Shown here piece after piece: positions 1 to 44,703 of a DNA stretch of 44,703 nt (position 1 is its first letter; each line of letters starts with the position of its first letter). Origin of the DNA: a virus. The translations under genes were made by a program, and so were the position numbers. The notes beneath the pieces are model-generated. The model saw only the letters and a list, made by a program, of their open reading frames with translations, ran no database searches and was not told the DNA's origin. The stretch is taken from positions 1-44,703 of the IMG/VR virus record IMGVR_UViG_3300039106_000616, one strand, 5' to 3'.

Positions 1-2
1 GG

Positions 3-167
3 ATGAGGCAGGTCCGTAAGGCTTGGACAGACAGAGAAATCCCAGTTAAAACATATAGGTCTAACTCTAAAATCTGCAAGGGTTGCCCTATTCAAAAAGC
101 CTGTGCAGAGGCAGAAACAGGGGTTCTTAAAATTAAACCTCTTGAGGGGCTTAGTGAAACTTTGTGA
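3..167 (+). CDS. C-terminal fragment, Cys-cluster protein (possible Cas4/RecB-like nuclease end)
   Basis: The frame is open from the window edge and ends in TGA at 165-167. An ATG occurs at base 3, but the gene probably begins upstream. The visible 54 residues contain CKGCPIQKAC, a C-x2-C-x6-C cluster typical of the C-terminus of Cas4-like or RecB-type PD-(D/E)XK nucleases, where it helps hold an Fe-S cluster. That assignment is inference, since the catalytic part is not visible. It overlaps the next gene by 14 nt. Confidence 0.55.
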   Translation: MRQVRKAWTDREIPVKTYRSNSKICKGCPIQKACAEAETGVLKIKPLEGLSETL

Positions 168-444
168 AAAGTGTAACAAAGGCTTTACACCTAAAGTAAC
201 TTATCAAATTTATTGCGGAACTGAGTGTAGATCATCTGCAACAAAAGACAAGATAGTAGAAAGATATCAGTTAACTCGTAGGCAAAAAAGAATTGGAAAA
301 GTCAGAAAATGTTTTGGTGGTTGTGGACAACAACTATCTATATACAATGATTCTGGCTTTTGTTCCAACTGCAATGTAAGCAAAAAAGAAGTAGACAAAA
401 TGTTAAAAGAGATAAAAGGATTTTTTGATTATGAACAAGATTAA
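154..444 (+). CDS. Small zinc-ribbon protein
   Basis: This 96-residue protein starts at GTG 154, chosen because GAGGGG (144-149) sits 4 nt upstream; a longer in-frame reading from 103 lacks a good ribosome site. It has two cysteine clusters, CEKC...CGTEC near the N-terminus and CFGGC...CSNC in the middle, indicating two zinc-binding knuckles around a basic segment. A role in nucleic-acid binding is inference. The next gene starts inside its last codons, so the two are probably translated together. Confidence 0.75.
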   Translation: MKLCEKCNKGFTPKVTYQIYCGTECRSSATKDKIVERYQLTRRQKRIGKVRKCFGGCGQQLSIYNDSGFCSNCNVSKKEVDKMLKEIKGFFDYEQD

Positions 445-1003
445 TCAGCCAACAAGAATTTGCGCTATTGATGCTAGTACTAATAGCCTTGCATATGCGG
501 TGTTTGATAATAAAGATCTTAAAGAAATTGGCAAAATAAATTTTGAGGGAAATGATATATATTTAAAAGTAGGAGATGCAGCAAGAAAGACTAGGGCATA
601 TTTTGAAACGGTAATGAAAGCAGATGCCATTGTAATTGAACATACTGTATTTATGAATAGTCCAAAAACTGCTGCTGACCTTGCATTAGTTCAAGGAGCA
701 CTACTTGGTGCCGCTGCAATGTGTGGCATTAAGACAGTGGGAAAGGTTTCTCCAATTACTTGGCAAAACTATTTAGGTAATAAAAAATTAACAAAAGAAG
801 AACAAATATTAATTAGATCTAAGAATCTTGGTAAATCAGATTCTTGGTACAAGTCTTTTGAAAGACAGTTTAGAAAAGAAAGGACTGTGAAATTAATTGA
901 AATCATCTATGATAAAAATATTAACGATAATGACGTTGCTGACGCTTGTGGTATCGGTCACTGGGCTATTAATAATTGGGATAAGGCAATAGGAGAAAAA
1001 TAA
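431..1003 (+). CDS. RuvC-like Holliday-junction resolvase
   Basis: The 190-residue protein has the RuvC/RNase H-fold acidic residues: D14 in the first strand (AIDAS), E70 in VIEHT, and a late aspartate in the DVADACGIGHW helix. RuvC-like enzymes cut branched DNA with two metal ions, and phage versions resolve replication intermediates before packaging. Start ATG 431 follows AGGA (417-420); a TTG at 425 in the same frame is a possible alternative. It sits with the terminase genes, which fits a role in preparing DNA for packaging. Confidence 0.85.
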   Translation: MNKINQPTRICAIDASTNSLAYAVFDNKDLKEIGKINFEGNDIYLKVGDAARKTRAYFETVMKADAIVIEHTVFMNSPKTAADLALVQGALLGAAAMCGIKTVGKVSPITWQNYLGNKKLTKEEQILIRSKNLGKSDSWYKSFERQFRKERTVKLIEIIYDKNINDNDVADACGIGHWAINNWDKAIGEK

Positions 1004-1650
1004 TGCCAGAGTTAAATGCAAACATACCACCAATTGAATGTTATGTTCGTGGTAATTTTTTAAGAGATCAAATAGATAGTCACGATCAATATTTTCCTTG
1101 TGTAATTTTTGGTGTGGCTAGCGTTCAAAATCGTAGCCCATTGTTTCATTTCTTAATGGAGGATGGCGGTATCTGGTGGAGAATGCCTATTAATGCATTT
1201 TGTACTAAACCAGATGTACCAGAAGAAGATATACACAATCTTGTTTTATGGAATTCATTTAGTCCTTTTGTTACTACAACTAAATTTGCAAACCTTGCAA
1301 ACATGCGTATGACCTATATGGACAGAACAAAGACAAAAGTTTCTGGCAAGTATTTGTTTACCCTTGATTGGCACAATCCTGATTCTAATAGACTTGATGA
1401 TGGATACTCAGAAAATCCAGGGCAGCATAAATGCGGTCACGTCATACAAAGAGATGATGGCAACTTTGCTATACAGCCAAACAACAGAGTATTTTTATTA
1501 GAACCATCATTTACTACCAAGCCTGGAAAGCCTGTGATTAATAGACTTATCAATACTAGAAAATGGGATGTAGAAGATGCCTCTAAATGGATAACTGAAG
1601 ATTCAGATAGTTATCATTATGATATTAATACAGGAGAGGTTGACAAATAA
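1003..1650 (+). CDS. Conserved phage protein of unknown function
   Basis: A 215-residue protein beginning MPELNANIPPIECYVRG. Its ATG overlaps the upstream stop (TAATG, 1001-1005), so translation is coupled. It has no signal peptide or membrane segment and is rich in aromatic residues. From memory, similar proteins sit next to terminase genes in other phages of actinobacteria, but I cannot assign a function. Confidence 0.8.
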   Translation: MPELNANIPPIECYVRGNFLRDQIDSHDQYFPCVIFGVASVQNRSPLFHFLMEDGGIWWRMPINAFCTKPDVPEEDIHNLVLWNSFSPFVTTTKFANLANMRMTYMDRTKTKVSGKYLFTLDWHNPDSNRLDDGYSENPGQHKCGHVIQRDDGNFAIQPNNRVFLLEPSFTTKPGKPVINRLINTRKWDVEDASKWITEDSDSYHYDINTGEVDK

Positions 1651-1654
1651 ACTT

Positions 1655-1810
1655 ATGAATGGTAAACTGTATAAGTCAGAGGTTTGGCTTCGTAAGAGAT
1701 ATCTTATGGATAAAAAATCTCCAGAGGACATTGCCAAAGAGTGCGGGGCAAGCATAGAAACAATCTATGTATACCTTGCTAAGTTTGGATTAAGGAAATC
1801 AAAAAGATGA
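1655..1810 (+). CDS. Small helix-turn-helix protein
   Basis: About 51 residues. The segment SPEDIAKECGASIETIYVYL is a textbook homeodomain-like/sigma-region-4-like helix-turn-helix, followed by a basic tail ending KSKR. ATG 1655 is preferred because the protein then starts just before the conserved part; ATG 1619 and TTG 1640 are in frame, and GGAGAGG lies at 1633-1639. It may regulate or help recognise DNA next to the terminase genes. The stop overlaps the next ATG (ATGA at 1807). Confidence 0.7.
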   Translation: MNGKLYKSEVWLRKRYLMDKKSPEDIAKECGASIETIYVYLAKFGLRKSKR

Positions 1811-2142
1811 AATTAAAACCAGTATTTGGTGATGTAAAAGATTTTAAATGTGACGACTTATATCTTCATTCGATAAGTGCACCATCTGGCAAACAAATTT
1901 GGTCAACTTGTCATGGAATTGCACAAATGCTTATTAATAAAAATATTGCATATGGAGATTCTGCCTTAGATCCAGTTAGAATTTTTAGTAAGGCAGATCC
2001 AGCAGAACAACTTAGGGTAAGAATTGATGATAAGTTAAGCAGACTTATGAAGGGTACAGAATATGTTGGGGATAATGACATAGATGACCTTATTGGATAT
2101 TTAGTATTGCTTAAAATAGCAAAGGAAAAAAATGACAACTGA
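1807..2142 (+). CDS. DUF1599-like nucleotide-modification-associated protein
   Basis: A 111-residue protein containing IAYGDSALDP, then RIDDKLSRL and DIDDLIGYLVLLK. This K..YGdS...RiddKl.Rl...D..DligYl pattern is typical of the DUF1599/Nmad1 family, linked by others to phage nucleotide metabolism and DNA base modification. The exact reaction is not known. Its last bases overlap the next start by 11 nt. Confidence 0.6.
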   Translation: MKLKPVFGDVKDFKCDDLYLHSISAPSGKQIWSTCHGIAQMLINKNIAYGDSALDPVRIFSKADPAEQLRVRIDDKLSRLMKGTEYVGDNDIDDLIGYLVLLKIAKEKNDN

Positions 2143-2668
2143 ATCAGATTTAATTAGTCACCTCGATGAAGTAAATAAGGTTGTAACAGAATATCTTAAG
2201 GGTCAAGATCCTACAAAGATATCTAAAGAATTAGATATGCCACGAACTCGTGTTGTTACACTTATCAATGAGTGGAAAGTTATGGCATCTGCCAATGATG
2301 CAATTCGTGCTCGTGCTAAAGAAGCCCTTGCTGGAGCAGACACTCATTATAGTAAATTAATTACAAAATCTTATGAGGTTATTGATGAAGCGTCAATTAC
2401 AAATAATCTTAGCGCAAAGACTCAAGCAATTAAGTTAGTTATGGATATTGAAAAATCTAGAATTGAAATGTTACAAAAGGCTGGTTTGTTAGAGAATAAA
2501 GAACTTGCAGAAGAAATGGTTGAAATTGAAAGAAGGCAAGAAGTTTTAGTTGAAATTTTAAGAGACATTGCTTCAACACACCCAGAAGTTCGTGATTTAA
2601 TTATGCAACGTCTTTCTCAGATTGCCAAAGAAGGAGAAGTGATTACAATTGTCCATGATGTTCAATGA
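2132..2668 (+). CDS. Putative terminase small subunit
   Basis: A 178-residue, largely helical protein directly upstream of and overlapping the large terminase gene. The N-terminus has an HTH-like segment (DPTKISKELDMPRTRVVTLI) suited to recognising phage DNA, and the C-terminal half is charged and helical, as in small terminases that form rings. The assignment rests mostly on position and the HTH region. Confidence 0.65.
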   Translation: MTTESDLISHLDEVNKVVTEYLKGQDPTKISKELDMPRTRVVTLINEWKVMASANDAIRARAKEALAGADTHYSKLITKSYEVIDEASITNNLSAKTQAIKLVMDIEKSRIEMLQKAGLLENKELAEEMVEIERRQEVLVEILRDIASTHPEVRDLIMQRLSQIAKEGEVITIVHDVQ

Positions 2669-4433
2669 TTTTCTTGAAGTACTAAAAGAAAATCACTTTG
2701 AGGAAAAGCCAGTAGATGCTAAAACATTTGTAGAATCTTCTGACTATTTAGGGCAACCATCCTTATCTCCAATTCAATATGACATTGTAGAGGCAATGAG
2801 CCAGATATATAAAAAAGAAGATTTACAAGAATTATATGGCGATACTGAAGGGTCAAGGTACTATGAAAAATATACAAAAAACGAAATCATCCTACAATTG
2901 GGCAAAGGTTCTGGTAAAGATTTCACCTCTACTGTTGCTTGCGCTTATATTGTTTATAAGTTATTATGTCTCAAAGATCCTGCAAGATATTTCGGAAAAC
3001 CAAGTGGAGATGCAATAGATTTAATTAATGTTGCTATTAACGCACAACAGGCAAAAAATGTTTTTTTTAAAGGTTTTAAAACAAAGATTGAAAAATCACC
3101 ATGGTTTGCAGGAAAATATAATGCTAAAGCAGATTCAGTAGAGTTTGATAAATCAATTACTGTTTACTCTGGTCACTCCGAAAGAGAGTCCCATGAGGGT
3201 TTAAACTTATTGCTTGCAGTACTTGATGAGATTTCTGGTTTTGCTAGTGAAGTTGGCACTGGTAATGAACAAGGAAAGACTGCAGAAAATATTTATAAAG
3301 CATTTCGTGGTTCTGTAGACTCTCGTTTTCCAGATCTTGGTAAAGTAGTTTTACTTTCATTCCCTCGTTATCAAGGTGACTTTATTTCTAAAAGATATGA
3401 AGATGTAATTGCAGAAAAAGAAATTATTGAAAAGAAACATATATTTATTATGAATGAAGATTTGCCACATGACGACATAAATAATCAGTTTGAAATCAAT
3501 TGGGAAGAAGATAATATTATTTCTTATAAAGTTCCAAAAGTTTTGGCTTTTAAAAGACCGACATGGGAAGTAAATCCTACTCGTAAAATAGATGATTTTA
3601 AATTAGCCTTTTATACAGACTTGGGAGATGCTATGATGCGCTTTGCATGTATGCCCACATTTGCGTCCGATGCATTTTTTAAACAAAAAGATAAATTAGA
3701 AAAATGTATGAATACCAGAAATCCATTAGATTCTTTTAGAAGATTTGATGAAACATTTAAAGCAGATCCAGAAAAAATATATTATATTCATGCTGACCTT
3801 GCACAAAAACATGACAAGTGTGCTGTTGCCATTGCACATGTTGATAAATGGGTTAATATTCAGGTTATTAAAGATTATGAACAGGTAGCCCCCATTGTTG
3901 TTGTTGATGCAGTTGCTTGGTGGGAGCCAAGAGCAGAAGGACCAGTAAATTTATCAGAAGTAAAACAATGGATTATTAATTTACGTAGAGAAGGTTTTAA
4001 TATTGGTATGGTCTCTTTTGACCGTTGGCAATCATTTGATATTCAAAATGAATTACAGGCTGTTGGAATTAGAACAGAAACAGTATCTGTTGCTAAAAAA
4101 CATTATGAGGATTTAGCAATGATGGTTTATGAAGAACGTGTCGCAATGCCAATGATTCCATTATTATTAGAAGAAATGTCAGAATTAAAAATTATGAAAG
4201 GCAATAGGGTAGACCACCCTCGCAAAAAATCAAAAGATCTAGCCGATGCAGTTTGTGGTGCTGTATTCGGAGCAATATCTCATACACAAAAGACTAATAA
4301 TATAGAGATAGATGTCCATACTTGGAGTTCTGCAACAAGACTTGCGGAGAAACAGCAACGTATGGTAGAATTAGATAATCGAGAAATGCCTAACGATGTT
4401 AAGGATTTCTTGGATAAACTCAATTTAATATAA
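2649..4433 (+). CDS. terL: Terminase large subunit (packaging ATPase/nuclease)
   Basis: 594 residues, the usual length for TerL. Walker A is GKGSGKD at 85-91 and Walker B is LLLAVLDE ending at residues 193-194. The RNase H-like nuclease domain shows D383 (IHADLAQ), D458 (SFDRW) and a final acidic pair at D530/D533. It pumps DNA into procapsids and cuts it. Start: TTG 2649 lies 12 nt after AGGAG (2632-2636); ATG 2655 or 2658 would remove only two or three residues. No portal gene follows, which is unusual. Confidence 0.93.
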   Translation: MSMMFNDFLEVLKENHFEEKPVDAKTFVESSDYLGQPSLSPIQYDIVEAMSQIYKKEDLQELYGDTEGSRYYEKYTKNEIILQLGKGSGKDFTSTVACAYIVYKLLCLKDPARYFGKPSGDAIDLINVAINAQQAKNVFFKGFKTKIEKSPWFAGKYNAKADSVEFDKSITVYSGHSERESHEGLNLLLAVLDEISGFASEVGTGNEQGKTAENIYKAFRGSVDSRFPDLGKVVLLSFPRYQGDFISKRYEDVIAEKEIIEKKHIFIMNEDLPHDDINNQFEINWEEDNIISYKVPKVLAFKRPTWEVNPTRKIDDFKLAFYTDLGDAMMRFACMPTFASDAFFKQKDKLEKCMNTRNPLDSFRRFDETFKADPEKIYYIHADLAQKHDKCAVAIAHVDKWVNIQVIKDYEQVAPIVVVDAVAWWEPRAEGPVNLSEVKQWIINLRREGFNIGMVSFDRWQSFDIQNELQAVGIRTETVSVAKKHYEDLAMMVYEERVAMPMIPLLLEEMSELKIMKGNRVDHPRKKSKDLADAVCGAVFGAISHTQKTNNIEIDVHTWSSATRLAEKQQRMVELDNREMPNDVKDFLDKLNLI

Positions 4434-4449
4434 ACAAACAAGGAGAAAA

Positions 4450-6141
4450 ATGAATTCATTTAAAAAGATTGCCTTGATTATGGCTGCAGCCGTTTCAGGC
4501 ACATTTTTAGTTGCACTTCCGCAAGCGTCAGCAGCAGTAAGTAATGGGTATGCATTATCTGCTACTCTTGCTAATGGTGCTCGTGGTGTAACAGTACTTG
4601 CATCTGATGCAACAAAAGCAGAGGCTGGAGTTAATTCTATTGTAGCGTTAACAACATCCGATACTCTTGCTGCAACAGCAGGCGATTACTTATCACTAGA
4701 AATCGCAGGTCCTGCAATTTTTGGTAGTTATACCGCAGCAGGTAGCAATGCAGCAACACTTGCTCTTACTAATTTAGGTAAGACATTTACATTTACTGCA
4801 GATACAACAACTGCTGTAAATCTTCCTTCACCAGTCTTGGTTAACGTTACTGGAGAAGGTACAATTACAATTACACAAAAAAAGAAGGTAGGATCTACCG
4901 TTTCTTCTATTGATGTAAAAACAATTTATGCAACTACATCAGCAAAAACAGATATTTTTTCTGTAGCAAATTCTTTTGCTCGTGTACAAGCAGATGGAAC
5001 TGCAGGAACTCTAGATACTAGTGTTGACGTAAGCGGTTCTACAACTGTTTCAAATGATGGCACAGCATATGTAAATGCTTTAACAAAAGATGGCTATGGC
5101 TCAACAATGTCAACATCTGGAGTACTACAGGCAACTGCAACTAATGGTGCAATTGTTGCTTGGGACGCATCACCTTCAGTGCAGGTATCAACTGCTGCAA
5201 AGACTGGTGTTGGCGGAGTTCTTTACGTAAAGCAGGGAACTGCTAACGCTAATAAGCCAGTTGCAACAACAATTACATTGTCATTTAATGGTGTAGTTTT
5301 TGCAAATAAGTCAATCACATTTACTGGCGTACCTGCATCTATTGCAGTAACTGGAGCAGATATTGCCCTTTCTAATGGAGCACGTACAGGAACCTATGAC
5401 TTTGTAGTCAAGGATTCTGCTGGTAATCAATTGGCTGGAATTACTCCAACTGCTGATACAACAAAATATACAACACAGGTAACAGCAGTATCTGTAGGGG
5501 GAGCATCTTCTGCAACTGCAGTACAGACTGGTGGTTGGACATGTGCTTCTACATCTGGATCATCCGTTGTTCGTATCAAACATGTTCTTGCAGACTTAAC
5601 AACAATTTACTCAAATGAGTTTATTGCTGCATGTGGTTTAGGTGTAAACAAGTACACAGTATCACTTGACAAGAATTCTTATATTCCAGGTGAGATTGCT
5701 ACTTTGACAATTTCTGCTACAGATATTAATGGTGCAAAAGTTGCCGATACTTCAACAGTTGGAAGTGGCGTTGCCATTTCTGGTGGTGGATTAACAGCAG
5801 TCGTTGCTCCAACATCAGGAGATACTTTTGCTCAAGGTTCTAAAACATATAAATTTACTGTTAACAATGTTAATGGTACATACAATATGATTGTAGATCT
5901 ACCAGCATACGTTGCAACTGATGTAGCAAAAACAATTTCTTATAAAATTGCTGATGGAGCAATTAGTAATGCTGAGGTTCTAAATGGAATCGTAGCACTT
6001 ATTGCATCTATTACAAAGCAAATTGAGCAACTACAAATGATTGTTGCTCCTAAGAAAACAATTACTTGTGTTAAGGGTAAGTTAACTAAGAAAGTTACTG
6101 CCGTTGCACCAGTGTGTCCAACAGGATACAAGAAAAAGTAA
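4450..6141 (+). CDS. Secreted, host-like surface protein
   Basis: 563 residues. Residues 1-28 form a Sec signal peptide (MNSFKK, hydrophobic core, LPQASAA). The mature part is Ala/Thr/Ser-rich and beta-rich with Ig-like character. Near the C-terminus there is a helix (VALIASITKQIEQLQ), then a Cys/Lys tail with ITCVKGKL and CPTGYKKK. From memory, such tails are common on secreted proteins of acI freshwater actinobacteria, which suggests capture from the host and a cell-envelope target. A strong AAGGAG site precedes ATG 4450, and a terminator follows at 6158. It could instead be a virion component. Confidence 0.75.
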   Translation: MNSFKKIALIMAAAVSGTFLVALPQASAAVSNGYALSATLANGARGVTVLASDATKAEAGVNSIVALTTSDTLAATAGDYLSLEIAGPAIFGSYTAAGSNAATLALTNLGKTFTFTADTTTAVNLPSPVLVNVTGEGTITITQKKKVGSTVSSIDVKTIYATTSAKTDIFSVANSFARVQADGTAGTLDTSVDVSGSTTVSNDGTAYVNALTKDGYGSTMSTSGVLQATATNGAIVAWDASPSVQVSTAAKTGVGGVLYVKQGTANANKPVATTITLSFNGVVFANKSITFTGVPASIAVTGADIALSNGARTGTYDFVVKDSAGNQLAGITPTADTTKYTTQVTAVSVGGASSATAVQTGGWTCASTSGSSVVRIKHVLADLTTIYSNEFIAACGLGVNKYTVSLDKNSYIPGEIATLTISATDINGAKVADTSTVGSGVAISGGGLTAVVAPTSGDTFAQGSKTYKFTVNNVNGTYNMIVDLPAYVATDVAKTISYKIADGAISNAEVLNGIVALIASITKQIEQLQMIVAPKKTITCVKGKLTKKVTAVAPVCPTGYKKK

Positions 6142-6157
6142 TTAACTTCTATAAATT

Positions 6158-6188
6158 AGAGGGTAGATTAATTTCTACCCTCTTTTTT
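6158..6188 (+). terminator. Rho-independent terminator
   Basis: A perfect 10-bp stem (AGAGGGTAGA at 6158-6167 with TCTACCCTCT at 6174-6183) encloses a TTAATT loop and is followed by five T. It ends the terminase/secreted-protein transcript. Confidence 0.9.
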
Positions 6189-6200
6189 ATTGAATAAAAA

Positions 6201-6209
6201 TGGTATAAT
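6201..6209 (+). promoter_or_regulatory. Extended -10 promoter
   Basis: TGG-TATAAT forms an extended -10 just after the terminator, with a second TATAAT about 12 bp downstream. No good -35 is visible. It drives the 861-residue secreted-protein gene, with a leader of about 30 nt carrying AGGAG. Confidence 0.7.
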
Positions 6210-6245
6210 TACTAATATAATTACACATAGGAGACCACCACTCAA

Positions 6246-8831
6246 TTGACAAACCTTAAACGAAGACTAATATTAGCCTTTGGGGTAGGGTTATGCGTAA
6301 CAATTTTTGGAGTTATGGCTCCAGATCGTGCTCATGCTACAGAAAATCAAGAGCAAGTTGTTGTAAGTCCTGCTCAACAAGCAGTCAATACAGCCCTTGG
6401 AACAGCCACCACAGCCGTTCAAGAGGCTATAGACGCCACTACAAGTGCTACAGTTGAAGTAACACAAGCCCAAACCGAATTATCCCAAGCCCAGACTGAG
6501 GTATCTGCTTTATCACCAGAAATATCAACAGCACAGTCTGAAGTCAATAGCGTTCAAACTGCTATCAATACTGTTAATACTATTAATCTTGCAGTTACTC
6601 CAGTAGATCAAAGTTCTCAAGTGATTCAAGATGCTAAAGACACAGTTGTTGATGCTCAGACTGCTATAAATAATATTAATACAACTACCGCTCAAACAGA
6701 AATATCTCAATTAGTAACTGCTAGAACTGAAGCGGTAACTGCACAAGCAACTGCTCAAACAGAATTAACACAGGCAAACCTTGCTATTGATGCTGCTCAA
6801 ACAGCAGTAAATAATTTACAAGCCACAATTGGAACAACAAATAACGTTTTGGCTGATGTGGATGACGCTGGAGTTCAAATGATTCTTCCGTTTGGAATGC
6901 AAATGGGTGGAACAGTTTACAATAATGTATTTGTTGGATCAAATGCAACAATAACATTTGGAGTTAATCAAGGTAGCGTTTATCACACAACACCAAGTGC
7001 ACCGTCAATATCTATTGCTGGATGGGACTGGACAACTTGGAGTACAGGAACTGGAATTACGTATTCAACTACTGGAACAAGTCTAGATATTGCGTGGGAT
7101 GTTCGTCCATATCCACAACAAGATGCTTCAACACAAATGGTTCAAGTTAGGTTTAATGCTGACGTAAATCCAACAGATGGCGCATGGATAGCAAATGTAA
7201 CTGCTGTTGGACCAATACCAAGTCAAGCAAGGTTTAATTATAGAGAAACAACTAATGGAACAATTATTCCAATTACAGATACAAATGCTGGAACTGGATT
7301 TTCTGGACAAATAAGTCAAGGTAATTTATTTACTCCATATGTAAATCCAAACACTTCAGCAGTGCAGGCTGCTGTAGATGCAGCAAATGCTACTATTACT
7401 CAACTTAATCAAAGTCTTTCTCCAGTTGTTGCTCAAAATGCATTAAATAATTCTGCTCTCTCTACATTACAATCAAATATAAATTCATTAAACAATACCG
7501 TAAATTCAGCGGTATCTACTAAGACAAGTTTACAAACCACATTAAATACAAGAGCAACAACATTAACTAATACTATTAATAACAGAATTCCTACGCCTGC
7601 GCCTATACTTGCAGAACCAATTGTTTATGGAACTACTGTAACAATTACACCTGAGTTACCAGAAGGATACACAGCAAACACTTGGTACTATCAGGTAATA
7701 ACAGATGATCCAAACGCAGAAAATCCATATGAAGGCGGAACATATAATACAGACGGCGCACCAGAGTCTATACAATTAACTGGTTTGACAGAAGGTGCTA
7801 CCTATACTATTAGAGTTGCTAACTGGTCAGGTCCTGTAAGTCAATATACTGAGACTGTTATTTCTATACCTGCCCCACAAAGTTCTAATCTAACTGCTGG
7901 TGGTGGATCTGATTTCTTTGATAACAACGAACAAACCCAACCAGATGAGACCACTCCAGATGAAGGGGAAAATACAGAGCCAGAGCCATCTCCTGATGAA
8001 AGTGATGAATCTTCTGAAGGTGATGAATCTCAAGATACGGATACACCTGAATCTGATGACTCTTCATCCAACGACGAACAAGATAATACTCTTGAAGAAA
8101 ACGAGGGTACTGATCAAGAAGACTCACAAGATAATGATACCTTATCAGTAGAAGAAATACAAGACATAGTTTCAGATTTAGTTGCAGATAGTGGATTAGA
8201 TGCATCTGATATTGCAGAAGTTTTAGAAGCAATTGCTCAAGGTGGAGAAGTATCTGAAGAAGTTGCTGCGGAAATTTCATCTACATTAGCAGAGGGTGGA
8301 TTAACAGAAGCAGAGGCAGAATTTATTACACAGATGCTTGCTGCAGATGGAGAAATAACTACTGCTGAAGTTGTTAATTTATCAGAAGCATTAAACGAAG
8401 ATGGTAAATTTACATTAGCAGAAAAAGATTTAGTTGCAGACGTATTGATAACATCAGCAGAAGGGGCACCAGTTGAAGCCTCTGCCATAGAAGCAGCGGG
8501 ACTTGAATATAGAGACCTTCCACCACTGATTCCAGTAGAGGTAAGAGAAGATGCAAACGGTAATCCCGTAGTTATTACAGCAGAAGTAGCATCTGCATTG
8601 CTTGTATTGGAAAGTCCAGCAGCACTATTAAATGCAGTTGCTACTTGTTTTAATCCAGATGAAGCAATTGAAGGTTTGACAGAAGAGCAAAAATGTGAGT
8701 TGGGCAAAGCCCTACTTAATATAGGTGCTGATATGTCTATTCCAGAACGTGAAAAAGCAGAAGATATTGTGGTTGTAACAATTATTGCTGGTCAATTAAT
8801 TGTTGCTACCGCACCTAGAAGAAGGAGATAA
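6246..8831 (+). CDS. Large secreted multidomain surface protein
   Basis: 861 residues from TTG 6246, with AGGAG at 6229-6233; no better start is in frame. In order: signal peptide (cleavage near AHA, residue ~32), Ala/Thr/Gln-rich coiled coil (~45-200), a beta domain with Trp-rich WDWTTW (~205-375) that resembles nidogen-like or adhesion domains, a second coiled coil (~375-460), an Fn3-like domain (~465-555), an acidic Ser/Asp/Glu linker (~570-655), helical repeats with EF-hand-like GE.T.AE and GKFTLAE turns, and a hydrophobic C-terminal segment ending in RRRR. It could be surface-anchored or a virion spike. Confidence 0.8.
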   Translation: MTNLKRRLILAFGVGLCVTIFGVMAPDRAHATENQEQVVVSPAQQAVNTALGTATTAVQEAIDATTSATVEVTQAQTELSQAQTEVSALSPEISTAQSEVNSVQTAINTVNTINLAVTPVDQSSQVIQDAKDTVVDAQTAINNINTTTAQTEISQLVTARTEAVTAQATAQTELTQANLAIDAAQTAVNNLQATIGTTNNVLADVDDAGVQMILPFGMQMGGTVYNNVFVGSNATITFGVNQGSVYHTTPSAPSISIAGWDWTTWSTGTGITYSTTGTSLDIAWDVRPYPQQDASTQMVQVRFNADVNPTDGAWIANVTAVGPIPSQARFNYRETTNGTIIPITDTNAGTGFSGQISQGNLFTPYVNPNTSAVQAAVDAANATITQLNQSLSPVVAQNALNNSALSTLQSNINSLNNTVNSAVSTKTSLQTTLNTRATTLTNTINNRIPTPAPILAEPIVYGTTVTITPELPEGYTANTWYYQVITDDPNAENPYEGGTYNTDGAPESIQLTGLTEGATYTIRVANWSGPVSQYTETVISIPAPQSSNLTAGGGSDFFDNNEQTQPDETTPDEGENTEPEPSPDESDESSEGDESQDTDTPESDDSSSNDEQDNTLEENEGTDQEDSQDNDTLSVEEIQDIVSDLVADSGLDASDIAEVLEAIAQGGEVSEEVAAEISSTLAEGGLTEAEAEFITQMLAADGEITTAEVVNLSEALNEDGKFTLAEKDLVADVLITSAEGAPVEASAIEAAGLEYRDLPPLIPVEVREDANGNPVVITAEVASALLVLESPAALLNAVATCFNPDEAIEGLTEEQKCELGKALLNIGADMSIPEREKAEDIVVVTIIAGQLIVATAPRRRR

Positions 8832-8832
8832 A

Positions 8833-9009
8833 ATGAAAAAGTTAAAAGAATGGGGTATGGCAGCCCTAAACGAGAACTTTACATTCCTGGGCTTCTTTGT
8901 AGCATGGGTGGTTTTAGAGGGTAGCGCAAAGACTGTAGTAGGGTATGTAACCCTAGCCTCAGTAGCCTTATGGTTTGCAACCATTGGGATTCGTAAAGAA
9001 GACGAATAA
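8833..9009 (+). CDS. Small two-span membrane protein (holin candidate)
   Basis: 58 residues with two hydrophobic segments (FLGFFVAWVVLEG and VGYVTLASVALWFATIGI) and a charged C-terminus ending RKEDE. ATG 8833 follows AAGGAGAT and lies 1 nt after the previous stop. The position before a lipoprotein, a second membrane protein and a lysin supports a lysis role, but a holin call is inference from topology. Confidence 0.7.
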   Translation: MKKLKEWGMAALNENFTFLGFFVAWVVLEGSAKTVVGYVTLASVALWFATIGIRKEDE

Positions 9010-9012
9010 GTT

Positions 9013-9021
9013 TGGTATAAT
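9013..9021 (+). promoter_or_regulatory. Extended -10 promoter for leaderless lipoprotein mRNA
   Basis: TGG-TATAAT with the hexamer at 9016-9021, exactly 6 nt before ATG 9028. Transcription should begin at or next to the A of the start codon. Confidence 0.7.
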
Positions 9022-9027
9022 GGGAAT

Positions 9028-9234
9028 ATGTCAAAAATACGCATATTCCTACTCTCAACTGTTTTAGCCGTATGGCTAACTGGCTGTGGGTATGACGGTC
9101 ATTATCGCTATCCATGTCAAGACCCAGCAAACTGGGAGTCAGCAGAATGCAAACCACCAATTTGTACTGCTAATGGAGCATGTCCAGAAGATTTAGCATC
9201 ACAAGAAAAGGTGGAGGAAACAACAAATGGCTAA
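9028..9234 (+). CDS. Small lipoprotein of the lysis region
   Basis: 68 residues with a lipoprotein signal: basic N-terminus, hydrophobic core and lipobox LTGC (Cys at about 21). The mature part is Cys-rich and contains YRYPCQDP and PPICTANGACPED. I recall the YRYPCQDP motif in small lipoproteins of aquatic phages. Position in the lysis cassette suggests an envelope-disrupting accessory role. Probably leaderless. The next gene overlaps its end by 8 nt. Confidence 0.75.
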   Translation: MSKIRIFLLSTVLAVWLTGCGYDGHYRYPCQDPANWESAECKPPICTANGACPEDLASQEKVEETTNG

Positions 9235-9634
9235 AGAAAGATTAACTCCTCAAGAGTTAGATGCAAGATTAAAGTTTATCCTAGGAATCACATTAGGATC
9301 TATTTTATTTATAACAGCAACAGGAATTATGTATGCATTAATATTTGTTACACAACCAATTACGGGACAATCAGAAAATGATAAAATGTTTTTCAATGTT
9401 CTTGGAAGCGTAGCAACATTTATTACAGGAACACTTGCTGGTTTATTAATTGGTTCATCTGGTGCTAAAGATGTTATGGCAGCACAGATTGCAAACAAAG
9501 AAGTTGATGCCAAAAATACAATGGCAGATAAAAAATTAGAAGCAGAGATTGACGATGCTAAAGCACGTAGACTTGCTAAACCAGACGGTGCAATGCCAGA
9601 AGAACAACCAGTTGACACTGATTGGGATAAATAA
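9227..9634 (+). CDS. Holin-like membrane protein
   Basis: 135 residues with two transmembrane spans (about 18-40 and 58-77), followed by a long charged helical tail (VDAKNTMADKKLEAEIDDAKARR). GGAGG lies upstream of ATG 9227. Position directly before the lysin gene supports a holin or lysis-regulator role. Confidence 0.7.
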   Translation: MAKERLTPQELDARLKFILGITLGSILFITATGIMYALIFVTQPITGQSENDKMFFNVLGSVATFITGTLAGLLIGSSGAKDVMAAQIANKEVDAKNTMADKKLEAEIDDAKARRLAKPDGAMPEEQPVDTDWDK

Positions 9635-9636
9635 AA

Positions 9637-10212
9637 ATGGCAGAACAAGGAACAGCAGCACGTTTAATTGAGGTTGCTACAGCAGAAATTGGAACTATTG
9701 AAGGTCCAAAAGATAACGAAACTAAGTATGGTAAATTTACTAAAGCAGACTTTCAACCATGGTGCGGATCTTTTGTAAACTGGTGCGGTAATGAAGCAGG
9801 AGTAAAAATTCCTAATACTGTTTATACCCCAGGTGGTGCAGCAGCATTTAAGAAGGCTGGACAATGGATTGATGTAGATGTTGCAGATCCAGAGCCAGGA
9901 GACATTGCATATTTTGATTTTCCATCTGACGGGGTAGATAGAATATCTCACGTAGCAATAGTTGTAAAAGACAATGAAGATGGAACAGTCTGGTGTGTTG
10001 AAGGAAACACATCAGGAGATCCTAAAGGTAGCCAACGTAATGGTGGAGAAGTTTGCAAAAAACTTCGTGCCTACAAGAAAAATAAGAAAAATATTATGGT
10101 TTCTATTGTAGGGTTTGGTCGCCCTAAGTTTGGCTCTGCCCCTGCGGGTACTGCTAAAAAGACTGATACCAAGTCTAAAACATGCTCAGCATGTGGTCAA
10201 ACCATCAAATAA
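9637..10212 (+). CDS. CHAP-domain endolysin
   Basis: 191 residues. The N-terminal CHAP domain has the catalytic Cys in WCGSF (C43), the His in ISHVAIV (H105) and an acidic/amide residue in VEGNTS (E122/N124). CHAP enzymes are papain-like amidases or endopeptidases that cut peptidoglycan. A short Lys/Thr-rich linker leads to a C-terminal CSACG, a possible half zinc ribbon that could contact the wall. There is no signal peptide, so release needs the holin-like partner upstream. Confidence 0.88.
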   Translation: MAEQGTAARLIEVATAEIGTIEGPKDNETKYGKFTKADFQPWCGSFVNWCGNEAGVKIPNTVYTPGGAAAFKKAGQWIDVDVADPEPGDIAYFDFPSDGVDRISHVAIVVKDNEDGTVWCVEGNTSGDPKGSQRNGGEVCKKLRAYKKNKKNIMVSIVGFGRPKFGSAPAGTAKKTDTKSKTCSACGQTIK

Positions 10213-10218
10213 GAGTGT

Positions 10219-10247
10219 TTGACTAAGTAAAAAGAGTTTGGTATACT
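10219..10247 (+). promoter_or_regulatory. Sigma70-type promoter
   Basis: TTGACT (10219-10224), 17-bp spacer, TGG-TATACT (hexamer 10242-10247). The predicted leader of about 23 nt carries GAGGGG before the HslV-like gene. Confidence 0.85.
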
Positions 10248-10276
10248 TAAATGTATATCTTCGAGGGGATTCCTGT

Positions 10277-10801
10277 ATGACAGTCTTGGCAGTAGTTCGC
10301 CATGAGGGCAAAGTGTATATGGCTGGAGATCGTGGCGCATCTGATGATAATACAATTCTTGCTTTAACTGCTCCAAAAGTTTGGAAACTTGGTCCATATC
10401 TGCTTGGATATGCAGGGGCATTAGATGGAGAGCGCATTCGTTATAACTTTAATCCATATGTTCCAGATATAAAAGATTTAGATAAATTTATGCAAACTAA
10501 ATTTATTAAACAATTAAGAAATTTTTATAGTGACTGGTGGGTTGATACTGGCAAAGAGGCTGACCTTGGTTTAATTATTTGTATTAAGGGACAAATATAT
10601 GAGCATAATGCAGTCGATATGTCTTTATCTAAATATAATTTAGATTATTTAGCAATGGGTTCTGGGGCTGAGTATGCATATGGATATTTAAATGCTACTG
10701 AAAAATCTAAAGATCCTCGTAAACGTGTTGTTGGCGCCGTTAATGCAGCAATTAAATTTAGTCCTTCTTGTATGGGGCCTATTGACGTGGTAAGCATTTA
10801 A
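10277..10801 (+). CDS. HslV/proteasome-like Ntn hydrolase
   Basis: 174 residues from ATG 10277 (GAGGGG at 10263-10268). After removal of Met1 the N-terminal residue is Thr, and the aspartate in AGDRGAS and lysine in APKVWKL fall at mature positions 17 and 33, exactly as in proteasome beta and HslV subunits. GSGAEYAYGYL matches the later Gly-Ser-Gly region. It is therefore probably an active threonine protease. No HslU/ATPase partner is visible, so the substrate and assembly (capsid maturation or host protein turnover) are open. Confidence 0.85.
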   Translation: MTVLAVVRHEGKVYMAGDRGASDDNTILALTAPKVWKLGPYLLGYAGALDGERIRYNFNPYVPDIKDLDKFMQTKFIKQLRNFYSDWWVDTGKEADLGLIICIKGQIYEHNAVDMSLSKYNLDYLAMGSGAEYAYGYLNATEKSKDPRKRVVGAVNAAIKFSPSCMGPIDVVSI

Positions 10802-10810
10802 CGGTATACT
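10782..10810 (+). promoter_or_regulatory. Promoter for leaderless mRNA
   Basis: TTGACG (10782-10787), 17-bp spacer, TATACT (10805-10810), then exactly 6 nt to ATG 10817. It lies inside the end of the HslV-like gene. Confidence 0.85.
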
Positions 10811-10816
10811 TTATAT

Positions 10817-11035
10817 ATGGCAAATTTTGATGATATATTAAAAGATATACAGGATGAGGCATCAAATCTTGATGAGTTTGAGATTTGGTTAAGCAATGGA
10901 ATTGAGCGGGGATGGGTAACAGAGCCATTTTGTAATACTCATGAAGGAGATCCTTATATGAGTGAAGAAGAAGCACAAGAGTGGGAAACTGGCGGAGATC
11001 CTTGTCAGGTGGTAATTAAAATAAAAGGAAAATAA
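10817..11035 (+). CDS. Small acidic protein, unknown function
   Basis: 72 residues, strongly acidic, with no recognised domain. It starts six bases after a strong -10, so it should be read from a leaderless mRNA. The stop overlaps the next ATG (TAATG at 11033-11037), coupling it to the secreted protease. Confidence 0.75.
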   Translation: MANFDDILKDIQDEASNLDEFEIWLSNGIERGWVTEPFCNTHEGDPYMSEEEAQEWETGGDPCQVVIKIKGK

Positions 11036-11955
11036 TGAAAAAAATAGCAGTGGGAATTATTATATCTTTATCAGTATCCTTTATGCAGCCAGCCTTTGCT
11101 GCACAAACTAAAAATAAAACTAGTCATAAAACAGAAATTGCAAAATCAGTTTCAAATTCAAAACCATCAATTGTTATTATCGATACAGCAATTGATCCAT
11201 CTATTGTAACTGTACAGCATGAGGTTTGTATTATGGTAGCAAAAGATTGTCCAAATCATAAAAGTTTTATGGAAGGACCTGGATCTGCAAGTCTTCCTAA
11301 AGATCAATTAATTAATGGATTTAATCATGGAACAGAGGTGACGTATGTTGCTAAAACAGTTAATCCTGAAATTGATGTTATTTTTATTCGTGTAGTCCAA
11401 AGAACACCCGAAGGGTTTATTGGTTTTTATTCAGATGATGAATTAATTTTAGCAATTGACTGGATAATAAAAAATAGAAAAAAGTTTAATATTGTTTCAA
11501 TGTCTTATTCATCTGGAGTTTGGGAGCGAGATGGTGGAGAAAACTTTTGTCCAGATTATAGAACAACCGAGATACTTATAAAAAAAATTAATCTTTTAAA
11601 AAGTTTAAATATTCCATCTTTTTTCCCAACTGGAAATATTGGAGATAAGACTAGAATTAAGTATCCAGCATGCCTTCCAAATGGAATTGCGGTTGGAGCA
11701 CTAGATGAATTTGAAAATATTGAAGAATATAGTAATGAAAATCGTGATTTAGATTTTTATGCTCTTGGAAATTATAACTTTAATAATGATTATATTATTG
11801 AAGGAACATCATTTTCGGTTGCTGCCCTTTCAGCACTCTGGTCAAAAAACTATAAAGGTAATTATCAAAAAACGTATGATTATTTAAAATCTATTGGAAC
11901 ATATACTGAAAATAATAAAATTAAGATAAGGCTATTTGATGACATATCTAAATAA
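11035..11955 (+). CDS. Secreted subtilisin-like serine protease (S8)
   Basis: 306 residues. Signal peptide 1-22 (ends AFAA). The S8 triad is visible: Asp in VIIDTAID (D50), His in NHGT (H98), Ser in EGTSFS (S260); N202 in PTGN is the oxyanion-hole candidate. There is no clear propeptide. A phage-encoded exported protease could act on host surface proteins or on the phage's own secreted proteins; that is inference. Its 3' end overlaps the next gene by 17 nt. Confidence 0.87.
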   Translation: MKKIAVGIIISLSVSFMQPAFAAQTKNKTSHKTEIAKSVSNSKPSIVIIDTAIDPSIVTVQHEVCIMVAKDCPNHKSFMEGPGSASLPKDQLINGFNHGTEVTYVAKTVNPEIDVIFIRVVQRTPEGFIGFYSDDELILAIDWIIKNRKKFNIVSMSYSSGVWERDGGENFCPDYRTTEILIKKINLLKSLNIPSFFPTGNIGDKTRIKYPACLPNGIAVGALDEFENIEEYSNENRDLDFYALGNYNFNNDYIIEGTSFSVAALSALWSKNYKGNYQKTYDYLKSIGTYTENNKIKIRLFDDISK

Positions 11956-12682
11956 TATAAGACAAAAAAGAATGCATATTGTTGTTGGCACACCAATGTA
12001 TGGCGGTATGTGTACATCTGAATATACTGAGTCTTTACTTAATTTTGTAGTCTCTGCTGATAAATCTGGAATAGAATGTACAACTATATTTCTTGGCAAT
12101 GAATCTCTTATTCAAAGGGGAAGAAATACTATTGCCCATCATTTTATGAATATTCCAGGAGCGACACATTTACTTTTTATTGATGCTGATATTAAGTTTC
12201 GTACACAGGATATAGTTAAAATGTTAAAAGCAGATAAGCCATTAATAGTAAGTCCTGTTCCATTAAAAGGATATAATTGGCAACAAATTCGTCAAAAAGC
12301 CTTGGATGGAGTTGAAGATATACAAAAAACAGGTGGCGTTTTTAATATAGGATATATTCCTGGAATTGATATGGTAGATCCAGATACACCGTTTGAAATT
12401 AAACATGGTGGCACTGCTTTAATGCTAATCAAACGTGAAGTTTTTGAAAAATTGGATAAAAGTACTCCAACATATTTAGAAAATGGTAAGTCTTTAAACT
12501 ATGGTAAAAAAGTTAAAGATTATTTTCGTGTTGAAATAGATAAAGAACAAAATGAACTACTTTCTGAAGATTATTTTTTTTGCCAATCATACAGAAAGGT
12601 TGGTGGAAAGGTATGGTGTGCCCCATGGACTGAAGTTGGACATTTTGGATCGCACCTATTTTCTAGTAAATATAATATATGA
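11939..12682 (+). CDS. GT-A-like glycosyltransferase
   Basis: 247 residues. GTPMYGG near the N-terminus and FIDADI (DxD motif for metal and nucleotide-sugar binding) fit a GT-A fold; GGTALMLIKREVF and EDYFFC follow, as in glycosyltransferases of other phages. ATG 11939 is chosen since AAGG lies 7 nt upstream; ATG 11972, just before the conserved start, is possible. Likely acts with the glycan island at 19.5-25.4 kb or modifies virion proteins or DNA. Confidence 0.8.
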   Translation: MTYLNNIRQKRMHIVVGTPMYGGMCTSEYTESLLNFVVSADKSGIECTTIFLGNESLIQRGRNTIAHHFMNIPGATHLLFIDADIKFRTQDIVKMLKADKPLIVSPVPLKGYNWQQIRQKALDGVEDIQKTGGVFNIGYIPGIDMVDPDTPFEIKHGGTALMLIKREVFEKLDKSTPTYLENGKSLNYGKKVKDYFRVEIDKEQNELLSEDYFFCQSYRKVGGKVWCAPWTEVGHFGSHLFSSKYNI

Positions 12683-12688
12683 TATAAT
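12680..12688 (+). promoter_or_regulatory. Extended -10 promoter for hsp20
   Basis: TGA-TATAAT with hexamer 12683-12688; no convincing -35. The leader is about 55 nt and contains a hairpin and a mini-ORF. Confidence 0.6.
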
Positions 12689-12694
12689 TATTGA

Positions 12695-12715
12695 GTACCT
12701 GCCAAAAGGGGGTAC
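12695..12715 (+). promoter_or_regulatory. 5' UTR hairpin over a ribosome site
   Basis: GTACC (12695-12699) pairs with GGTAC (12711-12715), and inner CC/GG pairs are possible. The G-run that would serve as ribosome site for the mini-ORF at 12720 is held in the stem. This could act as an RNA thermometer ahead of a heat-shock gene; inference only. Confidence 0.45.
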
Positions 12716-12719
12716 ATAA

Positions 12720-12755
12720 ATGAAACTCGCTGAAAAGGAGAATATAAAATGGTAA
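12720..12755 (+). CDS. 11-codon upstream ORF coupled to hsp20
   Basis: ATG 12720 lies 9 nt after AGGGGG and reads MKLAEKENIKW before TAA. It overlaps the hsp20 start out of frame by 7 nt, so ribosomes ending here could restart on hsp20. Probably regulatory. Confidence 0.4.
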   Translation: MKLAEKENIKW

Positions 12756-13177
12756 GTTCATTTGCACTGGATCTTTTTAAGGATCCATTTTTTATTGGCT
12801 TCAATCGTGAATTGGAACGTTTGAACACAGTACATAATCTAGCAACTCGTCAGGCATATCCGCCATACGACATTATTAAATTAGATGAAGATACATATAA
12901 GTTATCTTTAGCAGTTGCTGGCTTTTCTCAAGAAAATATTGATGTTTCTGTAGATAATGGAACATTAATTATTAAAGGAGAGATTACTGAAGTATATGAT
13001 GCAGAAGTTGTACACAAGGGTATTGCTGGTCGTAAATTTACCCGCACATTTGCTCTTGGAGAGTATATGGAAGTAACTGGTGCTGAAATGAAAGACGGTA
13101 TGCTAAATATTAGTATTGACCGAATTGTTCCAGAAGATAAAAAACCAAAACAAATTAAAGTCAAAGTTGCTAAATAA
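12749..13177 (+). CDS. hsp20: Hsp20/alpha-crystallin small heat-shock protein
   Basis: 142 residues with the alpha-crystallin core: YKLSLAVAGFSQENIDV, then GTLIIKGE and the MKDGMLNISI strand, plus a C-terminal IKV resembling the IxI anchor. Small heat-shock proteins hold unfolding proteins; phage versions are known in T4-like cyanophages. AAGGAG precedes ATG 12749. Confidence 0.92.
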   Translation: MVSSFALDLFKDPFFIGFNRELERLNTVHNLATRQAYPPYDIIKLDEDTYKLSLAVAGFSQENIDVSVDNGTLIIKGEITEVYDAEVVHKGIAGRKFTRTFALGEYMEVTGAEMKDGMLNISIDRIVPEDKKPKQIKVKVAK

Positions 13178-13195
13178 CTAGTAACACTGTATAAT
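13167..13195 (+). promoter_or_regulatory. Promoter for leaderless mini-ORF and FmdB-like gene
   Basis: TTGCTA (13167-13172), 17-bp spacer, TATAAT (13190-13195), then 6 nt to ATG 13202. Confidence 0.75.
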
Positions 13196-13201
13196 ATATA
13201 T

Positions 13202-13246
13202 ATGACCTGGACATGTCCTAAAACTGTCCAACTATTTAAGGAGTGA
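13202..13246 (+). CDS. Leaderless 14-aa leader peptide
   Basis: Reads MTWTCPKTVQLFKE and stops 1 nt before the ATG of the FmdB-like gene. It starts six bases after TATAAT. Its end carries AAGGAG, the ribosome site of the next gene. Translation of the peptide would pass over that site, so it may control the downstream gene. Confidence 0.5.
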   Translation: MTWTCPKTVQLFKE

Positions 13247-13247
13247 T

Positions 13248-13421
13248 ATGCCTAGATACGACTATAAATGTTCTGTTTGTTCATCACAAGTTGAGTTTGA
13301 AAAATCAATTGGTGATGACAAATATCCAATATGTTGTAGTGAATCTATGCAAAGAGTATGGAGTGCTCCCGCTGCAATTTTCAACGGTAGTGGATTTTAT
13401 TCAACCGACAACAGAAAGTAG
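13248..13421 (+). CDS. FmdB-family zinc-ribbon protein
   Basis: 57 residues starting MPRYDYKCSVC, a hallmark of the FmdB/CxxC-CxxC regulatory family, with a second cysteine pair (CC at 29-30) and then RVWSAPAAIFNGSGFY, a C-terminal motif common to actinobacterial members. Function is unknown. ATG 13248 follows AAGGAG. Confidence 0.85.
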   Translation: MPRYDYKCSVCSSQVEFEKSIGDDKYPICCSESMQRVWSAPAAIFNGSGFYSTDNRK

Positions 13422-13424
13422 ATG

Positions 13425-13430
13425 TATAAT
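13425..13430 (+). promoter_or_regulatory. -10 element for leaderless gene
   Basis: TATAAT six nt before ATG 13437; TG precedes it directly. The -35 is weak. Confidence 0.6.
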
Positions 13431-13436
13431 AATACT

Positions 13437-13694
13437 ATGACTAGCATTATTCAAGAACATCCAAGCGTAGTTTCAAAAAAATATATACTAAATGCTAATG
13501 ATCGTTGTGATAAGTGTCAGGCACAAGCCTTAGTTAAAGTCAAAGGCATTTCTGGAGAATTGATGTTTTGTGGACATCATTATGAAAAGATAATGAATGA
13601 TCCTAAATCTCATGATAAGATGATGGCTTTTATGTTAGAAATTCTTGATGAGCGTAAAAAGTTAGTAGAAAATAAGGCGATTGGAGCAATTTAA
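13437..13694 (+). CDS. DUF7455-like cysteine/histidine protein
   Basis: 85 residues with CDKC, then GELMFCGHHYEK, a pattern seen in small actinobacterial DUF7455 proteins and probably binding zinc. ATG 13437 is preferred over in-frame ATG 13422, because 13422 lies upstream of the -10 that would drive the gene. The stop overlaps the next ATG (TAATG). Confidence 0.78.
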   Translation: MTSIIQEHPSVVSKKYILNANDRCDKCQAQALVKVKGISGELMFCGHHYEKIMNDPKSHDKMMAFMLEILDERKKLVENKAIGAI

Positions 13695-14101
13695 TGTATG
13701 AATATTTTGTAAGAGAAGTAAAAAACGTTGTTGATGGAGATACAATTGACGTTATTATTGATTTAGGATTTGATATTATGTTTGCATCTCGTGTCCGTTT
13801 GGCTGGTATTGATACACCAGAATCACGTACAACTGATAAGGCTGAGAAGGCTTTAGGTCTTGAGGCTAAAGAATATTTAAAAAAACAACTCAAAGATGCA
13901 AAGTCTGTAGTAATCCGTACAGAAAAAATGGATTCATCTGAAAAGTATGGTCGTATTCTTGGTTGGGTATATATTAATGGAGAATCAGAATCTATTAATA
14001 ATAAAATGATTAATGATGGCTATGCTTGGGGATACCTTGGCGAAACAAAAATTAAAGATTTTGAAGTATTAAAAAAGGCTAGAACAAAGTCTGGAAAATG
14101 A
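13694..14101 (+). CDS. Thermonuclease (SNase-like nuclease)
   Basis: 135 residues with the staphylococcal nuclease fold signature: VVDGDTIDV, RLAGIDTPE (R35, D40, E43) and KYGRILGWVY with the second catalytic Arg. These enzymes cleave DNA and RNA with Ca2+. There is no signal peptide, so it acts inside the cell or after lysis. It may degrade host nucleic acid. It overlaps the thioredoxin gene by 4 nt. Confidence 0.9.
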   Translation: MYEYFVREVKNVVDGDTIDVIIDLGFDIMFASRVRLAGIDTPESRTTDKAEKALGLEAKEYLKKQLKDAKSVVIRTEKMDSSEKYGRILGWVYINGESESINNKMINDGYAWGYLGETKIKDFEVLKKARTKSGK

Positions 14102-14352
14102 AAACTGTTTTTTATTTTACAACAGAGTGGTGTCAACCTTGTAAAAAAGTAAAGCCTATTGTTGAAGATATGAAAAAAGAAGGTTTTCAATTTCAGATGA
14201 TAGATGCTGACTATGAACAACTTTTAGTTAAACGGTTTGAAATTAAATCAGTTCCTACATTTATTTTATTAGAAGATGGTAAAGAAATAAATCGTATTAC
14301 TGGAGCAAAAACAAGATACGAATTAGAGGAGTTTATAAAAAATGAAAGATGA
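14098..14352 (+). CDS. Thioredoxin/glutaredoxin-like protein
   Basis: 84 residues with redox motif WCQPC (C12, C15) and the cis-proline region SVPTFILLEDGK. Compact thioredoxin fold. Possible roles are electron supply to ribonucleotide reductase or redox control; no reductase gene is visible. Confidence 0.9.
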   Translation: MKTVFYFTTEWCQPCKKVKPIVEDMKKEGFQFQMIDADYEQLLVKRFEIKSVPTFILLEDGKEINRITGAKTRYELEEFIKNER

Positions 14353-14680
14353 TGATAAAACAATTGAAGAACTTGTTCTCAAAGGTGGTATTGAGGCAGC
14401 GGGTATTGATCAAGAAACTGGAGAAATTCTTTACTCCTTTACCCCTAAAATAGCAAAATTAATGCCTGACCTATATAGGGAACACCTTAATGATGTAAAT
14501 GCTACCATAATGAAATTATGGGAAAGAGGTTTTGTAGACATAGATTTATTATCTAAAGAGCCATTAGTCACTCTTACGTCAAAGGCCTTTGATAAAGAGA
14601 GCGTAAATAATTTATCTAAGGCTGAACGCTGGAGCCTATTAGAGTTAATTAGACTCCTAGAATCACAAAAACTGATATAA
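14342..14680 (+). CDS. Conserved phage protein, unknown function
   Basis: 112 residues, acidic N-terminus, alpha-helical, without membrane segments. ATG 14342 overlaps the thioredoxin gene by 11 nt, with GAGGAG just upstream. The content (DQETGEILYSFTPKIAKLMPDLYREH) resembles proteins seen in aquatic phages, but I know no function. Confidence 0.75.
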   Translation: MKDDDKTIEELVLKGGIEAAGIDQETGEILYSFTPKIAKLMPDLYREHLNDVNATIMKLWERGFVDIDLLSKEPLVTLTSKAFDKESVNNLSKAERWSLLELIRLLESQKLI

Positions 14681-14681
14681 T
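14673..14681 (+). promoter_or_regulatory. Extended -10 promoter
   Basis: TGA-TATAAT (hexamer 14676-14681) followed by a short leader with AGGAGG (14695-14700) before ATG 14707. Confidence 0.65.
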
Positions 14682-14706
14682 CAGTATATAAAATAGGAGG
14701 TTTACT

Positions 14707-15723
14707 ATGCCAGTAGGCGGAGGTGGAAAACCAGCAGGCGGATACCGTGCTGGGAAAAAAGGTAGTTATGGATGCGATGGTTATCCAACAGTAAGTGCAG
14801 ATGGAACAGTACATGGATGTCATCCAACAAAGGCTAAAGCATCAGCACAGGCTCGTGCTATTTGGGCAAGTATTGCTCGTAAATCTTTACCAACAGTTGA
14901 AAAATCAATGGTCACAGAGGGTGACTTTGTTATGTTTATTTGTGAAGAAGATGAAATTAAAGTTGGTCAAGTTGAACACGTAATGACAGAGGGACTATTT
15001 GGCTTAACTGGTTCAGAATATGCTATGGAAGCAAGTCCAACAGATCCAGTTTTATCTATTCGTGTGTTTGAAGAAGAAGATGGTGTATGGGAAGCAACAG
15101 AAGAATTACGTGGACATAGAGCATCCGAAGCAGTAAAAATTGAATCAATTCCAGTTGCAGTTGAAATGGTTATGGAAATGGGATCAGGTAATTCTGGTAT
15201 ACCATCAACACCACAACAAATAGACATGCAAGAAATGTATGCAGTACAAGTTAGCAAAGCAAAAAAGCCAAAATATGATGAGTTTATTAAACCACGTAGT
15301 GGTGGAAGTGAACCTTCAAATGCAAGACTTTATGCAAGAATTATTCAAGAAGCAAAAGATAAGTTTGATGTTTATCCATCTGCAGTTGCAAACTCTTGGG
15401 TAGTTCAAGAATATAAACGTCGTGGTGGAACCTATAAGTCAGAAAAACGTGATTATTCTACAGCATCTCGTGAAAGAATGGCAGAGTCAGGAAACGCAAT
15501 GCCTGATGGATCATTTCCAATTGCTAATCGTACAGATTTAATGAATGCTATTCGTTCTATTGGTCGTGCAAAAGATTATGAAAAAACAAAAGCCCATATT
15601 GTTCGTCGTGCAAAAGAACTTAATGCAACAGATATGTTGCCAAAAGATTGGAGCAATATGGCTCGTAAAGGTATGACTGGTTGGGGCGGATCTGTCTTTG
15701 ATCTAAATCCGCTTAAAAAATAA
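14707..15723 (+). CDS. Virion-type multidomain protein (DUF5872/DUF6582-like)
   Basis: 338 residues. Gly-rich N-terminus with DGTVHGCHPT, a middle acidic beta region, then YPSAVANSWVVQEYKRRGGTY (DUF5872-like) and a C-terminal SRERMAESG.AMPDGSFPI...HIVRRAKELNA segment typical of the DUF6582 region found in phage capsid-associated proteins. Probably a structural or capsid-maturation protein. AGGAGG lies 6 nt before the start. Confidence 0.75.
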   Translation: MPVGGGGKPAGGYRAGKKGSYGCDGYPTVSADGTVHGCHPTKAKASAQARAIWASIARKSLPTVEKSMVTEGDFVMFICEEDEIKVGQVEHVMTEGLFGLTGSEYAMEASPTDPVLSIRVFEEEDGVWEATEELRGHRASEAVKIESIPVAVEMVMEMGSGNSGIPSTPQQIDMQEMYAVQVSKAKKPKYDEFIKPRSGGSEPSNARLYARIIQEAKDKFDVYPSAVANSWVVQEYKRRGGTYKSEKRDYSTASRERMAESGNAMPDGSFPIANRTDLMNAIRSIGRAKDYEKTKAHIVRRAKELNATDMLPKDWSNMARKGMTGWGGSVFDLNPLKK

Positions 15724-15881
15724 TGGCTAATAGATCTTCAGGCTCTTATTATAAAGACCATGGCTTTAATCCAATACAAATTAAAGATGGTTGGATTGTT
15801 AGAATGAGAAAAGATGGAACTATTAAACAAAAAATAGAAAAATATATTCCTAAAAAAGATAGGGTAAAAAATAATGGCTGA
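15723..15881 (+). CDS. Small basic protein
   Basis: 52 residues (MANRSSGSYYKDHG...), with a basic C-terminal half. ATG overlaps the upstream stop (TAATG), and the gene overlaps the next by 8 nt. No recognised domain. Confidence 0.7.
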   Translation: MANRSSGSYYKDHGFNPIQIKDGWIVRMRKDGTIKQKIEKYIPKKDRVKNNG

Positions 15882-16245
15882 TACATATATGCCTAATTCT
15901 GGGATGAAGGCTGCTGCACGTCGTGCATTAAAGTGGAAAGAAGACGGAAAAGCAACAGGTGCTGGAACTCCAGTAGGCTGGGGTAGAGCAACAGACATAG
16001 TTGCTGGTAGAGCAATGTCTTTAAGTACTGTTAAACGTATGTTTTCTTTTTTCTCTCGTCACGAAGTAGACAAAAAAGGAAAAGGATTTTTTGATGGTCC
16101 AGAGTTTCCGTCAAATGGAAGAATTATGTGGGATGCCTGGGGTGGAGACGCAGGGTTTACATGGAGTCGTGCAATTGTAGAACGAGAAAAGAAAAAGGTA
16201 GAAAAGGTTTGGATAGGAAGTCCATTTAGTTTAAGAAAGGGGTAG
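15874..16245 (+). CDS. Conserved phage structural-region domain (WGGDAG)
   Basis: 123 residues: SGMKAAARRALKWKEDGKA, RATDIVAGRAMSLSTVKRMFSFFSRHEVDK and IMWDAWGGDAGFTWSRA. This is a recurrent stand-alone or C-terminal domain in phage head-morphogenesis and protease proteins. Exact role unknown. Confidence 0.75.
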   Translation: MADTYMPNSGMKAAARRALKWKEDGKATGAGTPVGWGRATDIVAGRAMSLSTVKRMFSFFSRHEVDKKGKGFFDGPEFPSNGRIMWDAWGGDAGFTWSRAIVEREKKKVEKVWIGSPFSLRKG

Positions 16246-16248
16246 GGG

Positions 16249-16419
16249 ATGGAAGATTTAAGTATTGAAGAGTTAAAACAGTTAATGAGTTATTATAGAC
16301 AAAGATCATCAGATCTTGAATTTAGCCTATTGCAATCGCAATTGAAGTTAAATAGTCTTATTATTCAGCAACAAAAAGAAATAAAAAAATCTACTGTAGA
16401 AAAAACATCTTCTAAGTAA
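16249..16419 (+). CDS. Small coiled-coil protein
   Basis: 56 residues (MEDLSIEELKQLMSYYRQRS...), nearly all helical with a heptad-like pattern. AGGGG lies 4 nt upstream of ATG 16249. No known function. Confidence 0.7.
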   Translation: MEDLSIEELKQLMSYYRQRSSDLEFSLLQSQLKLNSLIIQQQKEIKKSTVEKTSSK

Positions 16420-16429
16420 TAGGAAAATT

Positions 16430-16849
16430 GTGCAGGAATTAATTATAGTATTCTTGACATTACCTATAGTTTGGGTTATACTTAAGTTAATAAGAAAGAG
16501 GGCTAGAAAAAAATTTTCAAAAACCTTGTATACTCAAAGCGATATTCATAGGTTATTAAAATATTTTTTTTCAATTCGTTTACCAAATAATGAAGGTCCC
16601 ATTTCGCAGTTGACAAAAAGAAAAGAAAATAGTATGATTAAAGTCATATTTATAGATGGTCAGGCATACTGGGTATCTGAAAATACATTTTTTGTTGCTG
16701 AAACTATTAATGGTGAAATTCAACGCCATACAACTAGGCCAGTAAACACAAATGGTTTGTCAAAAGTAGATGTTGATAAAATGTTATTCATTTTAGACAG
16801 TTTAAAGAATGGAAATAAAAATGATAGTGGCAGTACAGGGAACAAATAG
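16430..16849 (+). CDS. Membrane-anchored phage protein
   Basis: 139 residues from GTG 16430, with AGGA at 16420-16423. One N-terminal transmembrane helix (IIVFLTLPIVWVILKLI) is followed by a basic stop-transfer region and a soluble domain with VIFIDGQAYWVSENTFFVAE and a VDKMLFILDSLK helix. I recall the domain from phages of marine bacteria; function unknown. Confidence 0.72.
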   Translation: MQELIIVFLTLPIVWVILKLIRKRARKKFSKTLYTQSDIHRLLKYFFSIRLPNNEGPISQLTKRKENSMIKVIFIDGQAYWVSENTFFVAETINGEIQRHTTRPVNTNGLSKVDVDKMLFILDSLKNGNKNDSGSTGNK

Positions 16850-17171
16850 TTTTAGTGACTATAACATATTCATTCGTGCTATTGGTGTTGCGCTATCTAG
16901 TATGAAAGAAAATGATAACGAGTTTATAATATATTCAGTTGGTCCTGCAAAAATTAATTCCTTTGTTTCAGAGTTTTGTAATTTATCAGAACGTGGAATG
17001 AAAGGAAGGGGGCGTAAAATTAAATTTTATAAAGTATCAAGTTTTTGGCTAGAGGAAAATATAAATACAATAAATTATTTTGCTTTTCTTTGTACTCCAA
17101 AAGAAACTAATTCTAAGTTAGTTGCTACTGCTCAACTGAATAATGTAGAGGTCGGAATTTTTAGATATTAG
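16821..17171 (+). CDS. SLOG/Rossmann-like small protein
   Basis: 116 residues starting MIVAVQGTNSFSDYNIFIRAI. The beta-GTNSF-DY opening resembles SLOG-superfamily (DUF2493-like) nucleotide-binding proteins. ATG 16821 is preferred over in-frame 16809 because the conserved strand starts there. The ligand is not known. Confidence 0.6.
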   Translation: MIVAVQGTNSFSDYNIFIRAIGVALSSMKENDNEFIIYSVGPAKINSFVSEFCNLSERGMKGRGRKIKFYKVSSFWLEENINTINYFAFLCTPKETNSKLVATAQLNNVEVGIFRY

Positions 17172-17180
17172 GGGGAAGTT

Positions 17181-17390
17181 ATGATAATTAATAAATTAGA
17201 AATAATGGAAAAAATAGTAAAGTCTAACCATTCACTTGCTTGGGTTGGTTGGGATGTAGCAGAGCGCAAAAGAACAGAGATGGGCAGAACTGCCGTTAAT
17301 GGCATAAGAGTCAATGATCAATGGTACACACAACGAGTATTTAAACTGAGTCGTAATGGCTGGGATATTCCTAATAAGTATAGGATGTAG
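17181..17390 (+). CDS. Small conserved phage protein
   Basis: 69 residues with WVGWDVAERKRT...GRTAVNGIRVNDQWYTQRVF...GWDIPNKY. Clear AGGGGGAAG ribosome site upstream of ATG 17181. Similar proteins occur in aquatic phages; no assigned role. Confidence 0.75.
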   Translation: MIINKLEIMEKIVKSNHSLAWVGWDVAERKRTEMGRTAVNGIRVNDQWYTQRVFKLSRNGWDIPNKYRM

Positions 17391-17398
17391 GTACTTAT

Positions 17399-17683
17399 AT
17401 GGATCAACATTTATGGAAAGACAATTCTGCTTGTCTTGGTCTTGAAAATAATTTATTTTTTGATAAATATGAAGAAGATTTAGAAGTTAGACCAATTGTA
17501 GATTCTGTTTGCAATTCTTGTCCAGTTAGAAAGGTCTGTTTTGCTGTTGGAATTTCTAATAGTGAGTGGGGAGTATGGGGTGGAATTTATTTAGAGGGTG
17601 GCGATATATCAAAAGAATTTAATAGCCATAGGAGTAAGGATGACTGGGCAATTACCTGGGAATCCTTAACAATAGAAAAATAA
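17399..17683 (+). CDS. whiB: WhiB-family Fe-S transcription factor
   Basis: 94 residues. Four conserved cysteines (C12, C38, C41, C47) can hold a [4Fe-4S] cluster, and GVWGG at 58-62 is the family turn that contacts sigma factor. WhiB proteins are found only in actinobacteria and their phages, and here they fix the host phylum. The usual basic DNA-binding C-terminus is replaced by a mostly acidic tail, so it may modulate sigma rather than bind DNA. Confidence 0.92.
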   Translation: MDQHLWKDNSACLGLENNLFFDKYEEDLEVRPIVDSVCNSCPVRKVCFAVGISNSEWGVWGGIYLEGGDISKEFNSHRSKDDWAITWESLTIEK

Positions 17684-17913
17684 TGTATACAGAAGATATG
17701 CGTAGAGCCTTTCATTCAATAACCCCACCAAAAGGATTTAAGGTTCAAATTATTGACAATGAGCACTTTCTTACGATAAAATTAGATGAAAAACAATTTG
17801 CAAAAATGTTTCATGATGAAAAAATAGAAGCGTTGCAATATGTTATTCAAGTAAAAAAAACATTAGAAATGACTGGGGCAATTATTCTAATAACTAGGGA
17901 GCCAATCAAATAA
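17683..17913 (+). CDS. Small protein, unknown function
   Basis: 76 residues, TAATG-coupled to both neighbours. Mixed alpha/beta, with DEKQFAKMFHDEKIEALQYVIQVKKTLE. No recognised family. Confidence 0.72.
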   Translation: MYTEDMRRAFHSITPPKGFKVQIIDNEHFLTIKLDEKQFAKMFHDEKIEALQYVIQVKKTLEMTGAIILITREPIK

Positions 17914-18410
17914 TGCAAACCTTTTTACCTTATACAGACTACAATCAATGTGCAGAAATATTAGACAATAAAAGATTAAATAAACAAATATTAGAGTCTT
18001 ACCAAATCTTAAAAATACTTTCTGGCAAATCACCTTCTGGTGCTTGGCGTAATCACCCAGCGGTACTTATGTGGAAAAATGCTGAAAGATCATTGCGTAT
18101 ATACACGAATGCCATGATTAAAGAGGCTAGGCTTAGGGGTATTAAGACAAGTGGTAATGAGGCTAACCTAGACGCTTTAGAGGCCGTTTCTGGGCATTTG
18201 TGGGGTACTGATAAGCCAACCTGGAGCACGGTATCTCATGTAAATCGTGTTAATATTACCCATAGAGCCAACCTTTATCGCAAAGATCCTATTTATTACG
18301 CAGAGTTTTATAATGACATTCAGAGTAAATATAACAAGCCATGCTGTGATAAATGCTTATATTATTGGACAACCCACGCTACCCGCTCTAGTTTGACAAT
18401 ATCAGGATAA
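17913..18410 (+). CDS. Pyrimidine-dimer-glycosylase-like protein (MSMEG_6728 type)
   Basis: 165 residues: MQTFLPYTDYNQCAEILDNKRLNKQ, WRNHPAVLMWKNAERSL and RGIKTS match the actinobacterial MSMEG_6728 family related to T4 endonuclease V (Pyr_excise). T4 endV removes UV pyrimidine dimers. A Cys pair (CCDKC) near the end is extra. Repair activity is inferred from the family. TAATG-coupled to the previous gene. Confidence 0.75.
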   Translation: MQTFLPYTDYNQCAEILDNKRLNKQILESYQILKILSGKSPSGAWRNHPAVLMWKNAERSLRIYTNAMIKEARLRGIKTSGNEANLDALEAVSGHLWGTDKPTWSTVSHVNRVNITHRANLYRKDPIYYAEFYNDIQSKYNKPCCDKCLYYWTTHATRSSLTISG

Positions 18411-18421
18411 AAAGGTACAAT
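18393..18421 (+). promoter_or_regulatory. Consensus promoter for leaderless mRNA
   Basis: TTGACA (18393-18398), 17-bp spacer, TACAAT (18416-18421), 7 nt to ATG 18429. It overlaps the 3' end of the previous gene. Confidence 0.88.
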
Positions 18422-18428
18422 TATATAT

Positions 18429-18866
18429 ATGGAGACATCTTTAGATAACATTATTGTTATAATTCTTACAACATTTTGTTTATCTTTTGCTATTGCCTAT
18501 GCATCTGTTTTACATAAACTATCTAAATTAACTCAGGAATTTTCTAAACTGTTTATATCCCATAAATCGTTACAAGATTTTATTAAAAAAAACAATCTTG
18601 AGTTTAAGAGTGATAATGATATACATAAAGAAAACTTTATTAAATTCCTATCAGATTCTCGTGATTGGGCATTTATGTATATTGAAGATGTTCAAAAAAG
18701 TTTAGAAAAATTTATATTAAATGTAGAACCAGAAATTAATCGTTTTGATGAGGATGGTTCTATATATGAAGGAACCGCTTACTACGATTTTATGAGTAGA
18801 ATTTCTAAAGAATATAAAGAATTAAAAAAACTCATGCCCATAGAAAACATAAATAAAGATGCTTGA
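18429..18866 (+). CDS. Membrane-anchored coiled-coil protein
   Basis: 145 residues: N-terminal transmembrane helix (VIILTTFCLSFAIAYA) and a long charged helical domain. No recognised family. It should be translated from a leaderless mRNA. Confidence 0.75.
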   Translation: METSLDNIIVIILTTFCLSFAIAYASVLHKLSKLTQEFSKLFISHKSLQDFIKKNNLEFKSDNDIHKENFIKFLSDSRDWAFMYIEDVQKSLEKFILNVEPEINRFDEDGSIYEGTAYYDFMSRISKEYKELKKLMPIENINKDA

Positions 18867-19068
18867 TTTAAGGGGAATCCCAACCTGTAGTTGTCCAGAA
18901 TGTGGTAATACCCTATTTAGGGCCTTAGTTGGTTTTGATCCAGAAACTTATACGATATCGGTATATCACTTAGACATTCAGTGTAATGAGTGTGGTGCTC
19001 TGGCTACTGCACCAACCCCAGTAGATCATCCAACCAATCCAAGCGATAACTTGGGGTATAAAGAATGA
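18859..19068 (+). CDS. Small zinc-ribbon protein
   Basis: 69 residues with CSCPECG near residue 10 and CNECGALA near 42, two knuckles of a zinc ribbon. It overlaps both neighbours (8 nt upstream, ATGA downstream). Confidence 0.75.
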   Translation: MLDLRGIPTCSCPECGNTLFRALVGFDPETYTISVYHLDIQCNECGALATAPTPVDHPTNPSDNLGYKE

Positions 19069-19223
19069 AAAATAATTTACTATCAAAAGTAATAGGTTTT
19101 GAGTGTAGTGCCGTGTTCACAACATTCAAATTTCCAGAAACTAAACTATTAGTTTTTGCTAAAAATATAGCAACTGCTAGTTTATATACTGGTTTAACAA
19201 TATCAACACAAATTATATCCTAG
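19065..19223 (+). CDS. Small protein, unknown function
   Basis: 52 residues (MKNNLLSKVIGFECSAVF...), partly hydrophobic. ATGA overlap with the previous gene. Its TAG stop is part of the TAGGAGG ribosome site of the next gene. Confidence 0.55.
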   Translation: MKNNLLSKVIGFECSAVFTTFKFPETKLLVFAKNIATASLYTGLTISTQIIS

Positions 19224-19231
19224 GAGGAATA

Positions 19232-19495
19232 ATGGAAAAACTAATTAATGACAAAACTAAGGCAATGCTAGCGTCTTATGGTCGCTCAGTTCTTGCATCA
19301 GGTCTTGCATTATACATGGCTGGCGTAACAGATCCAAAAGATCTATGGGCAGCACTTGTAGCAGCGATTGCGCCAGTTGCGCTAAGAGCAATCAATCCAA
19401 ACGATCCAGCATTCGGTGTTTTGCCTGATGCCAAGGAAGTTGCAAAGGCTCTTAAGTCTGCAAAGGCACCAGCAAAGAAGGCTGCAAAGAAGTAA
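19232..19495 (+). CDS. Small membrane-associated protein with Lys/Ala tail
   Basis: 87 residues. Hydrophobic helices (SVLASGLALYMAGV and LWAALVAAIAPVALRAI) are followed by a histone-like KSAKAPAKKAAKK tail. AGGAGG precedes ATG 19232, and codon choice is more GC-rich than in its neighbours. Could be holin-like or a small virion protein. Confidence 0.75.
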   Translation: MEKLINDKTKAMLASYGRSVLASGLALYMAGVTDPKDLWAALVAAIAPVALRAINPNDPAFGVLPDAKEVAKALKSAKAPAKKAAKK

Positions 19496-19512
19496 TTTAT
19501 CTTCTATCAGAT

Positions 19513-19546
19513 AGCCAGTCTAGAGATAGGCTGGCTTTTCTGTTTA
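19513..19546 (+). terminator. Terminator between convergent operons
   Basis: AGCCAGTCT (19513-19521) pairs with AGGCTGGCT (19528-19536) through one G-T pair and a 6-nt loop, followed by TTTCTGTTT. It closes the rightward operon before the leftward glycan genes. Confidence 0.8.
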
Positions 19547-20581
19547 CTCGTTTATAATTTGTAAATATTTATCTTTTAAAACTTCAACTGAAAAGTTATT
19601 AAATCCTATTTCTACAGCCTTATTTTTATAATCATTTATATTTTCACCTTCAATATATTTATCAATTATCTTTGCTAATCTTTCTGGATTAGCCTCATAA
19701 ATATTAACCATTGATTTAGTTTTAAACTCACCTATTTTTTTAGATTCCGCTAACCATTTTTCTGGCAACACTTGATTATTAGGTGAAACGTCTGTCATAA
19801 AGACTGGCATACCACTTATCAAAGCCTCATTCATTGGTAAGCACAGCCCAGCATACCTTCTTGGTAATACCATTGCATCAAATCCATTATATAAATCTTC
19901 TCTATTTTGCACGTTATCTTTGCTTAGTGTTAGGCGTTTATCTCTTGTATTAAAGTCTAGCGGGGTTTGAGTTGTAACAACTAATTCATATTCTGCTTTA
20001 GAATATTTAAGCATTTCAATTACAGTATCAGTTCCATTTCTATCTTTTGCTGCTTTCTTACCACCAACATGAAGAATACGCTTATGAGTTTTTGATAAAT
20101 TATTTTGTCTTACATTATAAAATAAAGATGTATCTGTTGGTGGTGGAAGATGTATTAGTTTTGTTTTTGATCCAAACTTTTGATTGACTATATCCATGTT
20201 CCAAAGACTTGGCGATAGTAAAACATCAGGCAGTGCCCACTCTGGATTTGTCATATTGCCAAACAGTTCGTAATTATATTGAAGAATAGTTTTTATATTT
20301 CTTGCTCTTGCAAGATTAATAAAATCTACACTATAAAAAGTTTCACAACTTATTACAACATCTAGATTTTCTAAGAATGCTAACATTTCTTTTGTTCTTG
20401 GCATTCCTCTAAGAGTTTTAATAACGTTATATCCACTATACCATTCAGGATGTTGCTTATTGTTATTAAAAAAAGATGAATCAATAAGTAAAATTTTATC
20501 AGGATTGAGCATTTTAACTAACTCTCTAGTCTGATTACCAAGACCAGTATTATCTGATCTTGCTATGATTCCTAGTCTCAT
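19544..20581 (-). CDS. GT-B (GT4-like) glycosyltransferase
   Basis: 345 residues. The N-terminal domain starts MRLGIIARSDNTGLGNQTREL and the C-terminal nucleotide-sugar domain has RILHVGGKKAAKDRNG and FDAMVLPRRYAGLCLPMNEALISGMPVFMTD, as in retaining GT4 enzymes. Last gene of the leftward glycan operon, overlapping the previous gene by 4 nt. Confidence 0.88.
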   Translation of the reverse strand: MRLGIIARSDNTGLGNQTRELVKMLNPDKILLIDSSFFNNNKQHPEWYSGYNVIKTLRGMPRTKEMLAFLENLDVVISCETFYSVDFINLARARNIKTILQYNYELFGNMTNPEWALPDVLLSPSLWNMDIVNQKFGSKTKLIHLPPPTDTSLFYNVRQNNLSKTHKRILHVGGKKAAKDRNGTDTVIEMLKYSKAEYELVVTTQTPLDFNTRDKRLTLSKDNVQNREDLYNGFDAMVLPRRYAGLCLPMNEALISGMPVFMTDVSPNNQVLPEKWLAESKKIGEFKTKSMVNIYEANPERLAKIIDKYIEGENINDYKNKAVEIGFNNFSVEVLKDKYLQIINE

Positions 20582-21339
20582 TCTTTATACCCCCAAGTAT
20601 CGTCATCCTTAGTATATTTTCTTGTACCCTGACGACCATCTAAATGATAAGAACGTTTAATTTGGCCTTCGGGATGATAGATCCAAAGTTTATGCATATC
20701 CCATCCCTCTTGACTAAAAGTATTGTAGGGAAAAATGTCGTCTTGAACTTTACCATGAAAGTTATCTTCAATAAAAGTTTTTTCATCAGAAAATGGTAAG
20801 ACAACATCTTTGTAATATTTTACAGTACTTAAGTGTGGTCTTTGACTCCATTGTGCTGTTTTCATAAAACCATCTTCTAAGCCAATCATAAGGTGTTTAT
20901 GTGATTCTGGAATTTTTGATTCATGATGAAAACGAATAGTGTTAGCATTGCCAAGTTCTATCATGTCTAAACATTTTTGCCAATCAATTTCTACGTCTGG
21001 AGTTAAGGGTGCATCGCCTTCAACGTAAAGCATTAAGGAAGTGTCTATAAGTTTAATAGTTTTTTTCATCATTGTGGTTTGATGGCTATGATAATCAAAA
21101 ATTATTGGTAGTATGTTCTTGTATTCATGTAAGCATTTCCACAATATACGATTTTTATATTCATCGTAATCTTTTTTACGATTAAGTTGCTCATCCCTCA
21201 GTCCATCTATTTGCATTATTATTTCATTGTCTGGAAGATGAACTCTTAAATCATTAATAGTTTTTTCTATCATCGTGGTATTAGGATGATCTGGAATTAT
21301 AGATGTTGCAAGAATTATAGTTATGTCTCTTTTATGCAT
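20578..21339 (-). CDS. GT-A-like glycosyltransferase
   Basis: 253 residues: TIILATSIIPDHPNTTMIEKTI opening and MLYVEGDAPLTPD, an acidic metal-binding centre in place of a classic DxD. Overlaps both neighbours in the glycan operon. Probably builds the same oligosaccharide. Confidence 0.75.
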   Translation of the reverse strand: MHKRDITIILATSIIPDHPNTTMIEKTINDLRVHLPDNEIIMQIDGLRDEQLNRKKDYDEYKNRILWKCLHEYKNILPIIFDYHSHQTTMMKKTIKLIDTSLMLYVEGDAPLTPDVEIDWQKCLDMIELGNANTIRFHHESKIPESHKHLMIGLEDGFMKTAQWSQRPHLSTVKYYKDVVLPFSDEKTFIEDNFHGKVQDDIFPYNTFSQEGWDMHKLWIYHPEGQIKRSYHLDGRQGTRKYTKDDDTWGYKE

Positions 21340-22180
21340 TTACTTGCCTCATTAATTTAATACTAAGGTCTCTTTTGTATTTTATCCACCAACAAACTAC
21401 CTGATGCATATTTTGTGGATAGTTTTCAAGTAAGCCAGGAATTATTTTTGTTAAGTTATGCCAATTATCTGTAACTTGTATTGGAAAATCCGTACCAAAA
21501 AGAAGAGTAAAAAAGTTTGTTTCTTGCATTCTTGAATTTAATCTATCTCCTACTGGTAAGCACAACATCTCTATAGCCTCATAAAATCTAAAAGAGTCTA
21601 TTACCTCTGCACCGCTTGGACATGGAATAATTTTACTAATAAACATTTTGTCATAATATACTTTAGGTACTAGACCTTGTGCAAACCCAGTTGTTGGCTC
21701 ATATACAGAGTTTGGTATTGATGGCATTACTTCTGCTAATTCTTTTCTTCTTTGATGAGTTATTTGCCCTGCAAAAAATACATCATAGGATTTGTCCTGA
21801 TACTCTGGTAAGTTTTTACTTAGATGCTGTGGAACACCAAGGGCTAACTTGTTATATTTTTTATGTTTATCGTGAGGACATGCAATCCATATCTCAATAT
21901 TACTATGTTTAATCTTATCTACATCAAACGATGCACTTTCATCACCAGTAATAAATAAAACCACTCTGCCTATTTTATTTAACTCATCGGATATTAATTC
22001 TTCATGACCTATATTTTGTGGTCCAGGAACTACAACAAATGCTCTTTCTACTTCTGGTAAAACCGTTACCCTGCTTGGTTCAATATTATTTTTACTAAAA
22101 AATTCTTTTAATAATCCATAATCCCACTTATCAGCAGCACAATCTTCTTCATTAAAAGAATAAAGGTATGCATTAATCAT
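21332..22180 (-). CDS. Exostosin-like glycosyltransferase
   Basis: 282 residues. YDVFFAGQITHQRRKEL and CPSGAEVIDSFRFYEAIEMLCLPV match the C-terminal domain of exostosin/GT-B enzymes that transfer sugars to a glycan chain. Overlaps flanking genes by 8 nt. Confidence 0.75.
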   Translation of the reverse strand: MINAYLYSFNEEDCAADKWDYGLLKEFFSKNNIEPSRVTVLPEVERAFVVVPGPQNIGHEELISDELNKIGRVVLFITGDESASFDVDKIKHSNIEIWIACPHDKHKKYNKLALGVPQHLSKNLPEYQDKSYDVFFAGQITHQRRKELAEVMPSIPNSVYEPTTGFAQGLVPKVYYDKMFISKIIPCPSGAEVIDSFRFYEAIEMLCLPVGDRLNSRMQETNFFTLLFGTDFPIQVTDNWHNLTKIIPGLLENYPQNMHQVVCWWIKYKRDLSIKLMRQVNA

Positions 22181-22784
22181 TTTCTATTCTCCACAAATTT
22201 TCTTCAACAATAAGATCTTTAATAATATTTCCCTGTATTTGAGAGTCATAAAATTTTATAGCATCTAACTTTTTAGTATTAGAAACAATATCAATCTGTG
22301 TTATTTTATATTTTGACCTAAATTTATTAAGTCTTTCCTCATAGAGTGCTGAATATAATACTCTATAGGGTAGTTCCGAATAAATAAAAAATATACAGTT
22401 ATACTTTTCCATAATTTCATACAAGCAATCGCTTAAAAATATATGGTCTGGATGGTGTATCCCAAGAGGGATAAAAACATTTAAATTAAGGATTTCTGAT
22501 GTATCGTGATTTCTAATAGTTTGTTGAATCCAATTAACTAATAAATTTTTATCTTGTTTTCCATATACATCATCTAAAAGATTTCCATTAACTTCTTTAG
22601 CATTTACAAAATTACAGGCTTCTTTATGCTCACCTCTAAGAACTGTATGCTTTTTGTATCCAGCATTATCAGTTGGTATACCAGCAAATGCAGACGCTAT
22701 AGTAAAATTTTTATTGTTTAAAATATAACTTCCTAATGAAAATATAGCATCATCTGTATGTGGACAAAAAATAAGATTATTCAT
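22173..22784 (-). CDS. PIG-L/LmbE-family deacetylase
   Basis: 203 residues from ATG 22784, chosen because the family motif begins at once: FCPHTDD (zinc ligands and catalytic Asp) and later HHPDH. Family members remove acetyl groups from N-acetylglucosamine-type sugars. Here it probably deacetylates a sugar in the island's glycan. Confidence 0.85.
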   Translation of the reverse strand: MNNLIFCPHTDDAIFSLGSYILNNKNFTIASAFAGIPTDNAGYKKHTVLRGEHKEACNFVNAKEVNGNLLDDVYGKQDKNLLVNWIQQTIRNHDTSEILNLNVFIPLGIHHPDHIFLSDCLYEIMEKYNCIFFIYSELPYRVLYSALYEERLNKFRSKYKITQIDIVSNTKKLDAIKFYDSQIQGNIIKDLIVEENLWRIEND

Positions 22785-23484
22785 AAAACAAATGAACCTC
22801 ATGTTGATAATCAAGTAGGGTTTCTTTATATCCAAGACCTTTGATCCAGTCTCTTACCTCAGATAAATATTCTCCAAATTGATGAAACATAAATTCTGGG
22901 TGACCAGATAGCCAAATCTTTGGCTTATGCTCTCTAAGGACCATTTCAGCCCCTTTAAGAACCATCCATTCGCTACCCTCTACGTCAATAGATATTGCTG
23001 TCGGCGATTCTAGTTTATGAACATAGACAAGGCTATCTATTGTTATCTGTCCGTAATTATCTCCTTCAAGGTACAACTCTTTAAATCCGTGTGCTTTATC
23101 TAAATCTTCATCCGATACTGGTGGAAATCCATTAAGATATATTTCTGCTTTATCATTATTAATATTAGATGCAAATGCTGCTACTGTTGCTATAGGTGGT
23201 TCAAGTTTATTTGCAGACCAGAGTATTGGGTAGTGAGACCAGACCTGTGGGTTTGGCTCAAATAGAACTACCTTTGCACCCCACATCTGACATAGAGCAG
23301 GAAACTCTCCTTCTTCTGCTCCAACATAATAAACAACATCGTCTTTACCAATATTGTTGTGCATAGACTTGGTTCGGATTTTCTCCCAACCTTCTGGTTC
23401 ATACCACTCTTGTCTATCTGCACGATGTTTTGGTAGAACTATTTTAAACTCTCCATTAATAACTACTTCAACCATATCTGTCAT
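22777..23484 (-). CDS. FkbM-family methyltransferase
   Basis: 235 residues with VVYYVGAEEGEFPAL (SAM site), VVLFEPNP and ISIDVEGSEWMVLKGA, the FkbM signature. Likely O-methylates a sugar of the glycan. Overlaps the epimerase gene by 4 nt. Confidence 0.87.
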   Translation of the reverse strand: MTDMVEVVINGEFKIVLPKHRADRQEWYEPEGWEKIRTKSMHNNIGKDDVVYYVGAEEGEFPALCQMWGAKVVLFEPNPQVWSHYPILWSANKLEPPIATVAAFASNINNDKAEIYLNGFPPVSDEDLDKAHGFKELYLEGDNYGQITIDSLVYVHKLESPTAISIDVEGSEWMVLKGAEMVLREHKPKIWLSGHPEFMFHQFGEYLSEVRDWIKGLGYKETLLDYQHEVHLFYE

Positions 23485-24410
23485 TTATTATCCATGTAGA
23501 AATCAACAATTTCTTTCATGCTATCTTTCATAGTGTGATCTGGCTTCCAATTAGTTTTTTCTTGTAGCAAAGACGAGTTCATAAACTGCTTTTTAATTTC
23601 AAATCCATCACTCTTAATTATCTCATGCTTAATTTCTTCACCAATGACACTTTTAACAATATTAAATACTTCAAGCGTGGAATATCTTTCTCCAGATGAT
23701 ATGTTAAATGATGGAATATTATTTGTTTCTTCTCCATATACAAGTATGCTGGCGTATGCTGAAACAACGTCTTTAACATTAATATATTCTCTAATGTCTC
23801 TTCCATCATTTCTTATTGTAAATAATAAATTTTCTTTGTATGCCTTTATAATTCCAGGGATCAATCTCTGGGTATTGTTATCACCAGTTCCATAAATGTT
23901 GCAAGCACGAGTAGTAACAATTGGCATGCTGTAAGTATTTCTATATGAGTTACACATAATATCTGTAATAGACTTAGATGCATCGTAAGGATATATTCCA
24001 TTTAGAATGTGGTCTTCAAAGTATTCGTCATTGGTCAATTCACCATAGGCTTTATCGCTAGAGGCAACAATAATTGACTTGCACTCTTTATATTCCCTCA
24101 ATGATTCAAGCACGTTCAAGGTGCCAACAGCGTTTGTGTAAAATGTATTGTACGGATACTTAATTGAATCATATGCCTGAGTTTGTGCTGCTAGATGAAT
24201 AAAATAGTCTGGTCTTGATTTTTCTATAAAAAAATCAACATCTGATCTGTTATTTATACTTCCATAAACTTTGTTAGTTTTGTTAGACAACTGTGTTTTG
24301 CTATGCTCATCTTTTAATAATACAAAAACATTCCAACCCAAAGAAACATAATGATTTGATAAATGAGATCCAAGAAGCCCAGTTGCACCAGTTATTGCTA
24401 TATTTTTCAT
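23481..24410 (-). CDS. NAD-dependent sugar epimerase/dehydratase (extended SDR)
   Basis: 309 residues: GATGLLGSH (NAD site), ASSDKAYG and YDASK (catalytic Tyr and Lys), closest in motif style to CDP-glucose or GDP-mannose 4,6-dehydratases. It makes a modified nucleotide sugar for the neighbouring transferases. Exact substrate not predictable. Confidence 0.88.
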   Translation of the reverse strand: MKNIAITGATGLLGSHLSNHYVSLGWNVFVLLKDEHSKTQLSNKTNKVYGSINNRSDVDFFIEKSRPDYFIHLAAQTQAYDSIKYPYNTFYTNAVGTLNVLESLREYKECKSIIVASSDKAYGELTNDEYFEDHILNGIYPYDASKSITDIMCNSYRNTYSMPIVTTRACNIYGTGDNNTQRLIPGIIKAYKENLLFTIRNDGRDIREYINVKDVVSAYASILVYGEETNNIPSFNISSGERYSTLEVFNIVKSVIGEEIKHEIIKSDGFEIKKQFMNSSLLQEKTNWKPDHTMKDSMKEIVDFYMDNK

Positions 24411-25366
24411 TTTACTCCCAACTCATTTAGTATACTTGCCCACCTATGAACATACGTGTGTTCTTTTTTAGTTCGTTCATGACCAGCAACCCTTATCTTT
24501 TCTCTTGTTAGTCCATCTAGTATATAGTAATCTATTTTTTCTTTAAGGTCTTTAAGGTTGCCGTGTTCATAAAATACAATTTCTTTACCGTCTTCAAAAT
24601 ACTCGTCAAGTCCTTTTATACGAGGATAGATAGTAAAGCCACCACGACCAGTGCTTTCAAACAACCTATCACTTGTATAGTATGGATAGTTAAAGTTTAT
24701 ATTAAGACTATCGCCTATGGCTACCTTGCTTTTTGCATAAATACGATTAAGCGCATCGCCACGAACTGTTCCAGTATCTCCATCGCCACCAACATGTAAG
24801 AATCTTTTACCATATGTCTTTCGTAAAAAGTCTATTAGTTGTGGACGGTATTTATGTTCTGGATGATAGCCCTTGCTACCAACAAAGATTATGTCATGCT
24901 CAAAGTTATTTATATCGTAATCAGAATGCACATAACATTCTTTATCGTAAACTCCAGCAGGTAAGAAGTGTCCTTTAACACTTGTGTTTTCATTAAACCA
25001 ATCACACATTAACTTATCTGTAGCAAAAAAATGACCTATGCTTGTATAAAAATCATCACCTTTTAAATCTTTTTCACGCTCAATGCCAAACCACAAATCT
25101 AAATGATAGGTCATAGTTGGTACGCCAGCAGCCTTTAATTCTTTTAGCACATCAGTCATGGACCTAGATCCTGGAGTTTGCCATCTATGTGTGTGTACCC
25201 AGATAAATAGATTAGCCTTTAGTGCTGCATTTAATATTTCTGTGCTACCTGCTTTTTTTTCCTGCAATTTTTCAACGGTATGCCCAAGAGATTCCAAAGA
25301 CTTAGCATGATGATTCTCACTACTATAGGGCACTTCAAAGTTGCCAAGAAATACTATGTTAGCCAA
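24407..25366 (-). CDS. GT-B glycosyltransferase (CgeB/GT1_2-like)
   Basis: 319 residues, first gene of the leftward glycan operon. It starts with TTG 25366, preceded by AAAGGGG. YYTSDRLFESTGRGGFTIYP and LDEYFEDGKEIVFYEHGNL are typical of the C-terminal domain of CgeB-like glycosyltransferases. Confidence 0.88.
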   Translation of the reverse strand: MANIVFLGNFEVPYSSENHHAKSLESLGHTVEKLQEKKAGSTEILNAALKANLFIWVHTHRWQTPGSRSMTDVLKELKAAGVPTMTYHLDLWFGIEREKDLKGDDFYTSIGHFFATDKLMCDWFNENTSVKGHFLPAGVYDKECYVHSDYDINNFEHDIIFVGSKGYHPEHKYRPQLIDFLRKTYGKRFLHVGGDGDTGTVRGDALNRIYAKSKVAIGDSLNINFNYPYYTSDRLFESTGRGGFTIYPRIKGLDEYFEDGKEIVFYEHGNLKDLKEKIDYYILDGLTREKIRVAGHERTKKEHTYVHRWASILNELGVK

Positions 25367-25388
25367 GATTACCCCTTTGTTTTATATT

Positions 25389-25397
25389 AGTATACCA
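25389..25397 (-). promoter_or_regulatory. Extended -10 promoter of the glycan operon
   Basis: Minus-strand TGG-TATACT (hexamer 25394-25389), placed back-to-back with the plus-strand extended -10 at 25403-25411; only 11 bp separate the two hexamers. Confidence 0.75.
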
Positions 25398-25402
25398 GAT
25401 TC

Positions 25403-25411
25403 TGATATACT
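25403..25411 (+). promoter_or_regulatory. Extended -10 promoter, divergent from glycan operon
   Basis: TGA-TATACT (hexamer 25406-25411); the leader carries AGGGGAG before ATG 25433. The two polymerases would compete for the same DNA. Confidence 0.75.
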
Positions 25412-25432
25412 TATAATAAATTAGGGGAGTTA

Positions 25433-26122
25433 ATGGATTTTGTTTATATTTGCCGTGATGGTGAAAATGAAGAACTAAGATATTCTATAAGGACAGTTCT
25501 AAATAGTTTTCCAGAGGCTAATATTTGGGTTGTTGGCAATAAACCAGGCTGGTACTGTGGAAAATATATTGAAGTTAAACAAGATAAACATAAATACCTT
25601 AACGCTATTAATAATTTAAAGGCTTTATGTGAATGTTTAGAAATATCAAATAGTTTTATTTTGATGAATGACGATTTCTTTATTATAAAAAAAATAAATA
25701 AGATAGACCATTTTTATAATGGATTATTATCTGAAAAAATAGAAAAATTTACAAAAATTACTGGATCCTCAATGTATATTAAAAAACTCATTACAACAAA
25801 TAATAAACTTATTAGATTGGGAATAAAAAATCCCTTAGATTATGAATTACACATTCCAATGCAAATGGATAAAGTTAGACTACTTGATATATTAAATAAA
25901 TATCCAGAATGCCTCTGGCGATCTATGTATGGAAATCTATTCCATGTTGGTGGAACACAAATGCAAGATGTTAAGGTTTATATGAATAGAAGGCATGCAG
26001 ATAGATCAGCACATATAACAGAAGACTCAATTTATCTATCAACAGAAGATGCAGCACTAAAAGGTATGATTGATAAAATACTTAAATACTTAGTTCCAAA
26101 TCCAAGCATATATGAAAAATAA
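25433..26122 (+). CDS. Stealth-like glycosyltransferase/phosphotransferase
   Basis: 229 residues: DFVYICRDGENEELRYSIRTVL resembles Stealth CR1, and ILMNDDFFII resembles the CR2 core with its acidic pair. Stealth proteins transfer sugar phosphates to capsules. Divergent from the seven-gene island but probably part of the same glycan system. Confidence 0.72.
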   Translation: MDFVYICRDGENEELRYSIRTVLNSFPEANIWVVGNKPGWYCGKYIEVKQDKHKYLNAINNLKALCECLEISNSFILMNDDFFIIKKINKIDHFYNGLLSEKIEKFTKITGSSMYIKKLITTNNKLIRLGIKNPLDYELHIPMQMDKVRLLDILNKYPECLWRSMYGNLFHVGGTQMQDVKVYMNRRHADRSAHITEDSIYLSTEDAALKGMIDKILKYLVPNPSIYEK

Positions 26123-26125
26123 AAG

Positions 26126-26896
26126 TTAATTCCATTCTGCAATTTGATCATAAGTAACTGAATACTCTCCAGAATATATTTCTGCATATGAAATCATATC
26201 TTTATTATATGCCGTAACAGTATTTTTATCTACTAATCCTATTTTATATTTTTTACCATTAACTATTGGAAGGTGTTTTATTTTTTCTGATTTAAGTGCA
26301 TCATTTAAAGTTTGAATGTATCGTTTTTTACCAAATTGCTTTGAAACAAAAGATTGTTTTTTGTATTCTCTTTCTACCCATAATCTTTCATTGTGGTCAG
26401 AAGACCTTGGATGTAAAATTCTTTCTACTTCATTGTGGTACATCTTTAAAGCCCAGTTACGCATATTTTTTTCATATTTTATTAAATTTTTATATGTTGA
26501 ATCTGCAAATGCCATAATGTTTTTATCAAGGTCCGTTGTTGTTACTCCAGTAGCAAACGTTATTAAAAAACATGTAGCATATGGGAATTTATCGGTATAG
26601 GTTTTAACTTCAAAATGTACGTTGGGATTAAAAGATTTTGTTGATATGTTATCAGAAAGCATTCTCATGTGATTACCTATTGATACAAACTCTGGCCTAT
26701 TCATGTCACAATCGACAAAAAGACATTCTTCTGGATTTATTCCTTCAGCAAGTGTTAATATATTTTTGTCATAAGCACCAACAACTACCGACCCATTATA
26801 TTTATTAATTAATTTTGCAGTCATAAACCCATCAATATCTGGAGATATAATTAACTTTTTTGAATATTCTAAAGTATTTAATATGCTAGCCTTCAT
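26126..26896 (-). CDS. DHH-like phosphoesterase relative, altered core motif
   Basis: 256 residues. IISPDIDGFMTAKLI and LFVDCDMNRPEF resemble the metal-binding motifs of the DHH/RecJ superfamily, but the expected DHH is read as SIGNHM. It may be a diverged exonuclease or nucleotide phosphodiesterase. Assignment tentative. GGAG precedes ATG 26896. Confidence 0.55.
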   Translation of the reverse strand: MKASILNTLEYSKKLIISPDIDGFMTAKLINKYNGSVVVGAYDKNILTLAEGINPEECLFVDCDMNRPEFVSIGNHMRMLSDNISTKSFNPNVHFEVKTYTDKFPYATCFLITFATGVTTTDLDKNIMAFADSTYKNLIKYEKNMRNWALKMYHNEVERILHPRSSDHNERLWVEREYKKQSFVSKQFGKKRYIQTLNDALKSEKIKHLPIVNGKKYKIGLVDKNTVTAYNKDMISYAEIYSGEYSVTYDQIAEWN

Positions 26897-27017
26897 TTTT
26901 CTTGTGCTCCTTTAAGTGTCTATTTAATGTGTCGCTAGCAAAAATTCCCCAACGAACTTCTATTTCTTTTTTACATATATCACAAAGTACAACTCTTTTA
27001 TTTGTTATCCTGATCAA
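26886..27017 (-). CDS. C2H2-type zinc-finger microprotein
   Basis: About 43 residues with C-x2-C and H-x3-H (LCDICKK ... NRHLKEH), a classic zinc-finger spacing. The start is uncertain: TTG 27017 or 27023. The stop overlaps the following gene by 11 nt. Confidence 0.55.
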   Translation of the reverse strand: MIRITNKRVVLCDICKKEIEVRWGIFASDTLNRHLKEHKKNEG

Positions 27018-27044
27018 CTCCAACGGTTATCAATTTTATGTTTT

Positions 27045-27260
27045 TTATTGGATTTCATTCTGCCCTCTGGCTATTGCAGCAGATATCTGAAATGCCTTAG
27101 AGGTTCGACGGGATTTATTAAGACCCTTAGCCTTCCAAAGATCGCTAGTGCCTTCAATGTCTACAGCAATCTGTTCACGAATTTCTTTAACAGTTTCTAC
27201 AATAAAATGCCAAATTTCTTCTTTTTGTTTATCAGTTATTTCATCAGTCCAATTAGACAT
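27045..27260 (-). CDS. Small helical protein
   Basis: 71 residues (MSNWTDEITDKQKEEIWHF...). ATG 27260 follows AGGGGGA at 27264-27270; the longer frame lacks a ribosome site. Overlaps the upstream mini-gene by 8 nt. The tail contains GLNKSRRTSKAFQISAAIARGQ. Confidence 0.7.
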   Translation of the reverse strand: MSNWTDEITDKQKEEIWHFIVETVKEIREQIAVDIEGTSDLWKAKGLNKSRRTSKAFQISAAIARGQNEIQ

Positions 27261-27381
27261 CTGTCCCCCTAGCAATTTTAGCAGCAAGAATTTTCATTCC
27301 AAGACCATTGGTTTTACTATTTTCAATATCAATAGCCTCAATTTCTTTGGCTATTTTTTCACGTAATTCTTGTTCAGTCAT
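27253..27381 (-). CDS. 42-aa helical microprotein
   Basis: Reads MTEQELREKIAKEIEAIDIE..., charged and helical. Its end overlaps the next start, and its own start overlaps the upstream stop, so a four-gene chain is coupled. Confidence 0.65.
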   Translation of the reverse strand: MTEQELREKIAKEIEAIDIENSKTNGLGMKILAAKIARGTDV

Positions 27382-27475
27382 TTTCCTCTTCAAACTCTTT
27401 TAAGGCATTTGAATTATTTAGGCAAAAATGACAATCACCATTTTTTAATATGCTCCCACACCTATTACAAAACAT
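27374..27475 (-). CDS. 33-aa zinc-ribbon microprotein
   Basis: Reads MFCNRCGSILKNGDCHFC..., a complete C-x2-C ... C-x2-C zinc ribbon in 33 residues. The start codon lies exactly 6 nt after TATACT. Confidence 0.7.
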   Translation of the reverse strand: MFCNRCGSILKNGDCHFCLNNSNALKEFEEEND

Positions 27476-27481
27476 ATATCT

Positions 27482-27510
27482 AGTATATCAAAGTTTGCGT
27501 ATAACTGCAA
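27482..27510 (-). promoter_or_regulatory. Promoter for leaderless zinc-ribbon gene
   Basis: Minus strand TTGCAG (27510-27505), 17-bp spacer, TGA-TATACT (hexamer 27487-27482), 6 nt to ATG 27475. The TGA of the extended -10 is also the stop codon of the gene upstream. Confidence 0.75.
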
Positions 27511-27562
27511 GTATCATGCCAGAAATAATAAAGGCAAAAATGATATCTATCGTTGTTTTCAT
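27488..27562 (-). CDS. 24-aa single-span membrane micropeptide
   Basis: Reads MKTTIDIIFAFIISGMILAVIRKL, a single transmembrane helix with a basic end. ATG lies 6 nt after TATAAT. Too short for ordinary ORF screens. Confidence 0.5.
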   Translation of the reverse strand: MKTTIDIIFAFIISGMILAVIRKL

Positions 27563-27568
27563 TAATAT

Positions 27569-27574
27569 ATTATA
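27569..27574 (-). promoter_or_regulatory. -10 for leaderless micropeptide
   Basis: Minus-strand TATAAT (27574-27569) 6 nt before ATG 27562; the -35 is weak. Confidence 0.5.
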
Positions 27575-27605
27575 ACTATATTTTTATTTAAATAGAAAAA
27601 TGATT

Positions 27606-27637
27606 GTAAAAATAAAGCCAGTATTTCAATTCTGGCT
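27606..27637 (-). terminator. Terminator, minus strand
   Basis: AGCCAG/CTGGCT 6-bp stem with 10-nt loop, followed on the minus strand by TTATTTTT. It includes the stop codon of the 42-aa gene at 27626-27754. Confidence 0.6.
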
Positions 27638-27754
27638 AGCATCCACTATTCTTATTATTATCCTATTAACCATATTTTCACGCTCTAATTGTGATAATTG
27701 TATGCCAGTATCCATCTCAGTCATAGTAATAGCCAATTGAATAATATCTTCCAT
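27626..27754 (-). CDS. 42-aa microprotein
   Basis: Reads MEDIIQLAITMTEMDTGIQL..., helical. The start is 6 nt after minus-strand TATACT (27766-27761), so leaderless; a terminator overlaps its end. Confidence 0.6.
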   Translation of the reverse strand: MEDIIQLAITMTEMDTGIQLSQLERENMVNRIIIRIVDASQN

Positions 27755-27760
27755 TTCCCA

Positions 27761-27766
27761 AGTATA
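27761..27766 (-). promoter_or_regulatory. -10 for leaderless microprotein
   Basis: Minus-strand TATACT, divergent from the plus-strand TATAAT at 27780-27785 with 13 bp between the hexamers. Confidence 0.55.
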
Positions 27767-27776
27767 TCCCATAAAA

Positions 27777-27785
27777 TGATATAAT
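27777..27785 (+). promoter_or_regulatory. Extended -10 promoter, near-leaderless gene
   Basis: TGA-TATAAT (hexamer 27780-27785), 8 nt before ATG 27794. Confidence 0.65.
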
Positions 27786-27793
27786 TAATATTT

Positions 27794-27982
27794 ATGTGTC
27801 CTATATGCAATGGCCCCTTGATTCCAATACTTTACGGATATAAAAATCAAGAATATTTTAAAATGAGCAGAGATGGTTTAATATATTTAGTTGATTCAAC
27901 ATACAAAAATAAACAAAGCCCTACAGCAAGATGTACCAAGTGCAATGAATCCTTTAATATTAAGATAAAGCATAAATTTTAA
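27794..27982 (+). CDS. Small zinc-ribbon protein
   Basis: 62 residues with CPIC at 2-5 and CTKC near residue 47. Probably leaderless or with a 1-2 nt leader. Confidence 0.72.
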   Translation: MCPICNGPLIPILYGYKNQEYFKMSRDGLIYLVDSTYKNKQSPTARCTKCNESFNIKIKHKF

Positions 27983-27984
27983 AT

Positions 27985-28305
27985 ATGGATAGAGCCTTAC
28001 TTTATTTAATCTATTCCCCATCTCTTAGGGCGTTTAAGGTGGGAATCTCTAACCTTTCAAATAAAAGATATGCCCAGCATAGGGTTAAAGGTTGGAAGAT
28101 CGTAATGTACTGGTATTTTGAAAATAGACAAGAGGCTTTACGTGTTGAATCTGAAATTTTATCCATTCTTCGTAATAAATTTCCAAAAACACATTTAAAA
28201 AAAGAAGACATGCCACAGCATGGTTATACAGAGGCATTTTCATCTGAAAAAATATCTTCAAGAAAAGTCATAAAACTTATAGAAAAAAAATTAAAAATTA
28301 GGTAA
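27985..28305 (+). CDS. GIY-YIG/T5orf172-like nuclease
   Basis: 106 residues: LLYLIYSPSLRAFKVGISN, then KRYAQHRVKGWKI and RVESEILSILR follow the Y...KVGis...R..qH...E pattern of short GIY-YIG domains. Phage members are homing or branched-DNA nucleases. It converges on an HNH gene, overlapping by 15 nt. Confidence 0.75.
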   Translation: MDRALLYLIYSPSLRAFKVGISNLSNKRYAQHRVKGWKIVMYWYFENRQEALRVESEILSILRNKFPKTHLKKEDMPQHGYTEAFSSEKISSRKVIKLIEKKLKIR

Positions 28306-28695
28306 TATTTTTATTTTATTTTTAGGAAATCCTAAATAATATTTAAAGTTCTTTCCCTCTTTGGCCCTCATCTCTGTTACATATCTATGACAGTTAGAAC
28401 AAATGATCTGACACTTCAACATCTCGCTTCGAATTTCTTCTATGGTTTTATCTCGTAAGCCACTGCTACTAAGATTAAAAGATTTTTTATACTGGGGAAG
28501 ATGGTCAAAATCAAGGGTATACCAAGGATACTCAACTTTACAACCTGGACAAGTACTATTTAATTCTTTAATATTTTTAAGATACTGTCTTTTTGAACTA
28601 CGCCTACTTTTAATTCTTGCTCGTCTTATATCCTTATTGCGTTGATGCCAAAGCGCTTTGTACTCAGCGTTTTTCCTTGGATCTCGATATGGCAT
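28291..28695 (-). CDS. HNH endonuclease
   Basis: 134 residues: basic N-terminus, CPGC (49-52), DFDH (62-65) and CSNCH (99-103) give the zinc-stabilised HNH core. Possibly a free-standing homing nuclease or a packaging partner. Convergent with the GIY-YIG gene. Confidence 0.85.
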   Translation of the reverse strand: MPYRDPRKNAEYKALWHQRNKDIRRARIKSRRSSKRQYLKNIKELNSTCPGCKVEYPWYTLDFDHLPQYKKSFNLSSSGLRDKTIEEIRSEMLKCQIICSNCHRYVTEMRAKEGKNFKYYLGFPKNKIKILPNF

Positions 28696-29091
28696 TTAAA
28701 TATTCTCTGTTGTCCAAGATCCTGTATTTTCTAATACAAAGCCATTTTCTCGATCAAATAAATTATAATCAATATTTATAATTTCAAAGGTTTCTCCAAG
28801 AGCCAATAGTACTTGAGGAAGATCTAGTTTTCCGCAGGTATACAAATCAAACTGCAATAATGACGGATCCATCTCATCCCATATATGAAATGCTATATGA
28901 CTAGTCTCAATCATTACAATAGCCGTAAGTCCACGATTTCCTGGTTTGTCTACATAAGATGCAAAAGGACCTTTAATAATCTTCATATCAATACGATCAA
29001 CTAGGTTGGTAAGAAAATCAATACCTTCTTGCTCACTATTAATGGGATTTTTAACTTTGGCATTAACTAATAAATGTTTATGAAATATCAT
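28696..29091 (-). CDS. speD: S-adenosylmethionine decarboxylase (SpeD-like)
   Basis: 131 residues. Autoprocessing site IETSH, with S64 the predicted pyruvoyl precursor, H69 in the following AFHIW, and C87 in LYTCG, as in bacterial class Ib AdoMet decarboxylases. Makes decarboxylated SAM for spermidine synthesis, useful for DNA compaction. Such auxiliary genes are known in cyanophages. Overlaps the upstream gene by 4 nt. Confidence 0.85.
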   Translation of the reverse strand: MIFHKHLLVNAKVKNPINSEQEGIDFLTNLVDRIDMKIIKGPFASYVDKPGNRGLTAIVMIETSHIAFHIWDEMDPSLLQFDLYTCGKLDLPQVLLALGETFEIINIDYNLFDRENGFVLENTGSWTTENI

Positions 29092-29354
29092 ACTTCTCCC
29101 TTTTCTAAAAAACTATCTGACCATAAGCCAGTAAGAGACTCGTTGCCAATATCATCAAAATAATAACGATTTTTTTCAACATTATAGGTCCAACCTTTCC
29201 ATACTCCATTTTCTGGTTCATCCCAAGTAAGGTTTGTTGGAATTTCATGAATTGCCTCTTCTATCATTTTATCAAGATCATAATTTTTCATTCTATCAAA
29301 ATGCTTTTTATTTTTTAAATAGTAAATCTTAGATTTTAATTTATCATAAATCAT
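29088..29354 (-). CDS. Small protein upstream of speD
   Basis: 88 residues, basic N-terminus and Trp-rich acidic C-terminus (WDEPENGVWKGWTYNVEKNRYYFDD). No known family. ATGA overlaps at both ends. Confidence 0.72.
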   Translation of the reverse strand: MIYDKLKSKIYYLKNKKHFDRMKNYDLDKMIEEAIHEIPTNLTWDEPENGVWKGWTYNVEKNRYYFDDIGNESLTGLWSDSFLEKGEV

Positions 29355-29527
29355 TTATTTAACTCCTTCTTAATAGTCTTAATAGTAGCACAGGGCCAAG
29401 ATTTTTTATCCTCCTGGCATCTATGAACTAATGTCCCTTCTGGAATATGGAGTTCGGCGACAGCACGAAGAGCCTCATCCAACTTAAAACATCCAGATTC
29501 GGAAATAAGGTTTGATATATTTTTCAT
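29351..29527 (-). CDS. Small protein, unknown function
   Basis: 58 residues (MKNISNLISESGCFKLDEALR...). ATGA-coupled to both neighbours. No recognised domain. Confidence 0.7.
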   Translation of the reverse strand: MKNISNLISESGCFKLDEALRAVAELHIPEGTLVHRCQEDKKSWPCATIKTIKKELNK

Positions 29528-29703
29528 TCGCCACTCATTTCAATAAGACCTTTGGTGTCAAGACACAGTTTACATATTTCAAAAAAAACAGGTTGTCCTG
29601 ATATAGAATCAACCCTATAATCGTAATCACATACGTGTGGAGTTTTACGCATTTCATTAAAGCGTTTCCAAGGATCTTTCATAAATTCATCAATATCACC
29701 CAT
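29524..29703 (-). CDS. Small cysteine-containing protein, leaderless
   Basis: 59 residues with HVCDYDY and EICKLCLDTKG, likely metal binding. First gene of the speD operon; its ATG lies 6 nt after TGA-TATGCT. Confidence 0.7.
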   Translation of the reverse strand: MGDIDEFMKDPWKRFNEMRKTPHVCDYDYRVDSISGQPVFFEICKLCLDTKGLIEMSGE

Positions 29704-29709
29704 ATACCT

Positions 29710-29738
29710 AGCATATCAGATTTCGGCGGTAAAGGCAA
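29710..29738 (-). promoter_or_regulatory. Promoter of the speD operon (leaderless)
   Basis: Minus strand TTGCCT (29738-29733), 17-bp spacer, TGA-TATGCT (hexamer 29715-29710), 6 nt to ATG 29703. Confidence 0.72.
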
Positions 29739-29811
29739 GGCGCAAAATAGAATAACAAACCTTGTTCTGCCCAACATGGGCAATAGCGGTTAATATCATC
29801 TATATGCAAAG

Positions 29812-29885
29812 TACACTAGGTAGGACTTGAACCTACGATAGCCGAATTATGAGTTCGGTGCCTTAACCAACTTGGCCACTAGTGC
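29812..29885 (-). tRNA. tRNA with CAT anticodon (Met or Ile2)
   Basis: 74 nt, all four arms form: acceptor GCACTAG/CTAGTGT, anticodon stem CCGAA/TTCGG with loop CTCATAA, T arm GTAGG-TTCAAGT-CCTAC. 3' CCA is not encoded. CAT could be elongator Met or lysidine-modified Ile. Confidence 0.93.
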
Positions 29886-29967
29886 TTAGAATATATAGAT
29901 CATACCAAAATTTGGCGGGAATGTAAAGAGTATCGTAATCCCCCTAGTGTAATAACAAACCTTGTAT

Positions 29968-30075
29968 TTAGCAATTGTGTGTACAACCACAATCAGGACA
30001 TTCTCCTCCTGGTGAAGCGTTACAGTCATCACACCAATCAGGTGGTGTTTGCTTATATCCTGGTATCTTTTCCAT
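29968..30075 (-). CDS. 35-aa cysteine-rich zinc microprotein, leaderless
   Basis: Reads MEKIPGYKQTPPDWCDDC... with CDDC, then CPDCGC and a final C, six cysteines in 35 residues. The start is 6 nt after TATAAT. Confidence 0.6.
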   Translation of the reverse strand: MEKIPGYKQTPPDWCDDCNASPGGECPDCGCTHNC

Positions 30076-30081
30076 AGATCA

Positions 30082-30087
30082 ATTATA
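30082..30087 (-). promoter_or_regulatory. -10 for leaderless microprotein
   Basis: Minus-strand TATAAT (30087-30082) followed by 6 nt and ATG 30075. Confidence 0.6.
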
Positions 30088-30119
30088 GCCCAATATGCCA
30101 GATAGCCAGATATCCTGAT

Positions 30120-30840
30120 AGGAAGGTTTGGCAATATGGAGCCAGAGCAATGGTTTGAATATGGCGTAGCCCGTATCTCTGATACCCTCGCAAAATAGGC
30201 TTAGAAGGCTTTTAAATGCCATTTGGGAGGTTTGGTAAGAGAAATAAATCTTACTGATATTTTTTTGATTGGGTTGGAATGGAGGAAAGTGGAGTAAAGT
30301 GGGTGATTGAGCGTTTTTATGGAGGGCGTCGTAATGTCTGGCGTGCCAAACCTTCCTATCCTCAAACCTTAAAACCCTCAAACCTTCATATGGGGCATGC
30401 ATTATATACCCAATACCATGGTTTGTCAAACCTTTTTATCTTAAATACCACCACAAAAATGTCCAAAAAATATAACAAAAAGTTATAAAACACCAGGAAA
30501 AAAGTTAGAAAGGTTTGGTAATTATGGTAAAAGTTTTAAATAATTCTGGATTTAAATTCCCGCCTTCGTAATGTCTAATAGTACTGTGATTCAGCGCCTG
30601 GCGGGGCTGCAAAAAAGGCGGGGACAAAAAGATATACCAAATACCACTAGTAGTAGACACATAGGATTCCTGATAGAAAGGTTTGTCAGATAGAAAGGTT
30701 TGTTATGAATCTGGAAAATATTTCAAACCTTCGTAATCTCTTTTTGGAAAATAAGGTTTGGAAGGTTTGTCCATGAATCTGGAAAAAAGGGTTTGGGATC
30801 GTAATATGTTTTTCGTAAATGAGGTTTGAGGTTTGACAAT
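30120..30840. repeat. Noncoding region with many AGGTTTG repeats
   Basis: About 720 bp with no credible gene. AGGTTTG or close variants occur about a dozen times in the plus direction (near 30124, 30227, 30511, 30679, 30697, 30753, 30761, 30820, 30828) and as CAAACCT (near 30348, 30363, 30379, 30427, 30724). CGTAAT recurs next to them (30330, 30567, 30731, 30801). Short G-rich blocks (GGCGGGG at 30600-30622) interrupt. The spacing is irregular, so this is not a CRISPR. It could be a protein-binding or replication region. Confidence 0.65.
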
Positions 30841-30860
30841 AGGTACCCGCCCTATGTCTA

Positions 30861-31136
30861 CTAGTCTTGTCCTTGATCTTGTATTTTAGCAGCAAACATT
30901 TGGTCTAGGCTATCCCAGCCAGTATCTTGTAAATCCATGCTTGCTAAGAATAGTGTCCATGTTTCTGTTATATACCGTGCTCCGTCATCTGATACCTGGC
31001 AGAGATTTTCGCTAACAAAATAAGCAAGCGGCAAACCTAGATCATTAAAATCTATAAAATCTTTCAACTCTTCTTCATCTCTATAGTTAATATAAAGACT
31101 ACCCAAAATCTCACAAACCTTAGTAAAGTCTGTCAC
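30861..31136 (-). CDS. Conserved small actinophage protein
   Basis: 91 residues, acidic; contains IDFNDLGLPLAYFVSENL, a pattern I recall from proteins of phages of actinobacteria. No function assigned. Overlaps the upstream gene by 17 nt. Confidence 0.75.
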   Translation of the reverse strand: MTDFTKVCEILGSLYINYRDEEELKDFIDFNDLGLPLAYFVSENLCQVSDDGARYITETWTLFLASMDLQDTGWDSLDQMFAAKIQDQGQD

Positions 31137-31347
31137 TACGATACCCCAATCTATTTTGCTCTACTTCGTTCTCTTGAAACTCAGCACTTGCTAATACTTC
31201 TAATGACCTACGATAAACTGTGTGAGGTAAAGCCTTAGCCAAGTAAAAGCCAACCTTTTCTAAGTCAAGATGGAAATCAGACAATAGCCTACCTATGGCT
31301 ACCGCAACTTTTTCCTCTTTGCTAGTCCTTAAAACTCTAATTCTCAC
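31120..31347 (-). CDS. Small protein, unknown function
   Basis: 75 residues, basic N-terminus MRIRVLRTSKEEK, mainly helical. No recognised family. First gene of a two-gene unit with its own promoter about 100 bp upstream. Confidence 0.72.
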   Translation of the reverse strand: MRIRVLRTSKEEKVAVAIGRLLSDFHLDLEKVGFYLAKALPHTVYRRSLEVLASAEFQENEVEQNRLGYRSDRLY

Positions 31348-31448
31348 AATATCCCCTTAAAATATTAAAAGCAGTTTATCCACTTGCTTAGGTGGACACT
31401 TTGGCTAATTCCGCAAATAAGGGAACGACCTATAGTGTGAACTCTATC

Positions 31449-31477
31449 ATTATATCAAAAAGTGGGAGAAAGCGCAA
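31449..31477 (-). promoter_or_regulatory. Sigma70-type promoter
   Basis: Minus strand TTGCGC (31477-31472), 17-bp spacer, TGA-TATAAT (hexamer 31454-31449). The leader of about 95 nt includes a hairpin (CCAC/GTGG) and a near-DnaA box TTATCCACT at 31376-31384. Confidence 0.72.
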
Positions 31478-31508
31478 GCCACCACACTTACGCCTTCTCA
31501 CCTTTATG

Positions 31509-31907
31509 TTAGCGAGAGGTGACCCCTACCTCCGCTGTTGATGATGCCCCCACAGTTGAAAGGAGACTGCTGGGCAAATGATAATTAATAAAACTGTCAA
31601 TCTCGTGAGAGCCTGTCTCATCACTGATAGTGTTATTAGTCAGGTCAATTAATATTGGATGGTCCATCCATTCTTGATTGTCAGGGTTACAAGCATAGAG
31701 TCCAAACCCTGTTTCATCCAGAATAGAATCCTTTAGTAGGTAACTCACAGCCATACGTGTATAGTATTCTGTGTCCCCTTTACGTACCGCTGCATGCTGC
31801 AGGGCCTGAGCAAGGTCTGAATGCATAGAGTCTTCACCCCAGTGACTATATAGCGCTACACCTAGGTCTTCTTTTTGTTTAAATATGAATGTACAACGTG
31901 CTCCCAT
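31509..31907 (-). CDS. Conserved actinophage protein, unknown function
   Basis: 132 residues: MGARCTFIFKQ, LYSHWGEDS, YYTRMAVSYLL, ETGFGLYA. This family is widespread in phages of actinobacteria from memory, with no known function. ATG overlaps the upstream stop (TAATG). Confidence 0.78.
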   Translation of the reverse strand: MGARCTFIFKQKEDLGVALYSHWGEDSMHSDLAQALQHAAVRKGDTEYYTRMAVSYLLKDSILDETGFGLYACNPDNQEWMDHPILIDLTNNTISDETGSHEIDSFINYHLPSSLLSTVGASSTAEVGVTSR

Positions 31908-32020
31908 TACTCTTCGTCCTCATCTTTTTCTATTAGGAATGGTACGATTGATAGTTGGTTTTCTATCTCACGATAGATGCCCTCTTCGTCTTGATTGTCA
32001 GTCTCATATTCAAAATTCAT
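31907..32020 (-). CDS. 37-aa acidic microprotein
   Basis: Reads MNFEYETDNQDEEGIYREIE..., highly acidic. GGAG precedes ATG 32020. Coupled to the next gene. Confidence 0.65.
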   Translation of the reverse strand: MNFEYETDNQDEEGIYREIENQLSIVPFLIEKDEDEE

Positions 32021-32048
32021 GTAATCTCCAGTTGGTTCAAAGATTACT

Positions 32049-32522
32049 TCAATTTCCCATCTTGCCAAGGTCTTGGGTCTCCATTTCTTCTAGTTCCTGT
32101 ATTTCTTCCATTGTAGCGCAACCAGCGCATTTTTCCAAATCCTCAAACTTGTCATAATGCAGAGAAGCCATTTCGTCTTCCCACATCTCACCACAGTTTT
32201 CACACTCGTAAACATCTGCATTAGAGATCTGTATCTGATAGTCCTTGCTACCATCAAAGGGCACGGTAGTTACAAAGTACCCAATCCTATTAACTATACG
32301 CATACCCTGAAATATATAGGTACCGCTATCGTCCCCATCACAATAAGTCCATATCCTATTAGGCTCTTGGGCTTTTATAAACTCTAACTCTTCACCATAT
32401 GTCTCAAACATATAACCATGCTCACCGTCATGAAATGAAGCATTGTCATCTATATAGTTTGGGATTGGCTTGAAGGTATCAAACCACTCTTCCTCTGTAA
32501 GTTCTATAAAATCATTCATCAT
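32049..32522 (-). CDS. Acidic protein with C-terminal zinc knuckles
   Basis: 157 residues. N-terminal acidic/aromatic domain, then YECENCGEMW and CAGCATMEE, a likely zinc site, and a Glu-rich tail. No known family. ATGA overlap with the membrane micropeptide upstream. Confidence 0.72.
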   Translation of the reverse strand: MMNDFIELTEEEWFDTFKPIPNYIDDNASFHDGEHGYMFETYGEELEFIKAQEPNRIWTYCDGDDSGTYIFQGMRIVNRIGYFVTTVPFDGSKDYQIQISNADVYECENCGEMWEDEMASLHYDKFEDLEKCAGCATMEEIQELEEMETQDLGKMGN

Positions 32523-32608
32523 TTATTCTCCCCAGTATAACCTGTAAGGCCACCACTAACTGCTCCTAGAGCAATAACTATGATAAATAATATAAGGATA
32601 AATGTCAT
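32519..32608 (-). CDS. 29-aa membrane micropeptide
   Basis: Reads MTFILILFIIVIALGAVSGG..., one transmembrane helix. GGAGAA precedes the ATG and the stop overlaps the next start. Confidence 0.6.
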   Translation of the reverse strand: MTFILILFIIVIALGAVSGGLTGYTGENK

Positions 32609-32618
32609 TGGGTTCTCC

Positions 32619-33173
32619 TTAGAAATGGAAGTCAACTGGTACTAGATATTGTAGAACAGACTGTTCAGGTTTGTCAAGTCGCTCTTTAAGATAGGTTGCT
32701 TCAGCGATATTTTCTTCAAGGTCGTAAAACCCACTATCAGGTGTCCAACCTCCCATTAACATCTCTGCTGCTTCTTTGATAGTATAAGCGTTCATGATAG
32801 TGTCACCGTTATATTCTAACCTACCACCCTCTGAAGCATAGTCAACCATATCACTAATAAACTTATCAGGTTTGAATTCTTTGATTGCCCTGCTCATTGC
32901 ATGTGCTTTAAACTTACCAACACTGACTAGCGCTTCTTGGAATTTTTCTTTATCTTCAGAAAAGCCCAACACATCAGTAGGGTCATCGTTATAACCTGCC
33001 ATAAGGTTGTTTTCTTTATTTGCATTGCTACTCCACCTTCCTCCTCCTACTACATGCCAGTCAGACCAATCTGCTGGAGTATATCCGTCTTCTCTTGATA
33101 AGGCTACTACAACCTTATCAAATGCTTGTTGCTTGCTATCTGCTTCAACTGCTATATAGTGCAGGGTATGCAT
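32619..33173 (-). CDS. Conserved actinophage protein, unknown function
   Basis: 184 residues: MHTLHYIAVEADSKQQAF and WSDWHVVGGGRW are recognisable in proteins of actinobacterial phages. C-terminus VPVDFHF. No function assigned. TAATG-coupled to the gene upstream. Confidence 0.78.
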   Translation of the reverse strand: MHTLHYIAVEADSKQQAFDKVVVALSREDGYTPADWSDWHVVGGGRWSSNANKENNLMAGYNDDPTDVLGFSEDKEKFQEALVSVGKFKAHAMSRAIKEFKPDKFISDMVDYASEGGRLEYNGDTIMNAYTIKEAAEMLMGGWTPDSGFYDLEENIAEATYLKERLDKPEQSVLQYLVPVDFHF

Positions 33174-33280
33174 TACTTAACCTCCAACCAAACAAAGCCG
33201 TCTTGATTTTTAGTAATCTGACCTAACATCTCAAACCAGAAACTATCTATCTCTGCAGTTATTGTGTATGTCTCGTTCAT
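33173..33280 (-). CDS. 35-aa microprotein
   Basis: Reads MNETYTITAEIDSFWFEMLG..., compact and beta-rich. First gene after the 33309 promoter; AAGAGA-type ribosome site. Confidence 0.65.
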   Translation of the reverse strand: MNETYTITAEIDSFWFEMLGQITKNQDGFVWLEVK

Positions 33281-33308
33281 GGGTCTCTTTCTATAGTGTC
33301 TTAATACA

Positions 33309-33337
33309 ATTTTACTGTACCCTGCGAAATTTTGCAA
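33309..33337 (-). promoter_or_regulatory. Sigma70-type promoter
   Basis: Minus strand TTGCAA (33337-33332), 17-bp spacer, TAAAAT (33314-33309). A TGTGA palindrome lies 10 bp upstream of the -35. Confidence 0.75.
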
Positions 33338-33347
33338 GATATCTTAA

Positions 33348-33363
33348 TGTGATCTTAATCACA
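33348..33363. promoter_or_regulatory. Crp/GlxR-like palindrome
   Basis: Perfect TGTGA-N6-TCACA (TGTGATCTTAATCACA), centred about 53 bp upstream of the predicted start of the 33280 transcript. It overlaps the stop codon of the 48-aa gene. Confidence 0.75.
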
Positions 33364-33505
33364 CTGTGGCGTTCTGCTTATTGATCTGAATAAGGTTTGG
33401 AGATCCACAAGAGCACCAGCCCCTATAGTCATTCAAATTTTTCACGGTAGTTACCTCAGTCAATGCATCACAATCAGTACATAGATAATCATACTTAGTC
33501 CACAT
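33359..33505 (-). CDS. 48-aa zinc-binding protein
   Basis: Reads MWTKYDYLCTDCDALTEVTT... with C-x2-C and later CSCG. Last gene of the leaderless 34035 operon; TAATG-coupled. Confidence 0.7.
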   Translation of the reverse strand: MWTKYDYLCTDCDALTEVTTVKNLNDYRGWCSCGSPNLIQINKQNATV

Positions 33506-33663
33506 TAGTCAAAGTACCCTTCTGACCATAGACCACCTAAAAGACTATGAGTCATAGCAAGTCTTGAATGTAACCAAGGATCATCAGTGTCGTCTACCTG
33601 TGTAAGAGAGGCATCTACTGCCTGAATCATTTCTTGTAGGTCTTCTAGTGTATAACCTAACAT
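33505..33663 (-). CDS. 52-aa acidic protein
   Basis: Reads MLGYTLEDLQEMIQAVDASL..., helical. TAATG overlap at both ends. Confidence 0.68.
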   Translation of the reverse strand: MLGYTLEDLQEMIQAVDASLTQVDDTDDPWLHSRLAMTHSLLGGLWSEGYFD

Positions 33664-33830
33664 TATGCGTCCATACCCCCATACTCATAGATAACTCCAA
33701 AAGCGGTACATAAACGACAATCACAATCACCATTAGCCATAGCACTAATAAACTCAAAGTGTTCTAGATTTTCTTCCCATATGGCAGTACACAATTCATC
33801 TATGGTGTAAGGTTTATACTGCGTATTCAT
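33663..33830 (-). CDS. 55-aa protein with CDCRLC motif
   Basis: Starts at ATG 33830 (MNTQYKPYTIDELC...). Contains NGDCDCRLCTAFG, probably metal binding. TAATG-coupled downstream; overlaps the upstream gene. Confidence 0.68.
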   Translation of the reverse strand: MNTQYKPYTIDELCTAIWEENLEHFEFISAMANGDCDCRLCTAFGVIYEYGGMDA

Positions 33831-34035
33831 CTGCAAACTCCTTAAAGTACCAGTTGAGGGATTTGACATTTAAGTTTAACTCATGGTTTGGATATTTGTC
33901 AAGCACATGGTTTAATGCATCTCCTGCGGTTTTAAAGTCAGAGACACACCAGCCGTCAATAGATACTTCCCAGCAATCAACACCACCAGGAGAGCATGCG
34001 TAGTTTACTTCATATATTTCTACATTTAGGGTCAT
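33814..34035 (-). CDS. Small conserved phage protein, leaderless
   Basis: 73 residues (MTLNVEIYEVNYACSPGGVDC...). The start codon lies 6 nt after GATAAT of a near-perfect promoter. First of a four-gene coupled chain. Confidence 0.75.
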   Translation of the reverse strand: MTLNVEIYEVNYACSPGGVDCWEVSIDGWCVSDFKTAGDALNHVLDKYPNHELNLNVKSLNWYFKEFADEYAV

Positions 34036-34041
34036 GTATTT

Positions 34042-34070
34042 ATTATCCTACAAAATGGGAAAAATGTCAA
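34042..34070 (-). promoter_or_regulatory. Consensus promoter for leaderless operon
   Basis: Minus strand TTGACA (34070-34065), 17-bp spacer, GATAAT (34047-34042), 6 nt to ATG. The stretch closely resembles the promoter at 38367-38395. Confidence 0.88.
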
Positions 34071-34153
34071 GACCACGTAATGAAAAACTGGGAAAAATGT
34101 TATACTAACGTAATAGGATTATAACAAAAATGTTACACACCCGCCCCAACTTG

Positions 34154-34227
34154 TGATCCGTACGAGATTTGAACTCGTGATCTCTACAGTGAAAGTGTAG
34201 CGAATTAACCAACTATTCTAACGGATC
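34154..34227 (-). tRNA. tRNA-Glu (TTC)
   Basis: 74 nt: acceptor GATCCGT/ACGGATC, anticodon stem CTACA/TGTAG with loop CTTTCAC, T arm ACGAG-TTCAAAT-CTCGT. CCA not encoded. Confidence 0.94.
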
Positions 34228-34229
34228 AG

Positions 34230-34303
34230 CGATCCCAGCGGGACTTGAACCCGCAACCTCTACCGTGACAGGGTAACGATCTAACCGATTAATCTATGGG
34301 ACC
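34230..34303 (-). tRNA. tRNA-Asp (GTC)
   Basis: 74 nt: acceptor GGTCCCA/TGGGATC, anticodon loop CTGTCAC, T arm GCGGG-TTCAAGT-CCCGC. Two bases separate it from tRNA-Glu, so both are processed from one transcript, probably that of the DUF932 gene. CCA not encoded. Confidence 0.94.
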
Positions 34304-34307
34304 AGCG

Positions 34308-34351
34308 GAGCAGTTTTAAATCATGCTCAGGATTTTATTTACTAAACTAGT
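34308..34351 (-). ncRNA. Two-hairpin 3' RNA element, copy A
   Basis: Minus strand: weak hairpin ACTA/TAGT, linker ending TCCT, then GAGCA-TGATTTAAAAC-TGCTC. It lies between the DUF932 stop codon and tRNA-Asp. See copies B, C and D. Confidence 0.65.
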
Positions 34352-35358
34352 TGCAAAGTATTGCGAACTACATTTAACAAACGATTTTTTTCTGCATTGG
34401 TAGCAGGGTCAAATCCGCTGGCAGCAGATAAAATACCCTCATTACTTGCACCACGAGCAGAACGATACCAGTCTAAACGCTCAGTTAGTGCATTGAACGC
34501 ACCCCAAGCATTACCACTAATCATTCCGTTATATTCTCCAGTATAAATGTCATTGATAACATCTACCTTGTTTTCCCATTTCTTGAATGAACCCTTGTTA
34601 TCCTTATCAGGCTTAGGATATGCAGCAAGAATGATGTTATTGAAATCTTGTGCTGAGATTTCTTTTGCAATCATGGCATGTGCCATCTTGTCGAATTCGT
34701 CCATGTAAGCATTAGCAAGACCTAAAGTCTGGCGTGCAATCTGGACTTTACCATTAGCAGTTTGCGTATGACGGATTTTGAAAGATTGCTTTACGCCATC
34801 TTTTTTCTTAGTACGATTTAACGCAACATTAAGAGTGTTAGCGCACACAACACGAACAGGTGTTATACTTGCTTGAATTGCAATAGAGCCATCATGTGAT
34901 GTATTGATAAGTAAATAAGTCTTTACTACATCTGCAACACCATTAGGGTCAAGAACAGTTTCACGCTCTAATGCAAGAGAGCCAAATACTACACGACCAC
35001 CCTTAAGAGAGCCAGCAGTTTCCCAACGACCACCACCATCAAGAATGTTATCACCAAATGAAAATAAATCTTCATTTTGCAATACATGGTAACGCTCACC
35101 AACTACGCCTAACACATCAGTTTGTGTATTAGTAGTAGGATTAGTACGCACTACATATTGATATTGCTTATCACTTGTTAAGTGTGATGGTATTGGCATG
35201 TCCTCAAGACGAACATTCCAATTATTAAGATTAGCAGCAGCAAGCATTTCAGCAGTATTTTTTTCTGTATCAAATACTGTGCCTAGACCATGCCAAGCAG
35301 GTTCACGGAATGATGCAAAACTTGCAACACCGTTTTGAGTTTCTAACTCATGAGCCAT
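34342..35358 (-). CDS. DUF932 phage/plasmid-like protein
   Basis: 338 residues from ATG 35358 (AAAGGA upstream); an in-frame ATG at 35394 lies within the promoter. FREPAWHGLGTVF, VGERYHVLQNEDLF and VRVVCANTLNVAL define the DUF932/TIGR03299 family, common in actinophages and plasmids, of unknown function, possibly linked to replication or recombination. Confidence 0.9.
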   Translation of the reverse strand: MAHELETQNGVASFASFREPAWHGLGTVFDTEKNTAEMLAAANLNNWNVRLEDMPIPSHLTSDKQYQYVVRTNPTTNTQTDVLGVVGERYHVLQNEDLFSFGDNILDGGGRWETAGSLKGGRVVFGSLALERETVLDPNGVADVVKTYLLINTSHDGSIAIQASITPVRVVCANTLNVALNRTKKKDGVKQSFKIRHTQTANGKVQIARQTLGLANAYMDEFDKMAHAMIAKEISAQDFNNIILAAYPKPDKDNKGSFKKWENKVDVINDIYTGEYNGMISGNAWGAFNALTERLDWYRSARGASNEGILSAASGFDPATNAEKNRLLNVVRNTLQLV

Positions 35359-35384
35359 TTTTATCCTTTCGGTTGTTTTAATTA

Positions 35385-35413
35385 AGTTTATCATTCATGG
35401 CTGACAAAGTCAA
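35385..35413 (-). promoter_or_regulatory. WTGTCAG-class promoter (DUF932 gene)
   Basis: Minus strand TTGACT (35413-35408), directly followed by TTGTCAG (35407-35401), 10 bp, then TAAACT (35390-35385) with extended TGA. Confidence 0.8.
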
Positions 35414-35494
35414 CTAGGATTGGGGAACATATAACAATCTTCTTAATTGTGGCAAATCGGACATTTCGGACGGGGCGCCCAGAGCATTTTAATA

Positions 35495-35537
35495 GGACAG
35501 TTTGAGATCATGTCCAGGATCTTGATAGCCCCCTATC
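35495..35537 (-). ncRNA. Two-hairpin 3' RNA element, copy B
   Basis: Minus strand: GATAG-GGGG-CTATC, linker ending TCCT, then GGACA-TGATCTCAAAC-TGTCC. Relative to the other copies, two stem pairs are exchanged together (GAGCA/TGCTC to GGACA/TGTCC), so pairing is conserved. It lies 18 bp after the 35556 gene. Confidence 0.72.
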
Positions 35538-35555
35538 AAATTTAAACGGTGGTCC

Positions 35556-36023
35556 CTAGTAAACGTCTTCCACTGTTACTTCGTCCACCATTAAATCTGC
35601 TTCATAGTCATATGAATTCAAATCAACATCAATTGTGACATTGCTTAAGTCAAAGTCTGCAATCTCTGACAGTGGTACATTAATTGTTCCACTGAATGAA
35701 ACACTGCCTGTAACCTCAACCTGTTTCATAGGATTAAGGTTAAAGTGATCTGCTAGCGCTTTTAGAACTTCTTCTTTGTCATAGTTAGGGTCATACCATT
35801 CAGTAATCTGATCTTCTAACCAAGACACATCTGAGCGGTGCTCTGCTGCAGTAACTGCATCATTTCTACCCTGGTGTAGTGCCCACTCAATATCAGTAAC
35901 TTTATCAGTCATGAATGTAGGAGACTCAGGTGCTGCATAAGTATTAGGGATGGCCTTGTAGGTTACAAGAAGATTAGGATTATATGGAACAGATAACTGC
36001 TCCTGTGTCATTGTGTCACTCAT
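35556..36023 (-). CDS. Phage protein with acidic beta C-terminus
   Basis: 155 residues from ATG 36023 (AAAGGA upstream). The C-terminal half has VEVTGSVSFSGTINVPLSEIADFDLSNV and a strongly acidic end. No known function. Overlaps the previous gene by 8 nt. Confidence 0.75.
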   Translation of the reverse strand: MSDTMTQEQLSVPYNPNLLVTYKAIPNTYAAPESPTFMTDKVTDIEWALHQGRNDAVTAAEHRSDVSWLEDQITEWYDPNYDKEEVLKALADHFNLNPMKQVEVTGSVSFSGTINVPLSEIADFDLSNVTIDVDLNSYDYEADLMVDEVTVEDVY

Positions 36024-36285
36024 TGGTGATGTCCTTTCCCATGCTTTCCATTTCTTTGATAGTATCAATCATCTCATCTAACTGAGATTTTGTCAAGACC
36101 GCTTCCATCACTAGACTAGCGGTTAATGCTGACAGGTGTGCTGAATATTGGAATAGCATATCTTGAAATTCCTCATCAGTAGCATTACTTCTTTCTTTAT
36201 ATAACATGCCTGCCAAACCTAAACTCATCTTATTCATTACTGATTCTTTAGTGGCGTCTTGTAGGGCTATTGCGGTGGCTATCAT
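36016..36285 (-). CDS. Small helical protein
   Basis: 89 residues from ATG 36285 (GAGG upstream): MIATAIALQDATKES... All-helical, hydrophobic patches without a clear transmembrane span. Unknown function. Confidence 0.72.
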   Translation of the reverse strand: MIATAIALQDATKESVMNKMSLGLAGMLYKERSNATDEEFQDMLFQYSAHLSALTASLVMEAVLTKSQLDEMIDTIKEMESMGKDITNE

Positions 36286-36307
36286 TTTTCCTCTTTCTGT
36301 TAATATA

Positions 36308-36336
36308 ATCTTACACCTAAGCCCTGACATTTTCAA
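36308..36336 (-). promoter_or_regulatory. WTGTCAG-class promoter
   Basis: Minus strand TTGAAA (36336-36331), ATGTCAG (36330-36324), 10 bp, TAAGAT (36313-36308). Confidence 0.78.
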
Positions 36337-36367
36337 ATAGGGTCTTAAAGTATCTCACATAATGAGA

Positions 36368-36383
36368 TGTGATTTAGATCACG
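36368..36383. promoter_or_regulatory. Crp/GlxR-like palindrome
   Basis: TGTGATTTAGATCACG, one base from a perfect TGTGA-N6-TCACA and with the central TA of actinobacterial sites. Centred about 74 bp upstream of the predicted start. Confidence 0.7.
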
Positions 36384-36418
36384 TCCCCCGCCCCATTTTT
36401 GCGGGGCAATTAAAAGAT

Positions 36419-36462
36419 GAGCAGTTTAGAACTCATGCTCAGGAGTCTTATCTCAGGAATAA
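36419..36462 (-). ncRNA. Two-hairpin 3' RNA element, copy C
   Basis: Minus strand: TTAT/ATAA hairpin, linker ending TCCT, GAGCA-TGAGTTCTAAAC-TGCTC. It follows the 56-aa gene at 36498 and is followed by a GC hairpin (CCCCGC/GCGGGG). Confidence 0.65.
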
Positions 36463-36497
36463 CTTAGCAATAAAGCCAAGTGCTTATCAGAGATAAA

Positions 36498-36668
36498 TTA
36501 TTTAGTTGTGCTTACCATAGCAAGACGACGAGAGCCGTTTGCTAACTGTAAGGATACTCTAGTGGTCTTAGAGTTGATAGGTGAGAACTTTACAATTCTA
36601 CCTGTAATACCAGTTTTGCTTGTGGTGAATAAATCACCTAGTTGGTATGTATATCCTCCTAGTGTCAT
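36498..36668 (-). CDS. 56-aa small beta protein, paralogue 1
   Basis: MTLGGYTYQLGDLFTTSKTG..., probably a small SH3-like barrel. It aligns without gaps to the 56-aa protein at 37282 (shared TY.(L/V)GD, K...G.I, P...TRV.L, R). Both genes share an upstream TGTTAGACT and a downstream RNA element. Confidence 0.75.
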   Translation of the reverse strand: MTLGGYTYQLGDLFTTSKTGITGRIVKFSPINSKTTRVSLQLANGSRRLAMVSTTK

Positions 36669-36705
36669 TTTTTGCCTTTCGTTTGTGGTGGTTGCTTACT
36701 AATTT

Positions 36706-36734
36706 AGTCTAACATATTTTGGGGGCATAGTCAA
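36706..36734 (-). promoter_or_regulatory. Extended -10 promoter (56-aa gene 1)
   Basis: Minus strand TTGACT (36734-36729), 17-bp spacer, TGT-TAGACT (hexamer 36711-36706). The -35 lies within a GGGGG/CCCCC hairpin (36721-36742). Confidence 0.8.
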
Positions 36735-36748
36735 ATACCCCCAAACTA

Positions 36749-37171
36749 TTACAAGTATCTAGCGATAGCGTTATAGGTGCTAGTGCTAACTGTTTCCTCG
36801 TCGGTCATTTTGAGAATACGGATAGCGTTCTCAATTTCCTCTTTCATCTCACGATAAGTATGAACATGGATTATCTCAAAATCACGCTCAGGCTCTTTTG
36901 GAAAATCTTTCTCATCTGTGATTAAATCAAAATCAACATTGAGAGTTTTGTTCCATTGACGATAGTTTGTTCTAATGTTCTCAGCCTTTGAGAACTTAGT
37001 CATAGCCCAAGTGCCAATTTCTTTTTGCCACTTTTCTTGTGCTTTCTTGAACTTAGTTTCTTTTTCGTCTTGCTTTGAATAGTCAGCCTCTACCTGTGCT
37101 AACTTTGTTTCTAAGGCTTTGATAACCTTAGCAGTAGCGATTTTAACGCTGATGGGTTTGCTTCTTGCCAT
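36749..37171 (-). CDS. Coiled-coil phage protein
   Basis: 140 residues, Lys/Glu-rich with a long helix (KALETKLAQVEADYSKQDEKETKFKKAQEKW), and a TSTYNAIARYL end. AAAGGA lies upstream. No assigned function. Confidence 0.72.
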   Translation of the reverse strand: MARSKPISVKIATAKVIKALETKLAQVEADYSKQDEKETKFKKAQEKWQKEIGTWAMTKFSKAENIRTNYRQWNKTLNVDFDLITDEKDFPKEPERDFEIIHVHTYREMKEEIENAIRILKMTDEETVSTSTYNAIARYL

Positions 37172-37203
37172 TGTGATGGTTTCCTTTTCTATCAGGGGCT
37201 TCT

Positions 37204-37232
37204 ATCCTAGCATTTCTAAGATAGTAAATCAA
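37204..37232 (-). promoter_or_regulatory. Extended -10 promoter
   Basis: Minus strand TTGATT (37232-37227), 17-bp spacer, TGC-TAGGAT (hexamer 37209-37204), immediately after RNA element D. Confidence 0.72.
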
Positions 37233-37235
37233 GTT

Positions 37236-37280
37236 GAGCAGTTTTAGTAGTCATGCTCAGGACTTTTAGCCACTAGGCTA
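37236..37280 (-). ncRNA. Two-hairpin 3' RNA element, copy D
   Basis: Minus strand: TAGCC-TAGT-GGCTA, linker AAAGTCCT, GAGCA-TGACTACTAAAAC-TGCTC. It begins 1 nt after the stop codon of the 56-aa gene at 37282. Confidence 0.7.
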
Positions 37281-37281
37281 A

Positions 37282-37452
37282 TTATGCGTTTTTTGCTGTC
37301 CAAGTAGTCCAGCGTGTGTTGCCATTTACATCTAACTTAACACGAACTGTGTTCTTGTCTGTTGGCACAATTTCGGTAATAGTTCCTACTACCTTTGATT
37401 TTTGTGATGTGTAGGTATCTCCTACTTTATAGGTTGCGGTTGCTACGCTCAT
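37282..37452 (-). CDS. 56-aa small beta protein, paralogue 2
   Basis: MSVATATYKVGDTYTSQKSK..., predicted small beta barrel. Same length and pattern as the 36498 gene; about a quarter of residues match by eye. AGAAGGAAC precedes the ATG. Confidence 0.75.
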   Translation of the reverse strand: MSVATATYKVGDTYTSQKSKVVGTITEIVPTDKNTVRVKLDVNGNTRWTTWTAKNA

Positions 37453-37489
37453 GCGTTCCTTCTTTCTTGTTGGGTTTGCTTACTGTTTA

Positions 37490-37518
37490 AGTCTAACATT
37501 TTTTGGCTAAAAATACAA
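37490..37518 (-). promoter_or_regulatory. Extended -10 promoter (56-aa gene 2)
   Basis: Minus strand TTGTAT (37518-37513), 17-bp spacer, TGT-TAGACT (hexamer 37495-37490). Confidence 0.78.
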
Positions 37519-37549
37519 GTTATTTTTCTAATAATCTCATATATTGAGA

Positions 37550-37565
37550 TGTGAGATATATCACA
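37550..37565. promoter_or_regulatory. Crp/GlxR-like palindrome
   Basis: Perfect TGTGA-GATATA-TCACA with central TA, centred about 74 bp upstream of the predicted start of the 37452 transcript. Confidence 0.78.
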
Positions 37566-37637
37566 CTAGTGCCCCATGCCTGCGAACATAATATATAATA
37601 ATATAAAGAATAATATAAAAAACTCTCCCATATGCCC

Positions 37638-38360
37638 CTACTTCTTAGATGATGAGAATACGATATCGCTCTTAGAGTATACACACAATCCGCAAGATAC
37701 GCAAGCGCTTCCAGCATTTGAGATCAGGGGGATAGACTTTAGGTTCTCAGGGCACTTAGCACCAGGACGATTAAATAGTTCTTTCATATCTGACTGTCCT
37801 ATTGCAAAATTTTGTGCAAGGTATGCAAGACGTACGCCATGATCTTTTTTAAGATTAACACCTATCTCTTTATTTTCGCTATCTGTTGAATAGTATAAAG
37901 ATAGATTAGGTATACCCTTGAGCATTACGGCTGCAGAGTGTACTCTAGTGTATACCCAAAATTTAATATCTGCATTTTGCATAATTACATATTGCCATGC
38001 TCTAGTATAAGTATCACTAAAGAAGTCACCGTCCCAATGAATGCGAAATAGCAATGGAGCGTTTTTCTTTTCACAATCTTTTCTAAAATCATTAATCATA
38101 TTCTCTAATAGATCAACCATAGTTGGTTCATCCGCATTACGCAATAACTCCCAATTGTGTAGGAGGTTAGTCTTTACTCCTTTAAATAACTTTTCAAGTT
38201 TTCCTGCGTAGCAAACGCTTTCACAAACACTAGTGGCACTAGGGCACGAGAAGTTTTTTCCAGCAGGCAATCCAAAAGTGTTGGCAATTGCTGCTTGCTT
38301 TCCATTTTTTGTAACAAGATTAGCAACCTTTCTGTCATAAGATCTTTTTAATTGGGTCAT
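37638..38360 (-). CDS. GP88-family cysteine-rich protein
   Basis: 240 residues. CPSATSVCESVCYAG near residue 39, FRIHWDGDFFS, a histidine-bearing YTRVHSA and CVSCGLCV near the end match the mycobacteriophage gene product 88 family. The two Cys clusters could bind metal or Fe-S. Sometimes annotated as replication-related; function unproven. Leaderless: ATG 6 nt after TAATAT. Confidence 0.82.
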   Translation of the reverse strand: MTQLKRSYDRKVANLVTKNGKQAAIANTFGLPAGKNFSCPSATSVCESVCYAGKLEKLFKGVKTNLLHNWELLRNADEPTMVDLLENMINDFRKDCEKKNAPLLFRIHWDGDFFSDTYTRAWQYVIMQNADIKFWVYTRVHSAAVMLKGIPNLSLYYSTDSENKEIGVNLKKDHGVRLAYLAQNFAIGQSDMKELFNRPGAKCPENLKSIPLISNAGSACVSCGLCVYSKSDIVFSSSKK

Positions 38361-38366
38361 GTAAAA

Positions 38367-38395
38367 ATATTATCATAAAAATGGGAAAATAGCAA
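38367..38395 (-). promoter_or_regulatory. Promoter for leaderless GP88-like gene
   Basis: Minus strand TTGCTA (38395-38390), 17-bp spacer, TGA-TAATAT (hexamer 38372-38367), 6 nt to ATG. An AATTACGTAATT palindrome sits at 38405-38416. Confidence 0.78.
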
Positions 38396-38447
38396 ACATC
38401 CCGTAATTACGTAATTGGGATAAAACGGACATCCCCCGCCCCCGTTT

Positions 38448-38687
38448 TTACTGCAAAATCATTAAATCAAATTGGTCGTATTCGCCAACTTCAACTATAT
38501 CTCTTTCACCAAAATCATTTATAACTTCTAAAGTATATCCATCTGCTAATGAAACTATATCTACAATAGATACAACTTCATTACCAATAAGAATGCAATC
38601 ATCAACCATTAACTGACCTGCAGTTAAGAGATCAACCTTTATATAATCCACAATTGCAATACTATCATCATTTTCAAGATCAATCAT
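38448..38687 (-). CDS. Small acidic beta protein
   Basis: 79 residues from ATG 38687 (GAGGAA upstream). LTAGQLMVDDCILIGNEVVSIVDI suggests a small barrel. Last gene of the 39480 operon. Unknown role. Confidence 0.72.
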   Translation of the reverse strand: MIDLENDDSIAIVDYIKVDLLTAGQLMVDDCILIGNEVVSIVDIVSLADGYTLEVINDFGERDIVEVGEYDQFDLMILQ

Positions 38688-38688
38688 T

Positions 38689-38976
38689 TTATTCCTCACC
38701 TACTGGATTAATGAACCACTCTAAGTGGTGTTGCTCAACTATTGCCCAAGCAGGTGCGACATTAAATCCTTTATAGGTTATTTGATAATCGCTAACTTTA
38801 GGCATAGCAATTTCTCTATCAAAGTCCTCATCATAGTATGCGTCTATTGCTTCAATACATGGCTGAACCATTTCAACTGGAACTGGTGGATAGTGGTTAC
38901 CTTTTAAGTGATATGCTAATTGTGTTTCTAAGTCTAGCGTTGTATCCGCTAGACCTATTGCTGTTACGCTTCCCAT
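38689..38976 (-). CDS. Conserved actinophage protein
   Basis: 95 residues with TQLAYHLKGNHYPPVPVEMVQPCIEAI, a segment seen in many actinophage proteins. Unknown function. TAATG-coupled. Confidence 0.76.
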   Translation of the reverse strand: MGSVTAIGLADTTLDLETQLAYHLKGNHYPPVPVEMVQPCIEAIDAYYDEDFDREIAMPKVSDYQITYKGFNVAPAWAIVEQHHLEWFINPVGEE

Positions 38977-39185
38977 TATTTAATTACGACCTCTCCATTA
39001 CGATAGAAAGTTTTAGTATACATCTTGCCTAGTGGGTCAGACAAGTTATAGGTTGCGTATTCTTTAGCATCGCCAAAGTCCACACACTTAGTCCATGCGT
39101 TTACTGCTTCTAGCATATCGCTAACTCGCAGGGTATTGACTAACTCCCCATCATAGGAAGTAGTAAGTGAATAGTTATATTCCAT
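38976..39185 (-). CDS. Small phage protein
   Basis: 69 residues, beta-rich (DPLGKMYTKTFYRNGEVVIK end). One-base stop/start overlap with both neighbours. Confidence 0.72.
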   Translation of the reverse strand: MEYNYSLTTSYDGELVNTLRVSDMLEAVNAWTKCVDFGDAKEYATYNLSDPLGKMYTKTFYRNGEVVIK

Positions 39186-39370
39186 TATGCGTTCTCCTTA
39201 GTGTTAAATAATTGGTGGTATTCCTGTATTTCATCAGCAGGGATATTATAAGTATTACACTCACAAGCCCATACATCATAGTCTATAGCATTTCCTACGA
39301 ATTGCCAACCTGCCCCATAGCACTCATCATGAGCAAGTATTTCCATTAAGGTATCTTTAAACTTTCCCAT
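39185..39370 (-). CDS. Small phage protein
   Basis: 61 residues (MGKFKDTLMEILAHDECYGA...), Trp- and Cys-containing, acidic. Coupled at both ends. Confidence 0.72.
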   Translation of the reverse strand: MGKFKDTLMEILAHDECYGAGWQFVGNAIDYDVWACECNTYNIPADEIQEYHQLFNTKENA

Positions 39371-39480
39371 TATTTATATCCCTTCATACAATTAGAGCAT
39401 AACATCATGGTGCGACAATAGCAAGCATCTGCGCTAGGGGGTGTATCCTTCTCATAGTAATCATCATAACTATCGTTCAT
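39370..39480 (-). CDS. 36-aa cysteine microprotein
   Basis: Reads MNDSYDDYYEKDTPPSADAC... with CYC and CSNC, probably metal binding. AAAGGA upstream; first gene of a five-gene coupled operon. Confidence 0.68.
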   Translation of the reverse strand: MNDSYDDYYEKDTPPSADACYCRTMMLCSNCMKGYK

Positions 39481-39503
39481 AGTTTTCCTTTCTTTATATC
39501 TTT

Positions 39504-39532
39504 ATCCTATCAGATAAGACTGACAAAATCCA
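39504..39532 (-). promoter_or_regulatory. WTGTCAG-class promoter
   Basis: Minus strand TGGATT (39532-39527), TTGTCAG (39526-39520), 10 bp ending TGA, TAGGAT (39509-39504). Confidence 0.78.
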
Positions 39533-39562
39533 ATTAGACGCTGTAATCTGGACAATCTGGAG

Positions 39563-39578
39563 TGTGTTTTTAATCACA
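39563..39578. promoter_or_regulatory. Crp/GlxR-like palindrome, imperfect
   Basis: TGTGTTTTTAATCACA: one half-site is perfect and the other differs by one base. Centred about 73 bp upstream of the predicted start. Confidence 0.55.
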
Positions 39579-39585
39579 TAATGGC

Positions 39586-39594
39586 TGTGGATAA
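39586..39594 (-). other. DnaA box
   Basis: TGTGGATAA, the exact complement of TTATCCACA. One of four perfect boxes between 39.5 and 41.7 kb. Confidence 0.65.
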
Positions 39595-39678
39595 CCCTGT
39601 GGAAAAGCCCCCCGCCCTTTTTATTGCAATTTATTTTTATGTTTTATTTTTCTAGTATATTTTTTTTTATTGCGAATT

Positions 39679-39708
39679 GGAGTCGCAGCATTTGATCTCC
39701 GCAACTCC
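39679..39708. other. Strong hairpin between operons
   Basis: GGAGTCGC (39679-39686) pairs with GCAACTCC (39701-39708), and flanking GAATT/AATTC can extend it past a 2-nt bulge. It lies 30 bp after the 39740 gene and may end that transcript, but no T run follows on the minus strand. Confidence 0.5.
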
Positions 39709-39739
39709 TGAATTCTAATTATTTTTTCAAATAATTTAT

Positions 39740-39928
39740 TCACGCTGGCACTAAACCAATCTCATCAATTCCGCAAGCCTTCTCAAATCTTGCGAAATCA
39801 AAATTGTCGTTATCTGCTTTGAACCACTCAGCAAAAGTATCTACCAAATCCTCATAAGTAGTTTGTGGAATTTCATCTACAAAACTTTTTAAGATATTAG
39901 CGGTTTGTATGTAGTCTTTTCTAGTCAT
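39740..39928 (-). CDS. Small conserved actinophage protein
   Basis: 62 residues (MTRKDYIQTANILKSFVDEI...), helical; the MTRKDYI..AN opening is common in actinophage proteins. TAATG-coupled. Unknown function. Confidence 0.74.
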   Translation of the reverse strand: MTRKDYIQTANILKSFVDEIPQTTYEDLVDTFAEWFKADNDNFDFARFEKACGIDEIGLVPA

Positions 39929-40077
39929 TAGTTAGCCTCTCCGCTAGTAAATAAATTTCCAAGAGCAAAGTTATCGCACTCGCATTTTTCGACATTGTAG
40001 TCAAGGTTATCTCCCCAAAAGATTAACCCTGAACCTGAACACTCATCACAAGCAAAAGACATTACAGAGTTTATCAT
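39928..40077 (-). CDS. 49-aa zinc-binding protein
   Basis: Contains CDECSGSG and KCECDN, like one DnaJ-type zinc knuckle pair. Start ATG 40077; MSFACDEC, six codons later, is an alternative. Confidence 0.68.
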   Translation of the reverse strand: MINSVMSFACDECSGSGLIFWGDNLDYNVEKCECDNFALGNLFTSGEAN

Positions 40078-40262
40078 TTAACTAACCCCTTACCTCTAAG
40101 AGTGCCACGAATACCTAGAGCGTCGCAATCTAATTTAACAGATACGCCAACAGGCAACTGGTTTGGATAAGTGTTTATGAATTGAGCAACCGCACCTCTA
40201 GAGGGTAGGTTTATGTTTTTAGTAGCACCATTGTAGGTTTCTAGTCTTACAGTGAAAGTCAT
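40074..40262 (-). CDS. Small basic beta protein
   Basis: 62 residues (MTFTVRLETYNGATKNINLP...). First gene of a three-gene unit; AAAGG upstream. Unknown role. Confidence 0.72.
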   Translation of the reverse strand: MTFTVRLETYNGATKNINLPSRGAVAQFINTYPNQLPVGVSVKLDCDALGIRGTLRGKGLVK

Positions 40263-40295
40263 TTCTGACCACCTTTCTTTATTGTTTGAATTGTA

Positions 40296-40324
40296 ATTCT
40301 ATCAGTTATCGCTGACATTTTCCA
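40296..40324 (-). promoter_or_regulatory. WTGTCAG-class promoter
   Basis: Minus strand TGGAAA (40324-40319), ATGTCAG (40318-40312), 10 bp ending TGA, TAGAAT (40301-40296). Confidence 0.78.
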
Positions 40325-40346
40325 CTTTAGGGGGGGTGTGTTGGGG

Positions 40347-40362
40347 TGTGAGATACCTCACA
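40347..40362. promoter_or_regulatory. Crp/GlxR-like palindrome
   Basis: Perfect TGTGA-GATACC-TCACA with central TA, about 65 bp upstream of the predicted start; overlaps the stop codon of the 40-aa gene. Confidence 0.75.
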
Positions 40363-40480
40363 AAGCCCCTTCGTTAAACAAGCCTAGTTCTAACTCTAGG
40401 AGAGTTTCAGCGGGTACATCTGAAAGGTCTAGCCATCCAGCCCCCTCAGAATTCATGGTGAATACTTCTATATATCCCAT
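40358..40480 (-). CDS. 40-aa acidic microprotein
   Basis: Reads MGYIEVFTMNSEGAGWLDLS... Overlaps the upstream stop codon. Confidence 0.62.
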   Translation of the reverse strand: MGYIEVFTMNSEGAGWLDLSDVPAETLLELELGLFNEGAL

Positions 40481-40680
40481 CACTCACCCACCTTAACTGC
40501 TAAGGTGCGATAAGCATACTTACCAGTATTAGACACAACGCCTACCAAATAGGCTTCAGTATTTTCTCCATACCAAATTGGTTGAGTAGATTTCTCTGCT
40601 GAGATAATTTCTCCAGAGATAGAATTACTGCGGTAGTTTTGTCCTACCAGTAATTGAGGGATTGTAAATAAGTTAGCCAT
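40480..40680 (-). CDS. Small beta protein
   Basis: 66 residues (MANLFTIPQLLVGQNYRSNS...), GEIISAE and GKYAYRTLAVKVGE. Predicted small barrel, similar in style to the two 56-aa proteins. AAAGGAAG upstream. Confidence 0.72.
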   Translation of the reverse strand: MANLFTIPQLLVGQNYRSNSISGEIISAEKSTQPIWYGENTEAYLVGVVSNTGKYAYRTLAVKVGE

Positions 40681-40717
40681 TGTTAGCCACTTCCTTTCTT
40701 TATTTTATTACTCCGCA

Positions 40718-40746
40718 AGTTTATCAGTTTTAGCAGACAAAAGCAA
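40718..40746 (-). promoter_or_regulatory. WTGTCWG-class promoter
   Basis: Minus strand TTGCTT (40746-40741), TTGTCTG (40740-40734), 10 bp ending TGA, TAAACT (40723-40718). Confidence 0.75.
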
Positions 40747-40786
40747 ATCGACACGCCGTAAATCTCAGAATATGGACAAAGTTTTA

Positions 40787-40802
40787 TGTGATCTTAACCA
40801 CA
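40787..40802. promoter_or_regulatory. Crp/GlxR-like palindrome, imperfect
   Basis: TGTGATCTTAACCACA, one mismatch in the right half-site; about 83 bp upstream of the predicted start. Confidence 0.6.
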
Positions 40803-40811
40803 CTACGTAAG

Positions 40812-40820
40812 TTATCCACA
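40812..40820 (+). other. DnaA box
   Basis: TTATCCACA, perfect. Followed by GCCTGTGGAC, which extends the TCCACAG...CTGTGGA symmetry. Confidence 0.68.
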
Positions 40821-40868
40821 GCCTGTGGACGACACACCCGAATGGGGCGGGGGTTTTTAGCAGATTTT

Positions 40869-40970
40869 TTATTTAAAATCTTTTAAAATATTTTCAACTA
40901 AATCTAATTCATCTTTTGTTAAATGATCTAATTGAATTGCGTTTTCAAATTGTTTTTTTATGTTTTCCAT
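40869..40970 (-). CDS. 33-aa helical microprotein
   Basis: Reads MENIKKQFENAIQLDHLTKD... Last member of the five-gene micro-operon started at 41469. Confidence 0.58.
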   Translation of the reverse strand: MENIKKQFENAIQLDHLTKDELDLVENILKDFK

Positions 40971-40971
40971 T

Positions 40972-41061
40972 TTAGTTTTCCTCAATTTCATTTAGTAATT
41001 CCCAAAGAATTGGCTCACATGCTTTAGCAGCAAGGTCTAATTTTTCTTGTAAGGTTTTCAT
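40972..41061 (-). CDS. 29-aa helical microprotein
   Basis: Reads MKTLQEKLDLAAKACEPILW... One nucleotide separates its stop from the next start. Confidence 0.55.
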   Translation of the reverse strand: MKTLQEKLDLAAKACEPILWELLNEIEEN

Positions 41062-41062
41062 T

Positions 41063-41155
41063 TTACCAACATTCCTTACAAGTAATTACATCATCAACAT
41101 CAAACACGTTACTAATTACTAACGTGTCACAGATTGAACATTTAAGTGTAGTCAT
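41063..41155 (-). CDS. 30-aa zinc-ribbon microprotein
   Basis: Reads MTTLKCSICDTLVISNVFDV... with CSIC and CKEC, a minimal zinc ribbon. An ACACGTTA/TAACGTGT inverted repeat lies inside the gene (41104-41127). Confidence 0.65.
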   Translation of the reverse strand: MTTLKCSICDTLVISNVFDVDDVITCKECW

Positions 41156-41168
41156 TTATTTTATCTCC

Positions 41169-41291
41169 TTACAGATAGTTAATTTCAAATTGCTCAATAG
41201 TCATTAAGCCTTTATATTCATTACAGAAACCGCAGATTTTTATATCATTGGTATAAACAGTTTCACAGAAACAGCAGATAAGTTTAGACAT
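41169..41291 (-). CDS. 40-aa zinc-ribbon microprotein
   Basis: Reads MSKLICCFCETVYTNDIKIC... with CCFC and CGFC. One nucleotide after the upstream stop. Confidence 0.68.
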   Translation of the reverse strand: MSKLICCFCETVYTNDIKICGFCNEYKGLMTIEQFEINYL

Positions 41292-41292
41292 A

Positions 41293-41469
41293 TTATTTAC
41301 CTACCTTCCATGAAGACCAGTAAGACATGAAGTCTTCATCTTCACGATAGTGAGAAGTTATATTCTGCTCACAATTTTCGCAGAAAGTAAATCTCTCATC
41401 ATTAACGATAGAGATAGCATTTTTATTAGGTGTATGCTTAACACACTTTGTTATATTTAGTGTAGTCAT
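41293..41469 (-). CDS. 58-aa zinc-binding protein
   Basis: Starts at ATG 41469 (AGGTAGG upstream); the in-frame extension to 41517 runs into the promoter. Contains TKCVKH and FCENCEQN, ends SYWSSWKVGK. First of five linked microgenes. Confidence 0.7.
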   Translation of the reverse strand: MTTLNITKCVKHTPNKNAISIVNDERFTFCENCEQNITSHYREDEDFMSYWSSWKVGK

Positions 41470-41507
41470 TTTAAGACCTACCTTTCTTTTTTTAACTTTA
41501 TAGGATA

Positions 41508-41536
41508 ATCCTAACACCTACCACTGACATTTACTG
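41508..41536 (-). promoter_or_regulatory. WTGTCAG-class promoter
   Basis: Minus strand ATGTCAG (41530-41524), 10 bp, TAGGAT (41513-41508) with extended TGT; the -35 (CAGTAA, 41536-41531) is poor, which suggests the heptamer replaces it. Confidence 0.7.
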
Positions 41537-41569
41537 GTGAGTAACTATGACAAAACGGACATCGTGTCG

Positions 41570-41585
41570 TGTGATGTAGGTCATG
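41570..41585. promoter_or_regulatory. Crp/GlxR-like half palindrome
   Basis: TGTGATGTAGGTCATG: left half perfect, right half degenerate; about 76 bp upstream of the 41469 transcript start. Touches a DnaA box. Confidence 0.5.
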
Positions 41586-41592
41586 TGGATAA
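41584..41592 (-). other. DnaA box
   Basis: TGTGGATAA, perfect complement of TTATCCACA. 42 bp from the next box in the same orientation. Confidence 0.68.
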
Positions 41593-41611
41593 CTTGAGCG
41601 TAAATTTATGA

Positions 41612-41627
41612 TGTGATTTATATCATG
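41612..41627. promoter_or_regulatory. Crp/GlxR-like half palindrome
   Basis: TGTGATTTATATCATG, followed directly by a DnaA box; the same site/box pairing occurs at 41570-41592, so a 42-bp unit is repeated. Confidence 0.5.
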
Positions 41628-41634
41628 TGGATAA
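41626..41634 (-). other. DnaA box
   Basis: TGTGGATAA, perfect. Confidence 0.68.
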
Positions 41635-41688
41635 CTATCTCAGACACGCCCGACTGGGGCGCCCATGTCCGATTTGCACCTTTTGTCT

Positions 41689-41704
41689 TGTGGTATGAAT
41701 CACA
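41689..41704. promoter_or_regulatory. Crp/GlxR-like palindrome, imperfect
   Basis: TGTGGTATGAATCACA, about 64 bp upstream of the predicted start of the rightward transcript. Confidence 0.55.
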
Positions 41705-41725
41705 TGCGACACGCCGTGTTAGGAC

Positions 41726-41754
41726 TTGACTTTTTGACTTATGTGTGTTAGTAT
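41726..41754 (+). promoter_or_regulatory. Rightward promoter
   Basis: TTGACT (41726-41731), 17-bp spacer, TGT-TAGTAT (hexamer 41749-41754). Transcribes the repeat leader and the 42.0-43.2 kb genes. Confidence 0.78.
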
Positions 41755-41779
41755 TACAATACAAGAAAATAAAGAAGCA

Positions 41780-41913
41780 GACTCAATGAGCCTAGCAAAT
41801 AAACCTCAATAAGAGGTTGAGCCTAGCAAATAAGAGAGTCAGAGATTAGATAGCCTCAATGAGCCTACCAAATAAACCTAAAGTATAGGGTGAGCGTAGC
41901 GAATAAGTGAGGC
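41780..41913 (+). repeat. Four-copy repeat leader: twin symmetric RNA or iterons
   Basis: Four copies of GAGCCTAGCAAATAA or a variant start at 41788, 41819, 41861 and 41892 (spacing 31, 42, 31). Each pair lies in the two 18-nt sides of an internal loop closed by outer stems (GACTC/GAGTC, 41780-41840; GCCTC/GAGGC, 41853-41913) and inner stems (ACCTC/GAGGT; ACCTA/TAGGG). Each copy also follows a possible start codon (ATG, TTG, ATG, GTG), giving mini-ORFs beginning xSLANK or variants. It could be a structured leader RNA, a set of iterons beside DnaA boxes, or attenuating mini-ORFs. Confidence 0.65.
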
Positions 41914-41932
41914 AAATCACATTACGACACTA

Positions 41933-41945
41933 GGGGAAAGTCCCC
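41933..41945 (+). other. GC-rich hairpin in leader
   Basis: GGGGA-AAG-TCCCC, directly upstream of a WTGTCAG promoter; no T run follows. Confidence 0.5.
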
Positions 41946-41948
41946 AAA

Positions 41949-41971
41949 TTGTCAGACCCCCCTGATAGAAT
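41949..41971 (+). promoter_or_regulatory. WTGTCAG-class promoter, plus strand
   Basis: TTGTCAG (41949-41955), 10 bp ending TGA, TAGAAT (41966-41971). The -35 position (CCCAAA) is poor. Second promoter for the 42011 operon, closer to the gene. Confidence 0.72.
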
Positions 41972-42010
41972 TACAGGTATAAAGAAAGTCTCTTGAAAGG
42001 AGAACTAAAT

Positions 42011-42193
42011 ATGAATAACAATACACTAGAGTTTGGTGTTAGCCGTGAAGGAAACGGTGCTAAGCAAATGATTGCTGATATTAGAAAGTATCAACAAGAA
42101 CGATACAATCGTGAGGACTTGCCTCTGCTAGAAGCATTAGGACTTGCTAACGCTTATCTATCTGCTCAATACAATGTAGAGGAGAATAACTAA
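42011..42193 (+). CDS. Small conserved phage protein
   Basis: 60 residues (MNNNTLEFGVSREGNGAKQM...). AAAGGAG lies 8 nt before ATG 42011; the in-frame start at 41993 would lie upstream of it. Helical C-terminal half (LPLLEALGLANAYLSAQYN). Unknown function. Confidence 0.75.
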   Translation: MNNNTLEFGVSREGNGAKQMIADIRKYQQERYNREDLPLLEALGLANAYLSAQYNVEENN

Positions 42194-42352
42194 ATGAAAA
42201 TCACTTACACAATTTGGCAGGGTAGCCTACTAAAAGGCAGACTAACCGCTAATAACATGAAAGAAATCATCACACTAATTGATGAACTAAACGAAAACAA
42301 TCCAAGACTAAAGTTTGAGTACATGGTACATGAGATTGAGCAGGTGGCATAG
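42194..42352 (+). CDS. 52-aa protein
   Basis: Reads MKITYTIWQGSLLKGRLTAN..., mixed alpha/beta. Starts directly after the previous stop; the TAGTG junction couples it to the next gene. Confidence 0.68.
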   Translation: MKITYTIWQGSLLKGRLTANNMKEIITLIDELNENNPRLKFEYMVHEIEQVA

Positions 42353-42489
42353 TGGAATTCTATATCGACCTAGACTTTGTTAGTCTATATGCTGATAGCA
42401 TAGAACTACAGATCAATATTCCTACATGGTTATTGGTTGGTGTTGTTGGATTTATTTATTCTATTAGATTAATTAGAAAAGATAAATAA
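42352..42489 (+). CDS. 45-aa membrane microprotein
   Basis: GTG start in TAGTG. MEFYIDLDFVSLYADSIELQ, then a transmembrane helix (WLLVGVVGFIYSI) and basic end. Confidence 0.58.
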   Translation: MEFYIDLDFVSLYADSIELQINIPTWLLVGVVGFIYSIRLIRKDK

Positions 42490-42585
42490 ATGGCAGAGTA
42501 TTCTGCTGAACAGTTAAGACGCAAGGCTCACCTAGACAATGGTGGGACCCTTGCGGATTATGATAGAAGCCACTACCCTGAGTAG
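42490..42585 (+). CDS. 31-aa microprotein
   Basis: Reads MAEYSAEQLRRKAHLDNGGT..., immediately after the previous stop. No known function. Confidence 0.55.
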   Translation: MAEYSAEQLRRKAHLDNGGTLADYDRSHYPE

Positions 42586-42691
42586 TGTCCGCTCTAATAT
42601 TTTTGTATTTTATTTTTTTAAACGTGTATCATACATCTGAGAAAAATATTCAGATTTTATGAAAATAAAAATTTTTTCAGATTTGGCAGGG

Positions 42692-42697
42692 TATAAT
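42692..42697 (+). promoter_or_regulatory. -10 for leaderless gene
   Basis: TATAAT, 6 nt before ATG 42704. The AT-rich 42586-42690 stretch upstream holds no gene. Confidence 0.65.
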
Positions 42698-42703
42698 AAA
42701 ACC

Positions 42704-42862
42704 ATGTGCCAACACGTATATAAATACACTAACCCTGGTCTATGTGGATATTGTGGTTTGACAACCCATGATCCTGACTGGAACAAGGCAAACCTTCTCT
42801 ACTCACAATACAAAGAAAAAGTCGGGTACTTCCATAACACCAATACCTGGTGGAGCATTTAG
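42704..42862 (+). CDS. 52-aa zinc-binding phage protein, leaderless
   Basis: Reads MCQHVYKYTNPGLCGYCGLT..., with C, H and CGYC as likely zinc ligands. Such MC.HVY.(Y/F)TNPGLCGYCG proteins are familiar from phages. The in-frame ATG at 42659 precedes the -10 and is not used in this model. Confidence 0.75.
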   Translation: MCQHVYKYTNPGLCGYCGLTTHDPDWNKANLLYSQYKEKVGYFHNTNTWWSI

Positions 42863-42865
42863 TAG

Positions 42866-42871
42866 TATAAT
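42866..42871 (+). promoter_or_regulatory. -10 for leaderless micropeptide
   Basis: TATAAT, 6 nt before ATG 42878, four bases after the previous stop codon. Confidence 0.6.
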
Positions 42872-42877
42872 TATTAT

Positions 42878-42940
42878 ATGAAACAACAAATATTAATCTC
42901 TATCATAATAATCGGTTTGGCAGCGCTATGTCTTTTCTAG
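42878..42940 (+). CDS. 20-aa membrane micropeptide, leaderless
   Basis: Reads MKQQILISIIIIGLAALCLF, a single hydrophobic helix. Overlaps the next gene by 13 nt. Confidence 0.5.
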   Translation: MKQQILISIIIIGLAALCLF

Positions 42941-43053
42941 AAAACCTTGAAAACTATGCATTTCAAGAGGTAGATCCAAGGGTATTGGAAATTATCGAAG
43001 AAATGAAAAATGATCCAGAATTCCAAGATCTTATGAAAAGATTGTCAGATTGA
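42928..43053 (+). CDS. 41-aa acidic helical microprotein
   Basis: Reads MSFLENLENYAFQEVDPRVL... The start lies inside the micropeptide; stop TGA overlaps the TTG of the next gene. Confidence 0.55.
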   Translation: MSFLENLENYAFQEVDPRVLEIIEEMKNDPEFQDLMKRLSD

Positions 43054-43202
43054 TAAACCACATTCTGATACTTTTAACCATAATCTTTCCATGGGTAGTA
43101 TTATTTTCTCTTATATCTTATATAAACAAGACACTAGTAAAACAATCTAATAAACCAAAATATAAAGTTACAAGGTTTGGTAAAATAAATAAAAACCAAT
43201 AA
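43050..43202 (+). CDS. 50-aa membrane microprotein
   Basis: TTG start in TTGA overlap. MINHILILLTIIFPWVVLFS..., one transmembrane helix and a basic Lys-rich tail. Confidence 0.52.
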   Translation: MINHILILLTIIFPWVVLFSLISYINKTLVKQSNKPKYKVTRFGKINKNQ

Positions 43203-43415
43203 CTACCATTTCCTAATAGGACAATAAGCCTTTTCTAGTTGAGTTTTTAACTTCATAAAACAGCCACATTTTTTACAGGTTTGACTTTTTTGTCTAAACC
43301 ATTCACAGCCTTTACATATTTCGAGACGGTATTCAGCAATTTCCTCTGGTGACCTTGCTGAACCATTAATTAAATCCCAAGGCTTAACATCCCGATCCTT
43401 CTGGTCATCGCTCAA
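43203..43415 (-). CDS. Zinc-ribbon protein (Cys-rich, phage family)
   Basis: 70 residues from TTG 43415 (GGGGAAG upstream): ICKGCEWF, TCKKCGCFMK and YCPIRKW give two zinc sites. Widespread small phage/bacterial family of unknown role. It abuts the rightward operon end-to-end. Confidence 0.8.
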   Translation of the reverse strand: MSDDQKDRDVKPWDLINGSARSPEEIAEYRLEICKGCEWFRQKSQTCKKCGCFMKLKTQLEKAYCPIRKW

Positions 43416-43593
43416 GATACTTCCCCACTAAATTAATAATACCAAACACACAAACCATCAATATACAAAACAATAAGAATCCCATATACCCATTATAGCC
43501 CATATGGGAGGTTTGACACATATATCTCCCATACTGTATGTTTCATACATTGTTGGGGGATGGGAGGTTTGGTAGTCTCATTTTCGGCTTCGA

Positions 43594-43622
43594 TTTATAC
43601 CGTCGCAAATGCGTGATACTAT
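43594..43622 (+). promoter_or_regulatory. Promoter for leaderless virion-protein gene
   Basis: TTTATA (43594-43599), 17-bp spacer, TGA-TACTAT (hexamer 43617-43622), 6 nt to ATG 43629. The 43416-43593 stretch upstream has no gene but two GGGAGGTTTG copies. Confidence 0.65.
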
Positions 43623-43628
43623 TAGGAC

Positions 43629-43904
43629 ATGACTATGCATGCGTTAACTACATTAAGTGATTCTGTGGCTACCCGCATAAGTCCTCCAGGTGCACACGGT
43701 GGATTAGATTTTACAGTTCAAAATGTTAATAGCACTGGCTATATCTATCTTGGTGGCGAAGGAGTAACATCCTCGAACTACGGCTTTAGAATTTTGCCAA
43801 ACCACTCTATATCTTTCGAACTTGCTTCGCCCGACGCTTTGTATGCTATTTCATCTATAAACGGAATGAGTGCTGCAACAATTCAAATTAATCTGGAGCC
43901 ATAA
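43629..43904 (+). CDS. Small beta protein, probable virion component
   Basis: 91 residues: LTTLSDSVATRISPPGAHGGLDFTVQNV, GYIYLGGEGV, YGFRILPNHSISFELAS. Beta-sandwich pattern seen in small phage tail or decoration proteins. Leaderless model favours ATG 43629; 43635 is in frame. Confidence 0.72.
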   Translation: MTMHALTTLSDSVATRISPPGAHGGLDFTVQNVNSTGYIYLGGEGVTSSNYGFRILPNHSISFELASPDALYAISSINGMSAATIQINLEP

Positions 43905-43905
43905 C

Positions 43906-44421
43906 ATGGCAAGATTTACTCATCCCGCATTTGATTCTGGAAATGGTATATCAGATCTTAATCCATTTTCGGCTTCATACTACAGCACGCAAGATCAGAC
44001 TGGAACTAATGGATCTATTCAGGCTCATACGCTAAATGTTATAGACTGGGAAAATGGGATCCAATTAGTTGATAATTCCAAGATTACTTTCTTACATGCA
44101 GGAAAATATAATATACAATTTTCCGACCAACTTCATTACACAGGCGGTGGAGGATCTGGCGACGACGTAAATATCTGGCTTGCAAAAAATGGAACAGCGC
44201 TAGAAGATACAAATACAAAAACAATTATTACATCAAATAATCCATACTATGTAGCAGCATGGAACTTCTTTGTTAATGCTGCAGTTAATGACTACTACCA
44301 AATTATGTGGTCTACAAATAACGCTAATATTAGGTTAGAACATGAAGCAGGAACTGGTAGTGGCGCAAGTCGTCATCCATCTATTCCTTCAGTTATTGTA
44401 ACTGTTAATCAAGTTGGATAA
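43906..44421 (+). CDS. C1q/TNF-like beta-sandwich virion protein
   Basis: 183 residues from ATG 43906 (GGAG upstream). ITFLHAGKYNIQFSDQLHY, DVNIWLAKNG, WNFFVNAAVNDYYQIMWS and PSVIVTVNQ follow the strand order of C1q-like domains found in phage fibres and head decorations. Probably host- or glycan-binding. Confidence 0.75.
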   Translation: MARFTHPAFDSGNGISDLNPFSASYYSTQDQTGTNGSIQAHTLNVIDWENGIQLVDNSKITFLHAGKYNIQFSDQLHYTGGGGSGDDVNIWLAKNGTALEDTNTKTIITSNNPYYVAAWNFFVNAAVNDYYQIMWSTNNANIRLEHEAGTGSGASRHPSIPSVIVTVNQVG

Positions 44422-44435
44422 TTAATCTCAAATAG

Positions 44436-44444
44436 TGATATAAT
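44436..44444 (+). promoter_or_regulatory. Extended -10 promoter, leaderless
   Basis: TGA-TATAAT (hexamer 44439-44444), 7 nt before ATG 44452. Confidence 0.68.
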
Positions 44445-44451
44445 TTATTTC

Positions 44452-44667
44452 ATGACTCCGCAAAACTGGGCAGAATTAATTTTAACAGTTCTTACAATTG
44501 TAACTATTGTCACAGGTGGAATACGTTGGCTCGTAAAACATTATTTAAACGAACTTAGGCCAAATTCTGGATCAAGTCTAAAAGATTCCGTTAATCGTTT
44601 AGAGGAAAAGACTGACAAATTATTTGACCTATTGGTCGAGCATTTTAAAGATCATAATAAAAAGTAA
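44452..44667 (+). CDS. Single-span membrane protein with coiled coil
   Basis: 71 residues: AELILTVLTIVTIVTGGIRWLVKHYL membrane helix, then NSGSSLKDSVNRLEEKTDKLFDLL coiled coil. This architecture is common in actinophage membrane proteins near lysis or tail genes and is sometimes called holin-like. Confidence 0.72.
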   Translation: MTPQNWAELILTVLTIVTIVTGGIRWLVKHYLNELRPNSGSSLKDSVNRLEEKTDKLFDLLVEHFKDHNKK

Positions 44668-44703
44668 CTATATATAATATATAAGATATCTTAAAAACCT
44701 ATT

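Follow-up and report, generated by a model that had tools for sequence, protein, structure and literature searches.

A new RNA motif built of repeated internal-loop modules, widespread in uncultured phages

The leader repeat region at positions 41779-41914 of the window, i.e., the whole stretch of 44,703 nucleotides analysed (IMG/VR record IMGVR_UViG_3300039106_000616), encodes, at a probability of about 0.93 as judged from sequence comparison, a cis-acting structured RNA made of a repeated internal-loop module. The RNA motif is new and widespread in phages; it is carried by well above one hundred contigs of uncultured phages, and a two-copy pattern with the helix-end positions left free is found in at least 120 IMG/VR stretches. 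The parts of the region in the window and their surroundings are as follows.

41726-41754, plus strand: promoter TTGACT, 17 nt, TAGTAT, read from the sequence; predicted start about 41761
41755-41778, plus strand: AU-rich unstructured 5' end of the RNA (..ACAAGAAAATAAAGAAG); relatives have a similar one (..AAATTAAATAA..)
41779-41841, plus strand: RNA unit 1, two inverted modules (covariance model R1, pair counts, fold z)
41780-41784/41836-41840: outer stem of unit 1, GACUC/GAGUC
41787-41791 opposite 41827-41833: first loop of unit 1, UGAGC opposite CAAAUAA
41792-41795/41823-41826: central helix of unit 1, CUAG/CUAG
41796-41802 opposite 41818-41822: second loop of unit 1, CAAAUAA opposite UGAGC
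41803-41807/41813-41817: hairpin of unit 1
41852-41914, plus strand: RNA unit 2, two inverted modules (covariance model R1)
41853-41858/41908-41913: outer stem of unit 2, GCCUCA/UGAGGC
41865-41868/41896-41899: central helix of unit 2, CUAC/GUAG
41877-41880/41886-41889: hairpin of unit 2
41950-41971, plus strand: further promoter-like element with an extended -10 (TGTCAGACCCCCCTGATAGAAT), of a different class, after the RNA units and ahead of the gene
42011-42193, plus strand: first gene of the rightward operon, coding for a 60-aa orphan protein

An earlier note, made from the sequence, had described four repeats spaced 31-42-31 behind a rightward promoter; both are present, the copies lying at 41788, 41819, 41861, and 41892 with 0, 0, 1, and 2 mismatches, respectively. 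The 63-nt unit recurs at 73 nt, and the two units are 83% identical. The region folds more stably than its dinucleotide shuffles (z of -3.1, and of -3.0 and -2.5 for units 1 and 2 alone). Of the stem, 18x18 loop, and stem proposed in that note, the outer stems stand, but the loop is not open—it is split by the CUAG/CUAG helix in unit 1 and by CUAC/GUAG in unit 2 into two identical internal loops, UGAGC opposite CAAAUAA, in opposite orientation. Covariance model R1 gives 73.8 bits for unit 1 and 74.5 bits for unit 2, scores that are high by construction since both units belong to its training set, so that the independent evidence is that of covariation and distribution. A weak R1 match elsewhere in the window (23199-23268, minus strand, 14.7 bits) was taken as chance. 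The AU-rich 5' end belongs with the promoter rather than the unit, since the L015 promoter, which has no unit, is also followed by one.

The order of parts in a unit is a stem, a UGAGC-CAAAUAA internal loop, a helix of 4-5 bp, the same loop inverted, and a hairpin. In the IMG/VR matches the UGAGC and CAAAUAA strands are constant, while the outer stems and hairpins differ widely in sequence with their pairing kept. When 59 distinct units are aligned, 86.4% of cells are paired, and 184 cells show a double change versus 58.5 +/- 6.4 in shuffles; the covariation score is 0.581 versus 0.130 in shuffled alignments and 0.05-0.15 in slid registers. Position 8 of copy 1 covaries with position 5 of copy 2 (G-C, C-G, U-A). 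In a collection-wide scan that did not require pairing, the compensated CUAC..GUAG was found in 105 IMG/VR stretches and the single-break combinations CUAG..GUAG and CUAC..CUAG in 0 and 0. Further compensated central helices, from a table that took in complementary pairs only, are GUAG/CUAC, AUAG/CUAU, and the 5-bp CUAAG/CUUAG and CUUAG/CUAAG. The symmetric structured leader RNA surmised from the sequence is borne out.

Every form of the motif is assembled from a single internal-loop module, of the order stem A-(R)UGAGC-stem B ... stem B'-CAAAUAA-(R')-stem A', which stands alone, is doubled, is nested, or recurs in tandem. Descriptor searches revealed lone modules with a small hairpin (e.g., L042, L097, L151, and L216), inverted pairs as in the window, same-orientation nested pairs, and triples, the number of modules per stem ranging from one to three. 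The pairs of single modules covary too, a descriptive result since the alignment concerned (A2) was built from matches already paired. Two inverted pairs in tandem are found in the window and in its relatives L032 and L051, one double unit is the rule in most relatives, and a record carries from one to four copies of the unit.

The earlier note recognised no known riboswitch or leader in this region, and in Rfam 15 nothing matches 41480-42020 up to E=10, only tRNAs reaching the gathering score within the window. Among 84,980 cellular genomes no match has the paired architecture. A cellular origin was considered and rejected, all 19 genome matches being plain tandem direct repeats devoid of it; those at L122-L140, from Bacteroidota and other genomes, are unrelated repeats (TGAGCGAAGCGAATAA type). 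With the consensus as query, a Blast search of 50,697 phage records gave 18-nt chance matches only, and a literature search on the 15-mer and related topics yielded no account of the element. Mimicry of ribosomal RNA was also rejected, as an E. coli rrn operon contains no module.

The element follows the direction of transcription. A co-directional gene lies downstream of 192 of the 193 units for which a simple ORF caller found a downstream gene, no module lies within genes in ten genomes fetched nearly whole, and adjacent units are arranged in tandem in 73 pairs, divergently in 49, and convergently in 0, these being counts of non-independent events as many of the contigs are related. Of 120 distinct upstream contexts, 80 have a TTGACA/TATAAT-type promoter at proper spacing ahead of the unit, versus 4.0 expected in shuffles. 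In these promoter-linked copies the unit lies 24-46 nt after the -10, i.e., about 17-39 nt after the predicted sigma-70-type start, whereas its position relative to the start codon varies widely (26-517 nt); many units stop 26-50 nt short of that codon, leaving the ribosome site uncovered. Where promoters lie in tandem, a separate unit stands behind each. Many genomes have a unit on one arm only, and in G017 a 78-kb block carries none and a 16-kb block carries one.

A minority of copies lie between genes or directly after stop codons, with no obvious promoter. In one lineage modules are situated between genes 16-20 nt past the stop codon, again with no obvious promoter (L142, L145, L161, and L177). 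Nested modules in this position are seen at ten loci (L142, L145, L149, L161, L164, L177, L180, L186, L194, and L210), and the gene upstream of them looks like one family. L172, L216, L222, and L229 carry single modules after a stop codon and far from the next gene (up to 500 nt), with GC-rich outer stems of 9-10 bp; such stop-codon-linked single modules may have a 3' role. The first genes downstream of the units code for small orphan proteins, which form dozens of clusters unrelated to one another; homologues of the protein encoded at 42011-42193 also sit behind a unit in L051, L082, and L113. Moreover, a homologue of the commonest unit-following gene is present in the window at 40074-40262 (minus strand) with promoter-like sequence and no unit, which indicates that the leader is portable.

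Several other elements recur around the promoters. Two perfect DnaA boxes, TTATCCACA, closely precede the leader promoter at 41592 and 41634 (minus strand), these being the two boxes mentioned in the earlier note; further perfect ones are found at 39594 (-) and 40812 (+), and DnaA-box-like GTGGATAA strings occur close to the unit in several relatives (e.g., L097, L188, and L067). A second promoter class, comprising TGTCAG, often a C-rich stretch, and then TGnTAGnAT, recurs across these phages, in many relatives immediately before a gene and with no RNA unit; in the window it is found at 41950-41971, about 40290-40330 (-), and 41480-41540 (-). The box conserved in it may serve as a site for a phage-specific activator or as an operator. 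CRP/GlxR-like palindromes, TGTGR-N6-YCACA, are located in the window at 41689, 40787, 40347, 37550, and 33348, several of them intergenic and near promoters, and similar ones precede promoters in many relatives. A GACACGCC/GGCGTGTC box, also repeated in many relatives, lies upstream of promoters at 41715, 41650, and 40757 (-).

The TerL protein of the window is 54% identical to those of Streptomyces phages and another of its proteins is 54% identical to proteins of Mycobacterium and Streptomyces phages, the best protein matches of two other motif genomes are in actinobacterial phages, and the motif genomes have a G+C content of 34-42%. From these data the hosts are probably low-GC freshwater Actinomycetota, the freshwater part of this assignment resting on likeness to known such phages (PMC10202952). 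The module is absent from DSL-LC01, the closest record found naming an actinobacterial host (stated as Actinomycetia bacterium; 53.6% G+C). No protein family is common to all ten motif genomes compared (the maximum is eight of ten), in a comparison of incomplete records and divergent small proteins which small phage factors could escape. This suggests a host factor as the reader of the RNA, and the RNA is probably read by one.

It is likely that such a factor recognises the module, either while the transcript is being made or afterwards, and increases the expression of the operon that follows. The leader RNA with the module lies just behind a phage operon promoter, often on both divergent arms (in the window the two tandem double units head the rightward operon). 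The folded leader may act, by itself or together with a host elongation factor, on RNA polymerase, which would then pass terminators and Rho, allowing long phage gene runs to be transcribed. As to the route, we tentatively propose, by analogy, processive antitermination, or anti-pausing, like that of the HK022 put RNA, which contacts RNA polymerase and suppresses termination and pausing; the likeness is drawn from the position behind promoters, the occurrence on both divergent arms, the independence of the gene, and the lack of a shared phage protein. Intrinsic-terminator-like hairpins inside the rightward structural gene run of the window (6158, +) and at its end (19513, +) count for this route, provided that the genome is circular or permuted, as linking the leader at 41.7 kb to genes at the window start assumes. 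Counting against it are the few terminator-like sites in these genomes, the units present on a single arm together with the 78-kb block of G017, and the lack of a module in DSL-LC01.

The copies between genes and after stop codons also count against antitermination, and suit at least as well an mRNA stability or translation element, in which the module would protect the 5' end of early mRNA and, intergenically, the flanking messages, either through a bound host RNA-binding protein or by itself blocking RNases. Such an element would work for any gene, and the uncovered ribosome site, the long outer stems of the intercistronic and post-stop copies, some of them GC-rich, and the range of one to three modules agree with it. 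Nevertheless, we regard it as somewhat unlikely, as the promoter-linked copies keep a tight distance to the promoter and a loose one to the gene, each tandem promoter has its own unit, and about 20 unpaired nucleotides precede the unit, an arrangement from which classical 5'-terminal protective stems differ. Because of the stop-codon-linked copies and the few terminator-like sites, put-like antitermination is only narrowly, i.e., slightly, favoured over mRNA stabilisation. The fuller picture, of a modular RNA antiterminator, or another RNA controlling polymerase or mRNA, which acts via the host machinery, has spread among unrelated freshwater actinobacterial phages, and has its strength set by the number of stacked modules, is offered with a little more reserve than the antitermination route itself.

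The combination of strictly conserved loop bases and stems free to vary is one typical of protein sites, and multiple modules would permit cooperative binding, as expected for the site of a phage-encoded repressor or activator of early mRNAs; such a regulator is improbable, as the ten motif genomes, of different phage types, share no protein family and the unit does not overlap the ribosome site. A ligand-sensing riboswitch with one to three aptamer modules would account for the highly conserved internal loops in a leader RNA and for their tandem arrangement, but no alternative terminator or ribosome-site hairpin was noticed, the downstream genes are unrelated orphans, and there is no Rfam relation, which makes it very unlikely. 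The iteron-like origin suggested in the earlier note, or an operator array, could explain the direct repeats and the two DnaA boxes within 200 bp, but such a DNA element is hard to credit, as the changes are compensatory across variable spacers, the orientation follows the genes and is never convergent, and a single double unit is enough in most relatives; direct repeats of constant spacing, independent of the direction of transcription, are not what is seen. Least probable are four translated mini-ORFs encoding SLANK-type leader peptides—ATG, TTG, ATG, and GTG followed by SLANK and its variants can be read literally, but as a by-product of the conserved R-U-GAGC of the RNA, which yields ATG or GTG in most copies, whereas a Shine-Dalgarno sequence precedes only 11 of 260 copies, the lengths are scattered between 5 and 30 codons, 5-bp helices preserve the pairing but put the reading out of frame, coupled helix changes substitute residues of the peptide (P or S for A, V or I for L) and again keep the pairing, and no conserved start, frame, length, or ribosome site is found. 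What homologues keep is therefore the pairing, and not the frame or the repeat spacing.

The motif represents a new RNA family; the phages carrying it probably infect bacteria that are among the most abundant in freshwater, and gene control in these bacteria has hardly been studied. If the RNA is read by a host factor, these bacteria would have an RNA-recognition activity not known so far. To our knowledge, very few phage RNAs acting on transcription without a phage protein have been described, put being the standard example, so that a second, modular put-like RNA, if confirmed as such, would be valuable as a test case and as a portable part for expression.

By eye, the UAA strand of the module faces its GAG strand in a way we take to be like the UAA/GAN internal loop, and the tandem G.A pairs that, we assume, mark a canonical kink-turn are absent from it. 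In phage lambda, nut (boxA-boxB) is a transcript element near early promoters which involves host factors, boxB being a small hairpin bound by the phage N protein. The motif shares with nut the nature of a transcript element near early promoters and differs from it in that no boxA-like sequence was identified and no phage protein is shared by the ten genomes. With the REP/BIME 3' stabilising hairpins it has in common that some copies follow stop codons and have GC-rich stems, but most of its copies are 5' leaders and its conserved part is the internal loops, not the stems. Among actinobacterial phages, SAS and ESAS are repeated elements ahead of different gene families; the 13-bp SAS of cluster K mycobacteriophages, GGGATAGGAGCCC, lies 3-7 bp before start codons in 11-19 copies per genome, and the ESAS inverted repeats have little support for RNA pairing (PMC3203893). 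The motif, in contrast, lies 26-517 nt from the start codon, occurs in one to four copies per record, and shows strong covariation, and so does not conform to SAS. The HK022 put RNA is a structured leader of about 70 nt with no dedicated trans factor, putL being situated just downstream of PL and putR downstream of PR (PMC9378689). Compared with put by its description, the motif has the same leader position behind divergent, presumably early, promoters (80 of 120 contexts; 49 divergent and 0 convergent pairs), and for it, too, no dedicated trans factor was found. The two differ in architecture—put of lambdoid phages consists of two side-by-side stem-loops, whereas the motif stacks one to three identical internal-loop modules per stem; the window has two adjacent stem-loops, but most relatives have a single unit.
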